Assembly (NCBI GenBank): GCA_963575745.1
Contig: CAUYUJ010003406.1
Location: forward strand, 15,001-79,000
Source: Prorocentrum cordatum
Lineage: Eukaryota; Sar; Dinophyceae; Prorocentrales; Prorocentraceae
Length of the DNA stretch: 64,000 nucleotides
Direction: 5' to 3'
Below, in pieces: positions 1-64,000 of the stretch. A model generated the notes under the pieces. It saw nothing but the letters and a program-made list of their open reading frames with translations, did no database searches and was not told the DNA's origin. The translations under genes were made by a program, and so were the position numbers. Every line of letters starts with the position of its first letter. Position 1 is the first letter of the stretch.

Positions 1-125
1 CGCGGGAATGCACACACAGCGCCAGCATCTCTCCCTCTCTCTCTCTTTCTCTCTCGCCTCGCGCCTCTTCTTCTTCCTTATCCTCCTCCTCCTTCTCCTC
101 CTCCTCCTCCTCAAACCCCCGTGGC
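1..125. repeat. Pyrimidine-rich CT/TCC low-complexity tract
   Basis: CT dinucleotides (about 30-58) grade into TCC trinucleotides (about 75-114). There is no coding signal; the open frames come from composition. Confidence 0.85.
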
Positions 126-289
126 TCTGTAGGGCGGGGAGGGGCTCAGCAGCAATGGTGCCATGTTGCATTGCTTCTCTTGCTTCTCTTCTGCTGTAGC
201 GTGAAGGGAGGCGGGCTGGCGGGCTATGCTTCGTGTCTTGGGATACAATCCGATGCACTGCTGCACGTCGGAGAGAGTGGAGGGGGTGT

Positions 290-1020
290 TGATGAAACTC
301 GGAACTTCGATGCCGTTCTCCTCGCGGGCACCCGCTGTGGGACCCGACTCGCGGACGCCCAGGCTCTTACGCGTCGCGCGGGGGGCCGCCTCCTGATCGA
401 GGCTCCGCACACCGTGTCCCCCTTCTCTAACCCCAGCTGCGGCTGCGCTGTCGCCTTCGGCCCGATCATCAAGGCAGGGGACATTCGGAGGGTATGGGGG
501 AGCCCGAAGGATGCGGGAGGTAGAGGAGTTGCTGTACGTGTTAAGCGAAGTCCTCTAGACAACCCCCAAACCGTCGAGCAAGCAGAAGTCGGTTTACTTC
601 AGGGCGGCCAAGCTGTTGACTGATTGGCTGCGCGGAATTCTAGGGGAGCTCCCAGCAAGGTGTCTGCCTCTGGTCTTCGGGGACATTAACGACGGGATGG
701 GGGAGGAGTGGCGTGACGGTTCCTGGCGAAAGGTTGAGTCTCCCGCGGTGGGGGCCCTTACCCAGGAGAGGTGTGTAAACGGCGCTGGCAATATTTTCCG
801 GCTGGCCCTCGAACAACACCACCTAGTGGCTGCTAACGCTCGCTTTCGGGTGGAAAATATTTACTTCGGGGACCACGGTGCCAGCCGACTGGACTACATA
901 TGTTTACCTAGTGTTTTTTCGGATTCTATAAAGAAATGGCACGCTATGCGGGGGCTTGGTGCGAAGCTCCAACCCATCAAGGGGGTCTCCCCCACGTGAT
1001 CACCTGCCTGTCGGCCTGTT
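290..1020 (+). pseudogene. LINE-A endonuclease domain (broken)
   Basis: The endonuclease/exonuclease/phosphatase fold is split over three frames. The N-terminal part contains FDAVLLAGTRC, GCAVAFGP and GRGVAVRVKR, which fit the early strands. The next frame carries LVFGDINDGMG, the GD-x-N catalytic motif, and SRLDYICLP, the late DxI strand. The final frame starts with RDHLPV, which fits the terminal S/RDH motif. In the family this enzyme nicks target DNA for target-primed reverse transcription. The first shift is near the CCCCCAAA run at about 567, the second near the GGGGG/CCCCC runs at 980-995. The product cannot be made as one protein from this copy. Confidence 0.7.
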
Positions 1021-3310
1021 CGTGCGACGCAATAAGGGAGGGCAGGAGAGGGAGGAGCACACGAGGGTCAAGTGGGACATGGACCGCGTGCTGAGGAGCT
1101 TGAGGACGGGGGAAGGCCGATGGGATTTTCTCCGTGCGGCACATGAGGAATTTCAATGGTTATCTATTCGTGAACTACTAGATTGGTTTTCTCCCGATAC
1201 CATGTTTGAAAAGATTGAGGAGACCATCATTACGGCGGGGCGGAAACACTTCGAGGGGAGGCAGGAGGTACGTGAGGGACATAGCGAAGCATGCCGTCGA
1301 CGTCGTGAACTCCTCGGTTTGAGAGTTCAAATTCGGGGAGGTAAACATCTAGCACGTGATGATCAGATCTCGGATATAGATGATGAGCTGAAACGTCTGT
1401 CCCTTGTGCTCCAGCGTGGCCGACGTAAACACTTGCGCGCCCAACGTGATGCCCTTCTCTCAGAGGCTAACGACCATTGGGATAAGCGGCGGACGGCGGA
1501 GGCGATGCAGCTATCTAGGCGAGCGGCTCGGTGCCGCTGTGGGCCTAAGAAGCGGGACAATCGTCTGGCGGGAAGTCGTTCGCTGCCCACCTCGGCGGAA
1601 TGGTTAGCTACTTGGCGCAAGCCTGGGATGGGGGGAGGCATGGCGGTGCAGGAGTTGAATTGGGACAGATGGGGGCAGGAGAGGGAGGATGCGGAGGTGT
1701 ACGAGGATGATGACGACCCTGAGTTGGCCGAACTTGCGAAGGAGGATATGAAGACGTTCCGTAAGTACGTATTGCTTGCATCCAAACGCCGTGCTGTGCC
1801 ACAGTGGACCTGCCCATTCGAGCTTTTCCACATGCTCTTGTTCCCGAAGTGGAGAGTAGACCGTTCACGATTGGGGTTGGCTATCCTGGTGCATCCGTCG
1901 CAGAGCCTGGCCACCTGCCGGACCCCGTGGCCCCCAGCGTCCCCAGTTTGTGGTTCCTCATGATTGCAGGGTTCCACAAGATCAGGAAGCACCAGGTCAC
2001 GCCCCTTTATTGGCACAGGAGCCAGGCCACTGCATTGCATACAAATCTTAAACCAGGTCCCCTGGGAAAGCGAATAATCCATCTTTTACCAGTCCTGGGA
2101 AAGGGTTACTTCGCGAAGCGACTTAAGCCGTCCCCGACTTTGGCCGATCACGGGTTCGTATCAGGACGACGTCGTGAGAACGCCATACTTATAGCACTTA
2201 ATACTTATTGGGGGCTTCGTGAGGTTGGACGTGCACACGCCCTCTGTTTCAAGGATCTCACCAACGCCTTCTCTAGCAGCACGTTTGAGGCGATGACCGA
2301 CACTGTGGCTTTGCATGTGAACCCCCACGACCGCGAGCTCTGTATACAACGTTCCGAGAACTCGGTGGTGGTCCTCCCCTCGCGCGATGGCGACGTCGTC
2401 GCGAAGCCGTTCCAGGGGGGGGGGGGGGGGGGGGGAGGGGGACCCCTATATCGTTTCGATGTTCTTGTCGACTTTTTCGAGACCAGTTTCATCGTGGGGA
2501 TGGGACATTACCAAATGGGACCGCTCTGCCCGTGACCTTCGGGCCACGTGGGGAGACTTGCGTTCGGACTTCTCGCTTTTGAAATACGCGGACGACCTTG
2601 ACAAGATCGTATTGTCCGATTTTGACTCCACCTTCTCGCGTTTCATCGATAAGCTGATTCGGGTCGACAGCAGTCTTAACAGCCGCCTTGAAGAATTCGG
2701 GCACGGTCAAAACTTGGACAAGCAAGAGTTTCTTTTTGTCACTTCAGCCTCCATGGGACGCGGAGTAAACAAGCGCTTCGGGCCCGAAACCATGACCTGG
2801 GAGGGATTCCAAGAGATGCAGTTCGGTACCTGGGGGCCTATTTCACCATGAGCCACCTGGCGGCGCAGGAGGTGACGAGGAGGATCCAGGCGTCCAGGGC
2901 ATCCTTTTTTCAGCCTGGGTGGGATCTGGGGGTTGAGGCTACGATATAACTTCAAGCGCCTCCTCCTGATGGGGTTCGCTCAAAATGCGATTCTCAATGG
3001 ATTAGAAGCATTTGTCCTCAATGATCGTGACTATACGCGGCTCGACCACGGGGTGGCTGCGTGGGGGCGGAGGGCCTTGTCGGGGAGGACGTCTCATGCA
3101 GGAGAGGGTGATCATGTCCGCAGTTTGTCCACGGCGCAGATTCTTCTGCATTGGAAGATCGCCCCTTGCTCGGTGGAGATGAAGATCAGGCGGCTCCGCA
3201 TGTGCCAGGCGTGGGCCAGGCCCCCCCCCCCCCCCACCATGCCCAAGTTCTCTGCTGTTTATTCGGCGAAATGGAGGCCGATCGTTTTCGGAGACAGATT
3301 ATAGCGGGTC
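1020..3310 (+). pseudogene. LINE-A linker and reverse transcriptase domain (broken)
   Basis: A basic Arg/Glu-rich linker (about 1050-1800) precedes RT blocks. The fingers contain KPGPLGKRIIHLLPVLGK and DHGFVSGRR; motif A reads CFKDLTNAFSS. The YADD catalytic box lies in LLKYADDLDKIVL at about 2580-2620. A GDPYIVSMF block, resembling RT motif B, follows the G run immediately. The thumb-like segment YLGAYFTMSHLAAQEV begins near 2826 in another frame, and a downstream segment around 2940-3110 (GFAQNAILNGLEAFVLN) continues the element. At least four frame changes make it non-functional. It would have copied element RNA at the nicked target. Confidence 0.7.
2415..2441 (+). repeat. 21-G homopolymer inside LINE-A RT
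   Basis: An uninterrupted run of 21 G, then one A and five G, splits the RT between motif A and motif B and changes the reading frame. It could be real slippage expansion or an assembly-length error, because homopolymers this long are hard to size. Confidence 0.9.
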
Positions 3311-4020
3311 GTCCTACGCAGTACTCGTCGCCTTGGGCCCAGCAGGTTTGTCAGGATCTTGAATCAGCCGCTCTTGCTCTGGGATCTCGGGCATTGGAGG
3401 GGGCTTCGAAGGACCTGAGGATTCTGGGGGACAAGGAGAGGGCGGAGGAGTTCGTGTGTCTGGACGTGTCGGAGTTGCGTGCGAAACATTTTTCACGATG
3501 CGTACCCCCTCCTGGTCATGGGTCGTACATGCGGTTTGGTCGGCACAATCCCTATGCCGAAATCACAAGCTCCCATGTTGCTCCTGAACTTGGCCACGGG
3601 TCCGACCCAGGGGGTGACGAGGTTGCGGAGTTTGTCTGTGGCCCCCCCTTGCACTCTAAAGGAATTGAACCTGCTGAGACGGGCGAGACCTGCGCAGCAG
3701 CCTTTATTTATTGTCGTGACCTGATGAATCACTATAGGCAGGTACACCACATTCGGGACCTGTGCCATGTGATAGCGCCCACGAACGCCTGCATACATTG
3801 CCGACGAGTCTTCGGCCGTCAGTCCACGGCAGCCCGACATCTCCGAGGCTCACTGGCCCGCGGTCACTGCTACACAGCTGGCCCCACGACAATGAAGACA
3901 ACCGCCGAGCCCCCGAGCTCCCTGGCGTGCCCGATCTGTAACTATTTAGGCTCAACTCTTGCAGACTTGCACGATCACTTGGGCACGCATCTGCCGCTGC
4001 AGCTCCGCCCATTCGTCGCT
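3310..4020 (+). pseudogene. LINE-A C-terminal region with two zinc-finger motifs
   Basis: One frame reads from about 3151 to 4020. It contains a C-x2-C...H...C set (CIHCRRVFGRQSTAARH followed by a Cys about 10 residues on), then a C2H2-like finger (CPICNYLG...LHDHLGTH). Such fingers at the end of LINE ORF2 are thought to bind nucleic acid. Homology appears to stop near 4020, where a different frame takes on host-like composition. This end is set by change of character, not by a recognised terminus. Confidence 0.55.
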
Positions 4021-4516
4021 CGGGAGGATCGTGTTCGACGGGGTGGGCGACGCCGAGATGCCTGGCTGGTTCAACGAGGGCGTGAAGCGCCCAGGCGCGG
4101 CGGCAGGGGGGTCGGCGTCGGCGGGCGCAGGGCAGCAGGCGGCGGCGGAAGGGGGGCGCCGGCGACAGGCCAGGCGCGGGGAGGGCGAGGGGGCGGGCGG
4201 CAAGGCGCAGGACATGGCGGCCAGGCTCCTCTTGTCCAACGTCCGCGAGACGGCGGAGATCTCGGCCGCGACGTTCATCAAGTACTCCATCGGGGTCGAC
4301 GCGGGGCTGACGACGGCGTGCATCGTGGAGGGCAAGAGCTACGACGAGCACAGCCAGGACCTCAGGGAGCGGGCCGCGAACGGGGAGCAGGTGGACTTCA
4401 AGGGCCGCGGCCCGCCCCGCGTCCACGTCATGATGGCGGCCATAGGGTACGGGGCGACCTTCACGATCGCCGAAGGCGACGACAAGAAGGAGGGCGAGAG
4501 GATCAAGAACGAGTCC
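4019..4516 (+). CDS. Host-like coding fragment, function unknown (partial)
   Basis: A frame open through this stretch has strongly GC-rich third positions and ordinary protein composition. It begins near FDGVGDAEMPGWFNEGVK, passes through an Ala/Gly/Arg-rich linker, then a globular-looking stretch (KAQDMAARLLLSNVRE, FIKYSIGVDAGLTTACIV) and ends at KEGERIKNES, exactly where LINE-B copy 1 starts. No family was recognised. It lacks a start and a stop, so it is an exon, a gene fragment cut by the LINE insertion, or a transduced piece. Its style resembles the fragment at 22877-23215 on the far side of LINE-B copy 2. Confidence 0.35.
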
Positions 4517-4775
4517 GGGACAGCACGTACTCATCCATTGCACTTCCACTCTTAGCATTCACACCGTCTTGATTATCATGCACGTGTTTACCCATTTCTT
4601 TTTCGTCCTCCTCGCGGGGGAGGGGGGGGGGGCAGCAGGGTCATGCACGTGTTTATCCAGTTCATTTTCACTTTCCTCCTCATCCTCCTCGCCCCCCACC
4701 GGGTGCGACGAGGGCCAGAGGTAGAATCAACTTGACGTTCATCATTGCCCCCCTTTCCATCCTCATGGTCATCAT

Positions 4776-5357
4776 GTGTGTGAGGGGCCACGAGACGGTG
4801 GTGCAGCTGAAGATCCTTTCCTGGGAGGGGGTCGGTCGTCCCACCGGCGCCGGGCTGCGCGCCTGGCCAAGGAAGCCGCGGCGGCTGCCGGGGCTCCACA
4901 AACCCCGGCCGCCCATGCAGAAGTTCCGCCTGGCCGCAAGCTCCGGGTGGCCACTCTCAACGTGACCTCTGCCACCACTGCACGCATCAAGGCAATGCTG
5001 GAAGCAGAACTGGTCGAGTCTGCGGACATCATCTGCTTGCAGGAGGTCCGCCACACCACAGTGACCCCACGCTGGCTCATGAGGCTGGCATCCCAACGGG
5101 GATGGGGTATAAAGCTGTCGACGCCTTCCCCCGTGGGCCAACGGGGCGCGCGCGTCCAGGGCGGCACCGCCATCATGTGGAGGCGCTCCTTGGGGAAAGT
5201 TTCCACGTGCGCCCACCCGAAAGACCATCGACTGGTGGGGCTCCTGTTTGCGGGAGGTGCAGTCGTTTCCGCCTACGGGCCGGCCTCGCGCCCGCCCCTC
5301 GAATGGGTCGATAAAGCTGCGCAGTGGATGGGCGAGAAGTTCCGCGACAAGCCGTAG
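4776..5357 (+). pseudogene. LINE-B copy 1 endonuclease ORF
   Basis: An APE-type endonuclease. KLRVATLNV is the first strand, ADIICLQEVRHT carries the catalytic QE, and GGTAIMWRRSLG and VVSAYGP are the following strands. A short basic N-terminus with EDPFLGGG and RRRAARLAKE precedes the fold. The frame stops at 5355-5357, just before the GD-x-N motif; in copy 2 the same codon is CAG. After the stop the motif reads GGLN, so the catalytic Asp is also lost. The start is uncertain: the first in-frame candidate is a GTG at 4776. The enzyme's family role is nicking DNA for target-primed reverse transcription. Confidence 0.7.
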
Positions 5358-5437
5358 GTGCTCATTGGGGGCCTGAACTGGAGGGAGATGCACCGCCAGC
5401 TCGTCGCCGACGCCTGGCAGATCGCCGACATGCCCCC

Positions 5438-8194
5438 CCCCCAACCACGCATGCGAATACCAAGCCTACCCGAGGGCTGGCCCAGGGCTGCTCCATCCAG
5501 GCCGCTGGAGTGGAAGCCGTGGCCGGTGTCCCGCGCCACAAGCTGGTTCTCTTCGAGGTGGGCGCGCCGCTGCCGCCGCGGCCCGCCCAGGAGCGCCTTA
5601 AACGCACAGCTTTCTACACTTGGAATGACAATGCTGTTATGCTCCCGGCCGATGCGGGAGACATCGAGTCCGCCGTCGATGCCGAGTACCCTGTCCTGGA
5701 GGCCTCGTTCCCGCTGTTGGACAGGTGGAAGCGGTGGCGCGCTCGGGCTGAGACTGTGGCCCGCCTGGCGTGCAGCCGGGACTTCATGGAAATGACTCGC
5801 ACTGGGGAGCGGCCGAAAGCTTCCCCGCCCGAGTCCCGCCGGTGCGCCGATTCGGCCCAGCACCGGGTGGATGAAACGATCACTCTTCGACAGCTGCGGC
5901 GGCTACACCGCCGGTTCACCCACGGGAAGACTGCGGGGGTGGATTCGGAGCGCCTGTCACCCAAGCACTTGCACGACTTCGGCGTGGCGGCCCGTCAGGG
6001 AGCCCCCCACGCAAAGTGGTCCGACGCCCCGCTGTTGTGGCCGACGTACGCAGCCGCAGTCGACATCATCAATGCCAGCATCACCAAGGAGGAGCGGAAG
6101 GGCACGGACGCCCGCGGCCGCCAATGGAAACAACGCTTCACCGAGATCACTCGGGACACTTGGGCCGCCGCCGGCCCCGTCATCAAGCCGGGCCCCGAGG
6201 CGCCGACCTTCGCCCCCGACTCCATGCGGGCGGAGTGGGAGCCGATCTGGAACCCGCCAGACTACAACCCGGATACCATCCGGGCAGCTTGGTGCACCTA
6301 CGCGGACAAGGCCGTCTTCCCGCAGTGTGGGGTTGCGGTTGACTGGATCCCCGACTACGACGACTTCTCTGCCGCCTTCCAGAAATGCGGCGGGGCGGCG
6401 GGCCTCGACGGCTGGTCAGCCGCAGAGGTCAAAGCTTTGACACGGCACTTCGAGTTCTTGAAGATGGAGCTCTACACGTTGTGGGTGGCAACCACACGCG
6501 CCGCTGGTGACCCGGCGGGCCTCCCGGAGGCCCTCGTCGACTTCCTCTTCTGCTGGCGGGTGGTGGGGATCCCCAAGCCCAAGACCGACGCATCCCGGCC
6601 GATCTCGGTGGCGTCATACCTCGTACCGACGTGGCTCAGTGCACGCGCGGCCATCGCGCCCCACCCAGTGGACACGCAGTGGGCCACACGCCCCGGAGTC
6701 TCCGTGGTACACGCCATTTCTTCTTGGCTGAGTGCGGCGGCGGCTGCTGACGAAGGCTGTGAGCAAGACCTCACAAAAGCGCACGACCGAATCGACCACC
6801 TGCTGGCGACAGAGGCCCTGGACCGTGAAGGTTGGCCTCGGCACCTGCAGTGTCTGTTCAGATGTTCCTGGCGGGGCCCCTGGTACTGCCACGTGGAGGG
6901 GGCGCTGAGCTCTTCCCCAATCCGCCCCTGCTGCAGCCTCCCGCAGGGCGGGTCTGACGCGCCGGCCGGCATGGTGGCCACCTTGGTCCCGTGGCAGCCC
7001 CAAGACGTGACACCCTTCGCTTTCATGGATGACAGGTCCATGACCGTCGGCGCGCCGGCGGCCAGCACCAAGCTCCGCGATGCCCTCGTGCGCGCGCCAG
7101 ACTTCGACACGGCCGCCAACTTCGCCGAGAACGTTGGCAAGAGACAACACTGGACAAAGACCGGAGGTGAACGAGTTGAGCACTTGGGTATCTCCGCTGT
7201 GCCGGGCTCCCCGGAGGAGCCCATCGAGCCTCGCTTCGGGTGGGGCCCCGTGCGAACGACGCTACGCCGCCTGGGCACACTCCCCGGGTCCGCCAAAGTC
7301 AGAGAGTCCCTGACAGCGGCTTACGCTTCGCCGATGTGGTTGTGGGCAGCACCTGTGGCGGCGCCGCCCCCGCCAGACATCACGCCCCTGGTCATGAAGG
7401 CCGTGCTGCGCACCGGATGTTCCTGGTGGTGCCGGGGCCGCTGGTGGGCCACCAGACTCTACCTACGCCCGCTCTACGGGTCAATTCTTCGCGGACTCAA
7501 GGTTGTTCTTGATCCTGAATTCTGTTGGAGTCCCCATGTGGAGACGCAGATACGTACCGCCGTGGATCGGCTGGGGCTCGGCTTTCGAGACTACGACCAT
7601 TACTTTGGCCTGTGCCTGGAGGTACTCCCGGGGGACGACCCGCGGGTCCAGAAGGTCGCAGACAGGGTGCGCCAGGGGCGCTCCTATTTCTGGACGCGGT
7701 CCGAAGAAGCGCAGCATTGCGTGAGGCTGGTGTGCCGCATTCGCTGTCTGCAGCAGCGCGCCTCTAGCCGCAACGACGTGGAGGGCGTGGAGAAGGTCGA
7801 CGTGGAGGCCTCCAGCGACCCCCGGTGGAAGAAGTTCTCGGAGAGCCTGCCGGCCGCCGAGAAGCAGGCTCTGAACATCTTCCGGTGTGGAGCCATACGC
7901 ACCCAGACCCGCATCAGCCAGAACACCAGGTGTGCGCTGTGCGGAGCGCTCCACCCGAGTGCCCGGCACCTATGGAGCGAATGCAGTGGGATGGACGAAG
8001 AACGCCAGCTTCTCAGCCGGTTGCACGGCCTCCAGCCTACGTGGTGGACTCGTCAGCCACGAGTTACATCCAAAAGCGGATGGATCACAACCAGTGCACA
8101 TCGTGATCATCATCGTCGTGTTGATATGCAGATTGCCAGTTGTCGCATGGGTATCCTCCTTTGTTTGGGCCCGTTGAAGGCGCTGCTTGACTGA
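5438..8194 (+). pseudogene. LINE-B copy 1 reverse transcriptase ORF
   Basis: A single open frame of about 918 codons follows the C10 run. RT landmarks are GIPKPKTDASRPISV (fingers), CEQDLTKAHDRIDH (motif A, with His where copy 2 has the usual Tyr), SLPQGGSDAP (motif B) and FAFMDDRSMT (motif C, FMDD at about 7024). The C-terminus has a C-x2-C-x8-H-x4-C knuckle (CALCGALHPSARHLWSEC, about 7933-7986) and ends at TGA 8192-8194. It is out of frame with the endonuclease because of the +2 C slippage, so ORF2 is dead here although the RT section itself is open. Confidence 0.75.
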
Positions 8195-8329
8195 GAGCCG
8201 CTCCCGCCGAGCGAGAAGGGCTCCTCCATCGAGGCTGTCATCCTGTCGCTCAAGCAGTTTGTGGACGAGTTCGGGGAGGTCGACGCAGCTGCCGCCTCCA
8301 CGGCGGTGTCGACGGACCTCGAAAGCAGT

Positions 8330-11300
8330 ATGACAGCCTCATTGAGGAGTCCTTCTCGTTCGGGGAGCAGACAGGCAGCGCATGCAGCCGCAGGTCGCCA
8401 GCGGCTATCACCAAAGGGGGGGAAGGGAGTGGGCTCCGTCCTCCTGGGCATCATCATCATTTTTTGCGTGTTCATTCGCTTCCACTACAGAGTTCATTGC
8501 TTGAACCGTTCGGGAACTGTGGAGTGCTGTACGTTTTTCGTCTGCCCAGAGAAGCGTACCGGGGGCCTCCAACTTTGGCGTGTACGTGGACGTGCTGGTC
8601 GGGATCGACACCAGCAACGTCGTCGACGGGAGCCTTGTCGTCGCTTTCCTGAGCACCGGTCAGAGGACTGCGAGGGCGCCAAGGACAACTACGAGGACCC
8701 CTTCCTCGGAGGAGGGCCCGGCGCGGCTGCTGCCGCCAGGAGGCGGCGCGCGCAGCGGGAGGCCGATCCCGCCCTTCAGGCAGTGATGCCGGCGAGGATT
8801 CTGACCTCGCTCATGCCATCTGGCCCTGCCCCACGCCCTGCACGGGGGACGCGGCAGCAAGCCCTCCCGCGCAACAGCCCCCAGCAACCGCCCCCCCGGG
8901 CGCAGCAGCAGCCGCAGCAGCAGCAGCCGCGGCAGCGACCCAGGCAGTCGAACTACCAGGAGCCGCCCACGCTGATCCGACTGCGCCAGCTCATGATTCT
9001 GGTGGACCAGGGCCTCAAGCCGACTGAGGCGCAGGTCACCGCCAAACTTCGAGAAGTCCTCGATGGTAACGGGACCGGCCAGGGGCAGCCGACGGGCTCG
9101 GCCCCTGGAGCCGGCCGTGCTCCGAGAGGGTTCACACGAGGTGCCAACCTCAACGTGGAGAAAAACCTGAAGGTGTGGACGCAGCCTTGGGGCGAGGCCA
9201 AGTTCCAGGCTGCCGCTGCACTCCGTGACGCTGCTCCACCGGCGGCGGGACCCCACGTGGTGGTGTGCCAGACCCCGGACGAACACCAAGAAGCCATCAG
9301 ATGGAAGAAAGCCGCGGCCTGCGCGCAGCCGTGCACATACATCGTCTTCAACGCTGATCGCGAAGACATGCAGGACGAAGTGCTCGTGGAGGGTGCCCGC
9401 GGCCCAGTCCCGGTCCGCTGCCAGATCGTGCAGTCTGGTGCCCAGGCGCCGGCGCGGTCGGGGCTCCCCTCGGGCATGAAAGATGATACGCCAGAAGTGG
9501 CGGCCGCCGCCGCCCCCAACGCCACCATCTACAGGCTTGCAGCTATCAAGGCCTGCACCGATGGTGCCATCGTCGCAAAAGCTGAGGGCGAACCAGGTGC
9601 ACTGGGGAATATCGTGTTACCTAAAGAACTCTCACCGCTGGTGGTCCAGACAAGGGCTGCCATGAATTATTCAGATGTGGTCACCGCCCTGGTTGTCGTG
9701 AAGGAAGCGGACCAGGACAAGATCAACCAAGCGTCGCTGCCTCGGAGGTGCGTGTGCTCTCCGCAGGGGTCCCGTGACATCCCACGCTACGTCACCAAGC
9801 TCCCAGAGGAGACGGATGCAGCGTACTGGGCACGAGTCGACCGGAACAGGATGGCGGCGCAGGGCCGTCTCGTGTACCGGAAGAGCGACAAGGCCTACCT
9901 GGGCATCATTGCCAACAAAGCCATCACCGACACGGTGGAAACCATTCGCTGGATTCTCAAGCGGGCCCCCCCCAACTGGACCTCCCCTGAGGACGTCGAG
10001 ACGTGGGCCGAGGCTCGTGGGTTCACCAAGTTTGCCAATTGCGCCCGGATGGGCAAAAAGATCTGGAGCTTCCACGCCGAAGCTGCTAGTGTGGCGAGCT
10101 CTTTCACTTTCCAGTCTGGCATCTTTGTCGCGCAGGCCGGGCGCGGTGGAGGCGATCGCAAGAAGCCCGACAAGGCAGCCCCGCCCGCTGGGCCTAGACA
10201 GCGCCGGGGCGCCCCGCCCCCCCGGGCGCGCGCTGCCCAAGCAGATTCCGACATGGATGAGGATGAAGCGGGCGCTTCGGCAGAGGCTCCGCCAGCTGCG
10301 GCAGGGGCTCTGGCGCTCACCGACGCTGGTGCGGCCGCCACTGGTGGCCCGGAGCAACCAGCCGCCAAGGCGGCCCCGGCGCAGAAAAGCCGGAAAAAGG
10401 AAGCGCCCCTCCCTTGGGCAAACTTGTTCGTGGAGGAGGCGTGTGACGGCCAGGGGGATTGCCAGTGCATTGCACTAGCAAAGGCTCTCAACCACCTCGC
10501 CCCGACGAGAAAGGCCCCGGGCCCGAATGACTTCAAGCCGGGTGGGCGTCTCCAGGCCAGCTTGCGGATGCAGGCCGCCGCGGAGATCAGCGACAACAAG
10601 GAGAAGTACGACAAGGCCACTTCCGAGTACACGGAGAAGGTGGCGACCACGGGCACGATGGGGGACAGCCTCACGCTGTGCGCCCTCGCTGCTGCCCTGA
10701 GGGTTGACATCATGATCTGGCGGTGGTCCGAGGAGGAGCGGAAGTGGTCCCTCTTCACCACTGCTGCGGCCAACAAGCCAAAGAAGAAGAAGGCCCTCTG
10801 GGTCGCGCTGAAGAACCGCCACTACACGTGGCTAAAGCCCCTCAGCGTGGAGGTTGGCGACAAGCAGCGCCTGGACATGCAAACGGCGGCCCTGGCCGTG
10901 CCGAGGGGCCGACGGGGCTTCTCGGGGGCAGGAAAGGCTTTCCCATCCCCGTCCAAGAGCGTGCGGAGCCTGCTGGGCCTGGACAGCAACACCTCGAAGG
11001 GCGTGTCCGCCAGTAAGAAAGCCCCCACCTCCAAGGGCAAAGCAGCAAAGCGCAGCGCGGCCGCCTCCACGGCCGACGTTGCGGAGCTGCTGGGCCTCGA
11101 CGCAGCCCCGGCGGCGGCAGCTGCCGACAGCGGTTGGATGAAATATGAACACCTCAAGTGCACGTGCAGATGGACCCCTGACCTGGCGCCCTCCGTTCCC
11201 GTGGGCACGCAAGCACGACGCCACTTCAAGGCCTGCAAGGACGAGCCGCCCCCGAAGCTGGGCCCGAGCCGCAACAACCTGAAAGCGCGGGCCATGGGCG

Positions 11301-11791
11301 CCAAGGGCGTGGAAGTCCGACAAGCCAAAGCATTCGACAACTACGTCACCTGGAAAGCTGGGCGGCCTGCGGACGTGCAGGCCTCCGTCTGCGAGTACAC
11401 CTCGGCCGGGTGCTACACGAAGGTCACGCCCCGCATGAACCTCGCGTACTATACATGCACGAAGTGTGGGATGGGCAAGCGCCTCTCGGCAGCCAAGATC
11501 ACCCTCTGTAAGGCTCGCGGGGTGGCCGTGGGCAAGACGCAAGGAGGCCAGATGCTCAAGAAGCTCCTTGGCCAGAACCGCTATCGGCAGCGCCTGGCGG
11601 TATTGTCCAAGGCCTCCGCCAAGCTCAAAGCTCTGCCGCTGGCCCAGAGGCCGGTGTCCCGGACCCCCGAGTACGCGAGACGCAAGGCGTTGGAGTACTA
11701 CCAGGCGGACCCCGCCAAGTTTGCTCTGCAACGCAGGACCTACGCGAGGAAGCACGCCAGGGCCAAGGCCCGGCGCGCCCAGGGCCATTGA
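8330..11791 (+). CDS. Long ORF with OTU-like cysteine protease domain; probable retroelement ORF1
   Basis: About 1,150 codons are open on the plus strand. The first in-frame ATG is 8330 (ATG 8786 is an alternative); the frame extends upstream into the LINE-B tail. The N-terminus holds EDPFLGGG and RRRRAQRE, closely matching the N-terminus of the LINE-B endonuclease ORF. A Gln/Pro-rich linker follows, then an unrecognised central region. At about residues 695-845 lies an OTU-like fold: CDGQGDCQCIALAKAL resembles the DGxC...A catalytic loop, GDSLTLCALAAALRVDIMIW the core strands, and NRHYTWL the catalytic His. Cys-rich segments (CTCRW...HFKAC; CTKCGMGK) and a basic tail follow. OTU enzymes cleave ubiquitin or isopeptide bonds; some LINE clades carry them. 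Function here is inferred only. Confidence 0.6.
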   Translation: MTASLRSPSRSGSRQAAHAAAGRQRLSPKGGKGVGSVLLGIIIIFCVFIRFHYRVHCLNRSGTVECCTFFVCPEKRTGGLQLWRVRGRAGRDRHQQRRRREPCRRFPEHRSEDCEGAKDNYEDPFLGGGPGAAAAARRRRAQREADPALQAVMPARILTSLMPSGPAPRPARGTRQQALPRNSPQQPPPRAQQQPQQQQPRQRPRQSNYQEPPTLIRLRQLMILVDQGLKPTEAQVTAKLREVLDGNGTGQGQPTGSAPGAGRAPRGFTRGANLNVEKNLKVWTQPWGEAKFQAAAALRDAAPPAAGPHVVVCQTPDEHQEAIRWKKAAACAQPCTYIVFNADREDMQDEVLVEGARGPVPVRCQIVQSGAQAPARSGLPSGMKDDTPEVAAAAAPNATIYRLAAIKACTDGAIVAKAEGEPGALGNIVLPKELSPLVVQTRAAMNYSDVVTALVVVKEADQDKINQASLPRRCVCSPQGSRDIPRYVTKLPEETDAAYWARVDRNRMAAQGRLVYRKSDKAYLGIIANKAITDTVETIRWILKRAPPNWTSPEDVETWAEARGFTKFANCARMGKKIWSFHAEAASVASSFTFQSGIFVAQAGRGGGDRKKPDKAAPPAGPRQRRGAPPPRARAAQADSDMDEDEAGASAEAPPAAAGALALTDAGAAATGGPEQPAAKAAPAQKSRKKEAPLPWANLFVEEACDGQGDCQCIALAKALNHLAPTRKAPGPNDFKPGGRLQASLRMQAAAEISDNKEKYDKATSEYTEKVATTGTMGDSLTLCALAAALRVDIMIWRWSEEERKWSLFTTAAANKPKKKKALWVALKNRHYTWLKPLSVEVGDKQRLDMQTAALAVPRGRRGFSGAGKAFPSPSKSVRSLLGLDSNTSKGVSASKKAPTSKGKAAKRSAAASTADVAELLGLDAAPAAAAADSGWMKYEHLKCTCRWTPDLAPSVPVGTQARRHFKACKDEPPPKLGPSRNNLKARAMGAKGVEVRQAKAFDNYVTWKAGRPADVQASVCEYTSAGCYTKVTPRMNLAYYTCTKCGMGKRLSAAKITLCKARGVAVGKTQGGQMLKKLLGQNRYRQRLAVLSKASAKLKALPLAQRPVSRTPEYARRKALEYYQADPAKFALQRRTYARKHARAKARRAQGH

Positions 11792-11890
11792 CTAGGCCCC
11801 GACAGAAACCTCCCAGCCGGCAGCACGCCCGGCGATGGGGAGGCCGCCAGGCCGGCGGGCCCCTGCAGGCAGCCGGCCTTCACCGACATG

Positions 11891-11998
11891 ATGTTAGTGC
11901 GTGCACGGGAATGATGAGAAAGGTTTTTCGGGTGTCGTGTCCAGGCTTGGCCTCTCGCGTTGCTCATCGCAACCGCTCGGGCTCAAGCGTCAAAGGCA
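11891..11998 (+). repeat. DIRS split direct repeat A1
   Basis: This 108 bp begins ATGTTAGTGCGTGCACGG and ends GCGTCAAAGGCA, and is identical by eye to 18285-18392. It contains CTCGGGCTCAAG; the GGCTCAAG part equals the 3' end of the dinoflagellate spliced leader, which may be chance. Confidence 0.9.
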
Positions 11999-12429
11999 TG
12001 GGTATGTCGCTCGATGGCCGTCACGCCACCCCAGTTCGTACTCTTCGCCTGGAATGCCGTGAATGCCCCCTCGCTCTCCGGCTGCCTGGCCGGCTCCGCT
12101 GCTGGGCGCTCCGCGCCAGCAGCCCCAGGCCGCGCGGCGGCCGTCGGCTGGTGTTGGGAGCCTCCGTGGGACTGCTCCTGCTCCTGCTCCTGCCCGTCGT
12201 CAGCGGCGCCCGAGCCACCGGGCCCGCCCTTGCTGGGTGCCTCGGTGCGGCTCGCGGCCGACGGAGCCGCGGCGATCGAGGTCGTCTGGCCGTGGGTGGG
12301 AGGCCTCGCGGTCTCGCCCGACCTCGCTCTCGCCGGCTGCCTGGGGATCGGGATCCTCGGGGTGTTCGTCGTGCTGTATTGGTGCCGCCATGCTGCACTG
12401 CCCGACTCGACGCAGCTTTGTGTGATCCA

Positions 12430-12741
12430 ATGGTGCAAGACTGGGTGCTGGGGACGCAGCGGCTCGTGTGGTTCGTCACTGATCCTGGTTTCAAGCACGA
12501 GCGCGTCATCGTGTGGCCGTGTCACGAGGCGTCTTGGATCGAGTACACGGGCAGCGGCGACCTGTATGGGGAGGAGGAGAAGGATCTGGACAAGGTGTAC
12601 CTCATGACGGCGGGCCAGCCGCCGAGGTCTCTGCCGGACTACGGGGCGAAGGTCGTGCCGTTCGCGAAGCTCCCGACGGACGACGAGCTACGCGGGCTGA
12701 TCGCGGAGGCCCACGCCGAGGTGGCGTCTCTGTGGGAGTGA
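12430..12741 (+). CDS. Upstream Gag-like ORF of the DIRS element
   Basis: ATG at 12430 opens about 103 codons ending at TGA 12739-12741. The peptide looks globular (MVQDWVLGTQRLVWFVTDPG, YTGSGDLYGEEEKDLDKVYL, LPTDDELRGLIAEAH) and lies 13 bp before the larger Gag-like ORF in another frame. It may be a separate small ORF or the N-terminal part of Gag, reached by a frameshift. The region 12000-12430 between repeat A1 and this ORF is GC-rich and open in several frames, with a hydrophobic stretch, but no domain was recognised. Confidence 0.45.
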   Translation: MVQDWVLGTQRLVWFVTDPGFKHERVIVWPCHEASWIEYTGSGDLYGEEEKDLDKVYLMTAGQPPRSLPDYGAKVVPFAKLPTDDELRGLIAEAHAEVASLWE

Positions 12742-12754
12742 GCCCGATCGCCAC

Positions 12755-13930
12755 GTGCCGGCGGACCCGACCTACTTCTTGTCGGAGGAAGGACGCCAGC
12801 ACCCGCTCCTTCGCCACCGCCTCCCGGGCAAGCAGGTGAGGCGCGTTGGCAAGGAAGGCAACCCACCCGTCGCCGATGCGGGCGCTGGAGCCGCCGAGTC
12901 TGGCGGCGTCGGGGATGCGGGCGACGGCGTGCTGGCCGCCGACGGCGAGCGTCACCGCTGGCTGGTCACCGAGCCTGGTCTGATCTGGGAGTTGGGCGCC
13001 CTCGTGCCGCACGCATGCGCCACGACCAGGCTGGGTGACCGCGGCGTCGCCGACATCGACGGCGAGACGGAGCCAGTGCAGAGCGTTCCCGAGGCCGACG
13101 TGGGCGACTACGCGTCCATGAAGACCTCGGCCTACGAGGTAGCGGTCCGCGACTTCGACGGCACGCCCACTGACTTCGGGCGGTGTGCCGGGATCGCGCC
13201 GAGCCACGCGCCTCCTCGCGGCGGGGGGGCCGAGCCGACCGCCCCTGCAGATGCCACCGAGCCGAGCGATGTTCGCACGTTGTGGGTGGACACGGACGCC
13301 ATGAGCGTCCGGTTCATGTCTTGGCGCAATGTGGTCACGGAGAGCTACCCCACGGTATGGACCGACAGGCCTGGGGAGGGGCCGTCTAGCCTAATGTATA
13401 TCCTCAGGCATTCTGATCGGCGCAGCCGCAACATCAGGATGTGGCTCGACCTTGGGTCCCGCTCGAACAACCTCGGGCCGGGCAATTGGGTCATGCACGA
13501 GCTCTCCGTCCTCTGCGAGGTCTTCTACGTGGGGCGCCCCTACGACCAGCTCAACATGCCGTCGCTGGTGAGCTTCAAGAATATAGGGCGCCGCATCCAG
13601 AGTATCGCGGACGCGTACTCGGGTGACCCCTTTCGGCCGCAGTGGGCTAACGCGAGGCTCTACTCCGGCGTGGGCTCTGCGGTGGACATGGTCGCGCCCG
13701 AGCTGAAGCACTACGTGGCCAAGAGGGCCAAGGACGAGATCGAGGTCGAGTCCAAGCGGGTGCAAGCCCGCAGCCTTCCGATCGCTGCCGACGCTGTCGC
13801 TGCTGGCAGTCTTCCTGCCGCTGGACGCGGTCCACCTGTCGCCGCCGCGGCGGGCCAGCCCTCCGAAGGATCGGGCCATGGAGCCCCGAAGGGAGGCAAA
13901 GGCGCCGCTGCCGCGGCGGAGACTCAATGA
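12755..13930 (+). CDS. Gag-like ORF of the DIRS element
   Basis: Open for 391 codons from a GTG at 12755; an upstream frameshift from the preceding ORF is an alternative origin. The central part is globular and rich in aromatic residues (LWVDTDAMSVRFMSWRNVV, NWVMHELSVLCEVFYVGRPY, NIGRRIQSIADAYSGDPFRP). The C-terminus is Ala/Gly-rich with a basic GAPKGGKG. No catalytic domain is seen, and by position it is the structural (Gag) protein. Its TGA (13928-13930) overlaps the ATG (13927-13929) of the pol ORF, giving ATGA. This suggests termination-reinitiation as the way pol is translated. Confidence 0.6.
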   Translation: MPADPTYFLSEEGRQHPLLRHRLPGKQVRRVGKEGNPPVADAGAGAAESGGVGDAGDGVLAADGERHRWLVTEPGLIWELGALVPHACATTRLGDRGVADIDGETEPVQSVPEADVGDYASMKTSAYEVAVRDFDGTPTDFGRCAGIAPSHAPPRGGGAEPTAPADATEPSDVRTLWVDTDAMSVRFMSWRNVVTESYPTVWTDRPGEGPSSLMYILRHSDRRSRNIRMWLDLGSRSNNLGPGNWVMHELSVLCEVFYVGRPYDQLNMPSLVSFKNIGRRIQSIADAYSGDPFRPQWANARLYSGVGSAVDMVAPELKHYVAKRAKDEIEVESKRVQARSLPIAADAVAAGSLPAAGRGPPVAAAAGQPSEGSGHGAPKGGKGAAAAAETQ

Positions 13931-16900
13931 GTGATATGACCCTCGGCGGTGGGACTGGCCCATCCTCCGCCGTTCGCCTTCCAGGGCTTGCACGCGGATC
14001 CGCGGAGATCTTCCCGCTGCCCGACGACTCCAGCCTCGTCGCGGAATTCTGGATCCACCTTCAGGGGCGTGCCCAGCGCCGGTTCGTGAGGGACTGGCGG
14101 CAGTGTGTGCGTTCACTAAATTGGTTGTGGGGCGCTGGACATCGTGAGGCCGCTCGACGTGCTCAAGGCGACGTCCATCCATACCGTTTTCGACTTCAAC
14201 GGGAGGTGCTGGTGCGAATCGCCCAGGGGGTCCAGATCTACCTGGACCCACCCTCCGACCTCTCTCCGAAGGAGGCCTTCCAGGGGCTACTTCGAGGCCG
14301 CGGGGTCTACGACACCGAGACGGCCTACACTACCCTGGCACCCTGCCAACGGGGCGCGGTTTCTCTTCCCTGTGACGTCTCGACGGCCCCGGCTGTGGGA
14401 ACCTTGGTCACGGGGCGCGCCCTCGAGTATCTGGTAGAGGCAGAGGAGCAGATGATCAGGACTGGTGCTGAGGTCCAGCTTGACCGTGAGACGAATGGTG
14501 AAATCAAGATCTACACCGACCCCCTGCTCGCCAATAGCCGCCGCCGGTACTCCACTTTCGTGAAGGACCTGAAGCGGAAAGGCTTGGTGGGCTTCACCCG
14601 CGATCCCAAGGAGTTCGTCGGTGTTTTCTTCGTCTGGAAGAAGGAGCGCGCCTCCATGAGGATGGTGCTCGACTGTCGCCGCTCCAATCAACGTTTCGTG
14701 ACCCCTCCTGGAGTCGAGCTGCTGTCGACAGAGGGGCTTGGTCGGATCGAGTGCGACACGGAACAGACCGGCACGTTGCCCATCTTCTTGGGTAAAGCTG
14801 ACGTGAAGGATTGCTTCCACCGCATGATGTTCGGCAACCACCTCTCCAAGTACTTCTGCTACCCGGGCGGCCTGGCCAAGGAGTTTGGCATCGTCGGGCA
14901 GCTGGTGGAAGGGGTGCCCGCTCGCGCGGACGACTACCTCTGGCCGTGCGCCCTCGCGCTGCCCATGGGCTGGACGTGGTCGCTCTACTTCGCTCAGGTG
15001 GCCAACCTCGGCCTGGTGGAACGGGTCCCCGCGGTCGCGTCGAGTTGCGCGGCTACCGATCGGGGGCCTCCTATCGTGCTGTCCCCGACGTCCTCCTGGC
15101 ACTACGTATACGTCGACAATGTGGGGCTCTTGTCGTTCGACGCCTCCTACGTCAAGGGGGCTCTGGCGGACACCATCGCGGCCTTCGACGCCGCGGGCCT
15201 CATCATGCATGACATCTCGGTGGACTCCGACGCGGCCGAGGCGCTGGGAGTGACGCTCGATTGCCAGAAGCACCAGACCCTCGTCAACCATCGGCGCTAC
15301 TGGAAGGTCAGACTGGGCCTCCGGTGGGCCCTCTCCCTGCGGCGCCTGGCGGGGCGAGAGCTCGAAGTATTGCTTGGCCACTGTACATTCGTTGGCTTGA
15401 TGTGCCGGGAGACCCTGTCCGTGTGGCACACCGTCTACACTTTCATCCGCGAGCGGTACTGGGCCAAGAGCGACGTGTGGGAGTCCGCGCGTCAGGAGCT
15501 CGAGTGCTTTCTCGGGCTGATGCCGCTCCTTCGGTCCGAGTGGGATCGGCCGTGGCTCACGCAGGTACTGTCCGTGGACGCCAGCCCGTACGGCTGGGGG
15601 ATTGCCAGCTCCGAGTTCGGAGTGTTGACGGTGAAAAAGCAGGGCAGGATCCTCGAACGATCTCGTTTCCGTCGTCTCGGAGGGTTGCCGGCTCGGGCCA
15701 GTGCCCTCGCTGCCGCGGGGTTCGTCTACTCACCCACCACCGATCGTTGGCAGGTCGACGATGAGAAAGAGCGTGACCCCTCGGACGCTCGGGAGGCTGG
15801 TGCCTGGGAGATGCGTGAGGACTTCCCCGAGATTCCTGGGGCCCTCCTCCACGGGGATCGGTGGCGCTTGATTTTGCATGGCAAGTGGGCCTACTCCGAG
15901 GATATCCTGATTCTTGAGGCCCGCGTCCTGGTCAAAGCTGTCGCAAGAGTTTGTAATTGTGTTCCAGGTGGATTCTGCAGAGTATTGTTATTGGGAGATA
16001 ATATGTCAGTTATATTAGCTTGTGAAAGATTTCGGGCCCGCAGCTTCGGGCTCTTGGTGCAGATCAGACGAATCGCGGCCTACGCTCTGGCCCGAGGGTC
16101 TCGATTTGGGTTCAGGTGGCATCCCTCAGAGCTCAACAGTAGCGACGCTGGGTCCCGTATCTACGACCCCAACTACGACTCCACGAAGGATCTCACTCGC
16201 CTGGTGGCTGACGGACACGGACCCGGAGACGTCCTGCCTCAGCCTGCGGATCTACCTCGATCCGACGGCGTGCCGGCTCAAGTTCCCGAATCGCCCGAGA
16301 CCCCTGATTCTCTCGCCTGCACCGTATTCCACGATTGCCATGAAGCGGACTCGCACCCTGGAGGCGCCGAGCCACACCATCGCTGGCCAGGAGAGCCGGC
16401 GCACGACGGCCAGTGCGCGTCCGACGACGATTTCCTGTCCGCCTTCAGCGACCCCGGGGCCAACGAGGACGCGAACCCTGCCGCGACCGGAGATGCGCTC
16501 GAAGCTGGATACTGGGAAGGTGCCCATGGCCAGAGGGTCTCTGGTGACTCTGGCGGCCAAGGGGCCCGCGTGGGCTACAGCAGCAGTCGCGGCCGCTGCC
16601 ACCGGCGCGGCCGCCGACGTGGACAGCGATGGCACTACTACGGCCGGCGAGATGGAGAAGGGTCTCGACGGCAGGTCGCCCGCTCCCCTGCCGGTCTGGC
16701 ATGCCATCGCGGTGGGGTTTGCGAGGCGGGGCATGCTTGCCATGGGTCTCGCCGTGATGAACGGAGTCAGCTGCTACCTCAGGCCCTCAGAGCTCCTCAA
16801 CCTTACCTCGGACAACCTGGTGGCCCCGACGTCGCCGGTGTCGCGGTACTGGAGCCTCCTTTTGCATCCTTCGGAGGAGGAAAAGAGGAGCAAGACTGGG

Positions 16901-18093
16901 GGTGCGGACGACTCGCCGATCATCGACTCGGCCTACATGCTGTCGTGGGTGCACGACCTCCTCCAGGTCTTGAAGGAGAAGGGCGGCCGGCTGTGGTCCT
17001 TCGATTATTTTACTTTCTTGGCGGAATTCAAGACTGTCGCCAAGACGCTGACCATGCCGCACCTTGTACCGTACCGGATGAGACACTCATGGCCGTCGAT
17101 GGATCGCCTCAAGCCAGATCGCAGCCAAAAGGAGTGTCAGAAGCGCGGAAGGGGGAAGAGCTGGAAGAGCCTCGTGCGCTACGAGAAGAGCGCCCGTCTC
17201 GGAAGCTTCTGGAACGAGCTCCCTGCCGAGATACAAGCACACATGCGCCTGTGCGAAGACCAGCTCGTCGAGTTCCTCTGGTCGCCCGAGCTTGCCCCAA
17301 GGCCACCGCCCGTCCGCGGCTAGCCAAGGACGGCACCTACATGGCCGACCTGTTCTCTGGCTCAGGCAAGGTGGCTCGGGCAGTCACGCGGCTGGGGTTC
17401 TCAGCTAAGGCCTGGGACATCATCCACGGGCCCAACCATGACATCACGGACCCGGCTGTGCTTCGCCTATTGCTCTCGGACATCCGTGACGGCAAGATTT
17501 TCGCCGCCATGATCGCCCTCCCTTGCACCTCGCTGACTATCGCTCGAGATAGGACTTTTCAGATACGCTCACGCACTCAGCCATGGGGGACTGACCTGAC
17601 CGATGCTACCGATCGGGACCGAGCCTCACTCGAGACTGGTAACAAGATAATTCGGGCCGTAATTCGCATTCTCAGACATCTCAATCGCTACAAAATTCAG
17701 TGGATACTTGAAAATCCGTCAATTTCCCGCCTGTGGTTCATCCCAGAGATATTGGCTCTGTGCAGCCGGGCGCGTGCTGAATGGCGACTTACAGATTTCT
17801 GTCAATGGGGTACGCCGTGGCGAAAAAGGACATGGCTAGTTTGTGGTAATATGTATCCTGAGGACAGTTGCTCACTGGACAGAGTCTGCACTGGAAAAGC
17901 TGGTATGTGCTCTCGCACCCTCCGCCGTCATATCGAGCTGAGTGGCCGCAATGACCAGAATGTTTTGTGGACCTCAATCGCCCAGCCTTACCCCTCTCGC
18001 CTTGCCACTGCTCTGGCTAAGTCTCTCGCAGCTAAGAAGCACGCCTCCTGCTCGTACAACTCGAGCGGCCCCGTCCGTACCGGGGCCCAATGA
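13927..18093 (+). CDS. DIRS pol ORF: reverse transcriptase, RNase H and C-terminal cytosine methyltransferase-like domain
   Basis: An unbroken 1,388-codon frame. RT occupies roughly residues 200-450: RMVLDCRRSNQRF (fingers), FLGKADVKDCFHRM (motif A), ALPMGWTWSLYFAQ (motif B) and YVYVDNVGL (motif C, YVDN rather than YxDD). RNase H is at about residues 550-755: LSVDASPYGWGIASSEFG, LLLGDNMSVIL and WHPSELNSSDAGSR. Residues about 810-1130 are low complexity in this frame because the recombinase is encoded in the +1 frame. Residues about 1135-1380 resemble a C5 cytosine methyltransferase: YMADLFSGSGKVARAV (motif I), LPCTSLTIARDR (PC of motif IV) and WILENPSISRLW (ENP, motif VI-like). RT-RH-MT order in one ORF overlapped by the YR ORF matches the DIRS-1 plan, although the Dictyostelium methylase is a different type. 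Confidence 0.8.
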   Translation: MSDMTLGGGTGPSSAVRLPGLARGSAEIFPLPDDSSLVAEFWIHLQGRAQRRFVRDWRQCVRSLNWLWGAGHREAARRAQGDVHPYRFRLQREVLVRIAQGVQIYLDPPSDLSPKEAFQGLLRGRGVYDTETAYTTLAPCQRGAVSLPCDVSTAPAVGTLVTGRALEYLVEAEEQMIRTGAEVQLDRETNGEIKIYTDPLLANSRRRYSTFVKDLKRKGLVGFTRDPKEFVGVFFVWKKERASMRMVLDCRRSNQRFVTPPGVELLSTEGLGRIECDTEQTGTLPIFLGKADVKDCFHRMMFGNHLSKYFCYPGGLAKEFGIVGQLVEGVPARADDYLWPCALALPMGWTWSLYFAQVANLGLVERVPAVASSCAATDRGPPIVLSPTSSWHYVYVDNVGLLSFDASYVKGALADTIAAFDAAGLIMHDISVDSDAAEALGVTLDCQKHQTLVNHRRYWKVRLGLRWALSLRRLAGRELEVLLGHCTFVGLMCRETLSVWHTVYTFIRERYWAKSDVWESARQELECFLGLMPLLRSEWDRPWLTQVLSVDASPYGWGIASSEFGVLTVKKQGRILERSRFRRLGGLPARASALAAAGFVYSPTTDRWQVDDEKERDPSDAREAGAWEMREDFPEIPGALLHGDRWRLILHGKWAYSEDILILEARVLVKAVARVCNCVPGGFCRVLLLGDNMSVILACERFRARSFGLLVQIRRIAAYALARGSRFGFRWHPSELNSSDAGSRIYDPNYDSTKDLTRLVADGHGPGDVLPQPADLPRSDGVPAQVPESPETPDSLACTVFHDCHEADSHPGGAEPHHRWPGEPAHDGQCASDDDFLSAFSDPGANEDANPAATGDALEAGYWEGAHGQRVSGDSGGQGARVGYSSSRGRCHRRGRRRGQRWHYYGRRDGEGSRRQVARSPAGLACHRGGVCEAGHACHGSRRDERSQLLPQALRAPQPYLGQPGGPDVAGVAVLEPPFASFGGGKEEQDWGCGRLADHRLGLHAVVGARPPPGLEGEGRPAVVLRLFYFLGGIQDCRQDADHAAPCTVPDETLMAVDGSPQARSQPKGVSEARKGEELEEPRALREERPSRKLLERAPCRDTSTHAPVRRPARRVPLVARACPKATARPRLAKDGTYMADLFSGSGKVARAVTRLGFSAKAWDIIHGPNHDITDPAVLRLLLSDIRDGKIFAAMIALPCTSLTIARDRTFQIRSRTQPWGTDLTDATDRDRASLETGNKIIRAVIRILRHLNRYKIQWILENPSISRLWFIPEILALCSRARAEWRLTDFCQWGTPWRKRTWLVCGNMYPEDSCSLDRVCTGKAGMCSRTLRRHIELSGRNDQNVLWTSIAQPYPSRLATALAKSLAAKKHASCSYNSSGPVRTGAQ
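16340..17323 (+). CDS. Tyrosine recombinase ORF nested in the pol ORF (+1 frame)
   Basis: The frame is open from 16022; ATG 16340 is a plausible start and the stop is TAG 17321-17323. It lies entirely inside the pol ORF in another frame. The catalytic half is recognisable: NGVSCYLRPSELLNLT holds the first active-site Arg, VPYRMRHSWPS is the box-II region (Tyr where HxxR usually has His), and RGRGKSWKSLVRYEKSARL holds the nucleophilic Tyr in the VRYEK context typical of DIRS-type recombinases. The first 60 or so residues look disordered. The enzyme would integrate the circular cDNA. The methyltransferase core begins just after its stop. Confidence 0.75.
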   Translation: MKRTRTLEAPSHTIAGQESRRTTASARPTTISCPPSATPGPTRTRTLPRPEMRSKLDTGKVPMARGSLVTLAAKGPAWATAAVAAAATGAAADVDSDGTTTAGEMEKGLDGRSPAPLPVWHAIAVGFARRGMLAMGLAVMNGVSCYLRPSELLNLTSDNLVAPTSPVSRYWSLLLHPSEEEKRSKTGGADDSPIIDSAYMLSWVHDLLQVLKEKGGRLWSFDYFTFLAEFKTVAKTLTMPHLVPYRMRHSWPSMDRLKPDRSQKECQKRGRGKSWKSLVRYEKSARLGSFWNELPAEIQAHMRLCEDQLVEFLWSPELAPRPPPVRG

Positions 18094-18177
18094 GGCTCAG
18101 GCCCTGTTTGCTTTCGCTCTTCCCCTCCTCTCTTCCCCTCCTTCGCCCCTGTGAACCCTTTCAACTCGGGATGTTTG

Positions 18178-18242
18178 GAATGCCTTGGACGTGTGATTCT
18201 AACGATCTCACGTCGTCCCAGCTGTGTGTTGTAACCCTGTCA
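18178..18242 (+). repeat. DIRS split direct repeat B1
   Basis: This 65 bp begins GAATGCCTTGGACGTGTG and is identical by eye to 18445-18509. It starts 84 bp after the pol stop; 42 unique bases separate it from A2. Confidence 0.9.
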
Positions 18243-18284
18243 GATAGTAGCAGATCCTCTCCGCTGGAAAAACACGGTCTCATT

Positions 18285-18392
18285 ATGTTAGTGCGTGCAC
18301 GGGAATGATGAGAAAGGTTTTTCGGGTGTCGTGTCCAGGCTTGGCCTCTCGCGTTGCTCATCGCAACCGCTCGGGCTCAAGCGTCAAAGGCA
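18285..18392 (+). repeat. DIRS split direct repeat A2
   Basis: Second copy of the 108-bp A repeat (see 11891-11998), between B1 and B2. 52 bases separate it from B2. Confidence 0.9.
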
Positions 18393-18444
18393 CCCGCCCT
18401 TTCGAACAATGTTCTCCCATCCCATACTCCCATTATACTTTGCA

Positions 18445-18509
18445 GAATGCCTTGGACGTGTGATTCTAACGATCTCACGTCGTCCCAGCTGTGTGTTGTA
18501 ACCCTGTCA
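18445..18509 (+). repeat. DIRS split direct repeat B2 (right terminus)
   Basis: Second copy of the 65-bp B repeat. Its end is taken as the right boundary of the element; the LINE-B 5' monomer sequence starts within a few bases. Confidence 0.9.
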
Positions 18510-18589
18510 TCATGATCATCCACTTTTTCACAATGTTTATAGTTTTCCTCTCCATCATCTTCTTCCTTATCGCGGGGGAGGGGGGGACC

Positions 18590-19430
18590 AGCAGTGCCAT
18601 GCACGTGTTTATCCATTTCCTCTTCGTCCTTATTGCGGGGAAGGGAGAGATCAGCAGGGTCATGCACGTATTCACCCATGCCACCTTCACTTTCATGCAC
18701 GTGGTTATCCATTTCTTCTTCGTCTTTATCGCGGGGGAGGGGGAGATTAGCAGGGTCATGCACGTGATTATCAATTTCACCTTCACTTTCCTCCTCATCC
18801 TCCTCGTCCCTACCGGGTGCGACGAGGGCCTGAGGCAGAAGCAACTTGACGCTCATGGGGGCAAGAGAGCTCGTGCACAGTTTCGACTCCGGCCGAGTCC
18901 ACAGCAGATGCCCCCCCACGATCCATCGGCCACGCGGCCGGGACAGCACGTACTCATCGATTGCACTCTCACTTTCGGAATTTACACCTTCTTCATTATC
19001 ATGTACGTGTTTATCCATCTCCTTTTCGTCCTCATCGCGGGGGAGGGGGAGATCAGCAGGGTCATGCACGTGTTTATCCAGTTCACTTTCACTTTCCTCC
19101 TCATCCTCCGCGTCCCCACCGGGTGCGACGAGGGCCAGAGGCAGAAGCAACTTGACGTTCATGGGGGCAAGAGAGCTCGTGCACAGTTTCGACTCCGGCC
19201 GATTCCACAGCGGCCGGGACAACACGTATTCATCCATTGCACTTCCACTCTTAGCATTCACACCGTCTTCATTATCATGCACGTGTTTATCCATTTCTTT
19301 TTCGTCCTCTTCGCGGGGGAGGGGCAGATCAGCAGGGTCATGCACGTGTTTATCCAGTTCATTTTTACTTTCCTCCTCGTCCTCCTCGTCCCCACCGGGT
19401 GCGACGAGGGCCAGAGGCAGAAGCGACTTG
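18590..19430. repeat. Tandem 5' monomers of LINE-B, about 276-306 bp, with internal subrepeats
   Basis: CCGGGACA blocks recur at 18938 and 19214 (276 bp) and GCAAGAGAGC blocks at 18861 and 19167 (306 bp; one unit carries an extra 30 bp). Each monomer includes two or three subrepeats around TCATGCACGTGTTTATCC with a GGGGGAGGGGGAGATCAGC spacer; CACGTG is an E-box-like palindrome. By analogy with monomeric LINE promoters this could be the element's promoter. The minus strand is open throughout and would encode acidic repeats (DKHVHDPADLPLPR). Confidence 0.7.
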
Positions 19431-19524
19431 ACGTTCATCATTGCCCCCCTTTCCATCCTCATGGTCATCATGGGTGTGAAGGGCCACGAGACGGTGTTGC
19501 AGCTGAAGATCCCTTCCTGGGAAG

Positions 19525-19994
19525 GGGGTCGGTCGTCCCACCGGCGCCGGGCTGCACGCCTGGCCAAGGAAACCGCGGCGGCTGCCGGGGCTCCACAAAC
19601 CCCGGCCGCCCATGCAGAAGTTCCGCCTGGCCGCAAGCTCCGGGTGGCCACTCTCAACGTGACCTCTGCCACCACTGCACGCATCAAGGCAATGCTGGAA
19701 GCAGAACTGGTCGAGTCTGCGGACATCATCTGCTTGCAGGAGGTCCGCCACACCACAGTGACCCCACGCTGGCTCATGAGGCTGGCATCCCAACGGGGAT
19801 GGGGTATAAAGCTGTCGACGCCTTCCCCCGTGGACCAACGGGGCACGCACGTCCAGGGCGGCACCGCCATCATGTGGAGGCGCTCCTTGGGGAAGCTTTC
19901 CACGTACGCCCACCCGAAAGACCATCGACTGGTGGGACTCCTGTTTGCGGGAGGTGCAGTCGTTTCCGCCTACGGGCCTCGAATGGGTCGATAA
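19525..19994 (+). pseudogene. LINE-B copy 2 endonuclease (frame broken downstream)
   Basis: Same fold as 4776-5357: KLRVATLNV, ADIICLQEVRHT, GGTAIMWRRSLG and VVSAYGP. The 17-bp deletion immediately after VVSAYGP throws the frame into a stop at 19992-19994. The rest of the domain, including an intact GDLNWREM catalytic motif, continues in the RT frame. One extra base near 19515 also separates the core from its N-terminal EDPFLGGG segment. Confidence 0.7.
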
Positions 19995-22698
19995 AGCTGC
20001 GCAGTGGATGGACGAGAAGTTCCACGACAAGCCGCAGGTGCTCATTGGGGACCTGAACTGGAGGGAGATGTGCCGCCAGCTCGTCGCCGACGCCTGGCAG
20101 ATCGCCGACATGCCCTCCCCAACCACACATGCGAATACCAAGCCTACCCGAGGGCTGGCCCAGGGCTGCTCCATCCAGGCCGCTGGAGTGGAAGCCGTGG
20201 CCGGTGTCCCGCACCACAAGCTGGTTCTCTTCGAGGTGGACGTGCCGCTGCCGCCGCGGCCCGCCCAGGAACGCCTGAAACGTACAGCTTTCTACAGTTG
20301 GAATGACAATGCTATTATGCTCCCGGCCGATGCGGGAGACATCGAGTCCGCCGTCGATGCCGAGTACCCTGTCCTGGAGGCCTCGTTCCCGCTGTTGGAC
20401 AGGTGGAAGCGGTGGCACGCTCGGGCTGAGACTGTGGCCCGCCTGGCGTGCAGCCGGGACATCATGGAAATGACTCGCACTGGGGGGCGGCCGAAAGCTT
20501 CCCCGCCCAAGTCCCGCCGGTGCGCCGATTCGGCCCAGCACCGGGTGGATGAAACGATCACTCTTCGACAGCTGCGGCGGCTACACCGCCGGTTCACCCA
20601 CGGGAAGACTGCGGGGGTGGACTCGGAACGCCTGTCACCCAAGCACTTGCACGACTTCGGCGTGGCAGCCCGTCAGGGAGCCCTCCACGCAAAGTGGTCC
20701 GACGCCCCGCTGTTGTGGCCGACGTACGCCGCCGCAGTCGACATCATCAATGCCAGCATCACCAAGGAGGAGCGGAAGGGCACGGACGCCCGCGGCCGCC
20801 AATGGAAACAACGGTTCACCGAGATCACTCGGGACACTTGGGCCGCCGCCGGCCCTGTCATCAAGCCGGGCCCCGAGGCGCCGACCTTCACCCCCGACTC
20901 CATGCGGGCGGAGTGGGAGCCGATCTGGAACCCGCCAGACTACAACCCGGATGCCATCCGGGCAGCTTGGTGCACCTACGCGGACAAGGCCGTCTTCCCG
21001 CAGTGTGGGGTTGCGGTTGAATGGATCCCCGAGTACGACGACTTCTCTGCCGCCTTCCAGAAATGCGGCGGGGCGGCGGGCCTCGACGGCTGGTCAGCCG
21101 CAGAGGTCAAAGCTTTGACACGGCACTTCGAGTTCTTGAAGATGGAGCTCTACACGTTGTGGGTGGCAACCACACGCGCCGCTGGTGACCCGGCGGGCCT
21201 CCCGGAGGCCCTCGTCGACTTCCTCTTCTGCTGGCGGGTGGTGGGGATCCCCAAGCCCAAGACCGACGCCTCCCGGCCGATCTCGGTGGCGTCATACCTC
21301 GTACGGACGTGGCTCAGTGCATGCGCGGCCATCGCGCCCCACCCAGTGGACACGCAGTGGGCCACACGCCCCGGAGTCTCCGTGGTACACGCCATCTCTT
21401 CTTGGCTGAGTGCGGCGGCGGCTGCTGACGAAGGCTGTGAGCAAGACCTCACAAAAGCGTACGACCGAATCGACCACCTGCTGGCGACAGAGGCCCTGGA
21501 CCGTGAAGGTCGGCCTCGGCACCTGCAGTGTCTGTTCAGATGTTCCTGGCGGGGCCCCCGGCACTGCCAGGTGGAGGGAGCGCTGAGCTCTTCCCCAATC
21601 CGCCCCTGCTGCAGCCTCCCGCAGGGCGGGTCTGACGCGCCGGCCGGCATGGTGGCCACCTTGGTCCCGTGGCAGCCCCAAGACGTGACACCCTTCGCTT
21701 TCATGGATGACAGGTCCATGACCGTCGGCGCGCCGGCGGCCAGCACCAAGCTCCGCGATGCCCTCGTGTACACGCAAGACTTCGACACGGCCGCCAACTT
21801 CGCCGAGAACGTTGGCAAGAGACAACACTGGACAAAGACCGGAGGTGAACGAGTTGAGCACTTGGGTATCTCCGCTGTGCCGGGCTCTCCAGAGGAGCCC
21901 ATCGAGCCTCGCTTCGGGTGGGACCCCGTGCGAACGACGCTACGCCGCCTGGGCACACTCCCCGGGTCCGCCAAAGTCAGAGAGTCCCTGACAGCGGCTT
22001 ACGCTTCGCCGATGTGGTTGTGGGCAGCACCTGTGGTGGCGCCGCCCCCGCCAGACATCACGCCCCTGGTCATGAAGGCCGTGCTGCGCACCGGATGTTC
22101 CTGGTGGTGCCGGGGCCGCTGGTGGGCCACCAGACTTTACCTACACCCGCTCTACGGGTCAATTCTTCGCGGACTCAAGGTTGTTCTTGATCCTGAATTC
22201 TGTTGGAGTCCCCATGTGGAGACGCAGATACGTACCGCCGTGGATCGGCTGGGGCTCGGCTTTCGAGACTACGACCATTACTTTGGCCTGTGCCTGGAGG
22301 TGCTCCCGGGGGACGACCCGCGGGTCCAGAAGGTCACAGACAGGGTACGCCAGGGGCGCTCCTATTTCTGGACGCGGTCCGAAGAAGCGCAGCATTGCGT
22401 GAGGCTGGTGTGCCGCATTCGCTGTCTGCAGCAGTGCGCCTCTAATTTGCCGCAACGACGTGGATGGCGTGGAGAAGGTCGACGTGGAGGCCTCCAGCGA
22501 CCCCCGATGGAAGAAGTTCTCGGAGAGCCTGCCGGCCGCCGAGAAGCAGGCTCTGAACATCTTCCGGTGTGGAGCCATACGCACCCAGACCCGCATCAGC
22601 CAGAACACCAGGTGTGCGCTGTGCGGAGCGCTCCACCCGAGTGCCCGGCACCTATGGAGCGAATGCAGTGGGATGGACGAAGAACGCCGGCTTCTTAG
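19975..22698 (+). pseudogene. LINE-B copy 2 endonuclease 3' part plus reverse transcriptase
   Basis: One frame carries the last part of the endonuclease (GLEWVDKAAQW, VLIGDLNWREM) straight into the RT. This shows that endonuclease and RT belong to one ORF2 in the ancestral element. RT blocks are GIPKPKTDASRPISV, CEQDLTKAYDRIDH, SLPQGGSDAP and FAFMDDRSMT. The frame is good to about 22440, after which the 4-bp insertion shifts it to a stop at 22696-22698. A few residues differ from copy 1, most of them isolated substitutions. Confidence 0.75.
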
Positions 22699-22876
22699 CC
22701 GGTTGTACGGCCTCCAGCCTACGTGGTGGACTCGTCAGCCACGAGTTACATCCAAAAGCGGATGGATCACAACCAGTGCACATCGTGATCATCATCGTCG
22801 TGTTGATATGCAGATTGCCAGTTGTCGTATGGGTATCCTCCTTTGTTTGGGCCCGTTGAAGGCGCTGCTCGACTGA
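22460..22876 (+). pseudogene. LINE-B copy 2 ORF2 C-terminus
   Basis: After the 4-bp insertion the authentic frame resumes with EKVDVEASSDPRWKKF, the CALCGALHPSARHLWSEC knuckle and the same C-terminus as copy 1 (GILLCLGPLKALLD), stopping at TGA 22874-22876. Confidence 0.75.
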
Positions 22877-23215
22877 GAGCCGCTCCCGCCGAGCGAGGAG
22901 GACTCCTCCATCGAGGCTGTCATCCTGTCGCTCAAGCAGTTTGTGGACGAGTTCGGGGAGATCAGGACGATGATCAAGAAGTCCCCGAACTGGAAGCAGC
23001 TCGCGCGGGCCGTGGCCTACTTCAGGTGCAAGCCCCACAAGCCGAAGGAGGGCGGCAGGCAGATGGCGACGCTCATGTGGAAGATCAACGCGGACACCCC
23101 GCTCGGGCTGAAGATCCAGGGCTGCCTGGAGAGCTTGGTCCAGATGGAGGGGGGGAGTTCCTGCCAGGCCCAGCGCCGCGGGGCCCGTACGAGCGCGGCC
23201 TCTCGAAGATCGTAA
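22877..23215 (+). other. LINE-B tail running into a host-like coding fragment
   Basis: The first 84 bp (SSIEAVILSLKQFVDEFGE in translation) are shared with the tail of copy 1. Beyond 22960 copy 2 continues open (IRTMIKKSPNWKQLARAVAY, GGRQMATLMWKINADTPLG, CLESLVQMEG) with GC-rich third positions until about 23215, whereas copy 1 diverges. Either the LINE tail is a transduced host exon of which copy 1 has less, or both copies lie in duplicates of one host gene. No family was recognised. Confidence 0.4.
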
Positions 23216-24060
23216 GGCCAGGGCCCAAGCGCTGATCATGCAGAGCTCGGAGCGGTTCCAGCAGCTGGTGGCGCGTGGGTTAGTGAGTGCTCACGCCCCG
23301 TTTCAGGCCGCGCAGGCCGCCAGCGGTACAATCCAAATTTTTTCCCATCCAGGTATGCCAGAGGTTCCCTTAGTGCACGTTGCGCCGAGGCCCCCGCCGA
23401 GACGCGGGCGGGGTCGCGGTCGTGGCCGAGACGGAGCGCAGCCTGCGCCGTGAGTGCTCACCCCATGGCGGGCTGCGTGCCTGCGCCGGTGTGAGCCTGG
23501 CCAGTGCTGCTGTGCAGTGGGCAGCTCGTCTTCTCTCAATCGCAATTTCCAGCGGGTTTCGGCAGAAGCCAACTCAGAAGCTATAGGTAGTCAGTCGCGC
23601 GCGATGCCGGCAACTTTTTGTTGACTGCGGTGTCATTGATGATTGCTTGGCTTCCTCGAGCTAGTTCAAGTTCAAGTTCCTCCTCCTCCTCCTCCTCCTC
23701 CTCCCCCACCCTTCCTTTTCCCATCCTTAGAATGCGATGACCTTCGCCCAGCCCGAAATCATCATTATTATTATTATTATTATTATTATTTTTATTGTCA
23801 GTATTATGCTTATTATGTGTAGTACTATTATTTTTAACTATTAGTAGCAGCATTAGTATTATTCTTGTGATTCGCATTCGTATTTTCATTATTACGATGA
23901 TTCTTATCATTCGTATTGCCATATTATGTATGATTGTGCTTATTTTCTTATTTGTTTCATTTATATGTGTATTGTTTGTGTCCTTAGTCTTATCATTATG
24001 GTTATGCTTACTACTACGCATTTCCGCTTTCGTGTTTTAGTGGTCATGCCGGGTTATCGC
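23216..24060. other. Intergenic stretch with an AT-rich microsatellite island
   Basis: After an unremarkable GC-rich 450 bp come TCC repeats (about 23680-23703), then about 300 bp of ATT/TTA-rich sequence (23755-24010). The island is sharply different in base composition from everything around it. No gene was recognised. A 28-base segment near 24078-24106 (CGCTTCGCGTATCCCCACC...) recurs at about 52015-52043. Confidence 0.7.
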
Positions 24061-24134
24061 CGATTAACAAAAAATCTTGACGCTTCGCGTATCCCCACCA
24101 GCCCATCCTACACCAGGCGCTCGAACGAAGAACG

Positions 24135-24275
24135 CCGATGATCGGCAGCTGTTCTCCTCCCCCTCTTCCTCCTCCTCCGCCTTCTCCTCCTCCTCTTCTC
24201 CTCCTCCTCCCTCACATCCTGCTCCTCCTCCTCCTCCTCCTCCTCCTCCTCTTCCTCCTCATCTTCCTCTTCCCT
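24135..24275. repeat. TCC/CTC trinucleotide tract
   Basis: Pyrimidine-rich triplet repeats; no coding evidence. Confidence 0.85.
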
Positions 24276-24289
24276 GGTGGCGTCTTGGA

Positions 24290-24395
24290 AGTATCTTCGA
24301 ACGTTTTGGTGGGCTCTTGGGCCTTGCGGGCGGGCGGGCGGCGCTCCGCCCGCCCGCGCGCAGGGCCCAAGAGGAGGTCCAAGACGTCTCTCGGA
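24290..24395. repeat. Imperfect inverted repeat with GC-rich core
   Basis: Nested arms are GCGTCTTGG with CCAAGACG, CTCTTGGGCC with GGGCCCAAGAG, and CGGGCGGGCGG with CCGCCCGCCCG around a 4-base CGCT loop. The whole can fold into one long hairpin. It could be a foldback/MITE remnant. Confidence 0.6.
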
Positions 24396-24668
24396 ACCAT
24401 CTTGGGGGAGATCGATCAACGAAGGGGGGGTCCTAAATTTCAGCCCCCCCCTCAGGAGCCACGATCCTCGTGAGGGGTGTCGAATTTTAGCCCTCCCAGG
24501 GGTCGATCTTGGACGTTCTGACCGATCGCGGCCCCCCCTGTCCAGGTCAGTGGGGAGGGGGTAGGGGGAGGGGTAAACCCCTCCCCGAAGGGGAAGAAGG
24601 AGGGGTGGAAGAGGAAACTCGTTAAACCACCGACGCCCTAAAGGGCTGGTGGGATTGTCTCCTAGGGC

Positions 24669-24740
24669 TAGTTTTTCGCCCTGAATCGTTTTGCTGACGC
24701 TCCCGAGGCCCGGCGAGGGCCCCCGGAGGCCGAGAACGGC
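24669..24740 (-). repeat. Dispersed repeat 'T', minus-strand copy
   Basis: Its reverse complement matches the module described at 35322-35415: TTCTCGGCCTCC, then a GGGCC...GGGCCTCGGGA segment, then the GATTCAGGGCGAAAAAC end. Confidence 0.5.
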
Positions 24741-24959
24741 CCAAGACCGCCCGCCCCAAGTTTTTGTTCGGAGCGCCGGACCTCGGCGCCCCCTTCTGAG
24801 ATGCAACCGGCCCAGGAGCCTGTTTTTCCCAACCATCCTGTGGTGTTGGGTCCTCGTTTTGAAGAGACGGTGCCCCGCGTTCTCCCTCCTTCCTTCCTCC
24901 CGCTGCCTCCTCCCCCCTCCCATCATCATCATCATCATCAACACCCATTTCGGCACACC

Positions 24960-26300
24960 CCTCACACGTTTCGTGGCTCCATAGGGAGCTCCACCGAAGG
25001 CCCCAGTGCCCGCGGCCATGCATGCGTTCCACCCCTCACACGTTTCGTGGCTCCATAGGGAGCTCCACCGAAGGCCCCAGTGCCCGCGGCCGCATGCGTC
25101 CCCCACACCCATTTCGGCACACCCCTCACACGTTTCGTGGCTCCATAGGGAGCTCCACCGAAGGCCCCAGTGCCCGCGGCCGCATGCGTCCCCCACACCC
25201 ATTTCGGCACACCCCTCACACGTTTCGTGGCTCCATAGGGAGCTCCACCGAAGGCCCCAGTGCCCGCGGCCGCATGCGTCCCCCACACCCATTTCGGCAC
25301 ACCCCTCACACGTTTCGTGGCTCCATAGGGAGCTCCACCGAAGGCCCCAGTGCCCGCGGCCGCATGCGTCCCCCACACCCATTTCGGCACACCCCTCACA
25401 CGTTTCGTGGCTCCATAGGGAGCTCCACCGAAGGCCCCAGTGCCCGCGGCCGCATGCGTCCCCCACACCCATTTCGGCACACCCCTCACACGTTTCGTGG
25501 CTCCATAGGGAGCTCCACCGAAGGCCCCAGTGCCCGCGGCCGCATGCGTCCCCCACACCCATTTCGGCACACCCCTCACACGTTTTCGTGGCTCCATAGG
25601 GAGCTCCACCGAAGGCCCCAGTGCCGCGGCCGCATGCGTCCCCCACACCCATTTCGGCACACCCCTCACACGTTTCGTGGCTCCATAGAGCTCCACCGAA
25701 GGCCCCAGTGCCCGCGGCATGCGTCAGCGTTTCCCCCACCGTGCCCGCGGCCGCATGCGTCCCCCACGGCACACCCCTCACACGTTTCGTGGCTCCATAG
25801 GGAGCTCCACCGAAGGCCCCAGTGCCCGCGGCCGCATGCGCCTTTCGGCACACCCCTCACACGGGCTCCATAGGGAGCTCCACCGAAGGCCCCAGTGCCC
25901 GCGGCCGCATGCGTCCCCCACACCCATTTCGGCACACCCCTCACACGTTTCGTGGCTCCATAGGGAGCTCCACCGAAGGCCCCAGTGCCCGCGGCCGCAT
26001 GCGTCCCCCACACCCATTTCGGCACACCCCTCACACGTTTCGTGGCTCCATAGGGAGCTCCACCGAAGGCCCCAGTGCCCGCGGCCGCATGCGTCCCCAC
26101 ACCCATTTCGGCACACCCCTCACACGTTTCGTGGCTCCATAGGGAGCTCCACCGAAGGCCCCAGTGCCCGCGGCCGCATGCGTCCCCCACACCCATTTCG
26201 GCACACCCCTCACACGTTTCGTGGCTCCATAGGGAGCTCCACCGAAGGCCCCAGTGCCCGCCGCCCGCATGCGTCACCCCCACCCATTTCGGCACCCCCC
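24960..26300. repeat. 90-bp tandem repeat array
   Basis: Units repeat at exactly 90 bp from about 25081 to 25570 (TGCCCGCGGC at 25081, 25171, 25261, 25351 and 25441) and become deleted or degenerate towards both ends. Each unit contains CATTTCGGCACACCCCTC, GGAGCTCCACCGAAGG and CGCGGCCGCATGCGT. Because 90 is a multiple of three, several frames on both strands stay open, but nothing indicates translation. The array ends about 20 bp before a helicase exon, so it is probably intronic. Diverged relatives occur at 27450-27535, 34270-35060 and 50200-50330. Confidence 0.9.
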
Positions 26301-26320
26301 CCGCATTTCTCGCACGGCAG

Positions 26321-26786
26321 GGTCATCACCACGGTGGCGTGCCAGGGGCGCACCATGCGCGAAGGCGACGGGGCGGGGGAACGGCGCTCCGGGGGCGGCC
26401 AGACCTCCGGGGCGCGAGCAGTCCGCGGCCAGACCATCTCTCGGTCCTGTGGACTCTCGCCCTGGGCCGTCGGCTGCCCGGCGCGCTGCTCCCTCGGTCG
26501 ACGTCGCCCAGGCGTGATCCTGGATTGCGGCCGCCACGAGGTAGGGAACGGCAAGAAGGAGGACGACGACTGGTGGCTGGAGCTCTACGTGCTGCTCTCG
26601 CGCGCCACGCGCCACGAGGACCTCCTGCTCATGCGGGCGCCGCGCATCGAGTTCTTCCTGGCAGGGCCGCCGCAGGGCTTGCGGAAGCAGCTGGAGCAGT
26701 TTGCGGCGCGCACGAAGCGGTGCAGGAGGGAAGCGACGGCCCTCGCCAGGGAGCTCGGCTTCACCGAGTTCATCCGCGAGGCCTGA
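26321..26786 (+). CDS. Last exon of an SF1-like (PIF1/UvrD-type) helicase gene
   Basis: The exon starts after GGCAG at 26316-26320 (AG|GG, the usual dinoflagellate acceptor context) and ends at TGA 26784-26786. VITTVACQGRTMREG resembles helicase motif V (QGxT). VILDCGRHEVG followed by LELYVLLSRATRHEDLLLMR is a clear motif VI (YVxLSRA). A charged C-terminal helix (GLRKQLEQFAARTKRCRREA) follows. Such helicases unwind DNA using ATP. Only the C-terminal RecA-like part is here; no upstream exon was found between 23.2 and 26.3 kb, which is repeat-filled. A different helicase N-terminal part lies at 57.3-59.6 kb, downstream, so it is not the same gene. Confidence 0.6.
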
Positions 26787-26844
26787 CCTGAGGAGCGTCT
26801 CCCCCGAGCCGCGCCTTCTCTCGACTGCCCGACTAATTGTTTGG

Positions 26845-27115
26845 CCTCGCGCCGCGGACGACCCGCGCGCGTCGCTGGGACCCTCTCGGGGCGACCAGCG
26901 CGCGTCGCGGGAACTCCGTGCTGCGGGGGGCCCGGCGCCTCGTTCGCCCGTCGTCGCTCTGCCCAGCGGTCAGAGACTGGCCCGCTATCAGCCAGCCAGT
27001 TAGCTAGTCAGCTCTCTCTGCTTCGCGCAGCGGACGACCCGCGCGCGTCGCTGGGGCCCCGCCCGGGGCGACCAGCGCGCGTCGCGGGGACTCCGCGCTG
27101 CGCTGCGCCCGCAGC
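26845..27115. repeat. Direct repeat pair of about 85 bp after the helicase stop
   Basis: GCGGACGACCCGCGCGCGTC and the sequence after it (GGGGCGACCAGCGCGCGTCG, ACTCC.CGCTGCG) occur at about 26854-26935 and again at about 27028-27110. They probably lie in the 3' flank of the helicase gene. The stretch 27115-27430 shows nothing else. Confidence 0.7.
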
Positions 27116-27449
27116 CTTGGATTTTGGAGTGCGCGGGCAAAGAGGAAGGAAAGGAAGAGCCGAAAGCGGGCGCGATCCTCGCAAGAGGCGTGCCGACATG
27201 GGCGTCGCGACGTGCGGACGCTGCCGTCGGGGTTCCCGCGGAAGCTGCCTGCGGCGGCCACGCCCAGTGTCACGTGTGTTCGGACAGGCATGCTCGACAC
27301 TTACACTAGGCGGTTCCATGATCGCATTCATGCAAATATATTCACTCGCGCGCAGACCCATTCATACTCAGATTCCCTCGCGCTCTGACTCACCCGCGTT
27401 CTTTCTCTCGTAATCAGATCAGTCGTATTCCTTTGCGTTGTGTACCCCG

Positions 27450-27570
27450 CCACATTTCGGCACACCCCTCATGCGGTTCGTGGCCCCATAGGGAGCGCCG
27501 CCGAAGAAGATACTCCCAATTGCGATACTCACAACTGCATATGGTTGGGTCCTTCGCCAGGATTTTTTTT
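27450..27570. repeat. Solitary diverged 90-bp-type unit
   Basis: CATTTCGGCACACCCCTCA, GTTCGTGGCCCCATAGGGAG and GCCGCCGAAG follow the 90-bp consensus. The tail (TACTCCCAATTGCGATACTC...GGTCCTTCGCCAGG) matches tails at about 35060-35105 and 50335-50385. This marks the end of a larger dispersed repeat. Confidence 0.6.
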
Positions 27571-27799
27571 TATTCTGGCAAGATTACTTGCGTGGACGGG
27601 GGGGGGGGAAGCCTGAGCCTGAAGCGAGCCGCAAACGACGTGCACGGTGCGGAAGCCACGCAAGGCGAAGGGCACTTGCGCGGCAGCGTCCGTCTGCCGA
27701 GGAGCGAGGGGGACGGGGGGGGGGGCGGACGCCATGCAAGTAAGCTTGCCCGATCGAAAGAAGATGATGGACCTGTTGTCCACCATCACCACCATAAGT

Positions 27800-27975
27800 T
27801 AGAGGGGGAAGGTGGAAGAGGACGGAGAGGAGGAGGAGGAGGTGGGGGAGGAGGTGGAGGAGGGGTGGAGGAGGAGGTGAAGGAGACGGAGGAGTAGGAG
27901 GAGGAAGAGGAGGAGGAGGAGGAGGAGGAGTAGGAGGAGGAGGAGAGGGAGAGGAGGAGGACCCCCTCCCCCTCC
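27800..27975. repeat. GGA/GAG purine tract flanked by inverted repeats
   Basis: A purine-only run of about 150 bp. CCACCATCACCACCATAAGTT at its left and AACTTATGGTGGTGGTGG at its right are inverted copies, so the purine tract could form a loop. No coding evidence. Confidence 0.7.
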
Positions 27976-28264
27976 AACTTATGGTGGTGGTGGTGGAGAA
28001 CACGCCCATCAGAACAGGCTCCAGGAGCAGGTCGACCCCTGGCAACACCCAGGGCGCCCCCCAGGTCTTCTCAGCCCCGGGGGCCAGGCCGCGCGCCAGG
28101 CCGCCTCCCTCTCCTGCTGGAGGGAGGCAGGGCGTGCCCTCTCGGAGGCCCTTCGCTTCCTTTGTCGGTGACAGCCGAGGCGGTTTCGTTTCTTCGGGCT
28201 CCGGCAGGTCTGCTTGCAGGGATCGGAGCAGAAGTGATCATCACAGGCCAAAGCTGTACATGAA

Positions 28265-28360
28265 CCTGTGGCGGTCCGCGCGGATTTCTTGGATCTACGC
28301 TGGGGGCCCCTGGCGGCGCCTGCGGCGCCGCCCCTGGCGCGCGCCGCGCGCCACGGAGGG
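28265..28360 (+). repeat. Dispersed 'DFLDLRW' module, copy 1
   Basis: GCGGATTTCTTGGATCTACG followed by CTGGGGGCCCCTGGCG; translates as VRADFLDLRWGP. Related copies are at 37063-37130 and 41641-41705. The sequence 27980-28800 around it has no recognisable gene. Confidence 0.55.
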
Positions 28361-28794
28361 GGGTCCAGCTCAGATTCAAGAAAGCCATGCGGACCGTCAC
28401 AAGTCTATCTTTTTGTTGTTTCTGATCTTCGAGTTGAGGAGGGGGGGCAGGCGACGCCCGACAAAAACCTGAACCTCACGCATGTCGGGACATACTTGCA
28501 CGCCTTTTCGGCGAAGCGCCGTTTGAAAAGCCGGCGGGGGACTAAACTGTAAACTTGCTTGGATCTACAGCAAATCGCCATCCTTCAGGGAGGAGAGCGT
28601 GGGGTGTTGGGGTTCTGGGGGTACGAGGTGGGCCGGGGGTGGGGGCCGTGAGGGGGAAGGGGGGACGGAAGAGGCGGAGAATGGGGGAGAAGCAGCAGTT
28701 GGAGCTGCAGGGGGGGCGAGCGGACGTCCAGGAGGCGAGAATGAGGTGGAGGAGGACGAGCAGAGCCTGGAAAGCTATAATGGCCCTTGACACG

Positions 28795-30955
28795 TCGCTG
28801 GACGGAGGAGGAGGAAGAGGAGGAGGAGGAGGAGGAGGAGAAGGAGGATGAGGAGGAGGAGAAGGAGGAAAGGCGACAACAGGACGAACAGGGGGATATG
28901 GAGGAGGACGATGAGGTGGGCAGGTGAGAGAGCGCGAGGAACAGGAGCCTGAAGCAGAGGCGGGGTTCAGGCGGAGGCGGAGGAGGCTCCTCCCCTCCTC
29001 CTTCTCCTCTTCCTACTGTTCCTCCTTCTCCGCCCCTCAGTCCTCCTCCTCCTCCTCCTCCTCCTCCTCCTCCTCCTCATCCTCCTCAGGTCCTCCTCCT
29101 CCTCCTCCCTCCCCTCCCTCCCTCCTCCCTCTGGCCGCTTGCGCCCCCCCCCTGCTCCTCCCTTCCCCCCTCCTCCTTCCCCCCCTGCTGCCCCCCCCCC
29201 CTGCCCCCCTGGGAAGGAGAGGGGGCCGCGCCGAGGTACCACGAGTTCTGGAAGTCGGATCCCGTCCTGCCCGCGGCGGGCGCCGGGGAGTCTGGGGGCA
29301 CCATGGAGGCGTGCACGCGCGCGGTCGCCCCATGGGGCCTGGGGCCGGGCCCACGGGGGCTCGGCCGGGTTGGGCGAGGAGGAGGGGCAGGGTGCGGCAG
29401 GGCGCGCTCGTTGCCGTTGCCGCCCTCGTCGCCGTTGCCGTCCTCGTCGCCGTCGCCGTCACCGCCGTCGCCGCCGCCATCACCACCGTCGCTGCTGTCC
29501 GCGCCGCAGCTGGCCGCCCGCGCGCCATGTGCGTGCGCAGCCCGCCGCTCTCCACGGCATTGATGGAATTGATGATTACGGTGGTTGTGGTGGTGATGGT
29601 GGTGGTGGTGGTGGTGGTGGTGGTGGTGGTGGTGGTGGTGGTGGTGGTGGTGGTGGTGACGATGCTGAGTTGGAGAAGGACGAGGAGGAGGAGGAGGAGG
29701 AGGAGGAGGAGAAGCAGGACGAGGAGGAGGAGGAGGAGGAGGAGGGGGAGGAGGAACATAATGGCACGAGCATGCGCAGGATGATGGGAGGGTTGATGAG
29801 GCGGTGGGGAGAAGAAGGCAGAGGGGGCGAGGTGTGGAGAAGGGTGGCGGACGGCAGGAGGTGGCGAGGAGGTGAGGTTCATCTCCTCCCCCTCGCCAGA
29901 GGAGGACCCAGACACTCGACGTCACGACCATTTCGTGGCCCAGGCCCTCGGGCCTCTGGACCCCATCCCTGTGACCGCTGTTTCGTCCAAAGCGGTTTTC
30001 GGTTACCTTCCTGGGGTCTGGAAGCGGCTTCCGGGCGCTGGAAGATTGCGAACACCTTCGGCGCCGTCCCCACAGTTCCCTGAAGAGCTCTGGAGGCCCC
30101 CCCGAGGCTTGCAGAGGCCCGCAGAGACCAAACAGGAGACAGCGCCCAGAGACGCCAGAGAACCTCGACTCCAACGCGCCTCCTCGAGCTGCCTGAGTTT
30201 TGAGGAGGAGGAGGAGGAGGAGGAGGAGGAGGAGGAGGAGGAGGCGGAGGCGGAGGAGGAGGAGGAGGAAAAGGGGGAGGACGATGCGGAGAATGAGGAG
30301 GAGGAAGGCCACGAAGAGGCGGATGCGGATGGTGCTGAGAAGAAGGGGGAGGAGGAGGAGGACGATGAGGATAAGGAGAATGAGGAGGATGATGAGGAGG
30401 AGGAAAAGGCTACGTAAGGAGGAGGAGGAGGAGGAGGAGGAGGAGGAGGAGGAGGAGGAGGAGGAGGAACAGGCAGAGTCGCTAGAGAGCTTTCGGCCCG
30501 GCCGGCGGCGCACCGCCGCTCTTCGCGTGGCGCCCGCGCGCGCGAGGTGCGAGCTCAGCTGGACGGGCCCGCGCTGAAGGCTCTCTCGGATCTTCCGGAG
30601 GCGCTGCGCAAGGAGGCCCGCGGGGCTTCGGAGGAGGGCGGGGCGGGGCCGGGCGAGGCGGGCGGAGTGGGGTCGGGGGACGGAGGAGGTGGGAGCAGGT
30701 GTGACGAGGAGGAGTAGGGAGCAGTGTGAACGGGAGAGGGAGGAGGAGGAGGAGGAGGAGGAGGAGGAGGAGGAGGAGGAGGAGGAGGAGGAGGAGGAGG
30801 AGGAGGAGGAGGAGGAGGAGGAGGAGGGAGGGGCGGGGAGATGGAGAGGAGGAACAGCGGTGAGGAGCAGGAGGGAAGGCAGAAGGGGAGCGAGGAAGAG
30901 TCGGGGGAGGAGGAGAAGGAGGAGGGGAAGAGGAGGAGGGGAGAAGGATGATGGG
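28795..30955. repeat. Composite GGA, TCC, GTG and GAG low-complexity block
   Basis: Successive tracts are GGA (28803-28870), TCC (29035-29120), GTG (29575-29660), GAG (29680-29760), GAG (30200-30260), GAG (30417-30470) and GAG (30737-30830), separated by short GC-rich segments. ORFs here are composition artefacts (poly-Glu/Arg/Gly or Ser/Leu/Pro). Confidence 0.9.
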
Positions 30956-32149
30956 ATGATGATCATGATTACGATACTGATGATGATGATGGTGTTGCTG
31001 CTGCTGCTAATGATGATGATGCTGGTGCTGCTGATGATGATGATCATGCTGATGATGCTGATGCTGATAATGATGCTGATGATTCTGATGATGGTGCGGG
31101 TGCTGACGGTGGTGGTGATGATGATGCTGGTGCTGCTGCTGCTGCTGATGCTGCTGATGATGCGGATGCTGCTGATCATGATGTGGATGATGATGCTGAC
31201 GACGATGATGCGGCGTCTTTTGATGTTGCTGCTGAGAGTGATTATGTTGATGATGATGGTGATGATGATGATGCTGTTGATGCTGATGTTGATGAGGATT
31301 TTTGATGAAGCTGCATATGATGATGAGGATAATGATGCTGATGTTGACGATGGTGGTGGTGATACTGATGACCATCAGTAGTATCATGATTATGTTCACG
31401 ATGCTGGTGGTGCTTATGATAATGCTGGTGGTGGTAATGATGATGATGGTGCTGGTGGTGATGTTGATGACGATGCTGGCGGTGATGAGGATGATGCTGC
31501 TGATGCTAATGCTGATGACGGTGACGATGGCGATGGCGATGGCGATGAGGATGAAGATTGTGATGATGATGCTGATGATGATGATGATGCTTATTATGAT
31601 GACGATGATGCTGATGCTGACGATAATGCTGATGATGCTGATGATGATGAGGATACTGATGAGGATCTGCTCACGATGAAGATGCTGGTGATGCTGATGG
31701 TGACGATGATGATACTAATGCTGCTGATGATGATGATAATGATGATGCTGCTGATGCTGATGATGCTGATGATGATGCTGATGCTGATAATGATGATGAT
31801 GATTCTGATGATGGTGCGGGGGCTGATGGTGGTGGTGATGATGTTGCGGGTGCTGATGCTGTTGCTGCTGCTCATGATGATGATGCGGATGCTGCTGATT
31901 ATGATGAGGATAATGATGCTGATGATGATGCCGCGGCTTTGTTTCATGTTGATGCTGATGGTGTTATGTTGGAGATGATGATGTTAATGTTGATGCTGAT
32001 GATGATGGTGTTGATGATGATGAGGATGCTGCTGCTGATGATGATGATGATGAGGATGCTGATGCTGTTGATGATGATGCTGATGATGCTGATGCTGATG
32101 ATGATGGTGGTGGTGATGATGATGGTGGTGGTGATAATGATGATGATGC

Positions 32150-32203
<54 letters not shown>

Positions 32204-32507
32204 GCAGGAGGAGGAAGAGGAGGAGGAGGAGGAGGAGAAGGAGGAGGAGAGGAGGAGGCGGAGAGAAGGGGGCGGCAGGAGGAGGAGGTGGAAGAGGAGG
32301 AGGAGGAGTTGGGGGGAGAGAGGCGGGGGGAGAAGAGGACGAGGGAGAGGAAGATCTTGGGGGGAGAAGCTGCGACGGCTAAGACTACAGGGGCAGGAAA
32401 GAGATAGCTGGGAGGAGATCCAGGATGAGGGAGGATGCAGACTTAGCACTGGAGGGGGGGGGCGGTCATACTGATGGTGCTGATGACAATGATGATGATG
32501 ATTGTGG

Positions 32508-32588
<81 letters not shown>

Positions 32589-32594
32589 CGATGG

Positions 32595-32665
<71 letters not shown>

Positions 32666-34145
32666 CTGATGCTGATGCTGATGCTGATGCTGATGATACT
32701 GATGCTGATGCTGATGATGATGATGCTGATGATGATGCTGATGATGGGGCGAAGGAGGAGGAGGAGGAGGCGAAGGAAGACGATGAAGAGGAGAAGGAGG
32801 AGGAGGAGGATGTAAAGTTTGCTCCCGCCGCAGGTCCTGACTGGAGGTCGAGGGTAAGACTTCCGCTCGCCCCGCCCGAAACGCGCGCCCTGGCATGGGA
32901 GGAGGATGTACGAAGTGGAGGAGGAGGATGAGAACTAGGATTGGAGGGGAGAGGCGTGAGGAGGAGGAGGAGGAGGAGGATGAGGAGGAGGACGCGGAGG
33001 AGGGGGGGGCAGAGGAGGACAGCAGGCGAGGGGGGCGAGGGGTAGGAGGCGGATTATAACCATAAAGCTACAACAAAGGAGGTTGTATGGGGGACGACGA
33101 GAAACGTTTGGCGCGGACGGGGATGATGATTATGATGACGATGATGCTGGTGATGATGGTGGTGGTGGCGATGATGATTCTGATGATGCTGCTGCTGGTG
33201 ATGATGATGATGATGATCATGATAAATCATGATGGTGATGAAGATGATGATGCTGATCATGGTGGTGGTGATGATGCTTCTGCCGATGATGATACTGATG
33301 GTAATGGTGCTCATTGTGATGAAGCTGATGCTGATGATGCTGATGATGATGATGGTGATGATGATTTTGATGTGATGATGGTGGTGACGATGATGCCGAT
33401 GATGGTGATTATGCTGATGAGTTGGATGATAGCCAACATGATTGTGAGGGTGATGATGGCGATGGTGATAGTGATGATGATGATGGTGACGATGAAGGCA
33501 ATAATGATAATGGTGAAGTGCTGGTGGTGGTGATGGGGAGTAGAATGAGGAAGAGGGGGACGAGGCGGAAGAGGATGATTTTGTTTGTAAATTGTGAATC
33601 TGGATTATAAGGAGGCTGACGATGTTTGTGGTCATGATGCTGATGAGGATGAGGGTGAGGATGATAGTGAAGACAGTGCTGATGTTGATGATGATGATGT
33701 TGGTGATGCTGGTGGAGGTGGTTATGGCGGTAGTGGTGATGGTGGTGGTGCTGGTTAGTTTGATGGTGTTTGTGTTGCTGATTGTGATGTTGCGGTTGAT
33801 GCTGAAGGTGGTGATGGGGATGATGATGTTGATGCATATGTCTAGGATGATGCGGATGCACAACGTTACTGTGACGATGGTGATGCCGATGGATCAGGTG
33901 ATAGTGGTGGTGATGATGCTGATGATGACGGCGATAGTGATGTGTTGGTGAAGATGGTGACTATGCAGATGATACCGATGACTGTGATGAGGATGACGAC
34001 GACGATCATGATGATGCTCATGATGATGGTTGTGATGCTCATCCTGATCATGCTGATGATCATGGCCATGTTCATGATCATGGTGGTTAATATGAAGCTG
34101 GTGATGATGGTGGTGATGATGACGTGGTGATGGTGATGCTGTGGG
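30955..34145. repeat. About 3 kb of imperfect GAT/GCT/GGT triplet repeats
   Basis: Almost every triplet in one phase is GAT, GCT, GGT or a one-step variant, with pure GAT runs at about 32155-32205 and 32515-32590. A GGA-rich interval (32205-32450) and a GC-rich interval (32750-33110) interrupt it. The frames read as poly-Asp, poly-Met or, on the minus strand, poly-His/Ser/Ile. These are not credible proteins. Confidence 0.9.
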
Positions 34146-34269
34146 GAAGGACGAGGAGGAGGAGGAGCCCTCCTCCTCCACCTCCTCCCTCCTCCATCAA
34201 CTTTAAATCGTCATCATCTTCATCAACATCAGCATCACAGCATAATCGTCGACGACCACCATCATCGCC

Positions 34270-35060
34270 ATCATGATCGCAGGCACACCCACCACTCGTT
34301 TCGTGACCCCATCTCGAGTTCCACTGAAAGCCCTGGTGGCGCAGCCCGCATGCGTCCCCGCCGCTCATTTCAGCATACCTCTCACACGCTTCGCGGGGGA
34401 GTTCCACCGAAAGCCCCTGTGGCGCAGCGCAGCCCGCATGCGCCCCAGCCACCGACTTCGGCATACACCTCACACGCTTCGTGGCCCCATAGGGAGTCCC
34501 CAGCAAAGGTTAGAGTGGCGCAGCCCGCACGCGTCCCAGCCGCTCATTTCGGCATGCAGCTCCCACGATTCGTGTCCCCATAGGGAGTCCCACAGAAGGC
34601 CCCAGTGGCGCAGCCCGCTTGCGTCCCCGCCACCCACTTCGGCACACACCCCTCACACCTGTCGTGGCCCCATATGGGGGCTCCACCGAAGGCCCCAGTG
34701 GCGCAGCCCGCTTGTCCCATGGGGAGCCCCACCGAAGGCCCGGGCGGCGAAGCCCGCATGCGTCCCAGCCACACGTGTCGGAGCACCCCTCCCACACGTT
34801 CCACGGCCCCACAGGGAGCTCCACCGAAGGCCTCAGTGGCGCAGCACGCATGCGTCGTGGCCCCAGGCCCTAGAGGAGCTCCACCGAAGGCCCGAGTGGC
34901 GCAGCTCGCACGCCTCCGCCAGCCATTTCGGCCCACACCCCTCGCACATTCCGTGGCCACGTACGGACTACGGCCCGCATGGCGGCCCCGCCCCATTCTG
35001 GCACACCCTTCACGCGCTTTGTGGCCCCAGAAGGAAGTCCACTGAAGGCGATGCTGACAA
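34270..35060. repeat. Degenerate tandem array related to the 90-bp family
   Basis: About nine diverged units of 80-100 bp share CATTTCGGCA(C/T)A, CGTGGCCCCATAGGGAG, CACCGAAGGCCC and TGGCGCAGCCCGCATGCGTC. The divergence contrasts with the near-identical units at 25.08-25.57 kb, so this array is older. It ends in the same tail (GGTACTCCCAACTGCATG) as the solitary unit at 27.5 kb. Confidence 0.75.
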
Positions 35061-35321
35061 CGATGGTACTCCCAACTGCATGTGTATGGTCTTTCGACAG
35101 GCCAATTTTTCTATCGGCGGCCCCAGAAGTCCCGATCTTTTCCCCAGGGGTCGTTTTTCGACTCGGATCCGTTTTTGATGGCCCCGGGGCCCGCTGTCGT
35201 CTGCCTGCTTATCCCCTCGTCTTTCCCCTCGCTGGACAGCACAGCCTGCCCGGCGCCATCGCGGCGGCGATCCCGGACCCCCTCGCGCTGCGACAAAGAT
35301 CGTGACAGGAGGTCTTTTCTT

Positions 35322-35415
35322 TGTTTCGGTCTCCAGGGGCCCTCACTGGGCCTCGGGACCGTCAAAGAACGACTCGGGATGAAAAACTTGTCCCCGGGAA
35401 GGGGTCCAGACTTTC
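35322..35415 (+). repeat. Dispersed repeat 'T', copy
   Basis: TTTCGGTCTCCAGGGGCCC, GGGCCTCGGGACCGTCAAA, ACGACTCGGGATGAAAAAC, then TCCCCGGGAAGGGGTCCAG. The other plus-strand copies are recognised against this one. A partial copy lies just upstream (35115-35190). The family is unclassified. Confidence 0.6.
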
Positions 35416-35699
35416 GAGGGTCACTTCATGAAAGCACCACGACGTCGGGGGTCTGTGTGGCCCCCCCTGAACCCTGCTGGGGTTCGAGATGAATGCGAGC
35501 TGGAGGATTCCTCCTGGGCTGCCTTGGTCCAGTGCGCCCAGCTCGGTGCGGCCAGACCTGGGAGCGCGAGAGCTCCCGAAGGATGCTCGAGACCCGGCTG
35601 ACTGGCGCACACGACCCAGACCCCCGACGTCTTGATTTCTCAAGACATGGCCCTCAGAAGCCGCGCCGTGAAACAATCACGACGGGAGTTTTTGAGCTA

Positions 35700-35785
35700 C
35701 TTAGCTACTTTCGGCCTCCACGGGACCGTCAGAAGACACGACTCAAGATGAAAAACCGGTCCCGGGGAAGGGGTCCAGTCGGACG
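35700..35785 (+). repeat. Dispersed repeat 'T', copy
   Basis: TTTCGGCCTCCACGGGACCG (internally deleted), then ACGACTCAAGATGAAAAACC and GGTCCCGGGGAAGGGGTCC. Confidence 0.6.
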
Positions 35786-35789
35786 GGGC

Positions 35790-36660
35790 ACGAGGATGAG
35801 TTCGTTCCAGAGCTTTCCGGAACGCTCTCAGGGCGCTCTGGAGCACCCTGAGACGGCCGCGGCGCCCGAGACATCCTCCAGAGCCGCGAGATCTTAGAGA
35901 TCCTCGATTGATCCTCATCCGACTTTATCTACGTCCTGGCTTCGTCCTATCCAGAGAGAGAGAGAGAGAGAGCCCGAGAGAGCCCGCGGGGAACCCCGCG
36001 GCACGGCAGGTAAACGCGGCGTACGCGGGCACCGGCGCCGCCGGCGCCCCAGAGGACGCGTCGCGGTCACTGGCGGCCTCCCCCTCACTGCACGCAAGAG
36101 TGACCCTTCGCCGGAGCGTCGTGGGAGGACGAGGTGCCCATACTGCTACCTGCTACCTTCCCACGTCTCCCCCCTCTGTCGGCCTCCTCGGAGGCCCTCG
36201 TCGCCACCGCTGGATTCGCCTCGAAATTCTGGTCAGGACGCACCCCACGAGAGGTCCAGGGAGCAGCGGAATCAGTCCCTCTTGGTTTCCCCAAGGGTGA
36301 CCCTTCGCCGTGGTGACCTTTAGTGCAGGCCCGCGCGTACTCCCAGATCGCTGAAGGAGATGCGACAGCAGCGGCCCGCGAGCGTGGGCGTGGCCCCCCC
36401 CCCACCCCCCGAAAGCCGCTCACCCAAGGTCACGCTTGCCTGATGGGGGGCACCTCTGCGTGTGGCTGACTCCCCCCCTGCGCGCGTGCAGGGGCGGCGC
36501 CGCGCGGGCGGCCCAGGAGCGAACAGAAGGACCTGCCACGACCTCCGACGACGCGCTGTTTCTCCCCAATCGCGGCGTTTCTCCTCGACTACGGCCCGCG
36601 GCCTGCTGTCGGGCCCTGGGGCCGTCGAAAACGGATCCCAGACCCCCTCGGGTCATGAAC
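35790..36660. other. GC-rich stretch without recognisable gene
   Basis: It holds a short GA dinucleotide run (about 35953-35975) and fragments resembling repeat T near 36600-36650. No ORF here has protein-like composition or a known motif. Confidence 0.5.
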
Positions 36661-36686
36661 ACATCACGACGGGAGGCGTTACATCA

Positions 36687-36775
36687 TTTTCGGCCTCCGA
36701 ATGGCCCTTCCCGGGCCTCGGGAGCGCCAACACACAGCTCGAGATGAAAAACCGGCCCGGGGAAACGGGTCGACG
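36687..36775 (+). repeat. Dispersed repeat 'T', copy
   Basis: TTTTCGGCCTCCGAATGGCC, CCGGGCCTCGGGAGCGCCAA, CTCGAGATGAAAAACCGGCC, then GACGCCGGGGGTCTGGG, a tail also seen at 35441 (GACGTCGGGGGTCTGTG). Confidence 0.6.
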
Positions 36776-37062
36776 TCAAGAATAAGTCATGACGCCGGGG
36801 GTCTGGGATCCGGGGCGACAGACTACCCCCCAGGGAACGGGTCGGGAGCTCCCAGGCCGCGGATTGATGACATCACATCGTCGAGCGTCTAGGTGTGCAT
36901 GACGTTCCGTGGGTTTCGAGGGCACGCGTTGTGCGAGCGCTCTTGGCACGAGCCTGGCCTCGTGCACGTGGCTAAGTAGGCGCGTATGTTTCTTGCGGGT
37001 TCTCTGTGCAGCTCCAGCCTTCCGAACAGGAAGAATAACACACCTTTATCAAGATAAATCTT

Positions 37063-37130
37063 CGGAGCTCCGCTCGGATTTCTTGGACCTGCGCTGGGCC
37101 CCTCCTCCCTGGCGCGCGGGGCGCGCCTGA
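37063..37130 (+). repeat. Dispersed 'DFLDLRW' module, copy 2
   Basis: CTCGGATTTCTTGGACCTGC followed by GCTGGGCCCCTCC; translates as LRSDFLDLRWAPP. It is followed by a TGGCGCGCGGGGCGCGCC palindrome as in the other copies. Confidence 0.55.
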
Positions 37131-37269
37131 GGCAGCGCTCCTGGCGCCATGCGCCAGGCTCCAAGACAGGTGGACAGGTGGTGGCGAGAAGAAGGAGGAT
37201 GAGTAGAGAACGTCGGCGACGTCGAGACAAGTAGGGCGAGGAGGATGAGGAGGACGAAAACAATTAGGC

Positions 37270-37822
37270 TGATGATGAGGAGGAGGAGGAGAAGGAGGAG
37301 GAGGAGGCGGAGGAGAAGGAGGAGGCGCAACGACGACGACAGGAACGAGGCAGATCAGCACGAGGGCGAAGAGTTCGTGCCCGCCAGGGCAGCTGCTCCG
37401 ACCCTCCTCCTCCCTTCTCCCCATCTGCCCCCAGCGTGGTCGACGCCGGTCTCGCCGCCGCCGTCGCCGCCACCGATGCCATCGCAGCCGTCATCGCCGC
37501 CGCCATCGCCGCCGCCGCCGCCATCGCCGCCGTCGTCGCCGTCGCCGACGTTGCCGCCGCCGCCGCCATCGCCGCCGTCGTCGCCGTCGCCGACACTGCC
37601 GCCGTGGGCGCCGCCGTCGCCGACGTCACCGGCGGCAGCGCCGCCGCGGAGCCGCCGCGGCCGCCGTCGCACGGCGCCACAAGTTCGGCGGCAGGAGCCC
37701 GACGAAGCGGCGTCCGTGGCCGGGGGCTGGAAGCGGCGCAGGGGCCTCCGCGCCGGCGCGCGCGAGGGTGGCGAGGCCGCCGCGGCCGCCGTTCGCCGCC
37801 GCCGCTCGCCGCCGCCGCCGCG

Positions 37823-37898
<76 letters not shown>

Positions 37899-38010
37899 GT
37901 TCGGCTCCAGTTCGGCTCCAGTTCGACTCCAGTTCGGCTCCAGTTCGGCTCCATTTCGTCTCCAGTTCGACTCCAGTTCGCGTCAGGTTCGACTCAGGTT
38001 CGACGGACGT
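37270..38010. repeat. GAG, GCC and CGT triplet tracts followed by an 11-12 bp tandem repeat
   Basis: GAG (37276-37325), imperfect GCC/GTC (37440-37640), pure CGT (about 37822-37897), then about nine units of AGTTCGGCTCC or AGTTCGACTCC with small variants (37897-38000). The flanking 38010-38270 is ordinary sequence without a recognised gene. Confidence 0.85.
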
Positions 38011-38269
38011 TCGGCGCAGCCTCGACGCACGAGCGGAGCGATTGGCTCCAAAAAGGTCCCCAGAATGCGCATCTACGACTACAGATCTGGTTTACGCCAA
38101 CATTGATTTCCTTGTCAAGTCTACGAACAATACGTGAAATGATCTACGAGCATTCTGCGTATTTTCGTACATTGAGAAAGTGAGTTTTTTGGGGGTAAAG
38201 CAATTCTGTAGTCGATCCCTTACTCGAAAGAATGAACAGGGCACAAACACGCGGGAAACAAACGTGTGC

Positions 38270-38400
38270 TTAGCGTGTCGGTCGCCGGTTCTGGCCCACC
38301 ACGCATCGGCGCGGCATGCTGAGCACGTCCCGGTCCTCCCAAGCATCGGCGTCCCCAGCTTCTCTCAGCTTCCCTCCGTCCCAGGAAAACAGCGACACGC
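38270..38400 (+). repeat. Dispersed repeat 'G', copy 1
   Basis: GTGTCGGTCGCCGGTTCTGG, GGCATGCTGAGCACGTCCCG and GCATCGGCGTCCCCAGCTT match, with changes, 42594-42690 (GTGTCGCGGCGCCAGTTCTG; GCATTGGTGTCCCGAGTTTG). A short duplicated CCAGACCCTGGA.GATTCC segment follows at 38440-38540. Confidence 0.5.
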
Positions 38401-38673
38401 TGCGGTGGGGGCGTTGATTAAGGAATAGTCCCAGGAGGCGCCAGACCCTGGAGGATTCCTTATTTGATGAGGGCGGCGGCGATGTTCATTGCCAAGCCTG
38501 AAATGGAGTTCCAGCGGCCTCCAGACCCTGGATTCCTTATCTAAGACTTCCTTATCCAATGCCCCCACCGTATCAGCTTGCAGGGGCACAGCGTGTCGCA
38601 GGGGCTGCCGCCGCGACACGCTGAGCAACAGTTCCGGACCGTAGGAGAGGACGATGGAAGCAGTTGTTCCAAG

Positions 38674-38775
38674 AAGGAGGAGGAGGAGGAGGAGGAGGAG
38701 GAGGAGGAGAAGGAGGAGGAGGGGGAGGAGGGGGAGGAGGGGGAGGAGGGGGAGGAGGAGGGGGAGGAGGGGCGT
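38674..38775. repeat. GGA/GGGGA purine tract
   Basis: Pure GGA, then about seven GGGGGAGGA-type units. Confidence 0.85.
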
Positions 38776-38978
38776 TGCAGGGGACACCCAGGGGCCGAAC
38801 ATCGACGGCATCGTCCGCCGCGATCGCCTTCCTTCACGGGCCGAGGGGGTCGGGGGCCAACCCCCCCGCCACCCCAGGGCCCGTTTCGATTCGGCCGGCC
38901 CGATTCGATACCGATGTCGCCCAGACCCAGACATGTTCGCGTCGAAAAACAAAAAACAGGACGGGAGGTTTTTGGCAA

Positions 38979-39065
38979 TTTTCGGCCCCGGGGGGGGGCC
39001 TCGCCGGGCCTCGGGACCGTCAAAAAACGACTCAGGGCGAAAAGCCGGTCCCGGGGAAAGTGTCG
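38979..39065 (+). repeat. Dispersed repeat 'T', copy
   Basis: TTTTCGGCCCCGGGGGGGGG, GGGCCTCGGGACCGTCAAA, ACGACTCAGGGCGAAAAGCC, then GGTCCCGGGGAAAG. The sequence 39065-39500 shows no recognisable gene. Confidence 0.65.
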
Positions 39066-39499
39066 GGACTTGTGGGGACGCCGTCCTGAAGAATCAGGAC
39101 GTCGCATGTCTGGGGATCGATCCGCTTCGGTCTCGCTGTCTTGGCGGTCCGGTGCGGGCCGATGCTTGCATGGCTCAGCTGTGTAAACGTGCAAGTGTGG
39201 CGCGGCTGACACGGTGCAGAGTCTCGATGCTGAGCCGTGTGCGGCAAGATCCGATGCAAGCTTCGATCCGCTCCGACGTAGCGACGTAGCGACTCGATGC
39301 TGACTGCTCCCGGGTTGTTCTCGTCGGCGGATTGCGAGGGGGGAAGTGAGAAGGGGCGGGTCTTCTCAGCAGGCTCGAAAGGACCCGACCCTCTGCGAAG
39401 GTGCCTCCCCCGAAGGCGCAGAACAAAAACTCCTCAGAGGGCGCGAGGGCCTCTGAGAAGTGCCGCCGCCTTCTGAGAGGGCCTCCTCCTCATTCAGGA

Positions 39500-40165
39500 G
39501 GGGGAAAAACACACAGACACAAGTCATCGCTGATTCCCCAGAAAGTTTGGACACGTATGGGAAGCGGGGGGGAAGACAGAAACCCAGAACATGTAGGAAA
39601 CTATGGGGAATTTTTTTTTATTTGTGTGTATTCATTTGTGTGTCCCAGGGCCCCTTCACTCATCTCTCCCCCCCCCCCCATTCTCGCTCGCCGCCGCTCT
39701 CGGCGGCGGCCCCTGCGGTCGGACGCCCGCGCCTCGCGCTGTCCCCCGGCCTCCGGGCGCCGACGTCCCGAGCCTCTCGTTTCCCGCGCGGCCCTCGCCG
39801 CGGCGCGGGGCGGCACGCCGCCCGCCCGCGCAGCCGGCGCACCGGTGCCGCGAAGGGGCCGCGCTCTGCTCAGAGCGTGGCACCGGTGCGCACCGGTGCC
39901 ACGCTCTGAGCAGAGGTCCCCTTCAGGAGGGGAAAAGACACACAGGTTCCCGCCGATTCCCACGAAGATATGGGAAAACATGGGGACAATGAATCGCCGA
40001 TTCCCACGCAGGGGACAATGCGAATCGCCGATTCCCACGAAGAAGCGGCAAAAGATGGGAACGGGGGGGGGGGATGCAAACACCCAGAACATATGGGAAA
40101 ATATGGGGAGAGCCCTTTTATTCGTGTGTGTTTATTTATGTGTCCCAGGGCCCCTTCTTTCCCGG
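39500..40165 (+). repeat. Direct duplication (about 165 and 240 bp) around a perfect palindrome
   Basis: The left copy (39498-39662) and right copy (39922-40162) share CGATTCCC, AACACCCAGAACAT or AAACCCAGAACAT, TTTTATTTGTGTGT and GTGTCCCAGGGCCCCTTC. The right copy also holds three GAATCGCCGATTCCCACG units. The palindrome at 39864-39915 lies between them. Confidence 0.7.
39864..39915. repeat. Perfect 52-bp palindrome
   Basis: The left arm begins CTCTGCTCAGAGCGTGGC and runs to CACCGGTGC at 39889; the right arm is its exact reverse complement with no spacer. Outside it, GAAGGGGCC on the left and GTCCCCTTC on the right extend the symmetry imperfectly. It could extrude as a cruciform. Confidence 0.9.
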
Positions 40166-40399
40166 CCGCAGCGACCCGGTGCTGACCGGAGATGCACGCG
40201 CAGGGCAAGAACCCGAGCGCGTAAGGGCCCCCCCAAAAAAGGCCCCGCAGGCCAGAAACGCAGCCTCGGCCCGTGGAGCTTGTCTTCGGCCTTGCGCGTT
40301 GCGGCCGCCATGGCTGCTCTCGCACTTCTTCCAGCCCTCCCTCCCCCAGCCCTGCAGCGCTCCGCGGCGACCTCGCCAGCCGCCGCTGGCTCCCGCCGC

Positions 40400-40650
40400 C
40401 GGTTTGCCTCCGCCGCCGCCGTCGTTGCTTCCGCCGCCGTCGCCGCCGCCGTCGTCGTTGTTGCCGCCGTCGTCGTCGTCGTCGTTCTCGCCGCCGTCCT
40501 CGCCGCCGCCGTCGCCTTCGTCGTCCTCGTCCTCGCCGACGACGACGACGTCGGCGTCGTCGTCGTGGTGGTGGTGGTGGTCGTCGTTGTCGTCGGCGGC
40601 GTCATCGTCGTCGCCATCCTCGTCGTCGGTCTCGCCGTGGTCGTCTTTCG
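40400..40650. repeat. CGC/CGT triplet-rich tract
   Basis: Imperfect GCC/GTC triplets with a short GTG run (40565-40580). ORFs on both strands are compositional. Confidence 0.75.
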
Positions 40651-40985
40651 CAGCCGTCGTCGTCGGCGCCCAGGCCGCCGCCGCCCCCGCGGCGGCGGAG
40701 GCGCCGGAGACCCTTGCGGCGACGGCGGCGCCCGCGGCGGGCGAGGCAGCCAGGGGGGCCCCTCCTCGCCATGCCGAGGGGCCGCCGCTCGCCTTGCCGC
40801 GGAAGGCTCGGCGTGTGCACGGCACCGTTCCGTTTCCGCGGTGGGCCTTGTCACTTAGATGCTCAGCGCCCATGGGCCACTTGACCGGCCCGCGCGGCCC
40901 GCGCGCTCGCCAGGCTTGCCGACACGGCTTGTCGGGGCGAGCCGCTGGCCTGGGTGACCTGGGGCACGGCCTTATTCCCTTCCGC

Positions 40986-41165
40986 TGAGATCCTGGCGCT
41001 GCATTCTTGTTCACACAGGGCGTTGTCGCCCAGAGTCGGGCCCTGGGGCCCTCTCACACATCGCGCCGGCTCGAAAAGTGCCGCAAGCAAGTGTGGTCCA
41101 GGAATCCTGTCCTGGGTTTGCGCGATGTTGTGTTTTTTGGGCAACGTCGGATTTGAGGAGTCCAG
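40986..41165 (+). repeat. Dispersed repeat 'C', copy 1
   Basis: GAGATCCTGGCGCTGCA, CGCCGGCTCGAAAAGTGCCG, GTTGTGTTTTTTGGGCAACG and TCGGATTTGAGG match 50845-51020 (GAGATCCTGGCGCTGCA, GCCGGCTCGGAAAATGCCGC, ...GGCCACGTCGGATCTCAGG). The family is unclassified. Confidence 0.6.
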
Positions 41166-41640
41166 GATCTTTGTCCACCACGCAGGGTGACACTTCTGGA
41201 AGCTTGGGCTCAGCATCGGCGCTGCTGTATCCGCAGTCAGGAACCGGGCTAAACCAGCATAGTCGCTCTTACGGTTGGCGTGCGATGTGGTGCCGTCGGC
41301 TCGCTTATTTCAGGCTATCCCCCATCCTGGGGAGAGCGTGCGCCTAAAAAGCCATGGCAGAGGGATGACGTGCACTGAAGGGGTCCTCGCGGATCGCCTC
41401 ATCAGGATAACGTGTTTTTCGGAGATCGATGTTGCATTCAATTTCCCCAACGCCAGCCGTATTAGTTGCTCAGCGCCCCTGAGCTAATCGACCGGCCCGC
41501 GCGATCGCCGGGCTTGCGAGCAAAAGCAGCGCGCACCGCGTCGTTTGGTCGGTCGAGTGGCCAAGGAGCTCAGTGGAGCGCGGCGATCGGATTCCGTGTG
41601 CACGGTCTCCAGGACGAGAAGACAGCATGCACAAAATTTC

Positions 41641-41705
41641 CGGAGGTCCGGACGGACTTCTTGGATCGGCGTTGGGGCCCCCGTGGCGCGTTCCGCGCGC
41701 CAGGG
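41641..41705 (+). repeat. Dispersed 'DFLDLRW' module, copy 3
   Basis: GGACGGACTTCTTGGATCGG then CGTTGGGGCCCCCGTGGCG; translates as VRTDFLDRRWGPRG. Confidence 0.55.
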
Positions 41706-41812
41706 AAGGGGCTTTGACTCGATGTGTGCTCCGCGTCGTCTGGGCGGCCAGGGAGGTCAGGAGTTCCATGGAGCTCAGGCTGGGCTTTGGGTTGCGCACG
41801 GACAGCCTTTCC

Positions 41813-41992
41813 AGGTACAGTCGGGGCCCTGGAGAAGGAACCCTTTTGGTTGGGGAGGGGCTCCGCGTTCCTTAAGTGTTTCACGGCTTGCCTCAGGCTT
41901 TCCTTAGGTTTTCGACAGGAAATCGAAGGTTAACTTCTGGAAAAAAGGGGCCTCGTTCCTTATTTAGGGTTCCTTAGGTCAGCGCCCCTTCT
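41813..41992 (+). repeat. 175-bp duplicated module, copy 1
   Basis: CAGTCGGGGCCCTGGAGAAG, GGCTCCGCGTTCCTTAAGTG, AGGAAATCGAAG and GGGGCCTCGTTCCTTATTT; the second copy is 42408-42583. Confidence 0.8.
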
Positions 41993-42139
41993 GTAGTTCC
42001 CCGAGCAGCCCCAGCTGGCCTCCACAGGGTCCGGGGCGGTCTCAACGCCCCGGCGCCGCCTTCGGCGGCGGAGCGTCCCAGGGTCGAGGCGTCGAGCCCG
42101 CCCAAGACAAGTCAGGGGGCCCGTTGAGGCCAGCTGGGA

Positions 42140-42300
42140 CTCCTCCTCGTGCTCCTCCTCCTCCTCCTCCTCCTCCTCCTCCTCCTCCTCGTCCGTCCCC
42201 TCCCCCTCGTCCTCGTCGTCGTCCTTCGCCTCCTCCTCCTCCTCCTCCTCCTCCTCCTCCTCCTCCTCGTCCTCCTCCTCGTCCTCCTCCTCCTCGTCCG
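42140..42300. repeat. TCC/TCG triplet tract between the two 175-bp copies
   Basis: Near-pure CTC/TCC with CGT interruptions. Confidence 0.85.
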
Positions 42301-42407
42301 ACGCGGGGGGGGGGGGGCCTGCTGTGGCTGGCCGGGGCTGCCTGGAGGGGCCGCACGTGCCCAGCCCGAGGCCTCTTCCCATCGGCGAGGAGTTCGGGGA
42401 TTTCGGC

Positions 42408-42583
42408 TTACAGTCGGGGCCCTGAAGAAGGAACCCTTCTCGTTGGGGAGGGGCTCCGCGTTCCTTAAGTGTGTCGCAGCTTGCCTCAGGTTTTCCTTAT
42501 GTTTTCGATCGGAAATCGAAGTTTATCTCATGGAAAAAAAGGGGCCTCGTTCCTCATTTTGGGTTCCTTAGGTCAAGCCCCCG
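42408..42583 (+). repeat. 175-bp duplicated module, copy 2, joined to repeat 'G'
   Basis: It matches 41813-41992 nearly base for base (CAGTCGGGGCCCTGAAGAAG; GGCTCCGCGTTCCTTAAGTG). Repeat G copy 2 starts at 42594. The sequence 42700-43500 is GC-rich, contains short CGGCGGAAAG-type repeats (43067-43145) and no recognised gene. Confidence 0.8.
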
Positions 42584-43498
42584 ACTGTATAAGGGTGTCG
42601 CGGCGCCAGTTCTGGCTCGTCACGCCGCGGCGCAGCACGCTGGCCACGCCCCAGTCCCTAGGCATTGGTGTCCCGAGTTTGTCCCCGCCTCTCGCCCCGC
42701 GGAGCGGAGCGACGCGCCATCACTCTGCAAGGCGTGCCCAGCGTGTCGCCGAGGCTGGTTGTGCGGGGTGGTACTGGTGCTCCGCTGGCGCTGGTTCGGG
42801 TGTTGCCAACGGTGTGTCCCGAGGGCACCCTGAGAGGCCCAGGTGGCCTCCAGGGCACACTTCAGGAGGCCCAAAGGGCCCCCCGGGGATCCCGAAATGG
42901 TGCGACCAACTTGGGGCACTTTGGGCCAGGGCCACTTCTGGCAGCACCCCGACTTGTGGCGCTGGTGGTGCGCTGCTCCGCGGCGGCGTGCCCTGAAACT
43001 AAACACGTGATGCGTTCCAGAAAGGGCCTTGCCTTCGAGGATCGAAAGACTTGTCATATCTCTTCCTCGGCGGAAGGCGGCGGAAAGTCGGCGGAAGTAA
43101 TACGAGGCCGCCTCCGCCGGCGAAAGGCTGGCGGACGGCGGCGGCAGTAAAAAAAACGCCTCCATGAGATGAACACGCTTTTGGGTTCAGGGTTTCCGAA
43201 ATCGCCCACATGTCTGCCCCCTCACTCCCCCCATCTCTCCCGCACCGCCCGCCAGCCCCCCCCCCTCGCCCAATCCTGCTCCGGGTCTGTCCCCGCCCTC
43301 CCTCCCTTCGTCCTCTTTCTCCTGCTCGCGTCTATTCCTTCCTCCATCCCATCCCCGTCGATCGCTTCGTTTCGCGACCCCCCTGCGCCATCTACTCTTC
43401 CTCTTCCTCCGCTTTCCCCCCCACCCCCCGCCCCCTGCAGGCGCAAGCCAGCTTCCCCTTCCCTGTGTTCCGCTCGCAGTTTTTGTAAATTATTTTCT

Positions 43499-43499
<1 letters not shown>

Positions 43500-43529
<30 letters not shown>

Positions 43530-43625
43530 CCTTATCTCTCTCTTTCTGTTATGCTGGACCTTCTCGTCCTCTCTCTCTCTCTGTCGCTATCTCGCTCTAC
43601 CTCGATCTCTCTCCCTCCTTCCCTG
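43500..43625. repeat. CT dinucleotide-rich tract
   Basis: CTCTCT runs with minor interruptions. Confidence 0.85.
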
Positions 43626-43814
43626 CACGAGTCTGAGGCCCGACTGTCGGCCACGTTCGCATGACAACCCTGTTTCCTCGCCTGGGGCTTGCTTGTCGAT
43701 GGGACGATTGCTGGGTTCTTGCTGTCCGCTCCCAGGACAATAATATAAGATTTCTCCATCCCCTCTCTCCCTCCTCCCCCACAGCCCCCTTCCGTCCCTT
43801 CTCCTCCCTTGTCC

Positions 43815-44509
43815 ACGTTGCCGCCGCCGCTGACATCGCCGCCGCCGCCGCAGTCGACACCGTTTCCCCCTCGGTCGCCCCTCTCCGTCTTCGCCGCCGT
43901 CGCCTCTGGCGTCGTCATGGTCATCGCCACCACTACAGCCGCCGCCGCCGCCGCCGACGTGGCCGCCGCCGCCGTCGCCGTCGCGCGCGGCCTGCGTCGC
44001 CGCCTCCGCCGCTTCCCCCCCCCCCTGATCTCCGACGTTGCAAAGCAACTTGCAACACCGCAACAAGAGCCCTGGACACCATGCTTCTGCGCCGCTCTTC
44101 GAGCCGACTCGATCCGCGAGGGAACCCGGGGCCCGACACGGGAGGCGAAGACGCCTGCTGTGAGAGCATGGCGAGCCAGGACCTCCGGGCCCCCCGCCCT
44201 CGACCGACCGGCTCCCGCCAGGGCGAGCCCGACCCAGCCGGGGGCACGCCCGCAGAGCCGGGCGACGCGGAGGCGCCAGCGGCCGAGGCGGCGCCCGCAG
44301 AGGCCGCCGAGGCGCGCGCGGCCGGGGCCGCCGCCGCGGTCGTCGCTGTGGCCGCCGTGGTCGGCGTCGCGGTCGCCGCCGTTGTCGTTGCCGCCGCCGT
44401 CGCCGTCGCCGCTGGTCGATGGTCGTCGTCGTCGTCGTGGCCGCCCGCGCCGCCGTCGTCTGGGAGGAGGAGGAGGAGGAGGAGGAGGAGGAGGAGGAGG
44501 AGGAGGAGG

Positions 44510-44575
<66 letters not shown>

Positions 44576-44600
44576 AGCAGGAGGAGGGACTAGGGAGGCT
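43815..44600. repeat. GCC/GTC triplets, then GGA and GAGCAG runs
   Basis: GCC-type triplets (43815-44010 and 44270-44430), GGA (44463-44512) and a pure GAGCAG hexamer run (about 44512-44580). A middle segment (44040-44270) is less repetitive, but its ORFs on both strands show no domain. Confidence 0.75.
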
Positions 44601-44924
44601 GCCCCCCCCTCCTCGGGCAAAGTATGGAGCTGGCCGAGGCCCCCGTCCGCAGAGGCCGAGGGTGGGGGGGGAAGGTCGGCGGGGAGGAGGGCGGCGAAGG
44701 CGAGGGCGAACACAGCAGCAGGGCGAGGGGGGGCGTCGGCGGAGAGGGGGGCGGCGAGCGCGAGGGCGAGGGGGGAGCACGACCGGGGGAGGCAGGCCCG
44801 CGCCGCGCCGCGGGGCTCGGGGGCGGCTTTGGGGAGAGGAGAGGGGGGCGGCGGCGCGCGGGGGAGGGGCTGGGGGAGAGCGGCGCGACCCCAGGGGGTG
44901 CGGCGGTGCTCGTGGGGGGACCGA

Positions 44925-44965
44925 GGAGGAGGAGGAGGAGGAGGAGGAGGAGGAGGAGGAGGAGG
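44925..44965. repeat. GGA run
   Basis: About 13 GGA/GAG triplets. Confidence 0.85.
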
Positions 44966-44969
44966 ACGT

Positions 44970-46130
44970 CCGACTCTACGGGCTTACTTTCTCCCCACAC
45001 CTTAGCTGTTGTGTGCAGACTCATTGAGCAGGGGAAGGTTGCGAGTCTTTATATTGAGTACACTTTGACCAGCTTCGTGCAGGCCTCCCACCCCCTGGCC
45101 GCGCTCCCCGAGGGCCTCACTCCTGTTCACACCACCTCGGCCCCGTGGGGGTGTATTCAGACCAGTGATTGCGTGCGGGGGTGGATGGCGCGTGAGAACG
45201 TTTGGCTGCGATCATGCACCGAACTCTGGGTGCGATGCGTGGCCCAGGCCGTTCCAGCCTGCTGGATCCTCCCTGTGTACCCGTCTGTCGACCCTGCTGC
45301 CCCTGTCGCGGGGCTGCCCCCCGAAGTGGCGGCCCTCCCAAGGCTTCCTGGATGTCGAGGGACCCTGCTGGATACGGGCCCGCCCGTCGATCCTGGAGTC
45401 GCCCCCTCTGTGGCCATCTGGGGGGCTTGGCCTGCTGGCGTGCCCACTCCCCCCCCCCTCGGGTCCTGGGCGGTTCTCTCATGCTGATCCGCTGCGCTGC
45501 CTCAACCATCGACTCCGCCTCTCTTGCTTTCGCGAACGGGCGGGTTGGGATACGGCACCATCGGCAAGTTCAAGGCCTCTCGGGGACACTGTGGGACTTG
45601 TTGCCAGCTTGTGCATTGCTGCCGGCACGCGACTGCGCGACGCCTCGATTGTGCCTACCATGCGGGGGTGCGAGGGAGGGGCAGTGCGCAGTGAAGATGG
45701 GGAGGGGGCCGCCCCTGACTGGGTTTCCGACCGCACTGCGGCGGGAGTTTGCACGATACGGGTTTAAAGTGCCTCCGCTTTTCAGCAGAGCGCTTGCCTC
45801 TCAGATGCACAGCCACTGCATGAGGCCCCGCATCTGGTGACTGGAGGTGTTCGATGGGGGGAAGGAGTCGTGTTCACCCACGACCCCGCTGTCCAGGGGG
45901 CGCGTTTGACGCTTGCTGGGGAGGCGAGGCCGCCTGGGGTATGGTGTCGGGTATGACCCCTGGCCCGACCCACTCGCCGACAGGACCGCCTTTACCTGGC
46001 GTGGCAGTCGGGCACTCTGAAGGGGACTCGCTGGCTGCCCCCACGTTTGGGTCGCCCTGACCCCCCCTTCTCTTGCATGAATTCGGAAGTCTATGCATGA
46101 CTTTCACCTTTTCATCTTCTGGCACGGGCT
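44970..46130. other. Non-repetitive stretch with overlapping unrecognised ORFs
   Basis: This is the longest normal-looking sequence between 28 and 53 kb. Plus-strand frames at 45165-45767 and 45202-45840 are open, with fairly balanced composition. Text such as TGGVRWGEGVVFTHDPAV (about 45843-45897) reads like protein. No start, splice pattern or family can be defended, so it is listed as a possible gene remnant only. Confidence 0.25.
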
Positions 46131-46154
46131 CAAGTTTTTAAGCCCCAAGGAGCG

Positions 46155-46435
46155 AGCGAGCGAGGAGGAGGAGGAGGAGGAGGAGGATGAGGAGGGAGGA
46201 GGAGGAGGAGGAGGAGGAGGAGGAGGAGGAGGAGGAGGAGGAGGAGGAGGAGGAGGAGGGAGGAAAGTGAGGAGAGGGAGAAAAGGGGGAGAAGGGGGAG
46301 GAGAGGGAGGAGATGGAGGGGAGGGAGGAGAGGAATGAGGAGGATGATGGGGAGGATGAGGAGGAAAAGGAAAAGGAGGAGAAGGATGAGAGGGAGGGAG
46401 AGGGAGAGGGAGAGGGAGAGCGCACCACTTCGGAA
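46155..46435. repeat. GGA/GAG purine tract
   Basis: About 280 bp, nearly pure purine on the plus strand, in places GGAGAGGGAG. Confidence 0.9.
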
Positions 46436-46899
46436 AGGGTTACCGTCCCGGCCTTTGAGCCGCACGTGCTCAGCGGACCCGCCTCACAAAGCGGGAGGCG
46501 CCGCCTGGGGTGGTCAGATGATCCCCCCCTGGCGCGGACGAAGGTTTAGCGGCTGGAAGAAGCGACGGCCCGCGGTGATCCGACCCCACGTGGGCACGTC
46601 TGCGCCACCGCGCGAAGCGGGGTGCCTGGCTTCAGGCGAGCGTTGGCGTGCGCGCCCCAACGCCCCGCAAAGAGAGGCGCCGCCTTGGGGCATCCCCTGC
46701 AGCGACCCCCAAAAAGAGCGAGAGCTACGGATAAGTTGCCAGCTGGTCGCGCAGGCCTCAGACGTGAAGGTAGTAGCACGGGACTGCTATTGGTGGCCAC
46801 CTGGGCGCGCCAGGTCTGGCGCCAAAGGGCAAGCGGCCGATCTGGCTATATGATGGGCGATGCAGGCGGTCTGTGCTGACTGCGCGTGAGGGTGGACTT

Positions 46900-48650
46900 G
46901 GTGCTCCCCGACGTGCTGGTCGGAGCTCGCATCCCGCCCCCAGTGGTCCATCCCACCTCCGGTGGGAGAGTGCGGCTCTTGGCCAATGCGGATCGTGGGG
47001 TTGCTGGGCCGTGGATGTGATAGGAATCGGGGCAAAACTCGAGGCGGTGGACGTCCCGCACATGGTCGTCAGGGTCGAGCTGTTGCTCCTGGTCGCGCTG
47101 CTCACCAATTCGCGGCTGGTGCTGGCCATGGTGCTCAGAATCATGGTAATCGATTTTGATCTCCCCGGCGTGCATATCGTCAAGGTGCCAGTACCAATCG
47201 TGCAGCACAGCGGCGTGGTGCTCGCGGCAGCGCCCGTCCCGCTAAAGCACGTCGCCCGGTCGTGTTGTTCAGCGATGTGTTGCTGGTACCTTCCGTGGTG
47301 GTCGGCGACGTGCTGCTCAGAGTCGAGATGCGAGGGGACGAGAGAGTATTCGCTTCACTCGTGGTCGTCAGGGTCGAGCTGTTGCTCCTCGGCGTGCTGC
47401 TCACCGATTCGAAGCCTGCGCCGATCATTGTGGTCAGCGGCATGGTGCTAACGGTCGTGCGCGCCCCACTGTTCTCCACCGGTTTGCAGCTGGTTCGGGT
47501 CATGGTGGTCAGCGGCATGGTGCTCGCGGCGGTGCCCGTCTCACCCCCAGTTGTCTGATGCGGGCGCGCGGAGGCCGCAGTGGGACGTCCAGACCAACCA
47601 GGCCAGCCCAGGCGCCCGACGGCCCTCCCGACACTTGGCAGCGGCAATCGTCCCGCACGTCGCCGTCGAGGTGCTGGTGCCGGACGTGCTATTCAAAGAT
47701 GTTGTGTTCGTTGCGCAGTTTGTGGCGCTCGTCGATGTGAGGCTGCTGGTGCTGGATCCCGTCGCGCTGCTCAACGTCGTGGTGCTCGACTCCGTCGTGC
47801 TGGATCCCGTTGTGCTGCTTAACGTCGTGGTGCTCGACTTGGTCGCGCTGCAAAGTGTAGAGGTGTTGGTCCCAGACGCGTTGCCAAGAGACGTGGTGCT
47901 CAGCGCACAGCCTATCTCACTCATAGATACGAGGCTGCTGGTGCTGGATCCCGACGTGTTCATTAGTGTCGTGGTGCTCGACTCCGTCGTGCTGCTCAAC
48001 GTCGTGGTGTTCGACTCACTCGTGCTTGACCCCGTCATGCTGCTCAACCTCGTGGTGTTCGACTGCGTCGTGCTGCTCAGTGTCGAGGTGCTAGTCCCAG
48101 ACGTGCTACTCAAAGACGTTGTGCTCGTTGTAATGCTCGTCTCGCTCGTTGTGATGCTGGGCGCCGAGGTGCTCGAGGGAGTGCTCGCCCCCCCTAAGTG
48201 CACATCAGGGCCAGGTTGGCGCTCACCGCCGCGCTGGTCGGAGCTCGCATCTCACCCCCATTGCGCCGATGCGGCTCGTGGAAATGTAGCGAAGCTCGCA
48301 TCCCACCGCTAGTGGGCCAATGCGGCTCGTGGACATATGCCGATGCACGCATCCCATCTCACATGGGCTAACGCGGATCGTGGAAATGCTGGGCCATGGA
48401 CCTAGTTGGGCTCGGGGTAGAGCTCAAGGCAGTCAGCGCCCCATACGTGGTCAACGTAGAAGTGAGACTGCTGGTGCTAGATTCCGTCGTGCTGCTCCAC
48501 GTCGTGGTGATCGACTCCATCTTGATGCGCAACGTCGTGGTGTTCGAGTTGCTCGTGCTGAATCCCGTCGTGCTGCTTAACGTCGTGGTGTTCGGTTATT
48601 TCGTGAAGGACCCCGTTGTGTTGCACAACGTGCCGATCGCGGGTTCGGCT
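46900..48650. repeat. Degenerate tandem repeats; minus strand Ser/Thr-rich, plus strand Val/Leu/Asp-rich
   Basis: Units of about 190-220 bp recur around 47664, 47856 and 48078 (plus-strand text VEVLVPDVLxKDVV), with shorter GTCGTGCTGCTCAACGTCG subrepeats. The minus strand reads as Ser/Thr-rich stretches with many NxS/T sites (SNSSTLTT, SSTTESSTTTL) in three successive frames. That could be a mucin-like surface protein gene with introns or frameshifts. The plus-strand reading (VVLLNVVVLDSVVLDPVV) looks less natural. Neither is proven. Confidence 0.4.
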
Positions 48651-48959
48651 GGGCGCGTTGGTTGTCCCCTGCTTGGAGTGCGGCTCGAGGTTGGTCTCTA
48701 TGGTGGTGACGTGCTCGATGGCCTCCTTGCGGTTGATTCCCATGTTGCCGCCATTGTAGGAGCTTGTGGTGGATATTGCGGTGGTTGTTGTGAACTGCGG
48801 TGTGCTCCGAGTCGTTCTTGAGCCGTATGAAGTTGCTGCTACGTCTGCTAGTCAAGTAGCGCCCGCGCTGATGCGTGCTGCTGCTCGTCGTTCTCGTTCT
48901 CGTTGGTGCCAAGCTGGGTTGGCGGATGACGAAGTCGTGGTGGTGCTGACGTCATGGGG

Positions 48960-49300
48960 TGGATGACGGCTTTACCTGAGGGAGGGGTCAAGAAGTAGTC
49001 GAAACGGGATGCAATGCGAAATTGTAAGAAGAAAGGATGCAATGGGACTGGTAAGAGAGATGTAAAAGTGAGTTTTGGAAGGTTGGAAGTTTCGATCGAG
49101 GCTGGCCCCCTGAGGGCTGGCGCACCTGCCTGGGTATCGGTCAACTGTGGCCAGGGCCTCTTCCTCCTCCCGCCACTCTTCGAGTGCACGGTGCTCTTTT
49201 ACAAGAGCTGCGAATTAGAGGGCTAAACGCAATACATTGTTTTTGACCCACCCAGGGGCACGAACACGCGGATGGTCCAGTGGATCGAACCGAATGGGCC
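48960..49300. other. Short unique spacer
   Basis: Nothing recognised; a GCGA tetramer run starts at its right end (about 49310-49332). Confidence 0.5.
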
Positions 49301-49489
49301 AGAGAGAGAGTGAGCGAGCGAGCGAGCGAGCGAGATCCTCATCCTCCTCCTGCTCCTCCTCCTCCTCCCCAGCGGCCCGATCCGCCTCCTCAGGGGGGTC
49401 GCCTCCTGGGAGGGGGGCCCCAGCCAATGCACCTCGCCCCACGTCTTGCCGACGCGTGGGCCCCGGAGGGGTCCGCACCGGCTCCCCTT

Positions 49490-49740
49490 CCGGGCGGCCC
49501 GGCCCCTCGCCCCGAGCCGCCGCCTGCCGCTCCCGCGGGGCCTCCGCGAGGGCCCCCCCGGAGGCCGAGGACGGCCAGCAGTCGCCCCCGCAGGCGACTC
49601 GCCGCCCCCCCGGTGGCCCGGCCCTCCGCCCCGAGGCGCCGCCTGCCGCTCCCGCGGGGGCTCCGCGGGGCCCCCCCCCCTGAGGCCGCGAGGGCGGCCA
49701 GCAGGCGCCCCCGCGGGGGCGCCTCGCCGCCCCCCCGTCG
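49490..49740. repeat. Two tandem GC-rich units of about 122 bp
   Basis: CCGCCTGCCGCTCCCGCGGG followed by GGCCTCCGCG or GGGCTCCGCG, a C run, GAGGCCG and GCCAGCAG repeats twice. Pro/Arg-rich ORFs on both strands are compositional. A GGA run follows at 49787-49835. Confidence 0.65.
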
Positions 49741-50089
49741 TGGCCCCCGACGCCTCGACGAGCGCCGAAGAAGCCGTTCCGAAGCAGGAGGAGGAGGAGG
49801 AGGAGGAGGAGGAGGAGGAGGAGGAGGAGGAGGACACCCCTGTGGGGGCCATGCGGGCGCACCTCTCGTCGAGGATGGACGCCCCCCCCCTATCGTATGT
49901 CCGTCCCAGGGCTGGGCCCCACACTTTTTACAGACACGTCGAGAGCCCCGCGGCAGAGGAGGAGGGGTGGGGGATGGAGGGAGGGAGGACGAGGGAGGGC
50001 AGAGGACGAGGGCTGGGCCCCACACGTGGGGCCCCTTTGGACAAAAAAACAACGAAGCCTGGGAGATAGGGGTCCACCGATATCCCCCG

Positions 50090-50390
50090 CCTTGTCAGAT
50101 TTTCCCACAGCCATCCTGTGGTGTTGGGTCTTCGTTTTGAGGAGACAGCGCCCCGCATCCCTCCTCCCGCTGCCCCCTCCTCGTTCTCCCTCCTCACATT
50201 CCTGCCTCCCATCGCCCAGCACAGCGCTTCGTGGCCCCAGAGCTCCACCTGAGGTCCCAGGGGGCGCAGTTCGCATGCGCCTCCCCCGCCCAGTGCAGCG
50301 CTCCGTGGCCCCCGAGGGAGCTCCCCCGAAGGCGGTACCCACAGCTGCGGCACGCACAGCCGCAGATGGTCGGGTCCTCCGCCGGGCGAG
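50090..50390 (+). repeat. Dispersed repeat also seen at 24.8-25.0 and 27.5 kb
   Basis: CATCCTGTGGTGTTGGGTC and GTTTTGAGGAGACAGCGCCC match 24835-24885; TTCGTGGCCCC and GCGCAGTTCGCATGCG match the 90-bp family. The right tail (ACAGCCGCAGATGGTCGGGT) matches the 27.5 kb tail. All three loci therefore carry parts of one larger repeat with 90-bp units inside it. Confidence 0.6.
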
Positions 50391-50844
50391 CGTCTGGAGC
50401 GTCGGGCCTCCCGAGGAGCCGCCCGGTGGCAGGAGCTGCCCACGTGGGAGGGCCGCGCGGCCGGAGCACCACCGCGGCGCGCCCGCGGCGTGGGGGCCGG
50501 CCGGGGGGGGGGGGGAGGAGGCCGCCCCGCCGCCGCGACGCGGCCCGCGAGGCGCCCGCGGGCGAGGCGGCGCCCGCGGGCGAGCCGGGCGCGAAGGGGG
50601 AGGAGCGCCCCCCGGCCGCCGAAGTCGCCGATCCACTCGGATGTTTTTGTTGTTTTTCACTTGCATGGCGTCCCCCCCCCCTCGCCCCTCTTCAGACGAA
50701 TGCGAGCGTGCAGGTTCCTTTCGACTTGCGTGGTTTCAGCACACGGAGGTCGTTTGCGGCCTGCTTCAGGCTCAACCCCCTCCTCCGGCCATGCAAGTGA
50801 ACATGCCGGAGTTTTTTTTGTTAAGGCTCTTGTCCAGCGTCCCT

Positions 50845-51110
50845 GAGATCCTGGCGCTGCAATTTTTGGAGCCGGGCGTTCTTGTCGGATTTCGGGCGCC
50901 GGCTCGGAAAATGCCGCGGAACGGGCCCCGACTTGAAAAATGCAGCAGGGGCTCCGGCGTGTTTTTGTTCTCGACGTTTCAATTTGTTGGCCACGTCGGA
51001 TCTCAGGGTTCTCAGACATGCGGCGCCTGGAACACGTCGAGACGGAGGCCTTCTCATAATTTTCGGCCTCTCGGGGCCCTCAACGTGGGCCTCGGGGCCG
51101 TCAAAATTAT
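50845..51110 (+). repeat. Dispersed repeat 'C' copy 2 followed by a repeat 'T' copy
   Basis: 50845-51020 matches 40986-41165. At 51058 TTTTCGGCCTCTCGGGGCCC starts a T copy. A second T copy is at 51265-51330 (GGGCCTCGGGGCCGTCAAA, GGACTCGGGATGAGAAGC), and the CAACGTGGGCCTCGGGGCCG block is duplicated between them. Confidence 0.6.
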
Positions 51111-51424
51111 CCCGGCAAAGCAACCTAACAGCGATGTGTAGGAGCATATCTGGAAGCATTCCCCTTCAGATTCAGATGAGAATCCAGTTGTAGAATTCTG
51201 CTGTTCTCGCAGTCGTAGTCGCATTCGCGATGACAGTCGCAGTGGCAACGGCAGTCGCGATGACAGGGGCCCTCAACGTGGGCCTCGGGGCCGTCAAAAA
51301 AAGGACTCGGGATGAGAAGCTGGGTCCCAGGGATGTGATCGAGAGGGCGGGGCCCACGTCTCGAGAAGGCGGAGACGCCTGATGTCTGGGCCCTCTCTCG
51401 CCGCTTGCGCGTCCTTCTCAGCAC

Positions 51425-51512
51425 GGAGGAGGAGGAGGAGGAAGAGGAGGAGGAGGAGAGAGAAGGAAGGATGAGAAGGAGGGGAGGAGGAGGAGGAGGA
51501 GGAGGAAGCGGG
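51425..51512. repeat. GGA purine tract
   Basis: Mostly GGA/GAG triplets. Confidence 0.85.
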
Positions 51513-52029
51513 GGACCCCAATGTGTCAAACGCGCCGCACATCGCGCTCTTCTGCCGTCGCGCTGGTCCTCGTGGGGTTCTTGCTGCGTCCGTCCCTGCG
51601 AGAGGTCGGGTTCGAGTTAGCCGAGCTGTTGAGGAGCGCCCCCGGCGGCACTGCTCTGCAGCGCAAGCCGAGCACCGATCCTCAGGCAACCCTCCGCCTC
51701 CGCAGAGGGGGGCGAGAACAGCAGAATCCACGAGAAGGTTTTGGGCAATTCTCGGGCGAGCGGTTCTGGCCTCAAGGCCCGACCCTCGCCGATCAACGAG
51801 TCAGGCAACGCGATGGTCGGCCGGTGTATGGGGCTCGGAAGAGCGATTCTCCTTCCGACCCCACCCTTGCCCCCAGCCCACCTTTGTTCAGAACCAATGC
51901 GAAGGCTGGCAAATCCGTGGCTGCTAAAACGGAGCTCTGGGACATTGTTTTTTCTTCTGGGAAGCAGCCCGTCTACTATTTCGTGCGTTGAGTTTGATTC
52001 CAGGAATTCTTTACGCTTCGCGTATCCCC

Positions 52030-52245
52030 ACCAGCCCATCTCACAACAGCAACTCTGGCGAAGCATGCCGACAGTCGTGTTTTTCAGGCGTGTGTCCGCT
52101 TGCCCCCGCATATCTCCCCTGTTCCTCTTTCCTCCCGCCTCCTTGTACATCCTCCTTGTGGGGGGAGCGGGAGAAGGACGACGCGGAGGAGGAGGGAGAG
52201 AAAGCGGTGGGAGGCAAGAGGGACTTAGCGGAGAGGACGACCACA
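52030..52245 (+). repeat. 210-bp duplicated module, copy 1 (conserved peptide in frame)
   Basis: GCGAAGCATGCCGACAGTCG, GCGTGTGTCCGCTTGCCCC and GCCTCCTTGTACATCCTCC match 53703-53915. Both copies read in frame RSMPTVV..RRVSAC.RI.PL and SASLY/ASLY.LLVG. Copy 1 is followed by GAC repeats. It may be a coding exon or a non-coding repeat. Confidence 0.55.
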
Positions 52246-52269
52246 GCGATGATCTGAACAACGACAACG

Positions 52270-52436
52270 CACCCGACGACGACGACGACGATATCGACCG
52301 CAACGACGACGACGACCACAACCGCGACGACGACGACGACGACGAAGGCGGCGGCGACGACGTCGACGACGACGACGACGACGTCGACGACGACGACGAC
52401 GACGTCGACGACGACGACGACGACGACGACGACTGG
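52270..52436. repeat. GAC triplet run
   Basis: Near-pure GAC/ACG with GTC steps; poly-Asp in one frame. Confidence 0.9.
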
Positions 52437-52439
52437 TGG

Positions 52440-53017
52440 GAGTCGTTGGGGGCCCTCGTGGTGTGAGTCCTTCGGCCCCGTCGTCCTTGTGTGAGTCCTT
52501 CGGGACCCTATTCCTGGTGTGAGTCGTTCGGGCTCCTCGTTGTGTGAGTCGTTCGGGCCCCTCGTCCAGGTGTGAGTCGTTGGGGCTTCTCGTGGTTCGA
52601 GTCGTTCGGGCCTCTCGTCCTGGTGTGAGTCTTTCGGGCCCTTCTTCCTGGTGTGAGTCGTTCGTGCTCTTCGTGGTGTGAGTCGTTCGGGCTCTTCGTC
52701 CTGGTGTGAGTCGTTCGGGCTTCTCGTGGTGTGAGTTGTTCGGGCCCTTCGTCTTGGTGTGAGTCGTTCGGGCCCCTCCTCCTGGTGTGAGTCGTGCGGG
52801 CTCCTCGTGGTGTGAGTCGTTCGGGCTCCTCGTGGTGTGAGTCGTTCGGGCGTTTCGTCCTGGTGTGAGTCGTTCGGGCCCCTCGTCCTGGTGTGAGTCG
52901 TTCGGGCTCTTCGTGGCGTGAGTCGTTCGGGCCCCTCGTCTTGGGGTGAGTCGTTCGGGCTTCTCGTGGTGTGAGGCGTTCGGGCACCTTGTCCGCGTGC
53001 GAGTCGTTCGGGCCCGT

Positions 53018-53020
<3 letters not shown>
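52440..53020. repeat. Tandem array of GTGAGTCGTTCGGGC-type units, array 1
   Basis: About twenty units of 24-30 bp share GTGTGAGTCGTTCGGGC, with a variable TCCTCGTCCTG or CTCGTG linker. It is the same family as 55500-56620 and the short pieces near 60.0, 63.1 and 63.8 kb. It passes directly into the AGT run. Confidence 0.85.
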
Positions 53021-53700
<680 letters not shown>

Positions 53701-53702
53701 CT

Positions 53703-53915
53703 CCGAACAGCAATCCCAGCGAAGCATGCCGACAGTCGTTTGGTGCAGGCGTGTGTCTGCCTGCCTTCGCATATACCCTCTGCTCCTATTTTCTTCTGCC
53801 TCCTTGTACAGCCTCCTTGTGGGGGAGCCGGAGGTGGACGAGTCGGAGGAGGTGGAGGGAGTGAAGGAGTTGGGAGGCAAGACAGAGGGCGTTCGTCGTC
53901 GAGTCCAGCGATCTC
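53703..53915 (+). repeat. 210-bp duplicated module, copy 2
   Basis: Matches 52030-52245, preserving the frame of the MPTVV...RRVSAC...LLVG peptide. It ends 20 bp before a spliced-leader-like sequence. Confidence 0.55.
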
Positions 53916-53933
53916 TCCCGACCAGCGTCGTCG

Positions 53934-53955
53934 TTGTTGTCATTCTGGCTCACAG
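53934..53955 (+). other. Degenerate spliced-leader-like sequence 1
   Basis: TTGTTGTCATTCTGGCTCAC then AG. It resembles the dinoflagellate spliced leader (CCGTAGCCATTTTGGCTC...AG) with several changes. It is the weakest of three such sites, but the same leader follows it as at 57251. Confidence 0.4.
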
Positions 53956-54032
53956 TATTGCAGTGTGGCTGTGAGCTTAACTCCGCCTACCAGCAATCGT
54001 TTCCGCCTACCAGCAACATTCCTGCGGCTGGC

Positions 54033-54134
54033 ATGGAGAAGCGCCCGTACGCTCTTGTACCCTTGCTAGCCACGGGGGCTCCTTGGAGCGAGCGTGGAGA
54101 ATGTCGGTCGTCGGCATTCTCGCACCACCTTTAG
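54033..54134 (+). pseudogene. Short ORF with the shared MEKRP leader peptide
   Basis: ATG 54033 opens MEKRPYALVPLLATGAPWSE and stops at 54132-54134 after 33 codons. The 80 bp upstream and the first 20 codons match those of the ORFs at 57350 and 61272. Because the frame ends so soon, this is taken as a broken or partial member. Confidence 0.4.
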
Positions 54135-54234
54135 CTTCGAAGGTTCGGTCGGCGCGCTGCACTTCGCTCCGCATGGCCTGGAACGTGATGGCGAGGCTTA
54201 CACCGCGAGGGCAGTGAGCGTAGCTCAGCCCACT

Positions 54235-54236
<2 letters not shown>

Positions 54237-54266
<30 letters not shown>

Positions 54267-54305
54267 AGGACGACGACGACGTCGAGACAACGACGACGAT
54301 GACGA
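54237..54305. repeat. ACG triplet run
   Basis: Pure ACG/GAC, then imperfect. The motif GTGAGCGTAGCTCAGCCCAC just upstream (54211) resembles the leader block GTGAGCTTAGCTC. Confidence 0.85.
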
Positions 54306-55325
54306 CTACGACGTCAATGGTGACGCCGACGGCGAGCGGAACGCGCGCGCCCATCGTGCTTTTGGCACGATGTGGCTGCGTTGCGCAAGTAGTGCACATC
54401 GCCCATCACGCCTACGGGCTCGCCACTTTTTGTTGTGATGCATGTCACACCCTCCTCCATTGGCCCCGCTTTCGTGGCAGCAGGTCCTCGTTGCGGCTAA
54501 CGCTCGGGGACGCGCGGGCACGGCGGCCACCGCGGGATGCCCCAGAGACGCGCCACTCTCGAGCTTTTATTGGCACGATCCGGCCACGTGGCGAAATTAG
54601 GGCACCCACTCCCCGTCACACACATACACACACATTCAAAACAGAAGCACTCACAAATCATACACACACAACAACAAAGCACATAAAGAAATGCACAGAA
54701 TTTGAACCCTGCCCCCCCCCTGCCAAGGGGGTGAGGGGGCCCGCCATTTTTCCTTTGGAGGTCGATCGGGCCCTGGCGGGGCCTGGAAGTCGAACTTCCG
54801 ATGCTTCGTCTGCCGCGCTCGTGTGCAGTAGACGCGTCGAGCGTTGCGCAACGTGTTGGCTGAATTGCACCCGCCTATTCTTATGGGAAAAAAACGGAGA
54901 AAAAGTACAGCAGGACTAAGGCCCTCCGAACCCTTTGCAGGGGTAAAGTGTCATGAAAAGGGCTTGCAGGTATTCAAGAGTTCCAGGCTATCTACATGAC
55001 TTTCGGCCTGTCCCGCCACAGGCTATGTGCTGGCTTTCGGCCCATCCTGCCTCAGGATATCTAGGGGCCTGCGGCCTATCCCGCCACCGTGGTGCAGGGA
55101 TCCACGATCTTCAGGCTATAATACTATACAAAGCTGTCAGGCTCAAGCTTGAGATTTCTTCAAGGCTTACCACAGGGCTTGTAAGTGTATAAAGGCTGAC
55201 AATGGACAATACAGTCCGTTGGCGATCCTTCAGTCGCAAGTTTCAGAAATGTCATGCTGTCTTGGTTGTTTTGTGTTATGTTGAATCATTTGCGGTCCTG
55301 TCTCAAGTTTTGTGTTTGAGTCAGT
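54306..55325. other. Sequence without recognisable gene
   Basis: It contains an ACACAC/CACA-rich patch (54610-54685) and three GGCTAT/AGGCTAT-type short repeats (54960-55200). No domain or protein-like ORF was seen. A GAC run follows at 55332-55430. Confidence 0.5.
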
Positions 55326-55499
55326 ATACCCCGACGACGACGACGACAACAACGATGACGTCGACGTCGACGACGGCGACGACGACGATGACGACCACGA
55401 CGTCGGCGACGACGATTCATCGACGACGCGCTTCCTTCTGCCTGTTCTCGTCGTCCTCTTTTGTTATGTTTGCTGGTCCGCCTTGTATGTCTGGGTTCT

Positions 55500-56620
55500 T
55501 GTCGGGGTTTCCTGTGGTTCTCGTGAGTTGTCTGTGAGTCGTTCGGGGGGTTTTCTGTGAATCGTTCGGGCCGCTTGTTTTCTGGGGGGTTTTCTGGGAG
55601 TCGTTCGGGCCGTTCGTTCGTGCGTGCATGCTTCTGGAGTTTTCTGTGAGTCGTTCGGGCCGCTCGTCCTGGTGTGAGTCGTTCGGGCCCCTCCTTGTGT
55701 GTGAGTCGTTCGGGATCCTCGTGGTGTGAAAAGTTCGGGCGCCTCGTCCTGGTGTGAGTCGTTCGGGCGCCTCCTTGTGCGTGAGTCGTTCGGGCGCCTC
55801 GTGGTGTGAGTCATTCGGGCTCCTCCTGGTGTGAGTCGTTCGGGCCCCTCGTCCTGGTGTGGGTCGTTCGGGCCCTCCCTTGTGTGTGAGTCGTTCGGGC
55901 TCCTCGTGGTGTGAGTCGTTCGGGCCCTTCGTCCTCGTGTGAGTCGTTCGGGCTCCTCCTTGTGTGTGAGTCGTTCGGGCTCCTCGTGGCGTGAGTAGTT
56001 CGGGCCTCTCGGCCTGGTGGGAGTCGTTCGGGCCCCTCCTTGTGTGTGAGTCGTTCGGGCTCCTCGTGGTGTGAGTCGTTCGGGCCCCTCGTCGTGGTGT
56101 GAGTCGTTCGGGCCCCTCCTTGTGTGTGAGTCGTTCGGGCTCCTCGTGGTGTGAGTCGTTCGGGCCCCTCGTCCTGGTGTGAGTCGTTCGGGCCCCTCCT
56201 TGTGTGTGAGTCGTTCGGGCTCCTCGTGGTGTGAGTCGTTCGGGCCCCTCGTCCTGGTGTGAGTCGTTCGGGCCCCTCCTTGTGCGTGAGTCGTTCGGTC
56301 TCCTCGTGGTGTGAGTCGTTCGGGCCCCCCGTCCTGGTGTGAGTCGTTCGGGCCCCTCTTTGTGTGTGAGTCGTTCGGGCTCCTTGTGGTGTGAGTCGTT
56401 CGGGCTCCTCGTCCTGGTGTGAGTCGTTCGGGCGCCTCCTTGCGTGTGAGTCGTTGGGGCTCCTCGTGGTGTGAGTCGTTCGGGCCTGTCGTCCTGGTGT
56501 GAGTCGTTCGGGCCCCTCCTTGTGTGTGAGTCGTTCGGGCTCCCCGTGGTGTGAGTCGTTCGGGACCCTCGTCCTGGTGTGAGTCGTTCGGGCGCCTCCT
56601 TGCGTGTGAGTCGTGAGAGC
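55500..56620. repeat. 80-bp higher-order tandem array, array 2
   Basis: TGTGTGTGAG starts recur at 55881, 55961, 56041, 56121, 56201, 56281, 56361, 56441, 56521 and 56601, a period of exactly 80 bp. Each 80-mer is three subunits of GTGAGTCGTTCGGGC plus CTCCTCGTGGT, CCCTCGTCCTGGT or CCCTCCTTGTGT. On the minus strand no frame has stops, so an apparent 316-codon ORF cycles RGPNDSH, ARTTHT and PERLTP. It is a repeat, not a gene. Confidence 0.9.
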
Positions 56621-57250
56621 GCTGTACCAGCGCATCTTTAACGTCGCTCTAATGGCAAAGTCTGGTAACCCTGCTAGTGAGCCCCATGCGTCTCCATGCT
56701 CGCAAGGTCTATGGGGGAATGAGCATAGCTCAGCCCGTCGTCCACAAACAATAAGAGACATTATCCGTAACCACTATTCACAGGTGACCCCTTGTGGAAT
56801 TTGAATCGGTCGTTCCGCCCCTCGTCCTTCTCCTCCTTCTCGTTATCGGAGTTCCGGTGGTGCGCGCACGAAGGCTTTCACGTTTGTGGTGTGATGATAC
56901 CGCCCGCGGGAGCGCAACGCTTTTTGTCTTGTCGCTGTCTTCACTTCCCGACGCTTCTGGACGGCGTTTGAGGTTCTTCAGTTCGTTCCAAGACGGTCCA
57001 AGGCCCAGGAGGGCCCAGGAGGCTTTTACATCTCGTAAGAGGGCTCAAAGAACGCTCAAAGAAAGTCCAGAAGGAATGCGGATCGAGATGCGCGGCCTCG
57101 GGTTCTGGAGGCCCGGGGGAAGCCGCTGGGAGAAATCCCGAGGGTGTGCAGCAGTCGCGTGAGGCCCCAAGAGGCTCCGAGGAAGTGCCACGAGGTCACC
57201 AAGGGGCTCAGGATTGGCCCAAGTCCATATGTGCTCCAGCGTTGTCGTCG

Positions 57251-57272
57251 CTGTTGCCATTCTGGCTCACAG
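57251..57272 (+). other. Spliced-leader-like sequence 2, ahead of the helicase ORF
   Basis: CTGTTGCCATTCTGGCTCAC then AG. Against the dinoflagellate leader it has about three substitutions and one inserted C, ending in AG. The position, 78 bp before ATG 57350, fits a relict leader of a retroposed transcript. The sequence 56620-57250 is unique, without a recognised gene. Confidence 0.55.
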
Positions 57273-57349
57273 CGTTGCAGTGTGGCTGTGAGCTTAGCTC
57301 CGCCTACCAGCAACCGTTTCCGCCCTCCAGCAATTTCCTTGCGGTCGGC

Positions 57350-59577
57350 ATGGGGAGGTGCCCGTGCGCCCTGGTAACCTTGCTAGCAACGGGGGCCCCT
57401 TGGGGCGAGCAGGGCGAGGGCAAGTCCTTCGAAGAGTTCATGCTGGACACGTCTGGATCATCGCTCGATGGTGGCGTTCCGTCGGAAAGCCAAGATGCAG
57501 TATTTAGCTGCGCGCATCCGTCTCGGAACGGGTCGAACAGCTTGCTGAAGGGTCATGCCGCATGCCGATTTCCAGATGCGTCAGAGACTCCGCGTGTCAT
57601 TCTTGCAGTTCGTGGCGCATGGTCACCGCCTGGCGAGGCTGACGTCATCCACAGTACGTTGCCCGGCAAGTCAGTCTTGAAGTTTTGGGCGGCTGTGCGT
57701 GCCGATGAGGAGGTGGTCATTCCTCCTTCTTTTGGCAACGACCGATCGTCGCCGTACCGCCGTCGCCCAGCAGACATCGCGGATTGCCTGCCGCCAGAGC
57801 TACTCCGGCGAATAAAACGGAACGCCCTGAGAGCAATAGACTTCGCGGAGCAGGCCCTCGCGAACAAGAGAGCTCAAAGTACCGAGAGGCTGAGGCAGGA
57901 TGGCAGCGGTGAGCTGAGCTGCATGAAGAAAATCGTCGCTCAGTTGGGCACGAAGGAGCTGCCTCGTCGGGAGCGCCCCAGCACTGCCTGGAAAGCTTGC
58001 GGTGGCACGGTGTTTGCGCCCGCGGATATCGCGGCTCGGGGGTGCAGTTGCGGCCGCCTGGAGAAGTTCCCCGCGCGCATGTCCGTCGACTGTTGCGGCT
58101 TAGGGCCCAGCAACGTGGCTCGTAAGATCAGGTTCAACCTAGAGTCAGAGGTCGCGCCAGCGCTGCTGCATGCGGCGAAGGGCAAGCTGCTGTGCGAACT
58201 GCGGGCGGGGTCTGTTCGCAACGAAGATGTGGTGCGTCTGAAGGTTCACGAGGACAACCTCGGTTGTGCTTCCATCGCGTGCAACATGTACACGTTCACT
58301 GACAGGGGTGCCCGTTGGCGCGTTGACTCCGACGGCGACTTCGCAACTGACAAGCACCGCGTGCTGTGGATGATAAATACGCGCGTACTGTCGAACATGG
58401 GCATCCAGGGCAATGCGCTTACCGCAGGCTGTCGAGACATTCGCATTGCTAGCCCGCACGTTAGCCCAGATAGCCTGGAAGCAGCCTACCGGAGCGGAAC
58501 GCTCCATGTCGTAACGGCTGCGCCGAGGAAAGATTACGCTACTCACTCTGGAGCCAGAGGTGCACGCAGAGGGGGGGCATCTCGGCGTTATCCTTGAATG
58601 GGTTGGCAACCGAGTATACCAGCACGCTGCTCTTGTTCGCAGCGCTACTGCGGAGAATACTCTTGGGCTCGGCGCTCTGCGGGCTGCCTTTTCCATTGTG
58701 CAGCCTTGGTCTGGACCGCCAGTCACAGTGGGAAATGTGCTGAATAATAGAGTCTCTCCATCGTCTGACTTCATCCAGTCGGTATTGCGCAGGCGCCGCA
58801 TTCAGCTGTCGGACGATCAGGAGCGATGCATGGAGACCATCAACGCCTCGGACAATCATCACTTGGTCATCCAGGCGTACGCAGGCACTGGAAAGTCGCT
58901 ACTTTTGGCTTTGCTGGTCGAGGCAGCGTTGGCCCACGTCGACAGACAGAATGGCGCAGTGGTGATCATGACTCCTTCGCGTAATCTGCGTGACTCCATA
59001 TTACAAGGTCAGGATTTCCTAGACAAGGCGTTTGTGGCGGATGATTACGGGCCCCGGGTTGTTTGGCTTGGGCGACCTTCAGATGCCCCTGGGGCGTTGA
59101 GCACATGGGAAAATAAGGTTGCGGAATTGGTGCATGAACGGCTGCGCTCTCTGCGCGCAGAGGTGCAAGAGCTGGAAGGTTTGCGTCTACGCCCTGCTTT
59201 TCAGAGTATCATGGAGTTCCGCATCTCCTGGAAGGACCTGCCAGCGGCCTTCTGTTGTCGCGGTTGGGGACGCTGAGTTCGCGGCGCTGGAGGAGTTCCG
59301 CGGCCATGCTCGCCAGCACATGCTACAGATCTTCGCCATCAGACGGAGAAGGGCGGAGCTCTGGGAGGACGTCATCACAGAAGGCACCAGCGGTTATCTA
59401 ATCGTGTCAACAATGGATTATTTCGTCAAGTGGCGGGCGGGAGCCATTAAAGGATACCTGAACCGTTTGTTGGATCGCCTGGAGATCAGCTTGTTCAGCA
59501 TGGAAGAGTTTGAGTCCTACGACTTTTCCCAGGTGGTAGCTGCCTTGGCGAACGTGTCTGTACAGACATTGCTCATG
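57350..59577 (+). pseudogene. Helicase-like gene, 5' exon, with two frameshifts
   Basis: The ATG at 57350 opens with the shared MGRCPCALVTLLATGAP peptide. The first frame (to about 58525) has an unrecognised but protein-like N-terminal region (LPPELLRRIKRNALRAIDFA, RMSVDCCGLGPSNVARKIRF, DKHRVLWMINTRVLSNMG). A +1 shift near 58525-58540 leads into LTLEPEVHAEGG, LSDDQERCMETI, then the Walker A loop VIQAYAGTGKSLLLALLVEA (about 58866) and VVIMTPSRNLRDS (motif Ia). A second +1 shift near 59250 leads to FSMEEFESYDFSQVVAALA, a motif-II-like acidic box. Motifs III-VI are absent before a probable donor at 59578. The enzyme is a superfamily 1-type DNA helicase by motif. The shifts may be decay, tiny introns or sequencing errors. 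Confidence 0.55.
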
Positions 59578-59579
59578 GT

Positions 59580-60140
59580 GTCTATCTCTGGGTATGGTGA
59601 AGCTGGACACGGGATGTTGCCTCAATGGGTTCGGTGGTTCCTGTGTACATGGCTCGGGCTTCGGTATCTATCCAATGGTGGATGTGCCTGTGCTCATCTT
59701 CAGTGGCGCTTCAGGTGGGCTCTACGAAAGGAAACATCTTCCTGGTGGGACTTGTAGTCTACTCTGGCTGGAGCCCGTACTTTGGTTCTCTGGTGCTGGT
59801 TACTGTACTCTTGTGATGGTGCTGGTTACCCTGCTCAGGTGATGGTGCTGGTTACTGTACTCAGTGATGGTTCATTGGTGGGATTACCTTTGGATACACC
59901 GCTCAATCTGTACTGAATGGCATCGCTACTTGGGAGCTCAGGCAGTTGTATCCTTGGGTGTGGGCGCTACTTGGGTTCAGTGGATTCGTTCGGCGCCCTC
60001 CTCCTGTTGAGAGTCGCTCGAGTCCCCCCTCCTGGTATGAAGCGTTCGGGCCCCTCCTCGTTGTCGGAGTCGTTCGGCGAGAGGCCCGAGCGACTCACAC
60101 AAGGGGGGGGCCCGAACGACTCAAACCAGGGCGAGGGGGC
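59580..60140 (+). repeat. Intronic unit A
   Basis: Begins at CTCTGGGTATGGTGAAGCTGG and runs to the GTTCGG foldback at 60035-60140. Confidence 0.7.
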
Positions 60141-60641
60141 CGGCCCGAGGTGGTCGCCGTTATTGTCTTTTATTATTGGTGCTTGCTGGGGTCCTTGGGG
60201 TGTCAGGCAGTGGGCTCAGATGGTGCATGGTCTCTCCTCCAGTACTGTTGAGGTCAATATCGACCACTATGGATTTTACGCTGCTATACGAGAATACCTC
60301 TGGGTACAGTGAGGCTGAACACTGGATGTTGCCTCAATGGGGTCGGTGGTTCCTGTATACATGGCTTTGGCTTCGCTATGTATCCAATGGTGGATGTCCC
60401 TCTACTCAGCTTCCGTGGCGCTTCAGGTGGGCTCTAGTATAGTAAACATCCCGCTGGTGGGACTTGTTTAGCAAACTGGCTGGAGCCCGTACTTGGGTTC
60501 TCTGGTGCTGGTTACTGTACTCTTGCGATGGTGCTGGTTACCCTGGCAGGTGATGGTGCTGGTGACTCTACTCAGTGATGGTTCATTGGTGGGATTGCCT
60601 TGTGATACAGCGCTCAATCAGTAATGGGTGGTATCGCTGCC
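60141..60641 (+). repeat. Intronic unit B (right end truncated)
   Basis: Starts GAGGTGGTCGCCGTTATTG and stops abruptly in GGTGGTATCGCT at about 60641, where the other units continue with ACTTGG. Confidence 0.7.
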
Positions 60642-61115
60642 CGTCGGCCCAGACTCTTTCCACACGTTTGAGGGGCCACCGATCGCCGAGATCTCTCGCT
60701 GCGCCGCTGCCTGAGCGCCTGCGCACCGCTGCCTGCTCTTCGACCTAGTCGACCAGGCTCGAAGGCCTGTGCGAAAACATGTGTCTCCTCTTCACAGTCC
60801 TCCTCCTCCGCCTCTGCCTCGTTTGATTCGTTTGATTCGTGTCCCTGGGATCTCGCTTTTCTGGGGCCCCGGTTCCTTTGCCGGTTCCTGTTAGCTTGCC
60901 TTCGGTGGTTCCTCCGATGCCGCCTTTGCTGGTGCCTGCCTTTTTTCTCGTTCCTATCGGGTTTACTAGTCGCGCGGGCTCCTGGGATTTCACCACTGCT
61001 GGTTCCTGGGAGTCGCGAGAAGGGACGGAGGTTCACAAGGGAGTGTGAGAGAGGCTCGGGTCCAGAAGAACTTTGCCATACAGGGTCGAAGGCATTGCGA
61101 TTCCCTGACGATTTT

Positions 61116-61141
61116 CCGTAGCCATTGTGGCCCCACACAAG
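61116..61141 (+). other. Spliced-leader-like sequence 3
   Basis: CCGTAGCCATTGTGGCCCCA, then CACAAG. The first 15 bases match the dinoflagellate leader with one change, and the end CAAG matches after a small insertion. It is the best of the three matches; upstream TTTT (61112-61115) precedes it. Confidence 0.6.
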
Positions 61142-61271
61142 TAGGCGCAAGATAGTGTCGGCCATTCCCCAGGAATCTCCCTGTGGCTGTGAGTTGGCTC
61201 CGCCTACCATTTATGCAGTGAGCTTAGCTCGGCGCGGACGCTATCCTGTCCAACACCGTAGTGCGTTCGGC

Positions 61272-62219
61272 ATGGAGAAGCGCCCCCACGCTCTGATAAC
61301 CTTGCTAGGGACGGGGGCTCCTGCTCACGGTACTCACTCGACCTCGCGCGCGATGGCTACTCGTAGTGGCGAGGAAGTTCGGAGTGACTTGGATCGTGCA
61401 CTCCGTCGTGCACGCCGCGACCCCCCTCTTCGCAGCCGCTCCGAGGATCGTCCGCGCCCCCAGGAGGTGAAGCCCGACATCGGTGACGTGCTTGTTCATG
61501 AACTAGACCTATGGAAGGCGGATCCTAACCCTTGGAACTTCTGGGAGTGGCGCTCTAGGACTGGGCGTTCGAAAGCAGCTTGCGCATCCCGCACCTCTGC
61601 ACCTGCTGGCGCCAGGAGCTCCCCTCCTCGGATGCGCCGAACCACCAGCATACCGCGGAGACGCATCCAGAGCAGGGCGCGCAGTCGTAGCCGCAGCAAG
61701 AGCATCCCCAGGGCACGTGGATATCCGCCGGCGAGTCGCCCCCGTTCCAGTGCGCACACGATGTGCCCAGACAAGCCCGATGAGCGCCTCAGCAACACCA
61801 AGAGCGCGACGAGACGTGAGCAGGAAGCTCGGACGGTCCACCGTCGCCAGGCTCTTGACGAAATCTCCGAGGCCACCACCGACCGGGCTGATGACGTGGT
61901 TGGCGCGCAGGCCCACAGGGGTAGCCGTTCGCCACCCGCGCTTGGTCCTGCACCTACTAAGCAGGAGATGCACGCCAAGAGAACGGCGAGCCACGCGTTT
62001 CTTGACGCCCGTATGAACTTGTTGGAGGAACACTTAAGAGAAGCCCGTGCGCTGAGTTCCGAACTCCGCGATGCCCACGCGGCAGCAGCGGTTGAGGAAG
62101 CTCGCGCGGGCAGCTCTTCGCACTCCCCTGCCCCCGTCCGCCGTCAGAAGCCGCAGCTGAAGACAGCGGCCACCAAGGACAGCACTAAGAAGAAAAGGAA
62201 GTCTAAGGGCAAGCGTTAA
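61272..62219 (+). CDS. RS-rich basic protein with the shared MEKRP N-terminus; probable retrogene
   Basis: ATG 61272 opens 315 codons to TAA 62217-62219 without an intron. The first residues, MEKRPHALITLLGTGAP, are the peptide shared with 54033 and 57350. A second Met (61353, MATRSGEEVRSDL) may be the ancestral start of the body. The middle has an Arg/Ser tract (SRARSRSRSKS) and the C-terminus an Ala/Glu-rich helix (FLDARMNLLEEHLREARALS) and a lysine tail (KKKRKSKGKR). This suggests a nuclear RNA- or chromatin-associated protein, but no family is recognised. The intronless structure and leader relic 156 bp upstream argue for retroposition into the repeat-filled intron. Confidence 0.55.
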   Translation: MEKRPHALITLLGTGAPAHGTHSTSRAMATRSGEEVRSDLDRALRRARRDPPLRSRSEDRPRPQEVKPDIGDVLVHELDLWKADPNPWNFWEWRSRTGRSKAACASRTSAPAGARSSPPRMRRTTSIPRRRIQSRARSRSRSKSIPRARGYPPASRPRSSAHTMCPDKPDERLSNTKSATRREQEARTVHRRQALDEISEATTDRADDVVGAQAHRGSRSPPALGPAPTKQEMHAKRTASHAFLDARMNLLEEHLREARALSSELRDAHAAAAVEEARAGSSSHSPAPVRRQKPQLKTAATKDSTKKKRKSKGKR

Positions 62220-62283
62220 CTCCTCCGTCTGCTGATGACGCGGACTTCCGTGTGCCGCCTATTGTGGGTTCTACGGAATCAAC

Positions 62284-62990
62284 TTTACTTTTCTGGAGTG
62301 CCGCCCTCGGTGGTCGCCGCTATTGTCTCTTATTCTTGGTACTTGCTGGGTGCCGTGGGGTGTCAGGCGTTGGGCTCAGATGGTGTATGGTCTTTCCTGC
62401 AGTACTGGCGAGTGCAATACTTGCCAGTATGGCTTTTGCGCTGCTATACCGTTGGGTTCTGGGGTGCGGGATGCTTTACTGGCGAGACTATCTCTGGGTA
62501 CAGTGAGGCTGGACACGGGATGTTGCCTCAATGGGTTCGGTGGTTCCTGTATACATGGCTTGGGCTTCGGTGTCTATCCAATGGTGGATGTGCCTCTACT
62601 CGGCTTCAGTGGCGCTTCAGGTGGGGTCTACTATATGAAACATCTCGCTGGTGGGACTTGTATTCCACTCTGGCTTGAGCCCGTACTTGGGTTCTCTGGT
62701 GCTGGTTACTGTACTCTGTGATGGTGCTGGTTACCCTGCTCAGGTGATGGTACTGGTTACTGTACTCAGTGATGGTTCATTGGTGGGAGTACCTTTGGAT
62801 ACACCGCTCAATCTGTAATGAGTGGTATCGCCACTTGGGAGCTCAGGCAGTTTTATTCTTGGGTGTGGGCGCTACATGGGTGCAGTGGATTCGTTCGGTT
62901 CCCTCCTCCATAGAGATGAGAGTCGTTTCGAGGTCCCCCCCATCCTGGGTCATGAAGCGTTCAGAAAGACCCCTCCTCGTCTCGGGGGGT
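62284..62990 (+). repeat. Intronic unit C
   Basis: Starts near GTGGTCGCCGCTATTGTC (62311) and runs to the GTTCGGGAAAAATAG boundary. Confidence 0.7.
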
Positions 62991-62994
62991 TCGG

Positions 62995-63095
62995 GAAAAA
63001 TAGAAAAAAAAAGATAAGTAAGAAGAAAAAAAAAAGAAAAGAAAAAAAAAAAAAAAGGAAAAAAAAGAAGAAAAAAAAAGGCAAAAAAGAAGGTT
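62995..63095 (+). repeat. A-rich tract
   Basis: About 100 bp, over 80% A with scattered G, inside otherwise GC-rich DNA. It lies between units C and D and could be the degenerate poly(A) of a retroposed copy or an expanded A run. Confidence 0.85.
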
Positions 63096-63106
63096 GAAAA
63101 AGCTCG

Positions 63107-63770
63107 AGGCCCGAACGACTCACACAAGGAGGGGCCCGAAGGACTCAAACCAGGGCGAGGGGGCCGGCCCGAGGTGGTCGCCGCTATTGTCTCTTATTCT
63201 TGGTGCTTGCTGGGTTCCTTGGGGTGTCGGGCAGTGGGCTCAGATGGTGCGTGGTCTCTCCTCCAGTACTGGTGAGGTCAATACTTACCACTATGGTTTG
63301 AACGCTGCTATACGAGAATACCTCTGGGTACAGTGAGGCTGGACACTGGATGTTGCCTCAATGGGGTCGGTGGTTCCTGTGTACATGGCTTGGGCTTCGG
63401 TATGTATCCAATGGTGGATGTGCCTGTACTCAGCTTCCGTGGCGCTTCAGGTGGGCTCTAGTATAGGAAACATCCCGCTGGTGGGACTTGTGTTGCAAAC
63501 TGGCTGGAGCCCGTACTTGGGTTCTCTGGTGCTGGTTACTGTACTCTGTGATGGTGCTGATTACCCTGGCAGGTGATGGTGCTGGTTGCTCTACTCAGTG
63601 ATGGTTCATTGGTGGGATTACCTTGTGATACACCGCTCAATCAGTAATGGGTGGTATCGCTACTTGGCTTCACTGGGAGATCAGGCAGTTTTATCCGTGG
63701 GTGTGGCCGCTACCAGGGTACAGTGGATTCGTTCGGTGCCCTCCTCCTGGTGTGAGTCGTTCGGGCCCCC
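63107..63770 (+). repeat. Intronic unit D
   Basis: Starts with inverted CGAACGACTCAC pieces, then GTGGTCGCCGCTATTGTC. Nearly identical to unit B over its first 490 bp. Confidence 0.7.
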
Positions 63771-63774
63771 CCTC

Positions 63775-63871
63775 CTGGTATGAGTCGTTCGGGCCCCTCC
63801 TCGATGCGTGAGTCGTTCGGCGAGGGGCCCGAACGACTCACGCAAGGAGGGGCACGAACGACTCGTACCAG
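63775..63871. repeat. 97-bp foldback at the end of the repeat region
   Basis: Inner arms TGCGTGAGTCGTTCGG and CCGAACGACTCACGCA are perfect around an 8-base loop. Outer arms CTGGTATGAGTCGTTCGGGC and CGAACGACTCGTACCAG continue the pairing with few mismatches. Confidence 0.8.
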
Positions 63872-63915
63872 GGCGAGGGGCCCGAACGACGCGCACCACC
63901 TGTATTCTTGACCAG

Positions 63916-64000
63916 GACGTGCACACTCTGAGTACCGTGATTCTACCCTTGCCTAACGGAAATCCTCAGATCTGTTCGAGGGGACCGATCTTGGAGGCGA
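63916..64000 (+). CDS. Candidate next exon of the helicase gene (partial, runs off the window)
   Basis: After GACCAG|G the frame that continues ATG at 59575-59577 reads DVHTLSTVILPLPNGNPQIC and stays open to the end. A GD/xDxxQL-type block is expected right after the acidic box in SF1 helicases. The link across the 4.3-kb intron is inferred from frame, the AG|G acceptor and position only. Confidence 0.3.

Follow-up and report, generated by a model that had tools for sequence, protein, structure and literature searches.

A DIRS-type element in the genome of the dinoflagellate Prorocentrum cordatum raises the question of whether a copy whose pol frame is open and whose repeats are identical moves by its own proteins or as a passenger of other copies. 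The element starts at position 11,891 of the window, the 64,000-nucleotide stretch of contig CAUYUJ010003406.1 that was analysed (forward strand, 61% GC when taken together with the copies fetched below), and ends at 18,509. An earlier note had described it as a nearly intact and apparently recently active element. Its features, in window coordinates, are the following.

11891..11998, plus strand: A1, the terminal repeat at the left, opening with the 2-nt crossover core AT
12014..12607, plus strand: remnant of the small ORF0, with a presumed start Met, hydrophobic near the C-terminus by eye
12431..13930, plus strand: putative gag ORF, named by position, with the frame broken near 12740
13651..18093, plus strand: pol frame, stop to stop, 1480 codons, first Met at 13927, with reverse transcriptase (RT), RNase H (RH), a stretch overprinted by the tyrosine recombinase (YR) and a methyltransferase-like domain (MT)
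13927..13930, plus strand: ATGA, in which the gag stop TGA overlaps the first pol Met
14626..15126, plus strand: reverse transcriptase motifs, ending in YVDN
15568..16158, plus strand: the motifs VDAS, GDN and NSSD, which we take to be those of an RNase H
16340..17323, plus strand: tyrosine recombinase ORF, nested in pol in a different frame and open over 16019-17323, with a presumed start Met
16677..16678, plus strand: junction of a 393-nt in-frame deletion
17341..18090, plus strand: methyltransferase-like domain with DLFSG, PCT and ENP, presumably methyltransferase motifs
18178..18284, plus strand: B1, a complete 107-nt B, contiguous with A2
18285..18392, plus strand: A2
18445..18509, plus strand: B2, truncated to the first 65 of 107 nt

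The repeats are interleaved in the order A1...B1-A2-B2 and are all direct. Base-by-base comparison bore out the earlier description of a 108-bp and a 65-bp pair identical within the window: A1 and A2 (11887-11998 and 18281-18392) have a single mismatch, within the four leading bases, and from 11891 and 18285 on they are identical at 108/108 sites, and the two 65-nt stretches (18178-18242 and 18445-18509) match at 65/65. Inverted repeat pairs were found only up to 30 nt, none at both element ends. The length of 65 bp for B proved too short. Because the terminal B of other copies runs about 42 nt further, the full B is 107 nt, the 42 nt between the shorter B1 and A2 are its remainder, and B1 abuts A2.

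We searched the 4.13-Gb assembly with a 214-nt left-end query, scored 40 of 95 candidates, and retrieved 32 further copies that include a 5′ end, along with two partial 3′ copies. The left edge at 11891 is real, with homology starting between 11885 and 11892 in 32/32 of the fetched copies with a 5′ end (at 11891 or 11892 in 27). Left flanks differ among copies, except in three pairs with common left flanks (L018/L019, L028/L029 and L037/L038), so the copies are not fully independent. A terminal B was seen in 29 copies, the window copy included, of which one is cut by the end of the fetched locus, leaving 28 scorable. In 26 of these 28 the equivalent of 18509 is followed by about 42 nt more of B and then by new flank; only the window copy and L013 stop at that position, which is thus not the right edge of the element. 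The expectation of further copies with different flanks and the same termini was borne out on the left; on the right the window copy ends early. Homology that runs past 18509 reflects 3′ truncation of the window copy and leaves the repeat model standing, and among the 40 scored candidates A was not seen alone as a dispersed repeat, the seven A-only matches (contigs C3406, C14897, C13785, C8730, C3858, C14453 and C6602) all lying at DIRS 3′ ends. In L041 the extended terminal B differs in its last bases; L026 and L027 lack A2-B2 and have only one B.

The left flank of the window copy has one other match in the genome, L043, where the surrounding LINE-like element recurs at 96% similarity and lacks the DIRS insertion. 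At the element position this empty site reads GACATG-AT-GTTCATTG-TCATGATC, indicating that insertion occurred at AT and that the window copy later lost the last part of B2 together with some 8 nt of the target. The window copy appears to be a 3′-truncated PAT-like DIRS retrotransposon within a LINE-like element. The ATGAT at both outer edges, suggested earlier as the recombination core, was rejected in favour of AT, as both motifs already exist in the empty site. Among other copies, GTTAG directly follows the core in 30/30 left ends (L019 and L029 omitted as duplicates), where the first core base is A in 20, T in 7 and C in 3, and the second is T in 29. CTCATT directly precedes the core in 22/24 right ends, where it is mostly AT (A in 23, T in 21). 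The right side of the target is T-rich, with T at +8 in 20/24 (P = 5e-11, for a position picked post hoc). Integration leaves no target-site duplication beyond the short core, as seen from the empty site and the junctions of other copies. The internal B1|A2 junction, CATT-AT-GTTAG, equals both element ends joined and is what would be expected from a circular intermediate.

Pol is open without a stop from 13651 to 18093, as had been noted, and RT, RNase H, YR and MT-like regions are all enclosed, the recombinase being overprinted between the RNase H and MT regions of pol. The Gag assignment is putative and its frame broken, and the copy cannot be called nearly intact: besides the break near 12740, its recombinase lacks the N-terminal part, and two of its almost invariant positions are altered, by G358W and W379G. 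No credible domain emerged when the pol, YR and gag frames of the window were scanned with Pfam; PDB sequence searches gave no meaningful match, and scanning the window for tRNAs and against Rfam (gathering) gave no hit. The domain calls rest on relatives; the window's own proteins match neither the RT nor the YR profile. RVT_1 matched 11 of the 21 rows of the RT alignment (20 of 35 matches plus the window; best 3.1e-9), in which VDN is invariant, and PF00589 (phage integrase) matched 6/30 YR homologues (best 2.3e-4). PF00145 (C5 methylase) was found below the cut-off in 2/8 MT rows (best relative E 0.0034; 7 of 7 MT matches aligned), and the AlphaFold2 model of the domain has a pLDDT of 80.9. 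The best named protein relatives come from Prorocentrum cordatum, Symbiodinium, Durusdinium and Amphidinium, and one YR match is labelled as a SAR202 bacterial MAG. The ATGA overlap of gag stop and pol start is present in 26/26 rows with sequence there; in L019 the end of gag is rearranged and ATGA is still present.

A 393-nt segment at 16677|16678 separates two branches of the family, D and F. It is absent from 19 of 31 informative copies (window included), present in 11 and partial in L039. In 15/15 aligned D copies the same in-frame deletion, with the same junction, removes 131 codons that make up the N-terminal domain of the recombinase; the 11 F copies retain it. Trees were built within the family only, from a 27-row alignment without the partial copies L011, L025, L036-L038 and L040-L042 and with L039 as outgroup. 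D formed one clade with 100/100 support in all four region trees (15 D rows in gag, YR and MT, and 14 in RT-RH, where L014 is deleted). These trees and the common junction indicate that the aligned D copies descend from one ancestor without the recombinase N-terminal domain. Since 32/32 aligned YR homologues (of 41 matches) have sequence in the segment missing from D, and one of them has a predicted helical N-terminal domain there (pLDDT 92.1), the full recombinase looks ancestral and the loss derived. A spliceosomal intron was considered and rejected, as inspection by eye showed no GT/GC/GA-AG boundaries that would match the junction. In F, moreover, the segment codes for protein under constraint, with 27/8/3 changes at the three codon positions.

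The remaining recombinase of D has also changed at conserved residues, to which we attribute catalytic roles. K292 is kept in 4/15 D and 11/11 F copies, G358 in 1/15 and 11/11, W379 in 11/15 and 11/11, and Y388 in 11/15 and 10/11; R255, R355 and H356 are kept in all 26. Judged from its sequence, D is unable to produce a normal recombinase. Both ends are nevertheless precise and recombinase-type in 13/15 aligned D copies, and A1 has changed at 14/108 sites against 272/698 in 12000-12700, suggesting that D is mobile through conserved termini.

We estimated selection on each gene in the two branches by maximum likelihood, with ranges given as values within 1.92 lnL (on a coarse grid for gag, YR, RT-RH and MT, from which L014, with a large deletion, and L019, rearranged, were omitted) and with the best kappa at the upper edge of the grid, 4.5, in 7/8 fits. 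For F, omega was 0.10 (0.10-0.15) in gag, 0.15 (0.1-0.2) in YR, 0.2 in RT-RH, 0.2 (0.15-0.2) in MT and 0.2 (0.15-0.3) in ORF0, showing that ORF0, Gag, RT-RH-MT and the full tyrosine recombinase are all under purifying selection. For D, it was 0.70 (0.6-0.8) in gag, 0.9 (0.7-1.2) in YR and 0.7 (0.7-1.0) in ORF0, and 0.2 (0.2-0.3) in RT-RH and 0.3 in MT; the YR values are approximate, as YR overlaps pol, and the D value for gag is still below 1 (2dlnL 11.3). Sorted by codon position (window position mod 3 = 1/2/0), the changes in gag numbered 76/21/24 in F and 106/120/145 in D, and those in YR 34/7/7 and 55/70/90; the branches differed in both genes (P = 1e-10 and 1.5e-8). Third-position changes made up 105/199 in F and 175/307 in D for RT, and 70/110 and 96/171 for MT, without a difference between branches (RT-RH, P = 0.41; MT, P = 0.46).

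The same contrast appears between the two main D sublineages, D1, to which the window copy belongs, and D2, with dN/dS of 0.92 in gag and 0.77 in YR against 0.15 in RT-RH and 0.11 in MT. The corresponding dS is 0.16-0.25 in all four genes, which means that mutation rate is not its cause. Between F and L012, dN/dS is 0.17 in gag, 0.09 in YR, 0.14 in RT-RH and 0.08 in MT. For RT and MT, it is 0.27 and 0.23 within F, 0.41 and 0.29 within D2, and 0.64 and 0.79 within D1 (three pairs with few changes). Between D sublineages RT and MT are clearly constrained; among the youngest D1 copies their constraint is weak, reflecting either decay after insertion or a D1 lineage that is losing RT and MT too. 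Together these values indicate that ORF0, Gag and recombinase lost most or all amino-acid constraint in D and that RT-RH and MT remained constrained between its sublineages.

The explanation that we favour, and consider probable, is that D is a half-element, whose own RT-RH-MT would act mainly in cis and whose Gag and recombinase would come in trans from F-type copies. The RT-RH of D, accompanied by its own MT, would do most of the reverse transcription of D RNA, yielding a circular intermediate with the B-A junction CATT-AT-GTTAG that is mirrored inside copies as B1|A2. The borrowed recombinase would then recombine the circle junction with an AT at the target site, so that no duplication beyond the short core arises. 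The supply in trans is suggested by the precise ends of 13/15 D copies despite decayed gag and recombinase. Against this reading stand the finding that none of the 11 aligned F copies, the candidate donors, is open in every frame, the weak constraint on RT and MT in D1, and an omega below 1 in gag. The recent activity noted earlier remains plausible as mobility of the DNA, carried as a passenger, given the identical A pair and the identical first 65 nt of B; activity of the copy's own proteins finds no support. A wider version, which we offer tentatively as somewhat less than an even prospect, is that the proteins are sorted by site of action: RT-RNase H-MT would be kept for work in cis, Gag, recombinase and ORF0 would be shared goods acting in trans, D would be long-lived on F, and the gag ORF would serve as a sequence-free ribosome conveyor to ATGA.

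The decayed frames of D have avoided stop codons. With 464 different substitutions, the D gag frame has gained 0 new stops against 11.2 expected (P = 1.4e-5); the other two frames of D gag have 8 against 14.1 and 19 against 16.1, and eight non-coding frame tests across all regions gave 76 stops against 75.3 expected. New stops are likewise fewer than expected in D RT (3 against 9.9), in MT (1 against 6.6) and in the pol frame through the catalytic part of YR (1 against 7.0), and the YR frame itself has 1 against 8.6 in its catalytic part and 1 against 2.0 in the N-terminal stretch. The D gag frame may persist to deliver ribosomes to pol, and a less certain part of the half-element explanation is that it is kept free of stops because pol would be reached by termination-reinitiation at the ATGA overlap. 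Reinitiation from gag to pol does not explain the stop avoidance in the D YR frame. If the gag (and YR) frames were instead kept open to escape nonsense-surveillance decay of the RNA, the avoidance in both frames would be accounted for; the conserved ATGA overlap would not be predicted, and we regard this variant of the half-element as rather unlikely.

The same avoidance of stops, with a Gag omega of 0.70 and not 1, could also mean that D is a divergent autonomous lineage, whose Gag and short recombinase are functional and evolve fast under relaxed or diversifying selection. Some constraint is indeed traceable in the D1 recombinase, where 14/152 sites at which F and L039 agree have changed against 11/51 others (9 vs 22%, P = 0.027); for the D2 and D2b recombinase the two classes of site showed no significant difference. 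In Gag, conserved and variable sites change alike in D (16 vs 22%, 29 vs 30% and 28 vs 34%), whereas in L012 2% of the sites shared by F and L039 have changed against 11% of others. D2 copies use a different frame for the N-terminal part of Gag, K292 and G358 are mostly replaced, and the N-terminal domain of the recombinase is gone. Together these observations make functional proteins of this kind improbable.

It is more doubtful still that the contrast between F and D reflects age only, with D copies being older pseudogenes. D branches are longer in the gag and YR trees, and the high dN/dS of RT and MT within D1 fits such decay; the same copies, however, keep an omega of 0.2-0.3 in RT-RH and MT overall, gag and YR changes are common to copies at different loci, and dS is similar across genes. 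That the window holds an autonomous DIRS element, nearly intact and recently active as the earlier note suggested, is the least credible reading, since the open pol frame, the identical A and B pairs and the precise left end are set against a broken gag frame, a recombinase without its N-terminal domain and with two nearly invariant residues changed, and a deleted right terminus.

Autonomy cannot, then, be read from an unbroken pol frame and repeats without differences. If the half-element reading holds, the D lineage is a natural genetic experiment on the roles of DIRS proteins, above all of the methyltransferase, whose kept constraint suggests that its own element needs it and is probably its target. 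The gag ORF, conserved as an open frame and hardly as a protein, makes translational coupling directly testable.

Repeat order, strand, interleaving and RT-RH/YR/MT content support a place in the order DIRS, among PAT-like elements with split direct repeats. RT and RNase H occur with a tyrosine recombinase and not with a DDE integrase, as judged from relatives, the window's own YR being decayed. The YR ORF lies on the plus strand, as does pol, which argues against Kangaroo, and the terminal repeats are direct and not inverted, which argues against a DIRS1-like element. The earlier note had spoken of a Ngaro/PAT-type arrangement; the PAT-type split direct repeats stand, and the constrained, MT-like last domain of pol argues against Ngaro proper, which is without MT, to the extent that the domain is an MT. 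The Ngaro order has been written A1-[ORFs]-B1A2B2 (PMC8547959), and in DIRS-1 an RT-RH-MT ORF overlaps the YR ORF (PMC5633606). Like PAT elements (PMC4157794), the family has split direct repeats and YR on the RT strand, and for the MT domain of PAT elements it has a putative counterpart; it differs from Pat1 and its Gag zinc finger in that no CCHC was seen by eye in nine Gag translations. SymbioDIRS-Dnmt3 of Symbiodinium (PMC5890265) is also a dinoflagellate DIRS element with the order A-coding-B-A-B, an MT in the pol ORF, putative in our family, and a separate recombinase ORF; the host is another one and the MT-like domain here stays below the Pfam C5 cut-off, and the excerpted account of SymbioDIRS-Dnmt3 describes no branch with only RT-RH-MT under selection.

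Open-access titles and the opening lines of abstracts name no DIRS lineage with decayed Gag and recombinase that kept RT-RH-MT. ORF1-less Ngaro type 2b of Cafeteria (PMC8547959) resembles D in having YR variants without a Gag-like ORF at several loci, with the order A1-[ORFs]-B1A2B2; it belongs to the Ngaro superfamily, and the available part of that report does not speak of a defective YR. BARE2 of barley (PMC3735527) is a Copia LTR element, for which the accessible text mentions no integrase loss, whereas in D the recombinase and ORF0 have decayed too. There it is described as a subfamily unable to make Gag: BARE1 particles package its RNA, and its pol is presumed to be translated. BARE2 is the nearest parallel to D, in way of life and not in membership.

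The DIRS copy is hosted by a LINE-like element, which occupies 8195-11791 and 18510-22698 on either side of it. The upstream ORF of this host element has a weak match to PF02338 (OTU-protease, E 0.00075) and the downstream ORF an RT match (PF00078, E 0.0003), both below the cut-off. The features considered here are:

12014-12607, ORF0, a small ORF on the 5' side of gag
15109-15126, the RT active-site motif YVDN
~18555-19438, diverged tandem repeats between the upstream and downstream ORFs of the LINE-like element

Two other genome copies of the family (L026 and L027) consist of A1-ORFs-B only and lack A2-B2, the structure that B1 recombining with B2 should leave. The left flanks of copies L028 and L029 are identical over 662 nt and their right flanks are unrelated, a pattern that may reflect either a rearrangement or the assembly. 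On contig C3858, L011 and L042 are separated by ~23 kb and appear to be two parts of a single element.

In the D copies, whose recombinase lacks the N-terminal domain, the dead recombinase frame (16679-17320) has gained 1 stop codon as compared to 8.6 expected; this avoidance of stops persists despite amino-acid drift. ORF0 encodes a hydrophobic stretch near its C-terminus and exhibits an omega (ML dN/dS-type ratio) of 0.2 in the F copies, which carry the full recombinase. The V, D and N of the RT motif are invariant in a 21-row alignment. The usual RT active-site motif is YxDD, in place of which the DIRS element has YVDN.
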